From: a virus
Length of the DNA stretch: 36,544 nt
Reading direction: 5' to 3' (one strand)
Virus record (IMG/VR): IMGVR_UViG_3300045921_000116
Location: 1 to 36,544 of that record
Below are positions 1 to 36,544 of the stretch, in pieces. Positions within the stretch are counted from its first letter, which is position 1. The number at the start of each line of letters is the position of its first letter. The notes beneath the pieces were generated by a model that worked only from the letters and a program-made list of their open reading frames with translations, was not told where the DNA came from and made no database searches. Position numbers and translations under genes: made by a program.

Positions 1-660
1 GGTTGGTGCTGTTTTGTTTGACAACTTTCCAGTAATAAGATTAAATACTTCTGGGTCAAACTTTCCATACAATTGCTTAAATAATTGCTGCTTTTGTATG
101 TCTGATCTGTTAGGGTCGCCTAAAACCTTACGAACCTGTGTACCAGAAATATTACCTCCATCAACGTCCATTTTAAATTCGGGAGCTACTATAAAATAGC
201 CTTTATCTTTGTAACCAGATTTTTCGCCACTGTCTGTCCACGGAGAAAAATACTTAGACTTCGATAATCTTTCAGCATCTTTCTCACTTACCGCAGTTAC
301 TACAGGAGTGTTTGGTGGCAGAGTAGAGGTAATTTCAATTGGTGCATATGGATTTTTTACTTGTCGAATATTTTCAAGTGGAACCCCAAACATTTTGTGA
401 ATAATTTGTTGTTTTTCTGCAAAGTTGAATGGACTTTTTTCAGCATCAATTTTATCACTAGTTCCTATGAAAACACGATCCGGTCCAAACTTTTTAGTAA
501 GTGCGTCATAAATGCTAAAATGACCTCTATGAAAAGGCTGAAACCGCCCCACATAAATAGCTACGGGAGCAGGAGCAGTTTGTTCTTCAAAAAGATACTC
601 TTTAAGAGAGTCTATAATGTGATTTTTAAGATCAAATATTATGAAGTCTTTATATGACAT
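1..660 (-). CDS. Nucleotidyltransferase of the HxGH (cytidylyltransferase-like) family, 3' end cut off by the window
   Basis: The frame starts at the ATG at 660 and stays open for 220 codons to the window edge, so the C-terminus is missing. An N-terminal stretch is followed by a Rossmann-type nucleotidyltransferase core: GRFQPFHRGH at about 38-47 carries the HxGH nucleotide-binding motif, and ISGTQVR at about 171-177 matches the ISxTxxR motif of nicotinamide-mononucleotide, pantetheine-phosphate and glycerol-3-phosphate adenylyl/cytidylyltransferases. Such enzymes transfer AMP or CMP from the triphosphate to a phosphorylated acceptor. The substrate cannot be told from this fragment; NMN adenylyltransferase (NAD synthesis) is one possibility. 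It has its own candidate promoter at 675-702, and a terminator separates it from the upstream recombination gene. Confidence 0.8.
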   Translation of the reverse strand, partial: MSYKDFIIFDLKNHIIDSLKEYLFEEQTAPAPVAIYVGRFQPFHRGHFSIYDALTKKFGPDRVFIGTSDKIDAEKSPFNFAEKQQIIHKMFGVPLENIRQVKNPYAPIEITSTLPPNTPVVTAVSEKDAERLSKSKYFSPWTDSGEKSGYKDKGYFIVAPEFKMDVDGGNISGTQVRKVLGDPNRSDIQKQQLFKQLYGKFDPEVFNLITGKLSNKTAPT

Positions 661-706
661 AGGTTTATACCAGAATTATACTAATAAGTATATTGAATAC
701 AAACCT
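661..706 (-). promoter_or_regulatory. Candidate sigma70-like promoter inside a 9-bp inverted repeat before the nucleotidyltransferase start
   Basis: On the minus strand TTGTAT (697-702) is separated by 16 nt from a perfect TATAAT (675-680). The arms AGGTTTGTA (698-706) and TATAAACCT (661-669) pair over 9 bp with one G-U, and the second arm directly abuts the ATG. A transcript from this promoter would start near the second arm and lack the first. I see no clear Shine-Dalgarno sequence. Confidence 0.5.
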
Positions 707-710
707 TTTG

Positions 711-749
711 ATAAAAAATAAGACCGGTCAGTGATTACTAACCGGTCTT
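711..749 (-). terminator. Rho-independent terminator after the Mre11-Rad50 fusion gene, possibly bidirectional
   Basis: The arms AAGACCGGT (720-728) and ACCGGTCTT (741-749) are perfectly complementary with a 12-nt loop. On the minus strand the stem is followed by ATTTTTTATC, a good U-tract. The plus side also has a T-run, so it could act both ways. Confidence 0.85.
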
Positions 750-767
750 ATCTTTTTATTTGTGAAT

Positions 768-3700
768 TTATACCAATCTAATGTAAGAGAATCCATCTTC
801 TCTCTTAATTTCAATCAAATTTTCAGCAATATCTCTAACAACATCTAAATGAGATATCAAAATCAAGAATTCAAACTCTTCCTTTAACATATTAAACAAC
901 ATAAAGATGGAAGAAAGATTATCACTATCCAATACTCCCAATCCTTCGTCGATTATGATAAAGTTGGCTCTAGGAAGACTACTAACCTTCATCAATCCTA
1001 TACGAATTGCTAAACTACTGATGAACTTCTCCATACCTGATGCCAACTCTAGAGGCCAGGTTCTATTGTCATCATACACAATTTTACCGTTAATATTTTT
1101 ACCGTCAATTTCCATAAGAATCTGGAAATCTACTAATTGAGATAAGATATTATTGACTGTGCCTTCTAAACTTGGGATAATCTCAGAAATGAGTTGATAT
1201 GGTAATCCATCCCGACTAATAGCGTTCATATAATATTCGTAAGCATCATAAACTGATTCTAATTCTTCTGCCTCACGAATCTTTGATAGCATCTCATCTT
1301 TACGATGTTGTAATACCTTCAATTTACCTTCTAGAGATCGAATATTAGTTAGTAAACTCTTATGTTGAGTCTCAAACTTCATTTTCTCACTCTTTAATAA
1401 TGAAATTTCATTATTAAGTTCATTATTGATTTTTACATCTTCTATAGCCTTATTGTATCTATCTAAAAGTTCTACTGATTTTTGTTTTGTTAAAATAGAT
1501 GATTGAATAGAATTTTCAATTTTTTTAATAGTACTTTCAATATCAGATATTTTATTCTTTGCACTCAAAATAGAACTAGTAAGATTTTCATTACTTTCTA
1601 GTTGATTAGTAATTTTTTCTATCTTTTGTTGAGTCCACAATGAACTCTTATAGTCTAACAACTTTTGTAATTCTAATTCTGCCGCCGGCAAGTCTAATCG
1701 AGCTTTTTCAGCGTCTTTTACAAAGATATTGTTAACACAGTACTTACAATTTGGATCGTACTCGTGATATTGTAAAGATTCTATTTTGTGTTCTAACTCT
1801 TTGATTTTGTGCTTCTTACGAGTAATATCTTGGTCAATTTTTGTATGCTGCTGAATTTGATATTTCAGTTCTTCTCTAGTAGATGGGTCAATCTCAATAA
1901 TTGAACGTTCCATCTCTTTAATCTTATCTAGATAAGACTGTTTTATATTAGAATTTTCTAATAATGATTTTTGATATGCTTCTATCTTTTTATCAGTTTC
2001 AGTAATTAGATCATTAATTTTACTTGGATTTACACTTTCCAATACATCATCAATTGGAATCTTTTTTTCATACTTTTGTGAAATTAACTCATTTAGATCA
2101 TTAATAACTTTGTGTAGATTTATTTGTTTTAATTCTTGATCTTGTAACTCAATATTCAAAGAATCTATAGAATTTTGAACATCTACCAATTCTTGAGTAA
2201 AATCATCTTTGTTAAACCGCTTTAATGCGCCTGTTAACTCTTTTACCTCGGTAGATGCAAGATCATACAATCTATCAAATATTGTCAATCCAAGAAATTG
2301 ACTGAGTAAGTCTTTACGATCAGACTGTCCTTTGTCAATAAATAAGCTATTTTGGTTTTGAACACTCAGATTAGTCAAAATAAAATCATCATAACTACCG
2401 ACATATGATCGAATTATATGATTAGTGTGACGACGATCCTCACCATTTAGAGTAGTGTATGAACCATCTTCTTCTAATCGCATAAAGTCTACATCTACTT
2501 TTACTTCACCATTCTTTTTACGTTCACCTTTACGAATAATTTTATATTGTACATTATGAATTTCAAAATCAAATTCACAATAGCAATAATTCGCACGGGT
2601 GTTCATAATATGACTGCCCTTAAACGCACGGGGTGTCTTATCATATAGAGCAAAACACAGAGAATCAAATGCACTTGTTTTGCCGGTGGCATTAGGACTA
2701 AATACCCCATACAATCCTTTCATATCAGAAAAGTTTATTTCATTGCCTTCTCCATATGAGAATAGATTATCAAACTTTAAACGTAGTGGTCTCCAAACAA
2801 CACTACGAGGTAAATCATCCTCTACCAACTTCGCATTTAATTGTTTATTAATTTCAAAAATACGCTCCAATATTTCCTGAGAGGTATTAGGATAATTTAA
2901 TAGTATATAGTCTGATATTAAAGCATTTTGATACTGTACATCATGAATGTTTTCCGTTGAAGCTGTACTAGAGGAAGATATTGTAGTAGAATCTGGTATT
3001 CTATTTACCGTTAGTTCTACTACATTCATTTGTTTACGGATTAATGCTGTTAATTTCTTAATTCCGCTTGTATCCAAATTAGCCGTAAACAATCTAACAC
3101 GAACATTCTTTGGAATCTTATTTAGTGTTGGAATTTTACCATCAGTTGTTCTGATAGTCAAATATCCATAATCATTTTCAACTTCATTAAAAGAAGGAGT
3201 TCGTGAAGTAACTTCCCACTCAATATAACCGTGATTTTCTAAAGTTTCACCGTGGTTCTGTTGTATTAAACTACCCGGATAAGCCACGACTGGATTTTCT
3301 GTCTTAAGATATTGATGCCTGTGAATATCGCCCAACAACACGATATCAAAACCGTCAAAGTCATCAACACTAACAGAACGAGAAGAAACAACATATCCAA
3401 CATCAGTTTGCGCATTGTGTACAGGCCCGTGAAAAAGTGCAATTTTAGTAGAAGCAGTACAATCACTAGATGTAGGCCAGTCTACTCTATCATCCAATAT
3501 AGACATCACTGCAAAATCTACATCAGCAAAACGATATACTCCACTATTACGTAAATAGTGTAGATTTGAATTTTTCAAATTGTTAACTATAGGACTTAAA
3601 CTGTCCAATCTATTGATATTGGACATATTAAAGTCGTGGTTACCAGCAATAATAATAGTAGGTGCTATATTAGCAAGAGAATTTAAAAATTCACTAGCTA

Positions 3701-3914
3701 ACTGCACCATTTCTGGGCTCAAATCTGTTTTAGAATGTAGAATATCACCAGCAACTACTATAGCAGTATTGGTATTTTTATATTTTTCTAATTGTCTATA
3801 TAGATTTTCAAATGTAAATCGATATTCCGCGTGACGTTTATATAATCGTATATGAATATCAGCAAGATGTATTATTTTTTCTAGTTTATCAAAATCTGTT
3901 GGTATTACTTTCAT
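768..3914 (-). CDS. Fused Mre11-Rad50 (SbcD-SbcC, T4 gp47-gp46 type) recombination nuclease in one polypeptide
   Basis: This 1048-residue protein begins with a calcineurin-like nuclease domain showing the Mre11 motifs: ADIH (D19, H21), AGD (D57), GNHD (N92, H93), FHGPVH (H162, H166) and GDIHRH (196-200). After about residue 370 comes a Rad50/SbcC ATPase: a P-loop at about 406-413 (SPNATGKT), a long coiled coil from about 570 to 900, a zinc-hook CKYC (C723, C726) at its apex, an ELASGMEKF signature-like segment, and Walker B IIIDE (D989, E990) with D-loop GVLDSDN. In T4 the two halves are separate genes, 47 and 46; together they resect DNA ends for recombination-dependent replication. The fusion is uninterrupted in the sequence. 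The P-loop deviates from the usual GxNGxGK(S/T). The stop of the primase gene lies 1 nt upstream of this start. Confidence 0.93.
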   Translation of the reverse strand: MKVIPTDFDKLEKIIHLADIHIRLYKRHAEYRFTFENLYRQLEKYKNTNTAIVVAGDILHSKTDLSPEMVQLASEFLNSLANIAPTIIIAGNHDFNMSNINRLDSLSPIVNNLKNSNLHYLRNSGVYRFADVDFAVMSILDDRVDWPTSSDCTASTKIALFHGPVHNAQTDVGYVVSSRSVSVDDFDGFDIVLLGDIHRHQYLKTENPVVAYPGSLIQQNHGETLENHGYIEWEVTSRTPSFNEVENDYGYLTIRTTDGKIPTLNKIPKNVRVRLFTANLDTSGIKKLTALIRKQMNVVELTVNRIPDSTTISSSSTASTENIHDVQYQNALISDYILLNYPNTSQEILERIFEINKQLNAKLVEDDLPRSVVWRPLRLKFDNLFSYGEGNEINFSDMKGLYGVFSPNATGKTSAFDSLCFALYDKTPRAFKGSHIMNTRANYCYCEFDFEIHNVQYKIIRKGERKKNGEVKVDVDFMRLEEDGSYTTLNGEDRRHTNHIIRSYVGSYDDFILTNLSVQNQNSLFIDKGQSDRKDLLSQFLGLTIFDRLYDLASTEVKELTGALKRFNKDDFTQELVDVQNSIDSLNIELQDQELKQINLHKVINDLNELISQKYEKKIPIDDVLESVNPSKINDLITETDKKIEAYQKSLLENSNIKQSYLDKIKEMERSIIEIDPSTREELKYQIQQHTKIDQDITRKKHKIKELEHKIESLQYHEYDPNCKYCVNNIFVKDAEKARLDLPAAELELQKLLDYKSSLWTQQKIEKITNQLESNENLTSSILSAKNKISDIESTIKKIENSIQSSILTKQKSVELLDRYNKAIEDVKINNELNNEISLLKSEKMKFETQHKSLLTNIRSLEGKLKVLQHRKDEMLSKIREAEELESVYDAYEYYMNAISRDGLPYQLISEIIPSLEGTVNNILSQLVDFQILMEIDGKNINGKIVYDDNRTWPLELASGMEKFISSLAIRIGLMKVSSLPRANFIIIDEGLGVLDSDNLSSIFMLFNMLKEEFEFLILISHLDVVRDIAENLIEIKREDGFSYIRLV

Positions 3915-3915
3915 A

Positions 3916-4833
3916 TTATTCTTTCATTTTAAGTTCTACAATTTTAGAGTATGTTATTGGTTCCGCAGATTTGTATAAATTAACAAATTTTTCAAACCCC
4001 AATTCAGATGGATCTTTTTGCGGAAGTTCTATCATATATGTGACCAAACCTTCATTCACAAATGATTGAGCTATCTTTAATGCACTAGAAAGAGCATCGT
4101 TATCTAACGCAATATAAACAGCCGGTGGACGCTTTTCAAGTATAGCATCCTTTAATCGTTTCATTAATATTTTACCGCTCAGAGGTATAGCATTACGTTT
4201 TACTGCTATTGCGTCAAATGCTCCTTCAACCAACGTAATTGGATAATTCCAATTAATTGTATTCTCAAACATAATTACATCTTTACGAACCGGCGGATAC
4301 AAGTAATTTTGCATCCCTTCAAAAAATGATCTAGCAGTAAAATAGTTTAACTTATAATCCTTGTCATATGATGGTATAATAATACGATCTGCAAATTTTC
4401 CAGTTTCACAATATCCAATATTATATTTTATAATATCATATGCAGTCAATCCTCTATTTTTAAGATAGACCATTGCGTGTTTATATTTTATTGAAGAAGT
4501 AGGCTTAACCAATGATTGAAATTCATAAGGCAATCTAAGTTCAACTTCTTCTTCTTTGTGTTTTACTACATATGGAATATCATCAGCAAGAAGTTCTCGC
4601 AATTGTAAAATTTCACGCTGATCGAAATTAAGTCTGCGCGCCAAAGAAAGTAATCTATTTCCAGAGGCATTACACTTCCAACAATGCCATTTACCTTTTA
4701 CCAAATTAACTGCTAATTTTGGTTTATGGTGTTGGCAAAATGGACAATAAAAATAATATTCTCCATTGGAGAATTGTTTATTTTCACCAAGTACACTTGA
4801 AAATATTTGATATAGTTTGTCTACTTTAGACAT
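3916..4833 (-). CDS. Small DNA primase with zinc finger and TOPRIM domain
   Basis: The protein of 305 residues would lay RNA primers for lagging-strand synthesis. A zinc ribbon near the N-terminus uses C30, C33, C51 and C54 (CPFC ... CWKC), like the CHC2 finger of DnaG-type primases. A TOPRIM catalytic region follows, with the VEGAFD glutamate motif at about 202-207 and LDNDA (D244, D246). No helicase domain is present, so it probably works with a separate phage helicase. A GTG at 4848 in the same frame could start a longer form, but the GGAGGA just before the ATG at 4833 makes that ATG the better choice. That Shine-Dalgarno sits inside a 14-bp hairpin described separately. Confidence 0.88.
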   Translation of the reverse strand: MSKVDKLYQIFSSVLGENKQFSNGEYYFYCPFCQHHKPKLAVNLVKGKWHCWKCNASGNRLLSLARRLNFDQREILQLRELLADDIPYVVKHKEEEVELRLPYEFQSLVKPTSSIKYKHAMVYLKNRGLTAYDIIKYNIGYCETGKFADRIIIPSYDKDYKLNYFTARSFFEGMQNYLYPPVRKDVIMFENTINWNYPITLVEGAFDAIAVKRNAIPLSGKILMKRLKDAILEKRPPAVYIALDNDALSSALKIAQSFVNEGLVTYMIELPQKDPSELGFEKFVNLYKSAEPITYSKIVELKMKE

Positions 4834-4834
4834 A

Positions 4835-4879
4835 AATCCTCCATACACCTAAAATAGTGTATAGAGGATTGTTTGTCAA
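4835..4879 (-). promoter_or_regulatory. Host-type promoter nested in a 14-bp hairpin that hides the primase ribosome-binding site
   Basis: On the minus strand TTGACA (4874-4879), a 17-nt spacer and TATTTT (4851-4856) form a sigma70-like promoter. The arms AATCCTCTATACAC (4857-4870) and GTGTATGGAGGATT (4835-4848) pair over 14 bp with one G-U, and the -10 lies in the 8-nt loop. The second arm contains GGAGGA and ends 1 nt before the ATG. Predicted initiation near 4844 would drop the first arm and expose the ribosome-binding site, whereas read-through RNA from upstream genes would hide it. Confidence 0.75.
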
Positions 4880-4899
4880 GTGTCTTAATACAAAATATT

Positions 4900-5241
4900 T
4901 TAATTTTTACCAACCAAGTTCATAAAATCTTCAAGCGGCAACGCAACATAAGTTTTACTACGATTTTTCTTAAAAACTAATAATGGAATTTGTCCATCCG
5001 GTGCGTTTTGTTCAGCCTGCTTTAGAGCAGACCAAACATTAAGTTTTTCTACATTTTTACATTCAACAGAATATGGAAATACCGCACGAGCGGCCGGGGA
5101 AAGTTTTATATCTTGCCCCGATTCACTCATAATAGCAACTTTTACATCATCTTTTTCAAGTGTTGGATAATGTTCTAAGATTATTTTTTGAACTTCTTGT
5201 TGTAACCGGCGACCTTTTGCCTTTGCTGAACTTGTTTTCAT
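4900..5241 (-). CDS. Small PD-(D/E)XK nuclease, Holliday-junction-resolvase-like
   Basis: A 113-residue basic protein with the layout of minimal PD-(D/E)XK nucleases: an N-terminal helix with a conserved-looking glutamate (E16), SGQDIKLSP (D44), then YSVECKN with the E60-x-K62 pair, and a following helix SALKQAEQNA. These are the expected metal- and DNA-binding positions. The family includes Holliday junction resolvases and VRR-NUC enzymes, which cut branched DNA. Its place beside the primase and the Mre11-Rad50 fusion fits a role in replication or recombination. Which branch of the family it belongs to is not certain. Confidence 0.65.
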   Translation of the reverse strand: MKTSSAKAKGRRLQQEVQKIILEHYPTLEKDDVKVAIMSESGQDIKLSPAARAVFPYSVECKNVEKLNVWSALKQAEQNAPDGQIPLLVFKKNRSKTYVALPLEDFMNLVGKN

Positions 5242-5259
5242 ATAGACATTAAATATAGA

Positions 5260-5565
5260 TTATTTACGTGAACCTGGATTATAATACTTGTTATTTGGTG
5301 TCCATCTATTTAGGGGAACATCTGGTGCTACTGGTGTGAAAGATTGCGGAATTGTGAAATTCTGTACTCTTTTATCAAAAGAATTCAATGCATCAGTTGT
5401 AAAGGTTGTTGTACGTGTTTTATCACGTTCAACTGCAAAATTGTCAAATTCTTTTTGAATCTTGTTTTCACGATCAAAAAAGTTTACTTCATTCCCAGGA
5501 ATAGCACGAGCCTCTTTAACTCTAGGTGAATCACTGGTTTCATAACGCTTCAAAATATCAGACAT
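5260..5565 (-). CDS. Hypothetical phage protein, 101 residues
   Basis: I do not recognise this protein. It is hydrophilic, with a charged first half and a proline- and asparagine-rich second half ending in GSRK. There is no signal peptide, membrane segment or cysteine. The ATG at 5565 is preceded by TTTTTAGGAGAACTTAA, a strong Shine-Dalgarno. It is the last gene of the virion block, and the low-complexity C-terminus would suit a small structural protein, but that is inference from context only. Confidence 0.6.
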   Translation of the reverse strand: MSDILKRYETSDSPRVKEARAIPGNEVNFFDRENKIQKEFDNFAVERDKTRTTTFTTDALNSFDKRVQNFTIPQSFTPVAPDVPLNRWTPNNKYYNPGSRK

Positions 5566-5575
5566 TTAAGTTCTC

Positions 5576-5923
5576 CTAAAAATCAAACCGAACAATTACG
5601 GTTTGAGATACTTCTGGTGTTCTTTTAATAGGTATCGCAGTTTTTGCTACTGCTATCAATTCATCAAAACTATTATATAACCCCACAGTTGTAAAATATG
5701 GATTCAGTGATCCACTAAAGTAATAATCAACTAATCTACCTGATCCACTTACCGACGAACTAAATGATCCGGTATTCATTAAAGTTGGATTAGTTGTCCA
5801 GTTAAATTCGCCAGGTTCTAATGTGCAAATAACCTGATGCTCATAAATAGTTACCGTAGAATTATATTCAATCTGAACTTCATCTCCTTCGTCTAGTGCT
5901 AGACCGTCTATTACCAATGGCAT
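5576..5923 (-). CDS. Small virion protein made of a beta-rich module shared with the gene at 6458-7516
   Basis: A 115-residue protein. Its second half, from PGEFNWTTNPT through TTVGLYNSFDELIAVAKT to VIVRFDF, aligns by eye with the last about 85 residues of the 352-residue protein two genes upstream (SEFNYTNNPT, TTVGLYNSNNELLAVAKT, LLRVRLDW). The shared module is probably a conserved structural domain of a tail, neck or fibre protein. I cannot give it a T4 equivalent. Its start codon overlaps the stop of the preceding gene (TAATG), which suggests coupled translation. Confidence 0.7.
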   Translation of the reverse strand: MPLVIDGLALDEGDEVQIEYNSTVTIYEHQVICTLEPGEFNWTTNPTLMNTGSFSSSVSGSGRLVDYYFSGSLNPYFTTVGLYNSFDELIAVAKTAIPIKRTPEVSQTVIVRFDF

Positions 5924-6444
5924 TAATCTTGACCTCCTCCTCCACCACCATAAGTTCCCTTATTTACCACTAGTATACCAACTCCATAAAACACATTTCC
6001 TATTATTGTAGACGGATCACCAGAATAATATAATCTTCCCTGTCCATCATCGGCTATATAGTCTTCTGAACCGTTAACTCGAATTTTTACTGTCCCAGGC
6101 TTTATTCCTTCCCCAATTGCAAAATGAGACAACCCCAATACATAAAAGCTGCCAGATGGATTAAAGTTACGACTGTACCCATCTAACACATTTGAACCGG
6201 TAATAGCAGATTTTGGATAATATCTAGCTTTTATACCAGCATATAATGTATGTTTTGGTATAGTGCTAGAATTCACTGGTTCTAATTCATCTTGCCATAA
6301 CCATGAGTCAGGGGGAGGAAGTGCCTCATCCACCGAAAATCTTCCCACGGCGTCTGAGGCACTTGGATATGTCAAAGTATAAGAATGATTCTTATATACT
6401 TTGTATGGTCTGACTAGGTAATTTCCACTACCTATAGGTTTCAT
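5923..6444 (-). CDS. Probable virion protein with a glycine-run C-terminus
   Basis: A 173-residue protein, beta-rich, with short strands separated by Gly/Pro/Ser turns and no membrane segment. The region YVLGLSHFAIGEGIKPGTVK followed by DDGQGRLYY looks like a compact phage structural fold, but I cannot name a family. It ends in GGGGGGQD, similar in style to the Gly-rich tails of two other proteins in this block (11944-12699 and 12699-13556). It lies between two genes sharing a module, so it is probably part of the same tail or fibre assembly. Confidence 0.65.
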   Translation of the reverse strand: MKPIGSGNYLVRPYKVYKNHSYTLTYPSASDAVGRFSVDEALPPPDSWLWQDELEPVNSSTIPKHTLYAGIKARYYPKSAITGSNVLDGYSRNFNPSGSFYVLGLSHFAIGEGIKPGTVKIRVNGSEDYIADDGQGRLYYSGDPSTIIGNVFYGVGILVVNKGTYGGGGGGQD

Positions 6445-6457
6445 TAATTACCTCGTA

Positions 6458-7516
6458 TTACCAGTCCAAACGAACTCGTAGTAATGTTTCGTTGTTATAG
6501 TTCTTTTGAATTGGTCGGTTAGTCTTAGCAACAGCTAGCAATTCATTATTTGAATTATACAAACCAACTGTTGTAATATAAGTGTTTGGATTATTGATGA
6601 ATGTAGGCTGATTAATTTGACCAGTTACTTCATCAAAAAATGTTGGATTGTTTGTATAGTTAAACTCAGAGTTACGAACACGTACAAAATAGTGTGTACT
6701 GTTAATAATTTCTGATGAACGTGCTTGGAAATTACCACCCAATCTAATTGATTGGTATAATCCAGCATGATTTCTTGCTGGAGAAGTAGTTGATCCAGTA
6801 TATGGAGCAAATGGAATAGAACCTGTCCATGCGGTAGGACTTCCTGCAGAGAATCCAACGGTTTGAGCAATAGCTGCTGGGTTCAATACAATCAATCCAA
6901 GTGATGGGTAGAATAATCCAAATCCACCATTGTTTGAAGAAGTTGTAGCTGCAATAGTGGAACCAAGTGATCCAGATAAAGATCCTGATACTACATTAAA
7001 AACTCTACCAGATCGACCGAACTCTGATCCAAGTGCTTGACCAGAATCATCAATAAAGGTTCTGATTCCATTTGAACCAGATAGAGTTAACATCCAGTTA
7101 CCTGGATCAAGTGTTTCCTTTACTCGGGCACGTTCAATATTAATGACATAAATGTTATTACTGTTGTAGTTACCCAAAAAGGTAAATTGTGTATCGCCAG
7201 GATCAAGAAGTAAGTTTCTAAATTGAGAATACACTGCTTGTGGAGCAAGTGAAGACGTATCACTTTGTGCTAAAGTAGGATGTCCTGCACCTGTACGGTG
7301 ACCATATGCAATTGAAAATTGGACTTCTGCATTAGAATTATTAGGATTTAAATTATATACATCCCAATGATACTCACCTGAAAGACCCGTAGTTTGTACG
7401 GATGATGTAAAGAAAGAGGTAAGACTACCTGTATTTCCACTCCACAAACCAATCGTTACTTCTGTTGGATTGCCTCTAACAATATCATCTGGTTCAAAAT
7501 TCTTATAGACTGACAT
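6458..7516 (-). CDS. Virion structural protein with the duplicated C-terminal module
   Basis: A 352-residue protein rich in Ser, Gly, Thr and Asn and beta-strand-like throughout, as in tail or neck proteins. The N-terminus (NFEPDDIVRGNPTEVTIGLW) does not match a family I know. The last about 85 residues form the module repeated in the 115-residue gene at 5576-5923: SEFNYTNNPT, an insertion, TTVGLYNSNNELLAVAKT and a terminal RVRLDW. The ATG at 7516 follows GAGGAGCTTAATTA, a strong ribosome-binding site. Confidence 0.7.
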   Translation of the reverse strand: MSVYKNFEPDDIVRGNPTEVTIGLWSGNTGSLTSFFTSSVQTTGLSGEYHWDVYNLNPNNSNAEVQFSIAYGHRTGAGHPTLAQSDTSSLAPQAVYSQFRNLLLDPGDTQFTFLGNYNSNNIYVINIERARVKETLDPGNWMLTLSGSNGIRTFIDDSGQALGSEFGRSGRVFNVVSGSLSGSLGSTIAATTSSNNGGFGLFYPSLGLIVLNPAAIAQTVGFSAGSPTAWTGSIPFAPYTGSTTSPARNHAGLYQSIRLGGNFQARSSEIINSTHYFVRVRNSEFNYTNNPTFFDEVTGQINQPTFINNPNTYITTVGLYNSNNELLAVAKTNRPIQKNYNNETLLRVRLDW

Positions 7517-7533
7517 TAATTAAGCTCCTCAAA

Positions 7534-8172
7534 TTAAACTATTGGTTTTGGTTTTACGATAACTGGAACTGTTATTGTTGCACCGGTTTCGTTTCCAATA
7601 ACAGTAAGGCTTGTTTCAAGTTGCGTTAACACATCTTTTGGTGTAAACGCAAATTCTAATCCACGAGAAACAACAGCATTTGCTGTAGTAGTATCACCCA
7701 AAAAGGTAGGTACGGTTCCAGCAGAAGTTTCAGCTAATCCAGTACCAACTAATGTTCCTGCATTTGCATCATACAAAATTGCGGTATATCCAAATCCAGG
7801 ACCGTTCAATCCATTAGTTGTACTTGGTCGAATTGGTAGCGCCACCGTAGTTCCAGCAGTAACTACAATTGAATCAACACCAAGAGAAATAATTGGAATT
7901 TGTTTTGTTCCTCTTGGTAAAGTTACCAACTTATAACGCATTACCTGCGTTTCATCAGGAGATGCTTCTACAAGTGGCATATTTTCAATAATTGAACCAT
8001 AAAAAGCGGTTCCCAACGGATGCGTTGGCGTCCAAAGACCATAATCAATTTCATCGTCTGCAATTGCAAACTTAACGATTTCAAATCCCTGGCCCTTTGC
8101 CAAATATTCACGTCCTTTTTTTGTAAGAATTGCATCGATAGTTACGATGCCAGTATTGTCTAAAAATCCCAT
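7534..8172 (-). CDS. Conserved phage structural protein (MGFLDN type)
   Basis: A 212-residue protein. The N-terminal region (MGFLDNTGIVTIDAILTKKG, then YLAKGQGFEIVKFAIADDEI) is a pattern I recall in virion proteins of many marine myovirus-like phages, usually annotated only as structural. The C-terminal half is Ala/Thr/Val-rich and beta-like. The upstream gap contains a possible late promoter (minus-strand ACTATTTATA at 8199-8208) and a CGGAG ribosome-binding site. It is probably a tail or neck protein; the exact role is unknown. Confidence 0.7.
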   Translation of the reverse strand: MGFLDNTGIVTIDAILTKKGREYLAKGQGFEIVKFAIADDEIDYGLWTPTHPLGTAFYGSIIENMPLVEASPDETQVMRYKLVTLPRGTKQIPIISLGVDSIVVTAGTTVALPIRPSTTNGLNGPGFGYTAILYDANAGTLVGTGLAETSAGTVPTFLGDTTTANAVVSRGLEFAFTPKDVLTQLETSLTVIGNETGATITVPVIVKPKPIV

Positions 8173-8198
8173 AGTTTAAACTCCGGTAGTCTATCTTT

Positions 8199-8208
8199 TA
8201 TAAATAGT
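8199..8208 (-). promoter_or_regulatory. Possible late promoter element ACTATTTATA
   Basis: In the 50-nt gap before the structural gene starting at 8172, the minus strand reads ACTATTTATA, 27 nt from the ATG. It fits the looser form ACT(A/T)(C/T)TTATA of the repeated AAACTACTTATA element. Read on the plus strand it contains TATAAATA, the T4 late consensus, but no plus-strand gene follows. AT-rich 8-mers arise often by chance here. Confidence 0.35.
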
Positions 8209-8222
8209 GATAATTAAAAGTT

Positions 8223-11200
8223 TTATTGTACTTCAAGTATTGGTCCAGAAGTGTTATCAGTTGGTTGAATTGGTTCTGCTGAATTACGTACAACAAGGGT
8301 ATCACCTGCACTTCTAATTACCTCTACTGGTGGTTTACCATCAATTGTGGTATTAATGGTCTGTACACAACCTAAGTGTTGGTGACGAAGTGTTCCTGTG
8401 TGATAATCTCTTGTGAATATAAAATGGTTATCTCTATATCCAACAAAACCTGTTTCTAAGCTTGAAGTAGGTGCTAATGTAAATATTCCATTTACCTCGA
8501 TGGCTTTCAAAATTTGCTTTGTTTCTACATTTATATACGGTACTGGTCGCCAGTTACTTGGATCAAGAGATGGTTCTAAGTTACTAATGAACAGTCTATT
8601 ATTTTGTACATAATATTCCTTATTGTTCGTTGGGTCCAGTACGTATTCGTTTACGGAATAGATATCCCCCCGCACCCAAGTTCCACGATTTACAAGTGTT
8701 GAACTGCGTTTTGGAATACGAGTAAATGACTTTATACCAACATATCCAAGTGGATGTGTAAAATAAATGTAAGATCCCGGATCGTTAAAGTCCGATACTG
8801 GATTAACTATTAATAATTTATCTAGATAGTTCGAACCTGAATTAAAATCTTGTATTTTTAGTTTTGCTAACAATACATAGTCTTGGTTAATATCAATATT
8901 AGAACTATAGAACGGATATGAAGTATCAATTTGATACGTAGAATCCAACTCAATAGTAGTAGTCAAGTCTAGAGGAGTAGACTCTATCTCATAAACATTT
9001 GATGTTGTTAATGTAGTAGATAAGGTATTATCTAAAGCACTAACATATAATTCTTCCGAAGTATCAATTTCAGTTGTTAATAATTCAAAACTTGATTGTA
9101 CTTCTACTGGAGAACTATATATTGGTTCTGCCGTTAAGTTATATGCTCCCTTATCTTCCTCAATACGATTTAATCCACCGCCGGCAACTTTTGGTTGAGT
9201 AAACGGTGTAATTTTATTTCTTTCTAAAATATGAGGCTCTATAACAAATCCAGTTAATAGTGTTGTTCTTGCACTGACAAACTGCTTTGCCTGTTCAAAG
9301 ACGGCTCTGAACAAGTTTTTAGTTGCGTCTATTGTTTTATTTAAATTATAGGTGTACGCATAATAAGTCCAATAAAACTTGTTAAGTGATGCTAGATCAT
9401 CGTACTTGTTATCATAAATGTCCTGCGGGTCGCCTATTAAGTCAGAAATATTTACGTTACCAATAGAACGAATTATACTATCATTAATAGTCTTTGACAA
9501 CGAATAGTACAAACCAACTAGATTGGAATCTGATGTAGAATTTTTTCTAGATTCATTTCTAGATATAATACTAAAGTTTCGTGATAACTGATCTGTAGGA
9601 GTAAATTCATTACCAATTATGTGTACTTTGTTGTCATTTCCTACAGTTCCTGCTCCAACTGGACTAAATCTAATACTTTCTCTACTTACCACCTTAAAGT
9701 TGTATGGATATGTTCCTTGATTTCCAAATCCAGAACCAGATATTACAGGGTAAAAAGAAGCTGATGGTGATGGTGATTCATTTAACACAAATTCATTGCT
9801 TCCGCCGCCTAAATTGGTGGGTGAGTTAAAGCTTAATCGAATCCACAACTTATTATAAGCAGATCCAGTAGTATTACCACTATAAATTGCTGGATATCTG
9901 ACTGCATTTTCAAAATAGGAAGTGCTAGATTCTTCTCCCCACAATCTAAATTCATCAAGTAATCCAACAAATGGCGTACCATATGTAAATCCTGGAGCAC
10001 CTATATAGACAAAGTTAGGGGTATTCCAAACATTTGATCCAGCAGAAGCAGTTATATAACTTGACTCAAGTATTACATCACCACGATTACGAGCTGCACG
10101 CATTACAATTCCAGCGGATGCACTCATTAATTGGACCGTATGATATGTACCATCAAACAAGTTTGTAAACACCGAGCTTGTTGCTACAGTTAGATTTGAT
10201 CCAGTCTTAAATGCAAAATACCCTTCTGACCCCGTTAGTGTTGGAACGGCAGTAAGAGCCCAGGATGAACTACCTTGTAGTAACACCTGTTCTACTGATC
10301 CAGTTGTACTAAACCTCATCTCTAAAGTATTCTTTACAAGGGGTACTGATGACCACGGAATTTGTAGGTATGAATTTACATTTAGTACATTAGTAAATTC
10401 TATATAATTCTCATATGGTTTAAAAGAATCAAATGAATCAGGTGTGACACCAAATTCTGTAACTGTTAATGTATTGGGTGATATTCCAAATATGTTGAGA
10501 AGTGACTGTAAACCAGAACGAGTACCTCGTGCCTTTGACAAATACAAGTGGTTATGCAAATATCTCTTCCAAACTTCAGAAGAAATATCTCTATATACTT
10601 TAGAAGTTGAATCGTCACCTATTACATAATCTAATAGATTTTTAACAGAATATTGGTTTGATAATCCTGCACCAAAGCTTTCTGCAACATTCCAAATTAT
10701 ATCTTTGGATAGCCCAACAGAAGGATCATTTTCTCTATTATACAAATAAGACATCGCATCAATATACAATTTGATTGTATCAAATTGATGACCTACCATT
10801 TGTATAAGTTTTATAAATGAGTGTGATTTGTAATCTCGTTGAATATACTCTGGTAAGTTATTAACTAATGAATTTTGATTCCATTTATCATATTCTTCTG
10901 CTATAGAATATTGAACATCAAACCATTCTCTAGCTATAGATGAGGTTACTGCTGCTAAAGAATTACCAATTTTAGGCCATGTACCATATGGCCAGTTAAT
11001 ATATGAATTAACAAATACTTCATCATCAGGATCTTTGGAGAATGAAGAAGAATATGATGAAGATACTTCATAGTACAAGTATCGTTCATATCCATCAAAT
11101 GATCTAATAATAGACAATCGTTCATTTTCTATATTACGAAGTGTATTATAAGTAACTGAATTATTATTTAACGATGAAGTAAAAGATGCACTAGTAATGT

Positions 11201-11939
11201 TATATTGATTTGTTAAATATTCTAATAGTAATAGCTTATTTCTAAATGCTTCTAATCTAGCAGCTGCTGACCCAAAATGTACAAAGTTTGGGTACGAAGA
11301 ATAATCAATATTAAGTTCTGCACCCTCTAATGATGTTACAAACCACTCTTCTAATATTTGTTGAGAAGAAGTTACAGGTAACAAATCAGTCCATTTTTTA
11401 TCTGAAATTTGAACGCCATCTACTTCTTTTACTTTGATGTCTAAATTACGACTACGTAGTAAAGTTGTAGTAGTCTCTGGTGGAAGTTCATATAGTTTGA
11501 TAAGATCTATATAATCTTGTGATAATTGACGAACTATCCACGCATCTATATTTGTATTTACCGTGTTGGGTAAAGGTCTATAAAGTTTAGCTACTATAGT
11601 GGTTTTTCTAGGATCAGTAGCATCCAATCCCCAGTTTGTTAACAAAAGCTGATCGTCATTACCTAAATTTACGAGAGTTTTTAATACTCTACGATCATCA
11701 TAGAAATTCTCAATTTTACCATCAATTTTTTTATTAATAGAATCGATAATACCAAATCGAAGTGGTATTTGAATTGGATTAATTAGCAAATCATAATCTG
11801 CTACTATCCTTTCAGGAGCAAAAGTTGGAGTAGAATTAATAACTGAAACTTTCACCGGAAAAACTTTATAAGCTTCTTCCGGTGAATCAAATACTTTTAT
11901 GTTTAATTTAAAAGGCTTTTGCGTTCCAAAAATGCTCAT
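8223..11939 (-). CDS. Large baseplate or tail-fibre protein with LamG-like and chitin-binding-like domains
   Basis: At 1238 residues this is the largest protein in the window. Residues about 1-500 look like a baseplate-associated scaffold: mixed helix and strand, with Tyr/Trp-rich stretches such as SYINWPYGTWP. Residues about 515-670 resemble a concanavalin/LamG-like sandwich (TLEMRFSTTGSVEQVLLQG, FDGTYHTVQL, VYIGAPG, GLLDEFRLWGE). Near 1085-1133, GTWVRGDIYSVNEYV with DPSNWRPV matches the Trp pattern of carbohydrate-binding module family 5/12. Together these suggest a surface protein that binds polysaccharide while anchored to the baseplate. It follows the PA14 and DNRLRE genes in the same operon. 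No enzymatic motif was seen. Confidence 0.72.
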   Translation of the reverse strand: MSIFGTQKPFKLNIKVFDSPEEAYKVFPVKVSVINSTPTFAPERIVADYDLLINPIQIPLRFGIIDSINKKIDGKIENFYDDRRVLKTLVNLGNDDQLLLTNWGLDATDPRKTTIVAKLYRPLPNTVNTNIDAWIVRQLSQDYIDLIKLYELPPETTTTLLRSRNLDIKVKEVDGVQISDKKWTDLLPVTSSQQILEEWFVTSLEGAELNIDYSSYPNFVHFGSAAARLEAFRNKLLLLEYLTNQYNITSASFTSSLNNNSVTYNTLRNIENERLSIIRSFDGYERYLYYEVSSSYSSSFSKDPDDEVFVNSYINWPYGTWPKIGNSLAAVTSSIAREWFDVQYSIAEEYDKWNQNSLVNNLPEYIQRDYKSHSFIKLIQMVGHQFDTIKLYIDAMSYLYNRENDPSVGLSKDIIWNVAESFGAGLSNQYSVKNLLDYVIGDDSTSKVYRDISSEVWKRYLHNHLYLSKARGTRSGLQSLLNIFGISPNTLTVTEFGVTPDSFDSFKPYENYIEFTNVLNVNSYLQIPWSSVPLVKNTLEMRFSTTGSVEQVLLQGSSSWALTAVPTLTGSEGYFAFKTGSNLTVATSSVFTNLFDGTYHTVQLMSASAGIVMRAARNRGDVILESSYITASAGSNVWNTPNFVYIGAPGFTYGTPFVGLLDEFRLWGEESSTSYFENAVRYPAIYSGNTTGSAYNKLWIRLSFNSPTNLGGGSNEFVLNESPSPSASFYPVISGSGFGNQGTYPYNFKVVSRESIRFSPVGAGTVGNDNKVHIIGNEFTPTDQLSRNFSIISRNESRKNSTSDSNLVGLYYSLSKTINDSIIRSIGNVNISDLIGDPQDIYDNKYDDLASLNKFYWTYYAYTYNLNKTIDATKNLFRAVFEQAKQFVSARTTLLTGFVIEPHILERNKITPFTQPKVAGGGLNRIEEDKGAYNLTAEPIYSSPVEVQSSFELLTTEIDTSEELYVSALDNTLSTTLTTSNVYEIESTPLDLTTTIELDSTYQIDTSYPFYSSNIDINQDYVLLAKLKIQDFNSGSNYLDKLLIVNPVSDFNDPGSYIYFTHPLGYVGIKSFTRIPKRSSTLVNRGTWVRGDIYSVNEYVLDPTNNKEYYVQNNRLFISNLEPSLDPSNWRPVPYINVETKQILKAIEVNGIFTLAPTSSLETGFVGYRDNHFIFTRDYHTGTLRHQHLGCVQTINTTIDGKPPVEVIRSAGDTLVVRNSAEPIQPTDNTSGPILEVQ

Positions 11940-11943
11940 ATGA

Positions 11944-12699
11944 TTACGTTACTGGAATAAGTTCTGGTGAACCACCCCCGCCACCAGAAAAACCACCATT
12001 ATTTGGATTGTTTGTAGGAGGAGTGGTTGGAGGAGGAACGTCAGGTTCTGATGGTCTTCTTGTTAGATCTTTTATAAATATTGGTCCAACGTAATTAGTA
12101 GGTCTAATTTCAACCACCAATTGTTGTTTCCAATTTCGTGTAGGTGGTTGATACTTACTTAATTTCTCAACCCCAGACAAGTTCATACTTACTGTAAATT
12201 CTATCGTTTGTAATGGACTTATAGTAAAGTCTGCAATATTTTCATTTCTAATAACCCCTGAAGAGTTTATAGAAACATCAACTGCTTGAGGAACTTCTAT
12301 TAATACCCGCAGATCAGCATTAATGGTTAAATTTTCTATAGAGTGAGTTTTTGTATATAAACTGTTTTTACGATCAACATTATAAGACCATAATGATCCC
12401 AGTGATGGTGTTATTACGAACATCTCTTTAACTTGAGTAGCTACTTTTGAATTAGATGGGATTGAATCAGGAGTTATTATATATCGCGGAACTGGTTTTT
12501 TGTTTCTTTTGCCAGAAAACTGTAATAAACACTCCTGTCCAGCTGGATCATTAGCTTCGTAAAATTGAAATCCGCCAGGTGGACAAAAAACTGCGTCAGG
12601 TGGAACATCCTCTGTAGGAATTCCACCCCTTGTCATATTAATAAACAGACTTTTTTCATCAAAACTAATAGTTTGAGTATTTAAAAAATTAATAGACAT
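11944..12699 (-). CDS. Virion-associated protein with a proline/glycine-rich C-terminus
   Basis: A 251-residue protein. Most of it looks beta-rich, with a middle region (VLIEVPQAVDVSINSSGVIR, then FTISPLQTIEFTVSMNLSG) that reads like an immunoglobulin-type or tail-adhesin sandwich. The last about 35 residues are low complexity: PPPTTPPTNNPNNGGFSGGG and so on. The start overlaps the stop of the PA14 gene. The N-terminal half contains CPPGGFQFYEANDPAGQECL, with two cysteines. I do not recognise a family. An accessory baseplate or fibre role is inferred from position. Confidence 0.65.
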   Translation of the reverse strand: MSINFLNTQTISFDEKSLFINMTRGGIPTEDVPPDAVFCPPGGFQFYEANDPAGQECLLQFSGKRNKKPVPRYIITPDSIPSNSKVATQVKEMFVITPSLGSLWSYNVDRKNSLYTKTHSIENLTINADLRVLIEVPQAVDVSINSSGVIRNENIADFTISPLQTIEFTVSMNLSGVEKLSKYQPPTRNWKQQLVVEIRPTNYVGPIFIKDLTRRPSEPDVPPPTTPPTNNPNNGGFSGGGGGSPELIPVT

Positions 12700-13556
12700 T
12701 AGAAGAATGTATTTGTATCTATAGAGGGGTTAAATGAACCTCCTCCTCCAGTAACTGGAGGAGGCGGAGGTTGATTAGTAGGTGAACTTGGTGGAGTCTG
12801 TGGAGGAGGCACTGTTGGTTGATCTTGTGGAATTACAGTAGTACCACCTACTACAGCTAAAGTAGCCACAGTATTAACAACTGTTAATCCGGATACATAA
12901 TTTTCTAAATCAGCTGGATTAAATGAAACTTCTACAGTACGTTCTTCTTTTGGTTGAAGAACTATTGATTGAGGTGTAAAAATTACCCCAGGTAAAGTTT
13001 CAAAACCAACAGATATCACCAAATTTGGGTCAGTATTAGTAACTGTCAAATTTTGAGGAGTGGGTACAGAATTGGTTCCCTTTACATAGCTTGTTTGTAA
13101 TTCAGATGCATCAAATTGTATTATTTGATCTAAAAATAGATCTTCTGCGAGTCTTACAGGTTCCCATTTAACTCTTATAACACCTGGACCGGTATGATTA
13201 AAATAATCAATTTTAATATTTTTTAATCCTGATGTCTGAATGGGAATTGGTTGCGGTCGTATTAAACCGGGTGCAGTTGTAGTATCAAAACGATCTATTA
13301 TTTTTACGCCATCAATAAAAACTCGTACCCCGTCATCAGAAAATATTTCAAACTGGTAGTTACCAGCTTCTAAAAAAAATGCTCCCTGAAATACAATAGT
13401 AGTATGTTCAGTAATATTATTGTAATTTATTTCTTGTATGTTTCTTGATATCGTTGGTCGTTGAGCCACAATACTCTCATAACTTCTACGACCTGTATTA
13501 AACAGACCTGTTCTGTCTAATATATCTCCGCTAAACCTAGTTTCTGTCCATGTCAT
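12699..13556 (-). CDS. PA14-domain virion adhesin
   Basis: The first about 145 residues form a PA14/GLEYA-like beta-barrel: FQGAFFLEAGNYQFEIFSDD, GVRVFIDGVKIIDRF and KNIKIDYFNHTGPGVIRVKW carry the expected SDDGxRxFIDG core and terminal W. PA14 domains bind carbohydrates in many bacterial and yeast adhesins. Residues about 150-235 look like an immunoglobulin-like or ASH-type strand domain (VISVGFETLPGVIFTPQSIV, RTVEVSFNPADLENYVSGL), and the C-terminus is Pro/Gly-rich. The 285-residue protein overlaps both neighbours by a few bases. A host-binding role at the baseplate is inferred. Confidence 0.78.
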   Translation of the reverse strand: MTWTETRFSGDILDRTGLFNTGRRSYESIVAQRPTISRNIQEINYNNITEHTTIVFQGAFFLEAGNYQFEIFSDDGVRVFIDGVKIIDRFDTTTAPGLIRPQPIPIQTSGLKNIKIDYFNHTGPGVIRVKWEPVRLAEDLFLDQIIQFDASELQTSYVKGTNSVPTPQNLTVTNTDPNLVISVGFETLPGVIFTPQSIVLQPKEERTVEVSFNPADLENYVSGLTVVNTVATLAVVGGTTVIPQDQPTVPPPQTPPSSPTNQPPPPPVTGGGGSFNPSIDTNTFF

Positions 13557-14389
13557 ACAATTTCAAACCTCGGATCAATTTCGTAATTTTGCTGCATTTC
13601 TCTTATTGTATCCACCAATGCTATATCAATATATTCTAAAAATTCTGAACGCTGAATTTGATAATTCTGTATATCACGTTTCATATTATCAATAGTTCTT
13701 CTATAAATACGAGTTGTAAGAGTTTTAAACAATAATTCAAAAGATTCCACTGCACCCGCATTTACTAATGCTTGTCCAATATCTCTAACAACTTGTTCTA
13801 TAGAAGATAATAAATCTTCTATAGTTAAGACTTCACCTTCCAAAGTTGTTTCTTCAAATACATCTTCAACACCAAGAGTTTGTGCCAATAAACCTTGTGC
13901 TTCTAATTTTGGAATTGATGGTGTAACAAAATCTAGTATTTCTTGCTTAATTTCTTCCGTGGTATCAAATGGTTTTAATTTTATTTCAGTTCTATCAGTT
14001 GAAATATCAGTTAATACCAACTTATTACCTTCAGCACTACCAACTTCATTTCTAAAAAAATGTATAGTAGTAGTATAAGTACCAACATCAAGCATAGCTA
14101 TCTTATTAGCTACATCAGCTATATTAATATTGGTGAATTCCCATATACCAGTATTATCTACAACAGTTGTAAGTTTTAACGCTGGGTTATCTACTGGTAT
14201 TATAGCCTTAGATGCATACGTACCATCTGTATTATATACCCACATTTCGATGTGATCTTTTGGATTCGTGCCAAATAACACAGTCGATTTAGTAGGCACT
14301 AATAGTCTTTCTTGACTTGCCAATAATTTAGAAGGCCTTTCTTCTGATAAATTTGTAATTCGATTTGGATAATTACTCTGCTTTGCCAT
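13553..14389 (-). CDS. Baseplate-associated structural protein, 278 residues
   Basis: The first about 145 residues look like a beta-sandwich (STVLFGTNPKDHIEMWVYNT, IWEFTNINIADVANKIAML, TYTTTIHFFRNEVGS). The remainder is helical and acidic (IEDLLSSIEQVVRDIGQALV), finishing with NYEIDPRFEIV. I have seen this general type in baseplate operons of marine T4-like phages but cannot give a T4 gene number. It overlaps the next gene by 4 nt and lies between the DNRLRE-type gene and the PA14 gene, so it may connect wedge proteins to adhesins. Confidence 0.65.
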   Translation of the reverse strand: MAKQSNYPNRITNLSEERPSKLLASQERLLVPTKSTVLFGTNPKDHIEMWVYNTDGTYASKAIIPVDNPALKLTTVVDNTGIWEFTNINIADVANKIAMLDVGTYTTTIHFFRNEVGSAEGNKLVLTDISTDRTEIKLKPFDTTEEIKQEILDFVTPSIPKLEAQGLLAQTLGVEDVFEETTLEGEVLTIEDLLSSIEQVVRDIGQALVNAGAVESFELLFKTLTTRIYRRTIDNMKRDIQNYQIQRSEFLEYIDIALVDTIREMQQNYEIDPRFEIV

Positions 14390-14390
14390 A

Positions 14391-14780
14391 TTATGTGTTA
14401 CTCAATCGTTTACGTATATCACTATTTCTAACAGAAGATAGTTTATAATCTTCTGGTTTTATTACAGGTGCTCCAAAAGAAACTTGCGTATACTGTAAAA
14501 ATTGAGAATTAATATACTCTCTTACTTTTTCAGGATTATATTTAGCGATGTAAGTTCTAACCGGCAAGTATTCTGAAAAATTTCTATTAAGTGGTACTAG
14601 TTTAAATGATAGGTTATCCTGTGGGTACAGAACAATATCAGTTTCTTGTTCTATTACACTCTCAGGCAAAAATGCATCATCAGGATTAAACCGAATAGGA
14701 TCATTTAAAAACCTATCGGTATAGACAACATCTGGTCTTCTGAAAGATTGTAATTCTTCTGGAGTAAGATTTGTTGGCAT
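14391..14780 (-). CDS. Hypothetical baseplate-operon protein, 129 residues
   Basis: Not recognised. The 129-residue protein is polar, Pro/Asn/Arg-rich, and contains VVYTDRFLNDPIRFNPDDAF and VSFGAPVIKPEDYKLSSVRN, with little predicted helix. No signal, membrane segment or cysteines. Its ATG at 14780 overlaps the stop of the DNRLRE-type gene, and its stop lies 1 nt before the next start, so it is firmly inside the baseplate operon. A small linker or wedge-associated protein is a guess from context. Confidence 0.6.
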   Translation of the reverse strand: MPTNLTPEELQSFRRPDVVYTDRFLNDPIRFNPDDAFLPESVIEQETDIVLYPQDNLSFKLVPLNRNFSEYLPVRTYIAKYNPEKVREYINSQFLQYTQVSFGAPVIKPEDYKLSSVRNSDIRKRLSNT

Positions 14781-15784
14781 TATACTTGTCTAATTGTAAA
14801 AAGTTGTGGATCATCAAAATATTCAACTTTTCCATTTCTAACAACTTTATATCGCAATCTATACCATCGCAGCGGGTATAAAGGCTTCGTAGAAAATCTA
14901 AAATAATTGCCGTTTAAATCGGCACTTATCTTTGAATAATCATCAAATGGTATTATAACAGTATTAGTCTGTGCATCAATTAGAGAATAATAAGAAGTTT
15001 CTGGTAATACATATTTACCACCCCACATATCAAAAATATCTGTAAAAGTCTTTGTTGGATAAAGTTCTCGTACAGACAAACGAATGGTCACATCCTCATC
15101 TACCAAATATGACTTTTGCAAGTTATTAGATTGAACCTTAATTTGCGATAGATTTACAGAAGATGACAAAGAACCTGTTACATACAGGGAATCATCAAAC
15201 TTTGCCACCAACAAAGGTTTAAATACAGTATGAGTTTCATTTGAGAAAAACTTTATATTACCAAAATTTGATAAACTGGATTCGCTACTGCTAGGAAACT
15301 TAATAACAAATCCATTGTTATTATATGAACCACTAACCCAAGAGTTTACGATGTCAGTAACATCAAACACAAAATCTTTTATTGGATTGGTTGAAATAGC
15401 AATAGAACTTGTATTAATGAACGTAGAACCTGTAATAGCCCAATTTTGTGAATTTTCTCTACTATTCCAAGTTGCTCCATCATTAGATTCTATTCTATCT
15501 TGGTAGAAATAACCAGTCCCACCTTCCCAACTTTCACTCACTGGTAAAACTTCTACGATTTGATCTTTTTTAAGATTAGTAGCATTGGAAACATAAAGAA
15601 TCAGTTCAAAAGCCGACCCAGTAGGTAAACTACTAAATAAACTTGTGTCAAACTGAATCAGTGATCGAACTGAATATGCGGCAGCAGTTTTACCAACTTC
15701 CAGTTGTTCGTCAAACCCTGTCTGACGAGTTGGAAATTGTTGATATATTGTTGTATCCTGTATAGGCGTATAAAATTTTCTCAT
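14780..15784 (-). CDS. DNRLRE/CBM-type baseplate protein
   Basis: A 334-residue protein. Residues about 1-195 match the pattern of DNRLRE (disaggregatase-related) carbohydrate-binding sandwiches: a start with PIQDTTIYQQFPTRQTG, SVRSLIQFDTSLFSSLPTGS, then the characteristic FDVTDIVNSWVSGSYNNNGF and a late strand ending in FKPLLVAKFD. The C-terminal about 130 residues form a second beta domain (YLVDEDVTIRLSVRELYPTK, RWYRLRYKVVRNGKVEYFDD). The domain is common on secreted polysaccharide-binding proteins, so a glycan-binding or structural role on the virion is plausible. It sits between the gp6-like wedge gene and small structural genes. Confidence 0.75.
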   Translation of the reverse strand: MRKFYTPIQDTTIYQQFPTRQTGFDEQLEVGKTAAAYSVRSLIQFDTSLFSSLPTGSAFELILYVSNATNLKKDQIVEVLPVSESWEGGTGYFYQDRIESNDGATWNSRENSQNWAITGSTFINTSSIAISTNPIKDFVFDVTDIVNSWVSGSYNNNGFVIKFPSSSESSLSNFGNIKFFSNETHTVFKPLLVAKFDDSLYVTGSLSSSVNLSQIKVQSNNLQKSYLVDEDVTIRLSVRELYPTKTFTDIFDMWGGKYVLPETSYYSLIDAQTNTVIIPFDDYSKISADLNGNYFRFSTKPLYPLRWYRLRYKVVRNGKVEYFDDPQLFTIRQV

Positions 15785-15785
15785 A

Positions 15786-17699
15786 TTATTGTTCTGCCTT
15801 AACTAGTATGATATCTCTTTCAGGGTATCGTAACTCAAAAATTGAAGGATCATATGAAGGATATATAAACTTATTAACTGGGTCCATATCAGGATATGGA
15901 TAAACTCCAGGATAATCTGCGCCCAATACTTGTTCAATTTTTACATCTGTTACACTTCTAACACCTTCAACTTTAGCAATTTCTAATTCTAAATCTGATA
16001 AGTTAATTGGTTGATTAATTTGCCATCTATCAATTTTAAAAAACTCTGCAATTGCTGATATTGCTCTTGTTGAAACTTCTTCTAGATTAAATCCTCGAAA
16101 AACTAAAATACTAAACTTAACTTGAATATTGATAATTTGAGCTGGTCTAATTTCAATTGTATCCGTTAATAATCGATATTCGTTTAAGTATTTACTCAAA
16201 TTTTGTTGTACTATATCATTCAATGGAACGAGTTTTCTGTCTCTGTTAAAACCTAAAACAAAGATTTTTAAAGCATTCTCATTTACACCATAATTGATAA
16301 ACTGTTCTCCTTCTTGGATACCTAAAGACAAATTACGTGTTACATATACTTTAGATACCGATCCATATCGAGCAGGCATTGCATAACAACGTGCAACGTA
16401 ATCTTCTGATGTTACCGCTCTATTTTGAGCATTAAAGAATGCCATAGCTTTTTGTCGAATTTCTTCAACTGATTCTTTGTCTCGACCGCCGAGTGCAGGT
16501 TCTGGATTATTAACTGCAATAGAAGAAATAATATCTCTATAAACTAGTTGTTCTGCATTAGATAGTCCAACTGTACTGTTAAAGAACTCAATTGTTTGAA
16601 TCTGTGTAATGCTATTTGATGGAACGTTTGATTCGATACCACCGCCTACAGAATAGGTGATCGTAATTTCTGTATTTGCAGGCGCAACTCCATATGTTAC
16701 ACTGGATAAAAAGTCAGATGGATCAATAGGAACAGATACCTGTGTATTTTTGTATTCACTACTTGCAATAACATCAGCATCAAAGTTAATAGTATCATTT
16801 GTTATGTCTAACATGCCCGACCCAAACTGCAATTCAGCTTTATATTGATCATTATATCTTAAAACAAATCTATAAGGTGTTCTTTTTACAGAAAGAACAT
16901 ATAAAGGATCAATACTCTGTGTTAACGGCACAACTGAACCAACTGGTCTATTTAATGGTAAATCTTCAAACACCAAATCTTGAGCTAAATAATCCACTTG
17001 GAACCATCGTTGTCCATTTGAATCTTCTACTTTGATAATATCAATAACATTATCATCCGGCAGGGTAATCTTTGAAAACTTTCGAGGACTTGTAAAAGAT
17101 TGTGTATATGTTTTAATAGTTCCTGCTACAACTATTGCTTTTTTTGTAATTAAAAATGTAGAGGGGTTACCAAATCCATCAGTTGAATACGTGGACACAT
17201 CACGATCTTCTTCATTTGAAAAATCCACTATACCAATGGTTCTAAATGTAACACCGGTATATTCCGGTGCAGTAAAAGTAGCACCTGGTTTTATCCTCAA
17301 TAAAAATCTAGGATCAGGAATATATTGACTACCAGACTCTATAGCTGGACAAATTTGATATAACGTAAGTTTAGTAGTAGCCGCTGTAGCTGGTTTAGGT
17401 TGGTATCCAAATGCTTGTGCTAAAGCTATAATATTTTCTTCTTCTTCTGCGTATAGTAAAAGATTTTCTCTAAACTGGCTGTCCATATAATAAGATAAGA
17501 CATCTCCTACATAAGAAGCCATTTCAATAAACATCATTCCAGGAGAAGATTCATTAAAATCTGTATAAGTATCAGGAAAATACACTTTAGCAAAGTCAAT
17601 AAGGCTTTGTCTAAACTGTGGAAATGTTTTATTTAAATACTTGATCTCTTTTGCCGATGGAGTAAAAGATTTTTCTATATTAGATGGAACAATCGCCAT
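15786..17699 (-). CDS. Baseplate wedge protein, T4 gp6-like (baseplate J family)
   Basis: A 637-residue protein with the hallmarks of gp6/baseplate J-like wedge subunits. The N-terminus has the helical start NKTFPQFRQSLIDFAKVYFP, then SSPGMMFIEMASYVGDVLSY. The centre includes the typical GGRDKESVEEIRQKAMAFFN and AVTSEDYVARCYAMPA segments. The C-terminus (LSDLELEIAKVEGVRSVTDV) matches the end of J-like proteins. gp6 dimers form the inner iris of the T4 baseplate that drives sheath contraction. The gp25-like gene lies immediately upstream, as expected for a wedge gene cluster. Confidence 0.9.
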   Translation of the reverse strand: MAIVPSNIEKSFTPSAKEIKYLNKTFPQFRQSLIDFAKVYFPDTYTDFNESSPGMMFIEMASYVGDVLSYYMDSQFRENLLLYAEEEENIIALAQAFGYQPKPATAATTKLTLYQICPAIESGSQYIPDPRFLLRIKPGATFTAPEYTGVTFRTIGIVDFSNEEDRDVSTYSTDGFGNPSTFLITKKAIVVAGTIKTYTQSFTSPRKFSKITLPDDNVIDIIKVEDSNGQRWFQVDYLAQDLVFEDLPLNRPVGSVVPLTQSIDPLYVLSVKRTPYRFVLRYNDQYKAELQFGSGMLDITNDTINFDADVIASSEYKNTQVSVPIDPSDFLSSVTYGVAPANTEITITYSVGGGIESNVPSNSITQIQTIEFFNSTVGLSNAEQLVYRDIISSIAVNNPEPALGGRDKESVEEIRQKAMAFFNAQNRAVTSEDYVARCYAMPARYGSVSKVYVTRNLSLGIQEGEQFINYGVNENALKIFVLGFNRDRKLVPLNDIVQQNLSKYLNEYRLLTDTIEIRPAQIINIQVKFSILVFRGFNLEEVSTRAISAIAEFFKIDRWQINQPINLSDLELEIAKVEGVRSVTDVKIEQVLGADYPGVYPYPDMDPVNKFIYPSYDPSIFELRYPERDIILVKAEQ

Positions 17700-17715
17700 A
17701 CGGTGATCCTAATGG

Positions 17716-18081
17716 TTAGAACGTTAATACTACTGAATCCAACGAGTTTGGAACATTTACTATCGAATAGTCTATCTTAATAAATATACTATTTTTAATT
17801 TCTTCTTTTCTAATTTGAATATTCTCTAGATTTATGTATGGCATCCAAGTATTAACTGCTTCTTGTATAGAAGATCGAATTTCTGCCTCTACCTGAGGAG
17901 TTATGTTAGAGAACAATTTTTCATGTATAGTACATCCAAACGTAGGCTGCATCACACGTTCGCCTCGTTTAGTCAACATTAAATTGATAAGGTTGGATTT
18001 AGACTGTTCCTGTATAGTAAATGATTGTCGAAAATATCCGAGCGAACCACGTTCTATAGGAAGTACTATACCGATTGCCAT
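17716..18081 (-). CDS. Baseplate wedge subunit, T4 gp25-like
   Basis: A 121-residue protein, the usual size of gp25. The segment NLINLMLTKRGERVMQPTFG followed by CTIHEKLFSN is the classic gp25 region, including the ML(T)xxGER motif. The C-terminus (EIKNSIFIKIDYSIVNVPNS) fits the last strands of the family. gp25 sits at the junction of the wedge with the sheath initiation ring and is one of the most conserved parts of contractile tails and type VI secretion baseplates (TssE). It pairs with the gp6-like gene downstream. Confidence 0.92.
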   Translation of the reverse strand: MAIGIVLPIERGSLGYFRQSFTIQEQSKSNLINLMLTKRGERVMQPTFGCTIHEKLFSNITPQVEAEIRSSIQEAVNTWMPYINLENIQIRKEEIKNSIFIKIDYSIVNVPNSLDSVVLTF

Positions 18082-18082
18082 A

Positions 18083-18517
18083 TTATACCCTCTTATTATT
18101 CATTTTCTTAATAATATCTGAATAATCTCTAGTTAAAGCATTCACTAAATGATCGGGCATAGAATTTGGATCAACTGGGATTTCCATACCTGTTTCTGGA
18201 TGAATTGCCGAAACGACAATTGGAATTTTTTCTTGTTCTCCTGCGCGACGCATATCTCCGTATCCCAGTAATTCTGCAATATTAGTAGAGCTAAAAACTT
18301 TGCCCTTACCACCGAGAGTTGGCCATTCTTCAGTATCTACGGATTCTTTAAGACGTTTCTTTTTTTTAGATGGAGAAACAGTACTCTCATTCACCGAGTT
18401 TTTTAGTTTAAAATCCACTACTTCAGAAACTATCAACGGTACTATAATAGGTACATATTCACGAATTTCTTCTTTAACTATTTCACGAATCATATTTTGC
18501 AAATCAGACTTTTTCAT
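18083..18517 (-). CDS. Hypothetical protein between the hub and gp25-like genes
   Basis: A 144-residue protein. The N-terminus is a charged helix (KKSDLQNMIREIVKEEIREY) followed by a hydrophobic piece and a Lys-rich linker (SPSKKKKRLKES). The C-terminal half (TLGGKGKVFSSTNIAELLGY, AIHPETGMEIPVDPNSMPDH) may be a compact domain. I do not recognise it. The ATG follows AAGGGTGAAAAA, an acceptable ribosome-binding site. Position in the baseplate operon suggests a hub- or wedge-associated part, but this is not shown by the sequence. Confidence 0.6.
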   Translation of the reverse strand: MKKSDLQNMIREIVKEEIREYVPIIVPLIVSEVVDFKLKNSVNESTVSPSKKKKRLKESVDTEEWPTLGGKGKVFSSTNIAELLGYGDMRRAGEQEKIPIVVSAIHPETGMEIPVDPNSMPDHLVNALTRDYSDIIKKMNNKRV

Positions 18518-18527
18518 TTTTTCACCC

Positions 18528-19793
18528 TTAATTTATAGAACTAGTTTTAGAGAGATAAATGTTATCACTCAAAATTCCACCACGTAAATACGTGTTTCTT
18601 AATATTTTTAACTTTGCCACTACAGATGGTAGGGGATTTACTGGTCCAGTTGAAGATAATCCAAATGGTTGCTCAAATATTTTAATTAATTCATTTAAAA
18701 AGTTTTGAAGAGTATTGCCTAATACCATCTGTTCAGCAAATTCACTGGAATTTGTTCCCAATAAAATAGAACTATTAGATTGAATAGAAAATTTATCGTT
18801 TGATCTTAAATTAACCGTCTTACCAATATAAGTATTAAAGTTTTCTGCACTATCAACAGTAAAGTCACCTAATGTGGTGTTGTGAATTCCTTTATAGCTA
18901 TGGAAGTACATTCCCCCCAATTTAGTATTTAAAATTATTTGATTTGTATTAATGACGGCCTGTGCCCCCTCGAATCTGGAAGGTATAGTTGTAGATCTAC
19001 TATGTATATTTCTATTTTGAACAGTTGATAGTGTAATAGGTATAATTTGATCCGCAACCAACCACACAGAAGTTAAATCCTGATTAATGTCTTCTAATAT
19101 TAATCCAAAAGGAGAATTTTTAGTAGGCTTTGCATTTTGCTTCTGACCAACTCTTATAATAAGATTAGGCGCAAAGTCTGAGTCTGTGGTTCTAAACACT
19201 GATGTTTGTACATCTCGTTGTGCAGATCCAAAACGAATGGATTGTCCAAATCTACCCTCATATATAATGTCGCCTTCAAAACTCTTCAGTCTATATGTGG
19301 TAAGATTATCCTTAAAGTAATTCCCCAAACGACCTTCAGATTTAAGAGTTCTTAGAGGATTTATTTTATTTTTCTCAAATTCTTCAAATTTATTAACTAC
19401 CGACGGAGAAGTTTCCTCTATCAATTCTGGGAATGATCCGGCTGTTACCCTATTAGAAGTGTTTATCTTAGTAAGATAATACATTCGATTCAAAATAGTA
19501 GTAACCAGTACTATTTCTCCTATAACCGGATAGTCTGTAACATTAGAATCTATAGGAAATGCCCATCCTAATATAGATTCATCTCTTCCATATTGAGTTT
19601 TTAATATTCTAATTTTTACAGAACCGACGTTATAACCATCTTCATTATATGATGGATGTTCGTCATTAACCACTACATCAACTACAACTGCTTCTAAGAA
19701 ATGTTCTGTAAAAATATAAGAATTCGAGTCTGATCGAATACCAAAGACATTTTTATTAGATGGATTGGCATTATTTACTACAACTGTTCTCAT
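18528..19793 (-). CDS. Baseplate hub/central spike protein with OB-fold (gp5/gpV-like)
   Basis: A 421-residue protein. Residues about 30-110 look like the OB-fold of gp5/gpV/VgrG spikes (EAVVVDVVVNDEHPSYNEDG, VGSVKIRIL, DSNVTDYPVIGEIVLVTTIL). The central part is beta-rich, with FEGDIIYEGRFGQSIRFGSA as seen in phage baseplate spike proteins. The C-terminal part contains strands (NTYIGKTVNLRSNDKFSIQS) that may form the start of a beta-prism, then a helix. No lysozyme domain is present, unlike T4 gp5; the separate transglycosylase gene at 21292-21882 could compensate at lysis. The spike would cap the tail tube and pierce the outer membrane. Confidence 0.78.
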   Translation of the reverse strand: MRTVVVNNANPSNKNVFGIRSDSNSYIFTEHFLEAVVVDVVVNDEHPSYNEDGYNVGSVKIRILKTQYGRDESILGWAFPIDSNVTDYPVIGEIVLVTTILNRMYYLTKINTSNRVTAGSFPELIEETSPSVVNKFEEFEKNKINPLRTLKSEGRLGNYFKDNLTTYRLKSFEGDIIYEGRFGQSIRFGSAQRDVQTSVFRTTDSDFAPNLIIRVGQKQNAKPTKNSPFGLILEDINQDLTSVWLVADQIIPITLSTVQNRNIHSRSTTIPSRFEGAQAVINTNQIILNTKLGGMYFHSYKGIHNTTLGDFTVDSAENFNTYIGKTVNLRSNDKFSIQSNSSILLGTNSSEFAEQMVLGNTLQNFLNELIKIFEQPFGLSSTGPVNPLPSVVAKLKILRNTYLRGGILSDNIYLSKTSSIN

Positions 19794-20179
19794 TTGATTT
19801 TATTTTTTACCCGTTCTAATTCATCTTGAATATCTTGGTTGTCCTGTTCTAGTTCTTCACGTGCCTGCTTTAAAAGTTTTTCCTTTTCTTCTTCGGTTAA
19901 TCCAAGATTATCACTAGTGTTAACTACCTTATTTTCTATAGCAATAATTCTTTGTGCAACATTTGCCATCTTGATTAGTTGTTCATCATTTTTAATTCCA
20001 GTATCCAATAAAGTTTGGATTACTGGACCTAAAGCAACAGCATCTTCAATTTGAATAATGTGTTTAGCCATAGTCTTTAATATACCACTAATGTCTTTTT
20101 TTTGTGCTTCGTGGTTATCATAAATATCCCGGAAAACATCTTCCATTGTCTTTCCGTCAAATAACTCATATTTTTTCAT
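19790..20179 (-). CDS. Coiled-coil phage protein, first gene of the baseplate operon
   Basis: A 129-residue, strongly helical and acidic protein with a C-terminal coiled coil (TEEEKEKLLKQAREELEQDN). The N-terminus reads KKYELFDGKTMEDVFRDIYD. No membrane segment or known motif. It is preceded by a weak AGGTATTGT and by the terminator/late-promoter junction at 20199-20241, so it should lead the late transcript for the hub and wedge genes. It overlaps the hub gene by 4 nt. A tail-assembly chaperone or tape-measure-associated role is possible but unsupported. Confidence 0.62.
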   Translation of the reverse strand: MKKYELFDGKTMEDVFRDIYDNHEAQKKDISGILKTMAKHIIQIEDAVALGPVIQTLLDTGIKNDEQLIKMANVAQRIIAIENKVVNTSDNLGLTEEEKEKLLKQAREELEQDNQDIQDELERVKNKIK

Positions 20180-20198
20180 ACAATACCTCGCATAATAA

Positions 20199-20226
20199 AA
20201 CCCCCTCGTATAAATACAAGGGGGTT
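20199..20226 (-). terminator. Hairpin after the late sigma gene
   Basis: On the minus strand the arms AACCCCCTTGTA and TACGAGGGGGTT form 12 pairs with one G-U around a TTTA loop and are followed by TTATTATG. This is a good intrinsic terminator for the sigma factor transcript. If transcription starts at the TATAAATA just upstream, the same hairpin would be the 5' end of the late message and could protect it. Confidence 0.82.
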
Positions 20227-20232
20227 AATATT

Positions 20233-21009
20233 TTATTTATAATCAAAGTATCGATCCTCTTCTGCTCCTATAGTTCCATACTCATAATATTCTATCATCT
20301 GCTGCTTAACAATTCCTTTCATTTTTGTTAAAACTTTGGTAATATAACCAGTTTGTGCATCAGTTTGTTCTCTTATTAGAAGATATAGATTTTTCTTGTT
20401 AAAGTTTTCTATACCATCTGACCGCCTGAGAAGTTCTATCACTGCATTAGCTATATTAATATCTCGCTTCTTTTTAAAGAAGCGGTGTACGTTTAGTTCC
20501 CAGTAACGGATCAACAGTTTCATAAACTCTTGGAGATCTTCAGATTCTTCTGTGCTAGGTATTTCTAATTGAACCATATCCTCTATTGGAACTGCTCCAT
20601 CTTCGGTAAAAGCGTCATTCATAGACATAGAAATCTTTTCTTCTTTCCAAGCCTTTGTATTATGATATATGAGATAGTTTTTTGCTATGACGCTAAAATA
20701 TGAATAGGCTTTATTACCTTTTTTTGGTGAAAACTTATGTAAATTACATATTAAATGTGAAATCACCTGACGCTTCAAATCATCATATACTTGATTAATA
20801 TACGGAAATTTAAATCGATTAATTATATTTTCTGCCAGTTTATCGAATGGATATGCCAAGTGGTCATTATAGATTCTATCTCGTTCATCTTGATTTTTTG
20901 CTAGGTTATATCTAACTATAGCATTTTCAGTATCCTCATTCCAATAAATTCGTTCTCCTGGCTTGGGAGGTGTATCTAATTCCGATTTATTACTCTTTTT
21001 TCTCGGCAT
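20233..21009 (-). CDS. Late-transcription sigma factor, T4 gp55-like
   Basis: A 258-residue protein resembling sigma factors for phage late transcription. ERIYWNEDTENAIVRYNLAK followed by DKLAENIINRFKFPYI fits the start of gp55-like proteins, and RQVISHLICNLHKFSPKKGN with AYSYFSVIAKNYLIYHNTKA resembles sigma region 2, which contacts RNA polymerase and melts the -10. There is no clear region 4, as in T4 gp55, which depends on gp33 and the sliding clamp instead. It stands directly upstream of the baseplate operon that it should activate. Its transcript ends at the 20199-20226 hairpin. Confidence 0.85.
   Translation of the reverse strand: MPRKKSNKSELDTPPKPGERIYWNEDTENAIVRYNLAKNQDERDRIYNDHLAYPFDKLAENIINRFKFPYINQVYDDLKRQVISHLICNLHKFSPKKGNKAYSYFSVIAKNYLIYHNTKAWKEEKISMSMNDAFTEDGAVPIEDMVQLEIPSTEESEDLQEFMKLLIRYWELNVHRFFKKKRDINIANAVIELLRRSDGIENFNKKNLYLLIREQTDAQTGYITKVLTKMKGIVKQQMIEYYEYGTIGAEEDRYFDYK
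20234..20241 (-). promoter_or_regulatory. TATAAATA, possible T4-type late promoter
   Basis: The minus strand carries an exact TATAAATA, overlapping the stop codon of the gp55-like gene, about 55 nt before the first gene of the baseplate operon. gp55-type sigma factors recognise this -10 sequence in T4. The 8-mer is also expected several times by chance in DNA this AT-rich, so the location is the only support. Confidence 0.4.
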
Positions 21010-21295
21010 CTACTGTCTCCGTTGTATCAAAAAACTGTCTTAATGTTAATACCATATTTCTTATTGTAGTATATATTATACCCACTTCATCATCGGTTTC
21101 AAAAGACCCATTTAAATCAATGCGCTTAATTGCAAAATTAATTTGTTCTACGTTTTCTAATAACGTATCAAAAAAAGTATTGTACTCTTGAATAATAGAA
21201 TCCATAGATTCCACTTTTTTAGCTAATCTAAATAATGAAAATATTAAAACTATATTCAAAAGTATACTAATTGTAAAAGTTATCATCATAATCAT
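20990..21295 (-). CDS. Small membrane-anchored coiled protein
   Basis: A 101-residue protein with one N-terminal membrane segment (MMITFTISILLNIVLIFSLF) followed by a hydrophilic helical domain (DSIIQEYNTFFDTLLENVEQ, FETDDEVGIIYTTIRNMVLT). This pattern recurs beside gp55-like genes in T4-like phages as far as I recall, but it has no named function. It overlaps the sigma gene by 20 nt. The position next to the membrane-anchored transglycosylase might suggest a lysis role, yet nothing in the sequence shows a holin or spanin motif. Confidence 0.65.
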   Translation of the reverse strand: MIMMITFTISILLNIVLIFSLFRLAKKVESMDSIIQEYNTFFDTLLENVEQINFAIKRIDLNGSFETDDEVGIIYTTIRNMVLTLRQFFDTTETVDAEKKE

Positions 21296-21882
21296 AATTT
21301 TAATCTATAACCTCCAAACTTACGTAAATAATCTTCGACAGATGTGCCGTTGGCATCAATTGTTGAATGATTATATGTTTCTGGATAAAAATAAGCAAGT
21401 ACACCGCCGGGACCAACTAAATGAGCAGCCGCTAATATTCCAGATTTAGTTACAAATATTCCGTTGTAATATTTTTGATCCCACTCTTGTATAACCTTTT
21501 TTAAGATTTTACTGTTGCGACGAAGTAGTTCTACTAAAGCAGAATCTTGCATTTGAACATTTGATAGAAATACTTCATCGGGTACATTAAAACCTATTGC
21601 TCTTAATGTTTTTGGATGGAATTGATATTTTCCCAAATGTCCATATCGGTTTACCGTATCGGATACTCCCAGACCTTCTATTGTAAAAAGCTTGTCCATA
21701 AATTTTTTCATATCTCCTTTGTAACGACGAACAATAACAGTATCCGTAACAGAAACGGTATCTCTTATAACTTCTTTAATAATTTTTTCAGATGTAATTT
21801 GTTGTTGAACTATGATTCCAACATTTACACCAATTAAAAAAATTAACAATCGTATGAGTATTTTCTTATCATTTGTTATCAT
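21292..21882 (-). CDS. Membrane-anchored lytic transglycosylase/endolysin
   Basis: A 196-residue protein with an N-terminal membrane anchor (LIRLLIFLIGVNVGIIV, about residues 9-26), then a short linker and a lysozyme-like transglycosylase domain. E69 in FTIEG is the likely catalytic acid, followed by NRYGHLGKYQFHPKTLRAIG, QDSALVELLRRN and SGILAAAHLVGPGGVLAYF, the typical SLT segments, and a terminal NGTSVEDYLRKFGGY. Such enzymes cleave the peptidoglycan glycan backbone. The uncleaved-looking anchor suggests a signal-anchor-release endolysin or an anchored lysin. It overlaps the genes on both sides by 4 nt. Confidence 0.8.
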   Translation of the reverse strand: MITNDKKILIRLLIFLIGVNVGIIVQQQITSEKIIKEVIRDTVSVTDTVIVRRYKGDMKKFMDKLFTIEGLGVSDTVNRYGHLGKYQFHPKTLRAIGFNVPDEVFLSNVQMQDSALVELLRRNSKILKKVIQEWDQKYYNGIFVTKSGILAAAHLVGPGGVLAYFYPETYNHSTIDANGTSVEDYLRKFGGYRLKL

Positions 21883-22910
21883 TTTAATAGGTGAGGTCGA
21901 GCCTCGGTAGCGCCAGCGGGGGTGACTACAACATATTCTGGATTAAATTCACCCAAGTTAGATGCGCCGGCGTATGACAATGCCGAACGAAGGCCATCTA
22001 ACAAACCCTCGATAACGAAAGATATTCCACCTTTAAATGGTATTACGGTAGACTCTCCTTCGACGTTTCGTTCTTCCATACCATGTACGGATTTAGTTTC
22101 AAGAGAAGCAGCACCTCTGTACCTCTTAAATAAACCATTTGGTGTTTCTAGTATCCTACCGGGCGATTCTTTTGTGCCGGCAAGAAGTGATCCTAACATC
22201 ACGGTTGATGCACCAACTGCTAGTGCTTTTGCAATATCACCACTGGTACGTATACCACCATCTGCTATAATTGGTACAGTTGATACTTCACTAACATCTT
22301 CAATAGCTGTAATACTTGGAATTCCAAATCCCGTTTTGATACGAGTTGTGCAGAGAGAGCCGTTCCCTACCCCGGTACGAAGTGCGTCTGCTCCCCAATT
22401 AACTAAATCTATAGCAGCTTGATGAGTTGTTATATTACCCGCAATAACATCAACATAATCAGGAAGTGTTTGTTTTAACTTTTCGAGTGCAATCTTTACA
22501 AATTTGTGATGTCCGTGTGCAACATCAATTAATATAACATTTGCACCATTCTTTGTCAATTCTTGTGATCGTTCTAAATAATCACCGTTTGCACCAATTG
22601 CTGCTGCAATTGGAGTATCAGAATCATAATTTTCCTTTTTAGCTATATCAGCAACAATAGAAACACTTTTTGATTGAGAATCTATAGTCATAAATCGGTG
22701 GATAATTCCAACTCCACCAAGACGCATCATTGCTACTGCCATTTCAACGCCACACACCGTATCCATTGGTGATGCTATCAATGGAATTTTAATTTTGTAG
22801 TTTTTAGTAAATTGTGCAGTTAAATCAATATTTTTACGACTTTCAACCTCACTGTAGGATGGTATTAAGTTGATATCATCATAAGTATATGCTTTTTTGG
22901 GATTACTCAT
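21879..22910 (-). CDS. IMP dehydrogenase/GMP reductase family enzyme without CBS domains
   Basis: A 343-residue TIM-barrel enzyme. MDTVCGVEMAVAMMRLGGVG and the catalytic-loop region VGNGSLCTTR (C187) are standard for the family, and ADGGIRTSGDIAKALAVGAS is the phosphate site. No CBS pair is inserted between the early strands, and the overall length equals GMP reductase. The flap region ends in EGESTVIPFKGGIS, closer to the EGxxxxxPFKG of GMP reductase than to the EGxEGxVPYKG of IMP dehydrogenase. The reaction could be IMP to XMP or GMP to IMP, so the direction in guanine metabolism is undecided. RtcB, which uses GTP, is the gene immediately upstream. Confidence 0.87.
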   Translation of the reverse strand: MSNPKKAYTYDDINLIPSYSEVESRKNIDLTAQFTKNYKIKIPLIASPMDTVCGVEMAVAMMRLGGVGIIHRFMTIDSQSKSVSIVADIAKKENYDSDTPIAAAIGANGDYLERSQELTKNGANVILIDVAHGHHKFVKIALEKLKQTLPDYVDVIAGNITTHQAAIDLVNWGADALRTGVGNGSLCTTRIKTGFGIPSITAIEDVSEVSTVPIIADGGIRTSGDIAKALAVGASTVMLGSLLAGTKESPGRILETPNGLFKRYRGAASLETKSVHGMEERNVEGESTVIPFKGGISFVIEGLLDGLRSALSYAGASNLGEFNPEYVVVTPAGATEARPHLLK

Positions 22911-22943
22911 AAAACCCTTCCAGTTAATGTGTTAATAACCCTA

Positions 22944-24206
22944 TTAATCTTTGTATGGATCAAAAATATCATCTCCTGCCATTACAACAATTAATGGCTT
23001 GAGAACATTCAATACTGTAATAGTGTCTCCTTGAGCGGAAAGAACATCAGTTAAGCGACGATATACATGTGGAGATTCATCCAACCCACCACCACGAAGA
23101 ATAACGCCCTTTTCTGAAATCCACTCAGACATCATTTCAGGCGTTACTTTACCTGGCTTCAACGGTAAACCAGTTTCTTTATCAATCTTCAACTCACCCG
23201 TCTTACGGTCACGCTTGCCGACTGCCTCAGTACGAGACATAACACGACCTGCTCCGTGAACTGTAGAGTATAATGCGTTTTCCATTATATCCTTAAGTTC
23301 ATCGGACACTATATTTGTATTTCCTTCCAAAATGACAGCATCATCACCCATAGATCCACCAACGAATCCACGTTGACCAGGGAATGCAGGAGTTGCCCCC
23401 TTGCGAACAACAACCAACTCCTGACCAAAATGTTGTTCTTTCCACGCAAAGTTGTGATGGTTGTGAATCAAGTCTAACTCCTTACCACCAAGAATCTTAA
23501 CAACCGTTCGTGCAACCCACTCACGACCAGCGTATGCATATTCACCAGCAATAGTCATCAATTCCCAATAAGCACGTCCCATATCACTATCTAGATGAAG
23601 TAGTGCTTCGGTTTCCGGTGCTTTATTATCCCAATCTAGGTTCTGCGAAAGTGCCATAAATCCTGACGCAATACTATGACCCAGCCCACGGGAACCAAAG
23701 TGAACACCTACCCACAAGTGTTCATCAGTTCGATCAACAAAGACATCAACATAATGATTGCCTGATCCAACCGTTCCCAACTGTGTTCGTGCTTTGTCCT
23801 TTAGTTGGCGTGCATCCTTACGACCAGCTACATCACGTAAAATGTCCCAAGCGTTACTATCAAACAACACGTGATCTGTTGGTGCATCAGTTGCTTTATT
23901 AGTACGGCCAACACCAAACGATATAGTGGACTGAATTTCGTCAGCGAATCGTGATAAGATCGAACGAACTTTTTCGTCACTCTTACTCAAATCAGAAAGC
24001 TTGATATCGGTCTTGATTGCTGCGTTACCGCATGCAATATCAAATCCGACGCCGGCTACTGATACCATATTATCATATGCGGCAACACCCCCAATAGGCA
24101 TGATATAACCCATATGGCCGTCCGCCATAAGTGCAGACTTAATGGCACGACTCTTTACATCTTCAAATTGAGTTAGTGTCTTTTCGTCGTGATTTCCAAA
24201 AATCAT
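22944..24206 (-). CDS. rtcB: RtcB-type RNA ligase
   Basis: A 420-residue protein with the conserved RtcB metal and guanylylation motifs: DGHMGYIMPIGGVAAY, GVGFDIACG (D56, C59), GSGNHYVDVF, HFGSRGLGH, NHHNFAWKEQHFG, and HGAGRVMSR containing the histidine that carries GMP. RtcB joins a 2',3'-cyclic phosphate or 3'-phosphate to a 5'-OH, repairing RNAs cut by toxins or tRNA nucleases. No archease gene is seen in the window. In a phage carrying its own tRNAs and tmRNA, the likely use is repair of tRNA cut by host defence nucleases; that is inference. Confidence 0.93.
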   Translation of the reverse strand: MIFGNHDEKTLTQFEDVKSRAIKSALMADGHMGYIMPIGGVAAYDNMVSVAGVGFDIACGNAAIKTDIKLSDLSKSDEKVRSILSRFADEIQSTISFGVGRTNKATDAPTDHVLFDSNAWDILRDVAGRKDARQLKDKARTQLGTVGSGNHYVDVFVDRTDEHLWVGVHFGSRGLGHSIASGFMALSQNLDWDNKAPETEALLHLDSDMGRAYWELMTIAGEYAYAGREWVARTVVKILGGKELDLIHNHHNFAWKEQHFGQELVVVRKGATPAFPGQRGFVGGSMGDDAVILEGNTNIVSDELKDIMENALYSTVHGAGRVMSRTEAVGKRDRKTGELKIDKETGLPLKPGKVTPEMMSEWISEKGVILRGGGLDESPHVYRRLTDVLSAQGDTITVLNVLKPLIVVMAGDDIFDPYKD

Positions 24207-24217
24207 TATTTTCTCAT

Positions 24218-24409
24218 TTAAGCTTGTGGTTTAAATGGACGTTCTACTTTTGGTGCTTCATACAAAGGAGGTTTACACATATACTCCATAATTCTGACTG
24301 CACCTTCAAGTCTTGAATATTCGATAGTTCTTTTATAACTGACAAATAATGACAACACTAGTAGAGTAGTTGAAACTATCAGTAATATATCGGTCAATTT
24401 ATTTTTCAT
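24218..24409 (-). CDS. Small single-pass membrane protein
   Basis: A 63-residue protein with one membrane helix (LTDILLIVSTTLLVLSLFVS, about residues 5-24), then a charged stretch and a proline-rich end (APKVERPFKPQA). Not recognised. Its ATG lies inside the last codons of the UV-endonuclease gene, an 11-nt overlap that suggests coupled translation. It precedes RtcB. Holin-like size, but only one helix and no other support. Confidence 0.62.
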   Translation of the reverse strand: MKNKLTDILLIVSTTLLVLSLFVSYKRTIEYSRLEGAVRIMEYMCKPPLYEAPKVERPFKPQA

Positions 24410-25304
24410 TTAATTCTCTATATTTGAATAATGCTTTTTCTTTTGCTTTTGCTTCTAGATCAATATCAATAGTGTAGCCGTAATCGTTAATAATATTGAA
24501 CACATAGTCTGCGTGGGCACGAGGATTACCAGATACATTTTCATTCAAATTTTTAGATTCACTGTAATGAAACAGTGGAGTTACATTATCAGGCCAAGTT
24601 GAATATGCAATTTCAAAAGCTTCTTGTTCTGTCAAATTATCTGGATGAAACTGATGATGAAAATAATCAAATGTAATTGGGATGCCGATTTCAGAGTGAA
24701 TAAGATCGAACAACTCACGAACTGACCATCCGCCTGTCTTATCATCATTTTCTACAACAATACGACTACGTAGATTTGATGACAGCTTATTAAAATTACT
24801 GATGAAACGTTTAGCTACTTCTAACTTATTACCACCCTGACCAATATGAATATTGATAGGCGTTTCATATGAAGGAGAATATCCCATCAAATCAAATAAA
24901 GTACTATCTATTTCTAAGTCTAATATAGACTGATCAACTACCGACTGCTTAAGAGAAGCTAGTTTAATAAAATGATCTGGGTGAGTACTAAGACGTAACT
25001 TATTAGTTCGTGCGTATTCGCCTATTGCAGATAGATGTTCTAGTATACTAGAAGAAAGTGAATCTACATCTAACCACTTATGATGCCAAGGAAATATACC
25101 AGCTCCAATACGGAATACTGAAATATTGTTTTCGGTGTTCCATCGTAAAATTGTACTCAAATCTGCTATATTTTGCTTAGCAAGGGAAAGTGCATATTCT
25201 GATCCTTTTTCTACAAAGGTACGCAGAATCATACCACGTGAAGTCTTAATATTTTGTTTTTGTAAAGTAGTATTGATACAACAATAACCAACTCGGTGTG
25301 GCAT
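24399..25304 (-). CDS. UV-damage endonuclease (UvdE/UvsE family)
   Basis: A 301-residue TIM-barrel nuclease. Conserved segments of the family include MPHRVGYCCINTTL, LRWNTENNISVFRIGAGIFP, LSTHPDHF, RIVVENDDKTGGWSV, ITFDYFHHQFHP, LFHYSES, and the terminal DIDLEAKAKEKALFKYR; these supply the Glu, His and Asp residues that bind three metals. UvdE nicks DNA 5' to cyclobutane dimers and 6-4 photoproducts and starts an excision route independent of UvrABC. A sunlit aquatic habitat would explain its value to a phage, though that is inference. It has its own strong promoter at 25330-25358. Confidence 0.92.
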   Translation of the reverse strand: MPHRVGYCCINTTLQKQNIKTSRGMILRTFVEKGSEYALSLAKQNIADLSTILRWNTENNISVFRIGAGIFPWHHKWLDVDSLSSSILEHLSAIGEYARTNKLRLSTHPDHFIKLASLKQSVVDQSILDLEIDSTLFDLMGYSPSYETPINIHIGQGGNKLEVAKRFISNFNKLSSNLRSRIVVENDDKTGGWSVRELFDLIHSEIGIPITFDYFHHQFHPDNLTEQEAFEIAYSTWPDNVTPLFHYSESKNLNENVSGNPRAHADYVFNIINDYGYTIDIDLEAKAKEKALFKYRELNEK

Positions 25305-25358
25305 ACATTCTCCTATTAGGGTTGAATGTAATATACATCAAATACTATGAATTGTCAA
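25304..25358 (-). promoter_or_regulatory. Strong sigma70-like promoter with a start-site hairpin before the UV endonuclease
   Basis: Minus-strand TTGACA (25353-25358), 17 nt, TATATT (25330-25335). The arms TACATTC (25324-25330) and GAATGTA (25304-25310) form 7 perfect pairs, and AGGAG sits between them with the start codon adenine at the end of the second arm. Initiation about 7 nt after the -10 would omit the first arm, as in the primase case. It also overlaps the 3' end of the coiled-coil membrane gene. Confidence 0.72.
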
Positions 25359-26271
25359 TACCTATACTACCATCTTTATTAGTCACCCATTTAATATTAT
25401 TTTGTTTTATTTGTTCAGGCGATATCCAATTTTCATCGTTAATATTTTGATCGAGGACGTTTTGAACTTCTGTCTGATCTTCTTGCTGAACTAGTTGATC
25501 TACAGTTGATACTATATTTTCTTCTTTTGATTTTGTTTTTAATTTAACAAGTGCATTATAACTCATTACAAGTGCCAGTGACATTGGATCAAACACTAAT
25601 ACTATTGCCAAAATAAACCATTTAGCTACGGTATCAAGAGAAACGCCTAACGTTTTAGCAATATAATTAAATGTTCCAAGTTTAGCATTTGTTTGAAGTT
25701 CCCCATCTTGTAGAACTTTTATAGATGATAAACTATCTCGTTGTTTCTGTAGTTTATCGATTTCTTTTTGAATATTACGAATGTCAGTTTCTGCTTGTGT
25801 TACAACACGTTGCTGAGTAACAAATCCACTTTTTCCAACAAGATTATTCAATCGTTCTTCTTGTTGATTTCTCACAGAAATAAATTGATTTAATCTACTT
25901 TCATATCTTTCTATATTTTTATCTATTCCAGAAATCTGAGTTTCAATTAATGCTATTTGAGAAGATTTTGCATTAAAATCTACTGCGGCTGATGCGTAAG
26001 CTGCACTTAAATATCCGTAAATACCAATACTGGTAATAACCATTAGTACAAATGTTCCAACCCCCATATAATATCGTAATGGACGACTAATAACTGTCCA
26101 ATGACGGTATAGAAACGATGCAGAAACAAGTTTAGCTAGCTCCAGTGACGATGCCATAGCCATTGCAGCAATTGGAGCACCAATAAATAATTGTGAAATA
26201 CCTGTCACAGAAAACCAAGCTGCACACGCTGCTAATAAAAACGCAGAACCAATTACAACATAATTAAACAT
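25345..26271 (-). CDS. Membrane protein with a periplasmic or cytoplasmic coiled coil
   Basis: A 308-residue protein with three hydrophobic segments near the N-terminus (VVIGSAFLLAACAAWFSV, FIGAPIAAMAMASSLELAKL, YYMGVGTFVLMVITSIGIYG), a coiled coil of about 100 residues (about 105-200, with KNIERYESRLNQFISV and TDIRNIQKEIDKLQKQRDSL), another membrane helix (WFILAIVLVFDPMSLALVMS) and a charged tail. I have seen this architecture as unnamed proteins in marine myoviruses. Functions in membrane remodelling, lysis control or superinfection exclusion are possible but unproven. The start has AAGAGG. Confidence 0.7.
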   Translation of the reverse strand: MFNYVVIGSAFLLAACAAWFSVTGISQLFIGAPIAAMAMASSLELAKLVSASFLYRHWTVISRPLRYYMGVGTFVLMVITSIGIYGYLSAAYASAAVDFNAKSSQIALIETQISGIDKNIERYESRLNQFISVRNQQEERLNNLVGKSGFVTQQRVVTQAETDIRNIQKEIDKLQKQRDSLSSIKVLQDGELQTNAKLGTFNYIAKTLGVSLDTVAKWFILAIVLVFDPMSLALVMSYNALVKLKTKSKEENIVSTVDQLVQQEDQTEVQNVLDQNINDENWISPEQIKQNNIKWVTNKDGSIGIDNS

Positions 26272-26292
26272 ATTTTACCTCTTGATAGAAGA

Positions 26293-26317
26293 AAACCAAC
26301 TATGTACTAGTTGGTTT
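26293..26317 (-). terminator. Hairpin that may end the frameshifted mini-gene transcript
   Basis: Minus-strand arms AAACCAACTA and TAGTTGGTTT pair over 10 bp with a GTACA loop, followed by TCTTCT. The stop codon of the +1 frame of the mini-gene falls in this stem. The T-run is weak, so termination may be partial; it is also close to the start of the next gene at 26271. Confidence 0.55.
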
Positions 26318-26433
26318 CTAAATCCTCCATAAAGTTTTTTGGTTGAACATTAGGAATAGTAACCTTTGCGGGATCACCATCCTGTTCAAGTTAAAAGGTT
26401 AGAAAGTAACTGAAAGAGTTGTAAATTGTTCAT
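26307..26433 (-). pseudogene. Mini-gene split by a +1 frame change
   Basis: From the ATG at 26433 the frame reads MNNLQLFQLLSNLLT and stops at TGA (26386-26388). Reading the next frame from the following base continues EQDGDPAKVTIPN, then VQPKNFMEDLETN and a TAG at 26307. The second frame has no start codon of its own, since a stop lies just upstream. Together they would give 41 residues. Three explanations fit: programmed +1 shifting at ACT-TGA-A, a single-base error in the sequence, or a recent mutation. A ribosome-binding site (GGGAGA) precedes the ATG. Function unknown. Confidence 0.5.
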
Positions 26434-26493
26434 AGACTACTCTCCCTGCTTAGGAGGTTGGCACCCGTGTTGGGTGTCAAATATAAGTAGTTT
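26434..26493 (-). promoter_or_regulatory. Compact three-helix leader with the AAACTACTTATA element upstream of the mini-gene
   Basis: Immediately after the stop of the upstream gene the minus strand carries AAACTACTTATA (26482-26493). ACTACT (26486-26491) can pair with AGTAGT (26436-26441). Inside, GGCACCC/GGGTGTC (26460-26466 and 26472-26478, plus strand) and CTCC/GGAG (26442-26445 and 26453-26456) form two more stems, making a three-way junction that holds the GGGAG ribosome-binding site. It does not match a riboswitch consensus I know. Confidence 0.45.
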
Positions 26494-27066
26494 CTAAGTC
26501 CATAAACTTTGTCGCAGTTGAACAATACGAACTGCCATATTTGTTTTCTTTTCTTGTAAGGTATTTTCTAACTCATCCACCTTATCAAAATATTCTCTCC
26601 AATCAGCGGGAACGTTACTTAATGATTTATTTTCATCCACCAATACTGACATAGTAGGCTCTGGATAAAACTTATCAGGATCAATCTGACCCCACTTAAT
26701 CCATCGGTAAATGTCTGCAAATTCTTTTAATGTTTCAATCCAATGTTCAGCGGATTTTTTTAGGGATTCAAACTCATTATCTAATTCTTTTTTATAAATT
26801 TCAATTTGATCATTAAGGCTTTTTATAGTAGCCTCTTCAATAGACATATCTGGGTGTTTCTTATGTACACTTTCACCGTATTCACGTTCCAAAAAGTTTA
26901 CAAATAATTGAAAAATAGTATCCGGTAAAAATTCTACCAAATCGGTATGCTGGGTCATTTTGACTGTTTTTACTTCCACTAACTTATAAGGAGTAAACCA
27001 GTGATATCTAACCCGACGATATAAGCTTTTAATTTTACGTTTCCAATTATTGATATAAAAATTCAT
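26494..27066 (-). CDS. Hypothetical helical phage protein, 190 residues
   Basis: A 190-residue protein with a basic N-terminus (NWKRKIKSLYRRVRYHW), a long helical middle (SLNDQIEIYKKELDNEFESL) and an acidic end with DWREYFDKVDELENTLQEKK. No membrane helix or catalytic motif. I recall similar unnamed proteins in marine T4-like phages but cannot assign a function. It starts 3 nt after the HD-hydrolase stop, so the two are co-transcribed. Confidence 0.62.
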   Translation of the reverse strand: MNFYINNWKRKIKSLYRRVRYHWFTPYKLVEVKTVKMTQHTDLVEFLPDTIFQLFVNFLEREYGESVHKKHPDMSIEEATIKSLNDQIEIYKKELDNEFESLKKSAEHWIETLKEFADIYRWIKWGQIDPDKFYPEPTMSVLVDENKSLSNVPADWREYFDKVDELENTLQEKKTNMAVRIVQLRQSLWT

Positions 27067-27069
27067 AAA

Positions 27070-27723
27070 TTATTGTGTAGCTTTTTGTCTAACAGGATCG
27101 TTTTCAATAGTTGATGCCATATAATCAGCCCAGTGGCAAATCTTATGAAGATTAGTACGCATTGGATAATCACCCGCTCCATACTGCTTCAGGTAATCTT
27201 CATTATTTTTATCATACAAACCGTCTGTTAACTTCATCGCAAGAAATTCATTTTGAGTAACAGTAATACCGTATTGCTGAAGAATAAAGATTGTGAGATC
27301 ATTTACTCTAAAGTACTGACGATTATCATTGTGTTTGTATACTTCACCTCGATTTATGCGATGCCAATCACTTTCCTGTATTACATAATAAGGTTCTTCA
27401 AGTGTACCGAGCTTACCAAGATCGTGATGCATTGCTGAAAAAATCAACTCTTCTTTAGTAAAATCAATTATACCACCCATTTTCTTAAACAACTTGGTAA
27501 GTTCAAGAGCACATTCAATAACATTATGTACGTGATCCAAGTAGCCGCCGGGATATGCGTTATGAAAATGGATCTTGGTTGAAGCGGGCGCTTCTTTTAT
27601 GCGTTCTTCATAATCAGTATATAATTTAATAAGTTTTTCAGATCGATCTTGTGGAAAAGTTTCCTTAATAATTTTGATCAACTTATCATATTGAGCATCA
27701 ACATCAACCTTATTAAATTGCAT
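27070..27723 (-). CDS. HD-domain phosphohydrolase
   Basis: A 217-residue protein with the HD superfamily metal site: HFHNAYPGGYLDHVHNVIEC supplies the first histidine, AMHHDLGKLG the HD pair and CHWADYMAST the last aspartate. HD enzymes hydrolyse phosphoester bonds in nucleotides, and in phages they have been linked to dNTP metabolism and to signal nucleotides. Residue pattern alone does not give the substrate. Its own promoter (27751-27779) overlaps the stop codon of the HNH gene before it. Confidence 0.82.
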   Translation of the reverse strand: MQFNKVDVDAQYDKLIKIIKETFPQDRSEKLIKLYTDYEERIKEAPASTKIHFHNAYPGGYLDHVHNVIECALELTKLFKKMGGIIDFTKEELIFSAMHHDLGKLGTLEEPYYVIQESDWHRINRGEVYKHNDNRQYFRVNDLTIFILQQYGITVTQNEFLAMKLTDGLYDKNNEDYLKQYGAGDYPMRTNLHKICHWADYMASTIENDPVRQKATQ

Positions 27724-27750
27724 AATAACCTCGTTTAATTAGTTTAGTTT

Positions 27751-27779
27751 AACTTAATAGGAAAATCAGGCTTTGTCAA
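27751..27779 (-). promoter_or_regulatory. Sigma70-like promoter for the HD-hydrolase gene
   Basis: Minus strand TTGACA (27774-27779), a 17-nt spacer, and TAAGTT (27751-27756). The -35 overlaps the TGA stop of the HNH gene. The -10 is less perfect than those of the primase and UV-endonuclease promoters. No start-covering inverted repeat was found here. Confidence 0.6.
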
Positions 27780-28318
27780 CCTGGTTTTGCTATTTTTCTG
27801 TATTTTGTATCTGTCTTTGACCAAATTTCAAATACCGTTGGAGTACTAGGTTGTTTGTGTAACTTCATTGACATTCCAATTTTTTCTAGTTCAGAAAGCA
27901 ATAAATCTGCTTTTTTATTATTACAAGTAGAACATGCTGTTACCACATTTGTCCACTCATCTGTACCACCTTTGGAAATAGGATATACGTGATCTCGTGT
28001 CAAAAATTCATCATGCTTTAATTCGCTCTTATGACGTAAGCAATATTGACACATATACTTGTCACGTATAAACAAATTTCTCTGTGTAAGCTGAGAAGGC
28101 GTTCTAAAAGTACGTCTACTCTTAATCATTCTATTTAAAACAATTTGAGTTGGAACTTCAAATTGCTTATTTACACCTTTTACTTTATATGTTGGGTGAT
28201 GTTCAACAACAGATGCCTTATTTTCAAAAACTAAAATTAATCCACGACGAGCTGATACTATAGAGAGTGGTTCATAGGTAGCATTCAACACAACACAACG
28301 TATATGATCTATCATCAT
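27776..28318 (-). CDS. HNH endonuclease
   Basis: A 180-residue protein with an HNH fold: CQYCLRHKSELKHDEFLTRD, HVYPISKGGTDEWTNVVTAC and CNNKKADLLL give the CxxC zinc pairs and the His-Asn core. The N-terminus (VVLNATYEPLSIVSARRGLI) matches the common McrA-like HNH proteins of phages and bacteria. Such genes may be restriction-like, homing or DNA-processing nucleases. It lies within a run of small genes and ends in the promoter of the next gene. Confidence 0.85.
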   Translation of the reverse strand: MMIDHIRCVVLNATYEPLSIVSARRGLILVFENKASVVEHHPTYKVKGVNKQFEVPTQIVLNRMIKSRRTFRTPSQLTQRNLFIRDKYMCQYCLRHKSELKHDEFLTRDHVYPISKGGTDEWTNVVTACSTCNNKKADLLLSELEKIGMSMKLHKQPSTPTVFEIWSKTDTKYRKIAKPG

Positions 28319-28323
28319 AAAAA

Positions 28324-28788
28324 TTAACCATTTCTTTTTTTATTTTCTTCAATTAAATCTCTAACCTTTGCTGCATACTCATATTCTTCTTCTTCAATAA
28401 AATGATTAAGTATATCTCTTAAAGAATCACCATATTTTTCTCTATGAATACGAGCAAGATTTGGTGTATCTCCCACTCTAAATAAATCTACATATGGTTT
28501 TTGTTCAAGTATAGCCGGTCGTAATTTTTTTATAAGGTATTTAAAAAATATTGTTCTATTTTTGTTGTCTTTTTGAAACTCTTCGAACAGATTTACGTTT
28601 ACTGGTAGTCTTTTTATTTGATTTTTCTGATCGTACAGAAGCATTTCTCGTTCTAGTTTTTTCCTTAGCTGTTCTTGCTCGTTTTGTACCAATATCTGAT
28701 GTATGTCTATCACCACCTCTTTTTTTGGTGGTTCTTGATTTTTCTTTTTTGGTAGAAACAGGTTCTTTAATTTGTTCCAAAGATTCAT
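28324..28788 (-). CDS. UVR-motif protein overlapping the zinc-ribbon gene
   Basis: The same frame extends upstream to 28836, but AGGAGATTGGAA before the ATG at 28788 makes that the likely start, giving 154 residues. The N-terminus is basic and helical (NLWNKLKNLFLPKKK). The C-terminus (EEYEYAAKVRDLIEENKK) has the YExAAxxRDxI pattern of the UVR motif, the coiled domain that links UvrB and UvrC or appears in clamp-adaptor proteins. The 5' 233 nt overlap the 3' end of the zinc-ribbon gene in another frame. Function is otherwise unknown. Confidence 0.7.
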   Translation of the reverse strand: MNLWNKLKNLFLPKKKNQEPPKKEVVIDIHQILVQNEQEQLRKKLEREMLLYDQKNQIKRLPVNVNLFEEFQKDNKNRTIFFKYLIKKLRPAILEQKPYVDLFRVGDTPNLARIHREKYGDSLRDILNHFIEEEEYEYAAKVRDLIEENKKRNG

Positions 28789-29077
28789 TTCCAATCTCCT
28801 TACCCTTTTCATATACAATCCCTTCTGGAGATACATAACGGTTCATAAACTGCCAACCCCTTGGTCTACCAGTACTTTCTTTTTTCTTTATTTCTGGTGG
28901 TGGCTCTACAGACAAGACCATACAATTTGAACACGTAACAGCCGATGTATCTGGTGGTAAGTTGTATACAGTATTATGGCAAATTTTACAATCTAAACTA
29001 ATCCGTTTCTTTGGTTTAAAGATACGATCAAGTTGTTTTTGTTTATTAGTAATTTTTTTTGGTTTTAATAAAGACAT
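28556..29077 (-). CDS. Zinc-ribbon and AT-hook protein with a basic tail
   Basis: A 173-residue protein. A zinc ribbon uses C30, C33, C49 and C52 (DCKICHN ... TCSNC). GRPRGWQFM at about 70-78 resembles an AT-hook (GRPRG) fused to a short conserved phage motif, followed by YVSPEGIVYEKGKE. Residues 97-173 are almost all Lys, Arg, Ser and Thr and lie over the first half of the next gene in another frame. The domains suggest DNA binding, perhaps packing or regulation. Start choice: GAGAGGTAAT before the ATG. Confidence 0.72.
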   Translation of the reverse strand: MSLLKPKKITNKQKQLDRIFKPKKRISLDCKICHNTVYNLPPDTSAVTCSNCMVLSVEPPPEIKKKESTGRPRGWQFMNRYVSPEGIVYEKGKEIGNESLEQIKEPVSTKKEKSRTTKKRGGDRHTSDIGTKRARTAKEKTRTRNASVRSEKSNKKTTSKRKSVRRVSKRQQK

Positions 29078-29079
29078 TA

Positions 29080-29277
29080 TTACCTCTCACGTAACATATT
29101 TAATTTGAACTGAATATGTTTGTTCAAATTCTTAGTTACCCATAAATACGATTGAGGTAGTTGTTTCTCTAAGTTTTTTACGTATTGTATAGCAGAATGT
29201 AAATGACCAACAGTATTACAACTAAATATAACTTTTACAGCTTTGTTGTAAGCTACGAAAATTTCAGGTTGATACAT
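29080..29277 (-). CDS. Hypothetical protein, 65 residues
   Basis: Not recognised. The protein reads YQPEIFVAYNKAVKVIFSCN and ends with a basic helix (NLNKHIQFKLNMLRER). Its Shine-Dalgarno AGGAG lies in the 3' arm of a perfect 8-bp hairpin at 29284-29307, so its translation could be controlled by RNA folding. It ends 2 nt before the next gene. Confidence 0.6.
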   Translation of the reverse strand: MYQPEIFVAYNKAVKVIFSCNTVGHLHSAIQYVKNLEKQLPQSYLWVTKNLNKHIQFKLNMLRER

Positions 29278-29283
29278 CTTTAA

Positions 29284-29307
29284 ACTCCTATGAGAAACTA
29301 TAGGAGT
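29284..29307 (-). promoter_or_regulatory. Hairpin hiding a ribosome-binding site
   Basis: The minus-strand arms ACTCCTAT and ATAGGAGT pair perfectly over 8 bp around AGTTTCTC. AGGAG in the 3' arm is the ribosome-binding site of the gene starting at 29277. No promoter was seen in the loop. Without a U-tract it is not a good terminator. Confidence 0.6.
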
Positions 29308-29315
29308 CTAGTCTC

Positions 29316-29579
29316 TCATTTCTTTAAATATGAATAAGAAGATGCAACTTTATATAGTTCTTCAATAACCCTTCTTCGTTCAACAAGAACCAATTCTTTT
29401 GCACGAATTTTTTCTAATTGTTCGTCTATGTCAGATATTTCAAGATCATAGCTTGCTATTATTGCATTAATAATATCAATAGAAGGCTTCGGAGTAACCT
29501 TTTGATTTTCTGGTACTGTAACCGTTCGTGTTTTAACTTCTTTTTTCTGTTCTGTGTTTTTTGGTATTAGTTTAATCAT
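29316..29579 (-). CDS. Small coiled-coil protein, 87 residues
   Basis: The C-terminal two thirds form a charged helix (IASYDLEISDIDEQLEKIRA, KELVLVERRRVIEELYKVAS) typical of a coiled coil; the N-terminus is Lys-, Thr- and Pro-rich. No known family. The start follows the tmRNA end by about 20 nt and lacks an obvious Shine-Dalgarno (CCAATCTTAATAT), so it may be poorly translated or start elsewhere. Confidence 0.5.
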   Translation of the reverse strand: MIKLIPKNTEQKKEVKTRTVTVPENQKVTPKPSIDIINAIIASYDLEISDIDEQLEKIRAKELVLVERRRVIEELYKVASSYSYLKK

Positions 29580-29599
29580 ATATTAAGATTGGTTGTGAG

Positions 29600-29941
29600 T
29601 GGACCTGGCGGGAGTCGAACCCGCGTCCGAGCATGCTTCTTATTAAACATTTATGCACATAGTTCTTTGTATAATTTAATCTGTTTCTAACCAAAGAACA
29701 AATATAAAACAGACATAGGAAAGTTGTGTATCGTTTTAGTTACTTCCCATCACTAAAACTATACCGTGAAACTGAATGAATTACTCTTACACGGTTGGGA
29801 GTAATTCATCAAGCCGCGAGCCTAAGCTCAAGCAGCGAGGGCGTATTCGTTATTGCCAGTTATAGTTTTTGGTATTTTTACTGATGTACCAATCAGATGC
29901 AAAGTTTAATCCTCCACAGCCCGTCGAATCCATACAGGCCC
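29600..29941 (-). ncRNA. ssrA: tmRNA (one-piece)
   Basis: The RNA is 342 nt. GGGCCTG at its 5' end pairs with CAGGTCC at its 3' end to form the tRNA-like acceptor, and GTATGGATTCGACGGG follows as in standard tmRNA. The T-arm reads GCGGG TTCGACT CCCGC. The tag frame (29828-29857) is GGC AAT AAC GAA TAC GCC CTC GCT GCT TGA, giving GNNEYALAA. The 3' CCA is not encoded. The RNA rescues stalled ribosomes together with SmpB, for which I see no gene in the window, so host SmpB is probably used. The tag ends in the usual ALAA signal for ClpXP and related proteases. A promoter inside an 11-bp inverted repeat lies just upstream. Confidence 0.93.
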
Positions 29942-29948
29942 AAAAGTT

Positions 29949-29996
29949 GTTACCCTCTTAATCTAATCATAGGTGATGAAAAGTCAAGAGGGTAAC
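29949..29996 (-). promoter_or_regulatory. Promoter of the tmRNA, nested in an 11-bp inverted repeat
   Basis: Minus-strand TTGACT (29982-29987), 16 nt, TAGATT (29960-29965). Perfect 11-bp arms GTTACCCTCTT (29986-29996) and AAGAGGGTAAC (29949-29959) flank the -10 and overlap the -35 on the left. This may be an operator or the same fold-over-promoter arrangement seen at three protein genes. Confidence 0.6.
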
Positions 29997-30031
29997 TGTT
30001 AAAGATATATAGTTGTTACATCATAAAACTA

Positions 30032-31102
30032 TTAAAATATTTTCTGTATTAAATAATATACCCCAAAAATAAATGCAACTATTACACCAAATACCCAAGG
30101 TAGTTTATTTTTTGGTGTTTCTGTAACTGGGCCGTGGGGTTCCTCTACAACTTTGTCTTCTTCAGCAGTTAGTAACTTGACTCCTAAATATTGTTCTACT
30201 TTATTAGCGTGATTAGCAATTGTATATCGTCCACTTTCACTGCCTGCAAATAGTAATCCAACCCACGCATCACCATCTATATCTCGTCTAAATATTGGCG
30301 ATCCAGAATCTCCCCCTTGAGAAAATACTGAATTTGATTCGATCAATATCTGATTATCAAACCAAATGTCTCCTCCATCAAACCAAATAGAAAGAGTCAT
30401 TGAATCATCTACAACTTTACCATTTGTAGTTAATGACGTGGTTCTTCCCATTTTAGTAACGGTGTCACCTATCAACACGTGTCTAGTAAATTTTGGTTTT
30501 ATATCTGTTTTATAGACAGTATTTTTTTCTTCTGGTAGAGTTGTTCTCATAGCACAATCTACTTCATTTATTCCATTTAAATTCATATTAATGGGAATAA
30601 ATTTAGAAAGAACGCCTACTTTATCCTGTAATCTGCCGCCGTCATATGGTGCTGGTTGTAAAATTGGATCACCGATTTTTGCCGCGTTTTCCATTGCATA
30701 AATGTGGTTATTACTCACACGGAATACGGAGCCTGATGTATCAGTCACCAAAACTCCACCGGTTCCAGCTGTTACATCTACATGCCCTTCAGAAACACCA
30801 ACTTCAACAGGTCGTATTCTTGTTTTAGCACTTAATTTTTTAATAAATCCAATTTCTTTAATATCAAAATCTAGTGAATCCAAATCACGCATTACAAAAC
30901 TATCTTTATCAATACGTTGCTTTTCTGTTAATGCGCTAGGTGATATTTTTTTCTGTACATATACGGTTAATGCCAAGTTTCCCAATTTTTTACCATTAGT
31001 TTCTTTTTCTGATACTCCGACGCCAACTACATTTGGGAAATTTTTAATAATGTAATCTAGTTTGTCTTTTTTTAGTTTTAAAAGTTCTTGTTTATTTTTC
31101 AT
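30032..31102 (-). CDS. Membrane-anchored trypsin-like serine protease
   Basis: A 356-residue protein. The catalytic triad appears as H133 (VSNNHIYA), D182 (EVDCAM) and S266 (QGGDSGSPIF), in chymotrypsin-fold order; MGRTTSLTTNGKV and ILIESNSVF are also typical. A C-terminal membrane helix (LPWVFGVIVAFIFGVYYLIQ, about 335-354) anchors it. The first about 100 residues contain FPNVVGVGVSEKETNGK, which resembles an N-terminal domain of bacterial secreted trypsin-like proteins. No signal peptide is visible, so the protease domain may be cytoplasmic or secreted by an unknown route. Possible targets are prohead proteins, a host factor or a defence protein. Confidence 0.78.
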   Translation of the reverse strand: MKNKQELLKLKKDKLDYIIKNFPNVVGVGVSEKETNGKKLGNLALTVYVQKKISPSALTEKQRIDKDSFVMRDLDSLDFDIKEIGFIKKLSAKTRIRPVEVGVSEGHVDVTAGTGGVLVTDTSGSVFRVSNNHIYAMENAAKIGDPILQPAPYDGGRLQDKVGVLSKFIPINMNLNGINEVDCAMRTTLPEEKNTVYKTDIKPKFTRHVLIGDTVTKMGRTTSLTTNGKVVDDSMTLSIWFDGGDIWFDNQILIESNSVFSQGGDSGSPIFRRDIDGDAWVGLLFAGSESGRYTIANHANKVEQYLGVKLLTAEEDKVVEEPHGPVTETPKNKLPWVFGVIVAFIFGVYYLIQKIF

Positions 31103-31103
31103 A

Positions 31104-31406
31104 CTATTTCTCTAGAATTAAGCCAGAAGAAACCAATTGGGAAAGTGCTTCACAAATACCTGGCATACCACGTTCATTTTTAGTACGTCGTGCGGTGCTC
31201 ATTCTCCAATAAGTATCGGCAATCTCATCAGCCGTTACCCACTTAGTTGAAGAAATAGCAGGCAAAATATCCCCGTATTTTGACGCCATTTCATATAAAA
31301 CTTGACGTGATATATCGGTGCGAATATTACCATTTCTGTACATATTATTTTTGTACATCGGTTTTTGTTTTTGTGCTTGAACTTTTTTTAATCTAGGACG
31401 TTCCAT
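31104..31406 (-). CDS. Hypothetical basic protein, 100 residues
   Basis: The frame runs upstream to 31520, but that part crosses tRNA-Ser, and GGAGGTTAAT just before the ATG at 31406 marks the real start. The protein is basic at the N-terminus (ERPRLKKVQAQKQKP) and has a helical C-terminal half (WVTADEIADTYWRMST, then GICEALSQLVSSGLILEK) that could be a small winged-helix or helix-turn-helix, not confirmed. It precedes the protease gene by 1 nt. Confidence 0.62.
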   Translation of the reverse strand: MERPRLKKVQAQKQKPMYKNNMYRNGNIRTDISRQVLYEMASKYGDILPAISSTKWVTADEIADTYWRMSTARRTKNERGMPGICEALSQLVSSGLILEK

Positions 31407-31424
31407 ATTAACCTCCGATTTAGG

Positions 31425-31509
31425 CGGAAGACACGGGACTCGAACCCGCAACGCTCTTTTGGAGCGCAACACATTTCCAGTGTGCCTGCTAGCCATTCGC
31501 TTATCTTCC
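31425..31509 (-). tRNA. tRNA-Ser(GGA)
   Basis: Acceptor GGAAGAT pairs with GTCTTCC (T-G closing pair). The anticodon arm GCACA CTGGAAA TGTGT gives anticodon GGA, and a long variable arm (GCGCTCCAAAAGAGCG) is typical of serine. The T-arm is GCGGG TTCGAGT CCCGT. The 3' CCA is not encoded. It reads UCC and UCU codons. Confidence 0.9.
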
Positions 31510-31513
31510 GAAC

Positions 31514-31619
31514 GGTCCAACCTAACGCCACTTCATCGAGAAGTTTCTAATAGCTCTTCGTAACTAACGGTTCCTAAGAGGCATTTTCTGCACTTACTTA
31601 TCCCTGCTATTAGTGGACC
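31514..31619 (-). ncRNA. Unidentified folded RNA element next to tRNA-Ser
   Basis: Between tRNA-Ser and the Cys-rich peptide, GGTCCA (31514-31519) pairs with TGGACC (31614-31619), and CTAATAGC (31547-31554) pairs with GCTATTAG (31606-31613), directly stacked on it. The left side also holds a small hairpin (ACTTC/GAAGT, about 31530-31544) and the right side has CTCTT/AAGAG. It is tRNA-like in size but has no T-arm. No family I tested by eye (glnA, purine, c-di-GMP, hammerhead) fits. Confidence 0.5.
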
Positions 31620-31631
31620 AAGGTATTTTAT

Positions 31632-31691
31632 TTAGTTATTTGAACAGCACATGCAGCAATTACAAGTGCATTCAGAGCAACAATTGCACAT
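31632..31691 (-). CDS. Cysteine-rich micropeptide, 19 residues with nine cysteines
   Basis: The ATG at 31691 opens a frame encoding MCNCCSECTCNCCMCCSNN and a TAA. GGAG lies 6 nt before the start, which is ideal spacing. AAACTACTTATA (31733-31744) precedes the gene. Nine of 19 residues are cysteines in CxC, CC and CxxC clusters, as in short metallothioneins that bind Zn or Cu, or small redox peptides. It is too short for domain calls. Expression is suggested by the ribosome-binding site and the upstream element, not demonstrated. Confidence 0.55.
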   Translation of the reverse strand: MCNCCSECTCNCCMCCSNN

Positions 31692-31732
31692 ATTTTTCTC
31701 CGTTAAATATTAAACTTTAGAATAACTTTACT

Positions 31733-31744
31733 TATAAGTAGTTT
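31733..31744 (-). promoter_or_regulatory. AAACTACTTATA element before the Cys-rich peptide
   Basis: The minus-strand 12-mer is identical to those at 26482-26493 and 35120-35131. It lies 9 nt past the stop of the upstream gene and 42 nt before the micropeptide start. It may be a phage promoter core or a regulator site. Confidence 0.5.
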
Positions 31745-31753
31745 TTAGACAAC

Positions 31754-31996
31754 CTATTTCAATGATACAAGTGGATCAAACGATAATAGTTGATTGCGAA
31801 TTTTATTAAATCCACCATTATCAATTATAAACTCAAATGCTTCTTTCCATAAATATTTTGATATTTTTTCTGGATAACTGTCAAATTGGTGATGAAATTG
31901 TAAGCTATTATTTTCAACACTTACCGCCCATTGTTTATATTCACCAAATATTATGACATTTCGTTTGATCCTTTTGTCAAACGTTACTTCTGCCAT
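31754..31996 (-). CDS. Hypothetical protein, 80 residues
   Basis: Not recognised. The sequence (AEVTFDKRIKRNVIIFGEYK, then KYLWKEAFEFIIDNGGFNKI) mixes strands and helices with no cysteine or membrane segment. It starts soon after tRNA-Arg with only a weak ribosome-binding site (AGAGAA). Confidence 0.58.
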   Translation of the reverse strand: MAEVTFDKRIKRNVIIFGEYKQWAVSVENNSLQFHHQFDSYPEKISKYLWKEAFEFIIDNGGFNKIRNQLLSFDPLVSLK

Positions 31997-32022
31997 TTAG
32001 TTCTCTGTTTTTTAAATGTTAG

Positions 32023-32095
32023 TCTGCCTATCGGGATTCGAACCCGAATCTATATTTTAGGAGAATATTGTTTTATCCAGTTAAACTATAAGCAG
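32023..32095 (-). tRNA. tRNA-Arg(CCT)
   Basis: Acceptor CTGCTTA pairs with TAGGCAG. D-stem GTTT/AAAC, anticodon arm ATATT CTCCTAA AATAT with anticodon CCT (reads AGG), T-arm TCGGG TTCGAAT CCCGA. The 3' CCA is not encoded. Its first 23 nt overlap the end of the phosphoesterase gene, whose stop TAA lies in the D-arm. Confidence 0.88.
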
Positions 32096-32744
32096 ATTTA
32101 TCTGGAATGGTATATAATTCTCCTATATCCAAAATTCTGACTTGGTTATCTACTACTGATCGATGCATATGACCACAGAATAGTTGAGGACAACCTAAGT
32201 CTCTCCATAAGTATTCTATTATATGAGAAGAACTATCATAATCTTCGTCTGAAAGGTTCCATTCTTTTTTATTCAATGGACCAAAATGCTTCATAATAAT
32301 AGAAACCGGAGGCGTGTGTGTTACTAGAATATCCAGCTTTTGACCGTAGAGTGGTTCTACATCTTTACTGGTTATAGTTTCTTGTATAAACCAATCGATT
32401 CCTTCAGTTCTCCAATTCTTATCAGGAGAAAATCCTCCCCCACAAAATCCAATACGATATCCATCAATTTGGAGTATACTTCCACGGGGAACGTAAAATA
32501 TATTTGGTTTTACTTCTGTAACAGTTTTAAACTGACTCAAATAATTAAAGTTTTCGTGATTTCCGTCTATAGCATAAAGTTTATGCTTTACTGGAAATGA
32601 GTCTAACTTTTTCATTATTTTTGGATAAAACCCAAAGTCGCCTACCTGAATTATAGTAACATTTTCAGCATCTTCTGGTATGCGACTCAAACGTTGATGC
32701 ATTACATCAAATTCACCGTGAATGTCACCTAAAAATATAATCAT
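32073..32744 (-). CDS. Metallophosphoesterase (calcineurin-like)
   Basis: A 223-residue protein with the family metal motifs: LGDIHGEFD, VGDFGFYP, IDGNHENFN, VTHTPPVS and CGHMHR. Such enzymes remove phosphate from nucleotides, phosphoproteins or RNA ends; the substrate is unknown. The last codons and the stop run into the 5' part of tRNA-Arg, so message and tRNA share bases. It is a single-domain protein without the Rad50 partner found at 768-3914. Confidence 0.86.
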   Translation of the reverse strand: MIIFLGDIHGEFDVMHQRLSRIPEDAENVTIIQVGDFGFYPKIMKKLDSFPVKHKLYAIDGNHENFNYLSQFKTVTEVKPNIFYVPRGSILQIDGYRIGFCGGGFSPDKNWRTEGIDWFIQETITSKDVEPLYGQKLDILVTHTPPVSIIMKHFGPLNKKEWNLSDEDYDSSSHIIEYLWRDLGCPQLFCGHMHRSVVDNQVRILDIGELYTIPDKSAYSLTG

Positions 32745-32755
32745 AAAAACCTCTA

Positions 32756-32789
32756 AAAAGAAGGGGAGGGGTTATTATGCCCCCTCCCC
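32756..32789 (-). terminator. Strong intrinsic terminator before the phosphoesterase gene
   Basis: Minus-strand GGGGAGGGG pairs with CCCCTCCCC (plus 32781-32789 and 32763-32771) around a GCATAATAA loop and is followed by TTCTTTTT. It ends the transcript of the gene at 32858-33109. Confidence 0.85.
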
Positions 32790-32857
32790 AATAACCTTAT
32801 TTGATCACGCCGGCATGTTGAGCACGTAATCCCTTTAATAAGGCTGTATGCCCAACC

Positions 32858-33109
32858 TTAGATTGACCACTCTGTAATATACCGACCGCGAGCTTCAGGA
32901 CGTGAACTTGGGACATTACCAACTGGTACAAATCTGGGTTCTCTTAGAGCACTGTTAATATAAGACAAACGAGCGTTAACGTTCTTTTTTCCTACGCCGT
33001 TACGATTCAAAAATGTGTGAACATCATCAGCAGTAATTGTGTTGCTGACTCGCTTACGAGCGATATCCTTTAAATATCGTACTAACTGATTTTTCAACTC
33101 TACTTTCAT
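32858..33109 (-). CDS. Hypothetical basic protein, 83 residues
   Basis: The open frame extends upstream over tRNA-Gly, but the ATG at 33109 is the likely start. A GGAGG lies 10 nt upstream and AAAGGTT directly precedes the ATG. The protein is basic and mostly helical (LKNQLVRYLKDIARKRVSNT, ADDVHTFLNRNGVGKKNVNA), with an extended C-terminus. No family recognised. It might be a small DNA-binding protein. Confidence 0.6.
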   Translation of the reverse strand: MKVELKNQLVRYLKDIARKRVSNTITADDVHTFLNRNGVGKKNVNARLSYINSALREPRFVPVGNVPSSRPEARGRYITEWSI

Positions 33110-33150
33110 AACCTTTTTCCTCCATTTAAATAATCCCCCTTTCTGGGGAG

Positions 33151-33221
33151 AGCGAACCGAAGGATTCGAACCTCCACCTCCAACCAGGACGGTTGGCATG
33201 CTACCGTTACACCAAATCCGC
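33151..33221 (-). tRNA. tRNA-Gly(TCC)
   Basis: Acceptor GCGGATT pairs with GGTTCGC (two G-U and one T-G pairs). Anticodon arm CCAAC CGTCCTG GTTGG with anticodon TCC, reading GGA and GGG. T-arm GGAGG TTCGAAT CCTTC. The 3' CCA is not encoded. Confidence 0.88.
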
Positions 33222-33224
33222 AAA

Positions 33225-33281
33225 TGAGCCTAGTTTAAAAATATTACTGCGTGTGTAAAAACATCCTTCCGTCTAGGCTCA
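33225..33281 (-). repeat. 9-bp inverted repeat in front of tRNA-Gly
   Basis: TGAGCCTAG (33225-33233, plus) and CTAGGCTCA (33273-33281) are perfect complements with a 39-nt loop, ending 3 nt from the tRNA 5' end. The rest of this 134-nt gap (33222-33355) holds the element at 33312-33323 and a second hairpin (GTTGA/TCAAC near 33289-33302). It may be a tRNA precursor leader fold or a regulator site. Confidence 0.45.
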
Positions 33282-33311
33282 TACCCCCGTTGAAAAGTCA
33301 ACCCGCAGGGC

Positions 33312-33323
33312 TATAAGAAGTTG
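33312..33323 (-). promoter_or_regulatory. Variant AACTTCTTATA element upstream of tRNA-Gly
   Basis: The minus strand reads CAACTTCTTATA, one mismatch within the 10-nt core ACTACTTATA. A second TATTTATA lies at 33339-33346 in the same gap. It lies 91 nt before the tRNA, in the untranslated gap after the membrane protein gene. Confidence 0.35.
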
Positions 33324-33355
33324 TTTTTACCACATCTATAAATATCAAATTACTT

Positions 33356-33568
33356 TCATAAATCGATACTCGTGGACTGATCCACTTGTTCGTCATTTGA
33401 CTTGATCACTGATAAAAGTACTCCTGCTGGAAGCAGGATATACAAGATCAGCACTGCATATCCACTAACAACTGCAAAATCATCTGGAGTATTTACTAAC
33501 GTAATTCCTACTTTTGTTACAAAATATCCTATCATCAAGTAAATTAGAAACCCGAATACAAACTTCAT
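33356..33568 (-). CDS. Small two-pass membrane protein
   Basis: A 70-residue protein with two hydrophobic helices (VFGFLIYLMIGYFVTKVGI, about 4-22; VSGYAVLILYILLPAGVLLS, about 34-53) and a short charged tail. It could be a holin-type or membrane regulator protein, with no proof. Its ATG overlaps the TGA of the 49-residue gene (ATGA). Confidence 0.62.
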   Translation of the reverse strand: MKFVFGFLIYLMIGYFVTKVGITLVNTPDDFAVVSGYAVLILYILLPAGVLLSVIKSNDEQVDQSTSIDL

Positions 33569-33714
33569 TCTCTTTCTACCTGCCGTTTACGCATCTGATT
33601 AAGTGCTTCAATATAAGGATTGTTTTTATCGTTATTTGACGATAATGATCTAGCAACTTCTAACATCTGATCATAAACATCTTTGTTACGAACATCAATT
33701 TCTTGACTGTGCAT
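33565..33714 (-). CDS. Small helical protein, 49 residues
   Basis: From the ATG at 33714 with GAGGAAGAAT before it, the frame encodes a hydrophilic helix (MHSQEIDVRNKDVYDQMLE at the start, NPYIEALNQMRKRQVERE at the end). It begins inside the last codons of the hydroxylase gene and its stop overlaps the next start, a tightly packed arrangement that supports it as real. Function unknown. Confidence 0.6.
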   Translation of the reverse strand: MHSQEIDVRNKDVYDQMLEVARSLSSNNDKNNPYIEALNQMRKRQVERE

Positions 33715-34405
33715 ATTCTTCCTCTAAAAACTTTTCAAATTGTAAAGTTTCTAACAACAAATGTTCAAAACTTTCTACAACAAACAGTATTGGTTGAATA
33801 TTATCTATTCTGTACTCTTGTAGTATAACATCCTTGAAGTTAAAAGTCAAGCGGGTACAGTTATCACTTAACGCATTTTCTGCGTCGCCATGCGAAGATA
33901 TTAAACCACTGCCATATATTTTAATATTGTTATTCTCTTTGATCAACCCAAACTCAATAGAAAACCAAAAGTACGATGTAATATATTTTAACAATTTTGG
34001 ATTACTTGAATATTTTACTCCAAGTTCTCCAATTTTTTGCAGGAAATCTGCAAAATCTTTATCAGCGTGTAATGGGGTGTGACCAAATACATCGTGAAAA
34101 ATATCAGGCGCTTCTGTATAATCTATTTCTGATGCTGGACGTACCGATGTGACTGCTGGAAATAGTCGTTGTGAAAGTAGTGAAAAAAATTCATCCGCAG
34201 GTAGAAACCCTGATACAGGATATATTTTCCATCCCGTAATAGGATACAATGTTTCATTTACATTGTCAACCGTAGGAAGATCTTCGTAAATTTTTAATAC
34301 ATTCAAACCATTTAGATATTGTTTACACGCAGTTTCTTGTAAAGAAGAAATCCTCTTGTTATAGAGGATTTTCCACACGTCGTTATCAGTTAACTGATTG
34401 TTCAT
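33695..34405 (-). CDS. Aromatic amino acid hydroxylase (phenylalanine 4-monooxygenase-like)
   Basis: A 236-residue protein matching the catalytic core of pterin-dependent aromatic amino acid hydroxylases. EAPDIFHDVFGHTPLHADKD gives H104 and H109, and SYFWFSIEFGLI gives E151, the three iron ligands, with spacing close to phenylalanine hydroxylase (5 and 42 residues). YGSGLISSHGDAENALS and the terminal ILFVVESFEHLLLETLQF also fit. The reaction would be Phe to Tyr with tetrahydropterin and O2. No regulatory ACT domain or pterin-recycling gene (pcd) is visible. It is unusual in a phage; a role in aromatic amino acid supply, host metabolism or pigment formation is speculative. Confidence 0.85.
   Translation of the reverse strand: MNNQLTDNDVWKILYNKRISSLQETACKQYLNGLNVLKIYEDLPTVDNVNETLYPITGWKIYPVSGFLPADEFFSLLSQRLFPAVTSVRPASEIDYTEAPDIFHDVFGHTPLHADKDFADFLQKIGELGVKYSSNPKLLKYITSYFWFSIEFGLIKENNNIKIYGSGLISSHGDAENALSDNCTRLTFNFKDVILQEYRIDNIQPILFVVESFEHLLLETLQFEKFLEEEYAQSRN
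33822..33850 (-). promoter_or_regulatory. Internal sigma70-like promoter within the hydroxylase gene
   Basis: TTGACT (33845-33850), 17-nt spacer, TATACT (33822-33827) on the minus strand, 110 nt before the 49-residue gene. It could give extra transcription of the small gene and membrane gene. Both boxes lie within coding sequence, so chance matches cannot be excluded. Confidence 0.4.
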
Positions 34406-34408
34406 TGT

Positions 34409-34732
34409 TTATCCCACCCCAAAATTAACTAATCTATAGTACTCACCGGGTGTTGTTTCTAAGAGTTTGAATTTTTTATCGGTATCAGACCATTCATACC
34501 AAACCTGAAAATATTCGTCAGACCTAATCAAATTATACGTACTATTAACATTTACAGGTTCAATAACGGCATATTGTGCAGAGTTTCCTTCGTCTATATT
34601 AAGAATATTATGTTCTACAATATATTTTGCCTTTTCTATTGTTTCATAAATACCAACTATACGCACGTCTTGTTTATGTTTATTGCTTTTATCATAAAAC
34701 TTATAGAGTATAGTAAGAGAATAAACTTTCAT
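34409..34732 (-). CDS. Hypothetical protein, 107 residues
   Basis: Begins with strand-like KVYSLTILYKFYDKSNKHKQ and VRIVGIYETIEKAKYIVEHN, followed by FQVWYEWSDTDKKFKLLETT. It looks like a small alpha-beta protein, similar in style to common phage orphans. The ATG follows AGGAGAACTGC and overlaps the HNH gene stop. Not recognised. Confidence 0.62.
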   Translation of the reverse strand: MKVYSLTILYKFYDKSNKHKQDVRIVGIYETIEKAKYIVEHNILNIDEGNSAQYAVIEPVNVNSTYNLIRSDEYFQVWYEWSDTDKKFKLLETTPGEYYRLVNFGVG

Positions 34733-35094
34733 GCAGTTCTCCTGTAAACGTCTGGATTTAACTCAACGTGATGTCTAACTCGGTGACAATTAGAACACCG
34801 TAATACACATTTTTCTAACTCTTTTCTAAGTTCATTCCATCTATAATATCGTAATTTACTACTGATATTAAATTTCTTTTTTGATGGGTCTTTATGATCA
34901 AAGTCATATGCTACTGCTGGGCCAGCATAGCCACAGTCTATACATTTACCACCAAAAAACTCTACACATTTTTTCTTTACGTAATGTGTTTTAACTGACT
35001 TTATACAGTGATCACATTTTACTTTATCATCTGAATACTTTTTGTTAGGTACGTATTTACGCCCACAATCGCACGTATAGTATTTTTGTGACAG
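34729..35094 (-). CDS. HNH endonuclease with a non-ATG start
   Basis: A 121-residue frame with HNH and zinc features: CDCG and CDHC near the N-terminus, KCIDCGYAGPAVAYDFDHKD, ELRKELEKCVLRCSNCHRVR. The DHKDP core and the C-x2-C pairs match phage HNH nucleases. No ATG, GTG or TTG exists in frame; a CTG at 35092-35094 has GGAG 7 nt before it, and an ATT precedes it. A hairpin of GACAGA (35114-35119, minus) with TCTGTC (35090-35095) covers the start. The stop overlaps the next ATG. A mutated start is an alternative explanation. Confidence 0.72.
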   Translation of the reverse strand: MSQKYYTCDCGRKYVPNKKYSDDKVKCDHCIKSVKTHYVKKKCVEFFGGKCIDCGYAGPAVAYDFDHKDPSKKKFNISSKLRYYRWNELRKELEKCVLRCSNCHRVRHHVELNPDVYRRTA

Positions 35095-35119
35095 AATTTT
35101 TCTCCAAGAAAGATCTGTC

Positions 35120-35131
35120 TATAAGTAGTTT
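35120..35131 (-). promoter_or_regulatory. AAACTACTTATA element before the HNH gene
   Basis: The minus strand 12-mer overlaps the TAA stop codon of the upstream gene and lies 26 nt before the likely HNH start. Immediately downstream lies GACAGA, the left arm of the hairpin over the start. Confidence 0.5.
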
Positions 35132-35378
35132 ATTCTGTGTATACTGAAATACCTAGTTCTGCTGACAGAACTTTTATAAGGCTGACATCAATATCCCCGT
35201 ACCAAATTTTACCTAATCCATCAGCAACTAACGTCACTTCCTTTAGATCTGCCTCTGGATCAATGTTACCCATAGGCCCACAGATAGCCGTGGTAAGTTC
35301 TGTGATAGTCTCCATATCTTCATCAAAAATAGGCTTATTCTGAAGAGCTTCACGAACAAAATTGTGAACAACGTTCAT
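35130..35378 (-). CDS. Hypothetical protein, 82 residues
   Basis: Helical N-terminus (NVVHNFVREALQNKPIFDED) followed by an alpha-beta region (EVTLVADGLGKIWYGDIDVS). Not recognised. Its ATG overlaps the TGA of the gene before it, and GAGGA lies upstream. The TAA is shared with the AAACTACTTATA element. Confidence 0.6.
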   Translation of the reverse strand: MNVVHNFVREALQNKPIFDEDMETITELTTAICGPMGNIDPEADLKEVTLVADGLGKIWYGDIDVSLIKVLSAELGISVYTE

Positions 35379-35764
35379 TCTAGTAATCCTCGTTGTGCCG
35401 CCTCATTCATATATTCAACATAGAGGCTATTGTTTAGGGAGGGTCTGCCCGGTGCCTTTTTGCGCCGATAGCCGTACTCTCCTGTTATCATACAATGTCT
35501 TGCAGATTCGCCTGCTAGACTTTGTGCTACTCTTTCAATATACCCATGTGGAGATCGTTTGTCAAGAGCTGACATTCGTAAAAGAGAATGTTGGTCTATA
35601 AATAATTTATCAAGTGTAACTGTATCAGGTTGATATAATTCTAAAAACAAAAACATTTTTTCAACTAAATGTTTCCAACCTGGAGGCACTAATCTAAGTG
35701 CTTCTTCTTTTGTTACATTTTCGGCGTTAAGCCGCAAATATTCTTGTACAGTATCTAGTAACAT
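35375..35764 (-). CDS. Hypothetical protein, 129 residues
   Basis: Helical first half (LLDTVQEYLRLNAENVTKEE, LVEKMFLFLELYQPDTVTLD), and a basic C-terminal segment (EYGYRRKKAPGRPSLNNSLY). Not recognised. A perfect -35/-10 pair lies inside it (35537-35565). It starts directly after the stop of the 55-residue gene. Confidence 0.6.
   Translation of the reverse strand: MLLDTVQEYLRLNAENVTKEEALRLVPPGWKHLVEKMFLFLELYQPDTVTLDKLFIDQHSLLRMSALDKRSPHGYIERVAQSLAGESARHCMITGEYGYRRKKAPGRPSLNNSLYVEYMNEAAQRGLLE
35537..35565 (-). promoter_or_regulatory. Internal promoter inside the 129-residue gene
   Basis: TTGACA (35560-35565), 17 nt, TATATT (35537-35542) on the minus strand. This is an exact copy of the box layout of the UV-endonuclease promoter. 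It would serve the gene starting at 35378 and those after it. Confidence 0.5.
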
Positions 35765-35932
35765 TTAATCATCCAATTCTTCATCTAAAAGTTGATGAAT
35801 ATCTGCATTCTTTAGCTTATTACGAAGTTTTTGCTCTTCTCGATGAACCTTACGACGTTCAGGCTTTCCGTGCAAATCTTCGTCCTTAAGAAATCGAGCT
35901 TTTGACTTGTTCTTCCACTTGTCTGTTTTCAT
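35765..35932 (-). CDS. Small charged protein, 55 residues
   Basis: The minus frame from 35932 encodes MKTDKWKNKSKARFLKDED, a basic middle (KPERRKVHREEQKLRNKLK) and an acidic end (HQLLDEELDD). It is highly charged and helical. No strong ribosome-binding site. Its stop directly precedes the next start. Function unknown. Confidence 0.55.
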   Translation of the reverse strand: MKTDKWKNKSKARFLKDEDLHGKPERRKVHREEQKLRNKLKNADIHQLLDEELDD

Positions 35933-35950
35933 TGTAACTAAATTATTTGG

Positions 35951-36283
35951 TTATAGGTTTTGGGCCAACTTCTTCATTATATTAGTGAACTGTCGTTCTG
36001 TCAAGGTGTTCATCAGTTTTGCTTCTACCTGAAGCACTTTTTCCTCGCTCCAATCTGGGTGCTCCCAATGGAGAAATTCATGTACAAATGTTGATAATAA
36101 TGGTTGTCGATGATCTAATATTATATGAGCTTTTGATCCACGATCAATAGAATTATCCTCTAACAAATAAAAACGAATTTCTCCACGCAGTTTTTTCATT
36201 TTTTTCAATTGAATTTTATGACCTTCATTTAAGAATTTATGAATTTTTCTTTTATAGGTTATAGAACAATATTCTTTTTCCAT
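35951..36283 (-). CDS. Small HExxH protein, possible metallopeptidase
   Basis: A 110-residue protein with STFVHEFLHWEHPDW, which includes an HExxH zinc motif, followed by an acidic helix containing VEAKLM that could supply a further ligand. The basic N-terminus (TYKRKIHKFLNEGHKI) and short length resemble minimal SprT- or Wss1-like metallopeptidases. Such enzymes might process DNA-protein crosslinks, but the family is not certain. Confidence 0.6.
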   Translation of the reverse strand: MEKEYCSITYKRKIHKFLNEGHKIQLKKMKKLRGEIRFYLLEDNSIDRGSKAHIILDHRQPLLSTFVHEFLHWEHPDWSEEKVLQVEAKLMNTLTERQFTNIMKKLAQNL

Positions 36284-36312
36284 TGTTATACTCTCAGGTT
36301 AAACTTGCTACT

Positions 36313-36341
36313 AAAATACATAGTGTTTAGTTCTATGTCAA
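36313..36341 (-). promoter_or_regulatory. Sigma70-like promoter upstream of the HExxH gene
   Basis: TTGACA (36336-36341), 17 nt, TATTTT (36313-36318) on the minus strand, identical boxes to the primase promoter. ACATAG/CTATGT (36333-36338 and 36318-36323) form an inverted repeat between the boxes. Confidence 0.65.
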
Positions 36342-36402
36342 GTGGCAGCAGCCGGCCGGGGAAAAAATAATATATTTTTCCATTAAAACCTTAAAATAAA
36401 CA

Positions 36403-36532
36403 CTAAATATTTTCTTCTGGCCCTCACGGTCTACCTCAGAACACTTGCCGATGCCATTCGTAGGGTGTTCGTCATTGGATGCTGGTTACCCGCCGGGTGT
36501 TCGGCGCCATACAGCAGAAGGTCAAATATTAG
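36403..36532 (-). ncRNA. GC-rich structured element at the window edge
   Basis: In this otherwise AT-rich DNA, 36415-36520 is GC-rich. The outer arms CTAAATATTT (36403-36412) and AAATATTAG (36524-36532) pair with one bulge, then CTTCTG (36414-36419) pairs with CAGAAG (36515-36520). Inside, CGCCG/CGGCG closes a hairpin with a GGTGTT loop, and GGGTGTTCG occurs twice. Only two short open frames (12 and 14 codons) are present, and no gene was identified in 36284-36544. It could be a ncRNA, an origin or a mobile element end. Confidence 0.5.
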
Positions 36533-36544
36533 CTATGTCTCCGT

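Follow-up and report, generated by a model that had tools for sequence, protein, structure and literature searches.

A hairpin embedded in the primase promoter of a phage is predicted to hide the primase ribosome-binding site in read-through RNA

We analysed a stretch of viral DNA of 36,544 nucleotides (IMG/VR record IMGVR_UViG_3300045921_000116, positions 1 to 36,544; the whole stretch is hereafter called the window) and found that its primase gene follows a promoter that, judging from predicted RNA structure, quite probably masks its own gene, so that primase would be made only from RNA of its own promoter and not from late read-through RNA. The spacer between the -35 and -10 boxes would double as an anti-Shine-Dalgarno arm. 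RNA entering from upstream genes would have both arms, fold into a 15-pair hairpin and hide the primase ribosome site, giving little primase, while RNA begun at approximately position 4844 would lack the 5' arm and leave the site open to be translated. Because the promoter is of a class found before replication genes, and late transcription is probably part of what comes in from upstream, an early replication gene would thereby be kept silent in RNA that reads through late. This reading builds on the layout, predicted structure, promoter class and gene order at the primase, together with the recurrence and covariation of hairpins in relatives.

The primase is a DnaG-type protein of 305 amino acids with a CHC2 zinc finger (positions 3916-4833, minus strand; phrog_47, E = 6e-41), and its ATG occupies 4833-4831. 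Upstream on the same strand are a RusA-like/PDDEXK gene (4900-5241) and gene X (5260-5565, N-terminal resemblance judged by eye), and the downstream conserved neighbor is an SbcCD-like fusion (768-3914, minus strand). The nearest relatives by SbcCD (42-47% identity) retain this gene X-RusA-primase-SbcCD order. Just past the SbcCD gene, a 20-pair hairpin followed by a T-run (713-756, minus strand) is the likely terminator of the primase operon. A terminator scan found no intrinsic terminator between the RusA-like gene and the primase in the window, and read-through into the primase is therefore expected; a terminator-like site at 5606-5583 could lower late read-through toward it.

The primase promoter consists of a -35 TTGACA (4879-4874, minus strand), in a position equivalent to that seen at the primase in relatives, and, after a 17-nt spacer, a -10 TATTTT (4856-4851, minus strand). 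Matches to TTGACA-N17-TANNTT number six on the minus strand of the window, all running the same way as the genes, against none for the reversed pattern, and five relatives hold 47 against 1 in the reversed control; together these counts indicate that the pattern is a real promoter class of the group. Genes preceded by TTGACA-class promoters in relatives encode DNA polymerase, DNA ligase, UvsX, an endonuclease and primase. In 20 non-identical relatives (L107, L109, L110, L112, L113, L115, L117, L118, L120, L122, L123, L124, L126-L130, L132, L133 and L253), which keep the gene X-RusA-primase-SbcCD order, a promoter of this class stops 5-10 nt short of the primase ATG, the commonest distance being exactly 6, and its -35 box is degenerate in 4 of the 20. 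By this spacing their primase mRNAs should have little or no leader, and the same rule puts the start in the window at 4844 (minus strand), the seventh nucleotide past the -10. Initiation near 4844, as proposed in a first-pass annotation of this DNA, agrees with the -10 spacing and with the promoter-to-ATG distance of exactly 6 nt in most relative lineages, which places their start at the ATG itself; we infer that the primase transcript of the window begins at about this position. RNA from the primase promoter would start with an out-of-frame AUG (4844-4821, minus strand; MEDLCLK, then a stop) that overlaps the primase start and stands at the spacing used by the primase ATG in relatives.

The hairpin spans 4870-4835 on the minus strand, and by sequence the gene's own promoter lies within it, such that RNA from about 4844 is without the 5' arm. 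This arm, AATCCTCTATACACT (4870-4856), occupies the spacer of TTGACA-N17-TATTTT and bears the anti-Shine-Dalgarno TCCTC; the 3' arm, GGTGTATGGAGGATT (4849-4835), includes the primase Shine-Dalgarno GGAGGA (4842-4837), all of which is paired in the predicted fold of read-through RNA. The arms flank the -10, which lies in the loop. The 15-pair version of the hairpin has the loop ATTTTA (4855-4850) and continuous pairing with two G-U pairs; an alternative count gives 14 pairs, one G-U and an 8-nt loop, TATTTTAG. The latter is how the hairpin had originally been described, with TATTTT in the 8-nt loop, and letters and coordinates bear this out on the minus strand, the 15th pair being the second G-U. 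GGAGGA indeed lies within the second arm, which ends 1 nt from the ATG, GGAGGA itself ending 3 nt from it. As DNA, the region is a 36-bp near-palindrome with the -10 at its center, and both breaks in its symmetry correspond to G-U pairs.

Thermodynamic folding, which had been suggested as a check, gave a minimum free energy of -26.3 compared to -11.7 +/- 2.5 for shuffled sequences (z = -5.9, 0 of 200 shuffles as good; z = -6.0 on repeat), and of 6000 dinucleotide-shuffled versions of the 60-nt leader one formed a 15-pair stem. Among 44 gene starts folded in the window, the primase hairpin ranks as the strongest over any ribosome site. No Rfam family matched the hairpin site at gathering score, the only matches in the window being the tmRNA and tRNAs.

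The predicted cost of opening the ribosome site differs between the two kinds of RNA. Opening the Shine-Dalgarno was computed to take about 15 kcal/mol in read-through RNA, whereas RNA started at 4846-4842 would need 1.0-1.6 kcal/mol with 35 nt of downstream sequence and about 5 (maximum 5.1) with 100 nt. Thus, the earlier suggestion that read-through RNA is masked and own-promoter RNA exposed is upheld in the model, at about 15 versus 1.0-5.1 kcal/mol; the cost of 5 with 100 nt downstream reflects partial re-pairing of the Shine-Dalgarno in own-promoter RNA, which counts against a clean unmasking. Since an opening measure limited to AUG -10 to +6 is too narrow for hairpins with the AUG in the loop, a measure spanning the ribosome-wide footprint was also used; the footprint-wide cost is 24.3 for read-through RNA and 6.3 for own-promoter RNA.

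A second motif, TATTTATA, may mark late transcription that could run into the primase. It occurs before genes more often than expected (39 times versus 5.5), and ten genes preceded by it were scanned, yielding three virion families (tail tube, head-tail adaptor and virion protein) and one cytidyltransferase. In L223-L252 this putative late-promoter motif stands mostly 23-32 nt before ATGs and is the reverse complement of T4's TATAAATA, which is itself not enriched in the window. The window encodes a gp55-like late sigma factor and carries TATTTATA 26 nt before the ORF at 7534-8172 (8199-8206, minus strand). We read the TTGACA class as probably early and the TATTTATA class as probably late. Two genomes, L223 (G004) and L246 (G007), carry TATTTATA before gene X, about 900 nt ahead of the primase, and no terminator was found in between; gene X of the window has no TATTTATA directly in front of it.

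The 20 relatives have no Shine-Dalgarno to mask, and in predicted folds several of them cover the primase start itself. In L129, the spacer supplies the 5' arm of a 20-pair hairpin (-26.9 kcal/mol, z = -6.9) whose 3' arm includes the ATG, and in the MNL group the spacer and -10 form 15-17 pairs with codons 2-7, leaving the ATG in the loop (L133, z = -5.6). Weaker start-covering hairpins, again with promoter DNA as the 5' arm, are found in L253, L122 and L120, and in L123 and L124 the pairing is limited to the stretch past the -10. The register also differs, with stems centered on the -10 in the window and L129 and around the ATG in the MNL group, and so do the stem sequences. Several lineages, but not all, have a structure that joins promoter and primase start, with letters and register that vary. 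Searches starting from the window itself returned little: a single-protein search with its primase gave no close relative, the exact hairpin pattern had no match in viral contigs, a looser pattern matched 16 unrelated stretches in viral contigs, none convincingly before a gene start, and no close relative bears the hairpin's own letters. Covariation is for this reason shown in the hairpins of relatives and not in that of the window. The first 80 primase relatives have mostly other promoter types, some with terminators, and so neither support nor refute the hairpin.

To determine whether the pairing in relatives exceeds chance, only the 17-nt spacer was shuffled, in nine lineages with the window left out. 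Real spacers pair with the primase start beyond chance (Fisher combined p = 3e-5 to 5e-5), the lineages being related and their independence therefore approximate. Control starts in the same phages gave p-values of 0.92 for RusA, 0.74 for gene X and 0.88 for SbcC, against 2e-4 for the primase in that geometry. Relatives without pairing between the arms had been named as grounds for rejecting the hairpin, and here the outcome favors it: pairing does recur, with different letters and with compensatory changes, while four lineage sets (L123/4, L126/8, L127 and L130) show no significant spacer pairing in this test. A promoter-wide swap test of masking cost showed no general trend (mean percentile 0.48).

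A search for compensatory changes in related phages had likewise been suggested; they are present in the MNL group, and none is shown for the window's own arms. In that group the helix has 95.9% of cells paired, compared to at most 58% when it is slid. The pair 16-58 is AU, UA, GC or GU depending on the phage, and 22-52 is GC or UA; since columns 52 and 58 both fall at third positions of codons, changes in the promoter DNA are matched by synonymous ones in the gene.

This variation also bears on the reading that the palindrome is a DNA operator, in which a dimeric repressor across the -10 blocks the promoter and the RNA hairpin is incidental. A 36-bp near-palindrome centered at the -10 is what such an operator would look like, and in a leader this short any palindrome of that kind would take in the Shine-Dalgarno. 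However, both departures from symmetry in the window are G-U pairs, and at MNL columns 15, 21 and 23 the 5'-arm letter opposite a constant U is only ever A or G, which fits RNA pairing and not a DNA palindrome. Stem sequence and register differ between relatives, and unrelated palindromes at several promoters of one relative would call for several repressors; rather than one conserved palindrome common to co-regulated promoters, we find palindromes that differ between promoters and between relatives. We therefore regard an operator as improbable.

Terminator-like hairpins precede the primase in the more distant Microcystis phage Mel-JY01 and Flavobacterium phage immuto and in L017, L061 and L076, the stems of L129 and the MNL group are followed by U-rich stretches, and the UvsX promoters of L229 and L233 sit in terminator-like hairpins, all of which would suit an intrinsic terminator halting read-through with the promoter nested inside it. 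Nevertheless, the stem in the window is followed by UUAUGUC, without a U-tract, and the terminator scan made no call there, which leaves this explanation very unlikely. Mel-JY01, the nearest named isolate, and immuto have a terminator plus a promoter before the primase, likely with the same aim of separation from upstream transcription, but unlike in the window the terminator is a separate upstream hairpin with a U-tract and without masking of the ribosome-binding site. Insulating the primase from upstream transcription looks like a common need that is met in various ways.

Stable stems between cistrons serve as RNase III sites in phage T7, and the primase hairpin resembles these in being a stable stem between cistrons that RNase III or another nuclease could cut in read-through RNA, activating or destroying the primase mRNA. 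For RNase III, however, 15 pairs make a short stem, and processing does not account for the placement, in hairpin-bearing relatives, of one arm (5') in promoter DNA and of the other (3') at the start codon, such that we give this reading very little credence. Chance complementarity in an A+T-rich leader can practically be discounted: 44 gene starts were examined and the window has other long stems, but chance does not sit with a z-score of about -6 and a stem found once in 6000 shuffles, with recurrence at the primase and not at neighboring genes of relatives, or with covariation.

The preferred reading, masking of the ribosome site in read-through RNA, follows a mechanism known from T4. In T4 e (lysozyme), soc and 49, the Shine-Dalgarno or start is sequestered in long upstream transcripts and RNA from a nearby promoter lacks the 5' strand, with approximately 100-fold repression reported for the gene e hairpin (PMC3014915). 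Similarly, I-TevI, I-TevII, I-TevIII, segB and Aeh1 mobE have a stable hairpin at the ribosome-binding site that their own-promoter RNA cannot form, and the same review notes that in T4 this control is confined to late genes, carried on early or middle transcripts (PMC2988022). The primase hairpin is like those of e, soc, 49 and I-TevI in that the long RNA is predicted to fold over the ribosome site, within a stable helix, and RNA from the promoter between the arms is not. Whereas T4 e is a late gene hidden in early RNA and served by the gp55-type late promoter TATAAATA, the primase is a replication gene with a sigma70-like two-box promoter, TTGACA-N17-TATTTT, of the replication-gene class, and the RNA in which it is silenced would be late; given the lack of the late-promoter feature, we do not place it in the T4 late-gene set. 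I-TevI, segB and mobE are homing endonuclease genes, in contrast to a core replication gene with the promoter class of replication genes. In IS10 and IS50, RNA reading in from outside folds over the transposase start and own-promoter RNA does not; these resemble the primase hairpin in masking read-through but do so with the inverted repeats of a mobile element, not at a phage replication gene. Our literature search found no early phage gene or primase under such hairpin control, which is not proof of absence. What is new is the apparently reversed timing, along with the variants on nearly leaderless mRNAs and the way stem letters and register change between relatives.

We put forward, as an evenly balanced proposal, that a group of large phages guards its early-gene primase from late read-through translation by promoter-embedded hairpins re-invented in each lineage, over the Shine-Dalgarno in the window or over the start and first codons in near-leaderless relatives. 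If true, the T4 hairpin logic, there applied to late genes, would also hold for an early replication gene and for near-leaderless mRNAs, and a regulatory structure would keep its place and function as its letters are replaced, a case that ordinary sequence comparison misses. It would also offer a compact natural design for genes answering only to their own promoter and raise the testable question of why primase synthesis should be stopped late in a phage infection.

Other early promoters, such as those of UvsX and the endonuclease, may share the design. We also asked whether palindromes are general to the TTGACA promoter class; pairing gave z = -4.3, yet a shifted control (+90) was equally strong, and class-wide embedding in hairpins is therefore not claimed. 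Single promoters in L224, L228, L229 and L233 are nevertheless striking as embedded hairpins. At the promoter of a phrog_8420 gene (13232-14131) in L224 (G004; about 14133-14187, minus strand), the spacer arm CTCCGCTT pairs with the Shine-Dalgarno region AAGCGGGG around the -10, with a masking cost of 17.3 kcal/mol versus 2.9 for its own RNA; this arrangement is not retained in the gene's orthologues. In L229 and L233, the promoters of UvsX-like genes and of a MSLNIAALKAKLNQF gene have their -10 in a palindrome's loop, and the palindromes at the UvsX-like promoters are terminator-like and differ in letters between the two phages. A different palindrome, TTGTCACAAAT...ATTTGTGACAA around a TATATTTG box, is found some 30 nt ahead of the primase ATG in L137, L156, L157, L159 and L160, with a matched change from GTCAC/GTGAC to GTAAC/GTTAC in L166, L178 and L180.

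Elsewhere in the window, a complete tmRNA with the tag GNNEYALAA lies at 29597-29941 on the minus strand (ARAGORN; Rfam RF00023, 130 bits). The leader of the ORF at 29080-29277 (29278-29320, minus strand) can fold into either of two hairpins that exclude each other, of which one hides AGGAG and the other frees it (minimum free energy -13.8, with the alternative as centroid at -11.5), making it a possible switch. Finally, a gene for a biopterin-dependent aromatic amino acid hydroxylase (PF00351, E = 1e-48) is present in this phage at 33695-34405 on the minus strand.

Follow-up and report, generated by a model that had tools for sequence, protein, structure and literature searches.

Can a phage carry a working pterin-dependent aromatic amino acid hydroxylase (AAAH), and what would it gain from one? 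The question is raised by a gene in IMG/VR virus record IMGVR_UViG_3300045921_000116, analysed here over its whole length of 36,544 nucleotides (the window). A preliminary description of the sequence had read the gene as a phage-borne AAAH with an iron-binding triad and a need for host pterin recycling. It proposed a protein database search, a phylogeny and a search of related phages as checks, and named a contig chimeric with bacterial DNA as a finding that would overturn it. AAAHs use Fe(II), O2 and a tetrahydropterin, with which phenylalanine hydroxylase converts phenylalanine to tyrosine.

Identity of the encoded protein

The reading frame ran uninterrupted from ATG to stop and was assigned by profile, PDB, structure and alignment.

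33695..34405, minus strand, phenylalanine 4-hydroxylase-like biopterin-dependent AAAH, 236 aa

PF00351 (Biopterin_H) was the sole Pfam family in the protein (residues 6-231, E 9.7e-49) and passed its curated cut-off of 22.7 with 166.6 bits. All 45 matches in the PDB sequence set were AAAHs; bacterial phenylalanine hydroxylases (PheOH) ranked first, with the Colwellia enzyme 2v28 at the top (E 2.6e-46). Among NCBIfam models, NF008877 (phenylalanine 4-monooxygenase) was passed (259.2 bits, cut-off 247), and TIGR01267 (bacterial phenylalanine 4-monooxygenase), which draws the enzyme more narrowly, was missed (198.5 bits, cut-off 264.75). The nearest bacterial relative, from Gemmatimonadota, likewise fell below the TIGR01267 cut-off (240.8). 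Scores for the tyrosine and tryptophan hydroxylase models were far under their cut-offs. The proposed search thus returned AAAH or phenylalanine hydroxylase from Pfam, PDB and NCBIfam alike, and the identity first suggested was borne out by PF00351, NF008877 and the structural results below. Matches of this strength lie well outside chance, and the product is a genuine biopterin-dependent AAAH. Lineage and the score for the curated family narrow its substrate to phenylalanine as the likely one.

Active site and predicted structure

The iron ligands H104, H109 and E151 lie within PDIFHDVFGH and FWFSIEFGL and were invariant in alignments with bacterial relatives, so that the triad and flanking motifs stood as first described. 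All 15 columns strictly invariant among 44 bacterial relatives were kept by the phage protein, W11, R89, P100, D101, W147, G153, G165, S171 and Q204 among them; Y96, F152 and S170 were kept as well. Without purifying selection it would be difficult to account for every such column being retained at 28-46% identity. An AlphaFold model was built from an alignment of relatives, with three plasmid-derived rows left out, and had a mean pLDDT of 96.6 and a pTM of 0.92. It matched Chromobacterium violaceum PheOH (4esm) with Z 32.0 over 230 aligned residues.

Three positions departed from nearly all relatives: A99 (Glu in 42 of the 44, Ala also in one, L047), S144 (Arg in 44/44) and S149 (Thr in 44/44). 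In human PAH the counterpart of this usually invariant Glu is E280, which supports the substrate-binding Arg270 and is altered in some PKU alleles; by that analogy A99 may alter the activity or affinity of the enzyme.

These substitutions at otherwise nearly invariant columns, together with a long branch of 1.2-1.4 changes per site, could mean that the substrate or reaction has changed (hydroxylation of Tyr or Trp, DOPA formation, a redox or pigment function), or that pterin oxidation alters host redox. We regard this as unlikely. NF008877 was scored above its cut-off and the tyrosine and tryptophan hydroxylase models far below theirs; the active-site Trp147 is kept, and at the position that aligns with Asp425 of TyrH the protein has Ile200, as bacterial PheOH does. 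Phenylalanine hydroxylation is retained as the preferred reading.

Genomic context

Genes of the window include those for a T4-type baseplate wedge protein, gp25, an SbcC-like nuclease, RtcB ligase, UvdE and an IMP dehydrogenase-like protein, along with tRNAs and a tmRNA. The window was compared with a 105-kb relative (G001), which is collinear with window positions 768 to 36283, including the genes that flank the hydroxylase on both sides. The neighbouring features are as follows.

32073..32744, minus strand, metallophosphoesterase shared with related phages (G001: 40% identity), collinear flank
32858..33223, minus strand, phage-conserved ORF (G001: 48% identity in the part that matches), collinear flank 3' of the hydroxylase
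33150..33221, minus strand, tRNA-Gly(tcc), adjoining the cassette and marking the phage tRNA/accessory region
33356..33568, minus strand, small, apparently hydrophobic protein of 70 aa, downstream of the hydroxylase in the same gene run
33565..33714, minus strand, small downstream ORF of 49 aa, overlapping the 3' end of the hydroxylase by 20 bp and the start of the next gene by 4 bp
34409..34732, minus strand, upstream ORF of 107 aa with no assigned function, ending 3 bp ahead of the hydroxylase start codon
35375..35764, minus strand, phage-conserved ORF (G001: 32% identity), collinear flank 5' of the hydroxylase
35951..36283, minus strand, phage-conserved ORF of 110 aa containing an HE..H motif (G001: 42% identity), collinear flank 5' of the hydroxylase

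The true start of the ORF at 32858..33223 is probably further in than listed, because the listed start runs into the tRNA. Viral contigs were scanned for relatives of the 107-aa upstream ORF and none were found; the same kind of scan with the conserved 110-aa flank ORF returned G001 as its sole match. The G001 interval that corresponds to the hydroxylase region holds dozens of tRNA genes, which by comparison places the hydroxylase in an accessory, tRNA-rich region of this phage group's genome. Its GC content was 33.1%, against 34.0% for the window, and its codon usage was inside the phage range, near the lower end, with the RtcB gene as an outlier. Motifs resembling Shine-Dalgarno sequences were found upstream of 19 of the 43 window genes, against a background of 9%.

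A chimeric contig, in which phage and bacterial DNA were joined and the gene was never viral, was weighed against this context. That such false positives occur in IMG/VR is shown by L184, the single relative returned by three AAAH pattern scans of IMG/VR, which as collection scans may leave out records very near the window. At 894-1541 L184 has a chromosomal-looking bacterial phhA beside a terminase/portal cluster. The locus is probably host DNA that borders a prophage or gene transfer agent, an example of how host genes can be misread as phage metabolic genes. Hitch-hiking host DNA is the right description of L184 and does not fit the window, given its phage context. Here phage-conserved collinear genes lie on both sides, ORF spacing and overlaps continue through the gene, GC and codon usage are phage-like with no break in composition, and the closest cellular homologues among the matches listed, from Gemmatimonadota, were only about 46-50% identical. 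On this evidence a chimeric origin is very unlikely, and the gene belongs to a large tailed phage. Phage carriage is thus upheld, and the refutation named for it finds no support.

Other features of the same genomes were recorded. The tmRNA of the window (29597-29941, minus strand; Rfam RF00023, 130 bits) has a predicted tag GNNEYALAA; G001 has a tmRNA at the collinear place with the tag ANPALALAA. In G001, positions 40001-60000 (L170) contain 44 predicted tRNA genes and the tmRNA in about 17 kb. One of these tRNAs, with a CUA anticodon, was called Pyl. The same interval in the window holds three tRNAs and the hydroxylase. An IMP dehydrogenase/GMP reductase-like protein (21879-22910, minus strand, 343 aa, below the typical length of a CBS-containing IMPDH) matches G001 at 75% identity over part of its length; Mel-JY01 and an uncultured 484-kb phage also have relatives of it. 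A predicted protease with an apparent C-terminal transmembrane segment adjoins the tmRNA (30032-31102, minus strand; phrog_20754, E 5e-46); comparison with related loci gave no match for it.

Occurrence among viruses

The viral collections were searched for further AAAHs. There was no match in PHROGs, in 50,697 GenBank phage records (tblastn) or, at E <= 0.001, in the BFVD predicted viral structures. The proposed search of related phages was run with PF00351, which was carried by none of 49 virus records related by baseplate and none of 50 related through the nearby metallophosphoesterase, many of these records being fragments (0/99 together). No phage-borne AAAH was found in the open-access literature searched. 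The enzyme family is well known, and its carriage by a phage is new as far as these collections and open-access papers reach. One viral copy of the gene, that of this contig, has been found.

Origin of the gene

Phylogeny against bacterial relatives, the remaining check, put the phage protein on a long branch (1.41 changes per site in an 84-row tree, 1.18 in a 64-row tree). The branch arose at the base of a clade of Gemmatimonadota, Acidobacteriota and Planctomycetota with one Armatimonadota sequence (support 98/98 and 99/98). Grouping of the phage protein with Gemmatimonadota was not rejected (AU p 0.213). The flanks of bacterial AAAH relatives had no shared pathway neighbours.

From the long branch and the phage-like codon use, acquisition by the phage lineage was probably not recent. 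A recent transfer from the host was considered and is unsupported, as both observations point the other way. The RtcB gene (22944-24206, minus strand) had a local GC of about 44% and outlying codon usage, and was absent from G001. Its best identity was 66-68% in the Gemmatimonadota set and 67% in one genome of the Acidobacteriota set, against 55-57% in the Bacteroidota and Planctomycetota sets. Judging by its higher GC, outlying codons, likeness to Gemmatimonadota and absence from G001, it was probably imported later, and it hints at the host. Gemmatimonadota are a plausible host on this suggestive evidence.

The hydroxylase could also be an inactive or non-selected passenger from the host, of no benefit to the phage. 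Its presence in a single viral contig and in none of the 99 related virus records would fit, as would the unusual A99 and S144. The reading frame is intact, however, and the invariant catalytic columns are all kept despite long divergence; GC and codon use are phage-like, and of the two genes it is RtcB that looks the more recent import. We consider a passenger slightly less probable than a changed substrate, and favour a gene kept for its function.

Pterin recycling

PF01329, the pterin-recycling dehydratase, was absent from the window, which is a fragment of the phage genome. Nor was it found in 18 records of related viruses, 16 of them from IMG/VR and the other two Microcystis phage Mel-JY01 and a Flavobacterium immuto phage. 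Each of the seven bacterial genomes with an AAAH that were tested had it. On these counts the hydroxylase likely depends on the host for pterin recycling, in agreement with what had been expected of it.

Proposed role

We think it probable that the phage keeps a catalytically competent PheOH of bacterial origin as an auxiliary metabolic gene, by which Phe would be shifted to Tyr with host pterin. The phage lineage would have taken the gene from a bacterium related to the Gemmatimonadota, Acidobacteriota and Planctomycetota sequences, at a time early enough for phage composition to have been gained since, and would have kept it in the tRNA-rich accessory region. During infection the enzyme would convert host Phe to Tyr with Fe(II) and O2 while host tetrahydropterin was oxidised. 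The host carbinolamine dehydratase, together with a dihydropteridine reductase, would then recycle the 4a-hydroxypterin. The phage would in this way probably redirect host aromatic amino acids during infection via the host pterin cofactor; we infer the activity, the source of cofactor, the timing and the benefit to the phage.

The most likely benefit would be a shift towards Tyr of the aromatic amino acids that turnover of host proteins sets free, the extra Tyr serving phage protein synthesis or energy-yielding catabolism. Phage proteins were not richer in Tyr than in Phe (Y/F 0.96; 0.89 in the structural block), so a benefit through Tyr supply gains no special support, and redox, pterin or catabolic roles are also possible. 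We lean slightly towards a broader claim, that this is the first virus-encoded AAAH and would let a phage control the Phe/Tyr balance and tetrahydropterin pool of its host, possibly with altered specificity (A99, S149). If true, it would add a metabolic target so far unseen among phages.

Comparison with known systems

The monomeric PhhA enzymes of bacteria (C. violaceum 1LTU/4ESM, Colwellia psychrerythraea 2V28, Legionella 4BPT) have the same fold as the phage protein (Z about 31-32) and share its 2-His-1-Glu iron site, HDxFGH motif and pterin and substrate pocket residues. The phage protein is 32-35% identical to them in structural alignments, has A99 in place of Glu, and has a shorter N-terminus, beginning just ahead of the catalytic core. 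A deeply divergent core of 236 aa would help to learn which parts phenylalanine hydroxylase can do without.

In Salinivibrio a 4a-hydroxytetrahydrobiopterin dehydratase gene overlaps phhA, whereas the phage gene has no adjacent pterin dehydratase. The Gemmatimonadota AAAHs (L008, L193) are the closest sequences among the matches listed, but are chromosomal, and the Gemmatimonadota genomes tested (G048, G049) carry the pterin-4a-carbinolamine dehydratase that the window does not.

Phage auxiliary metabolic genes reveal host reactions that limit viral production. Unlike those known, an AAAH was absent from PHROGs, the phage records, BFVD and the open-access papers searched, and tetrahydropterin-dependent aromatic hydroxylation is accordingly missing from such reactions there. 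The gene is like them in specifying a host-type metabolic enzyme in the accessory region of a tailed phage genome, and it is encoded between viral genes, as the collinear G001 flanks and overlapping ORFs indicate. It would show that the metabolism of aromatic amino acids and pterins is within reach of a phage.
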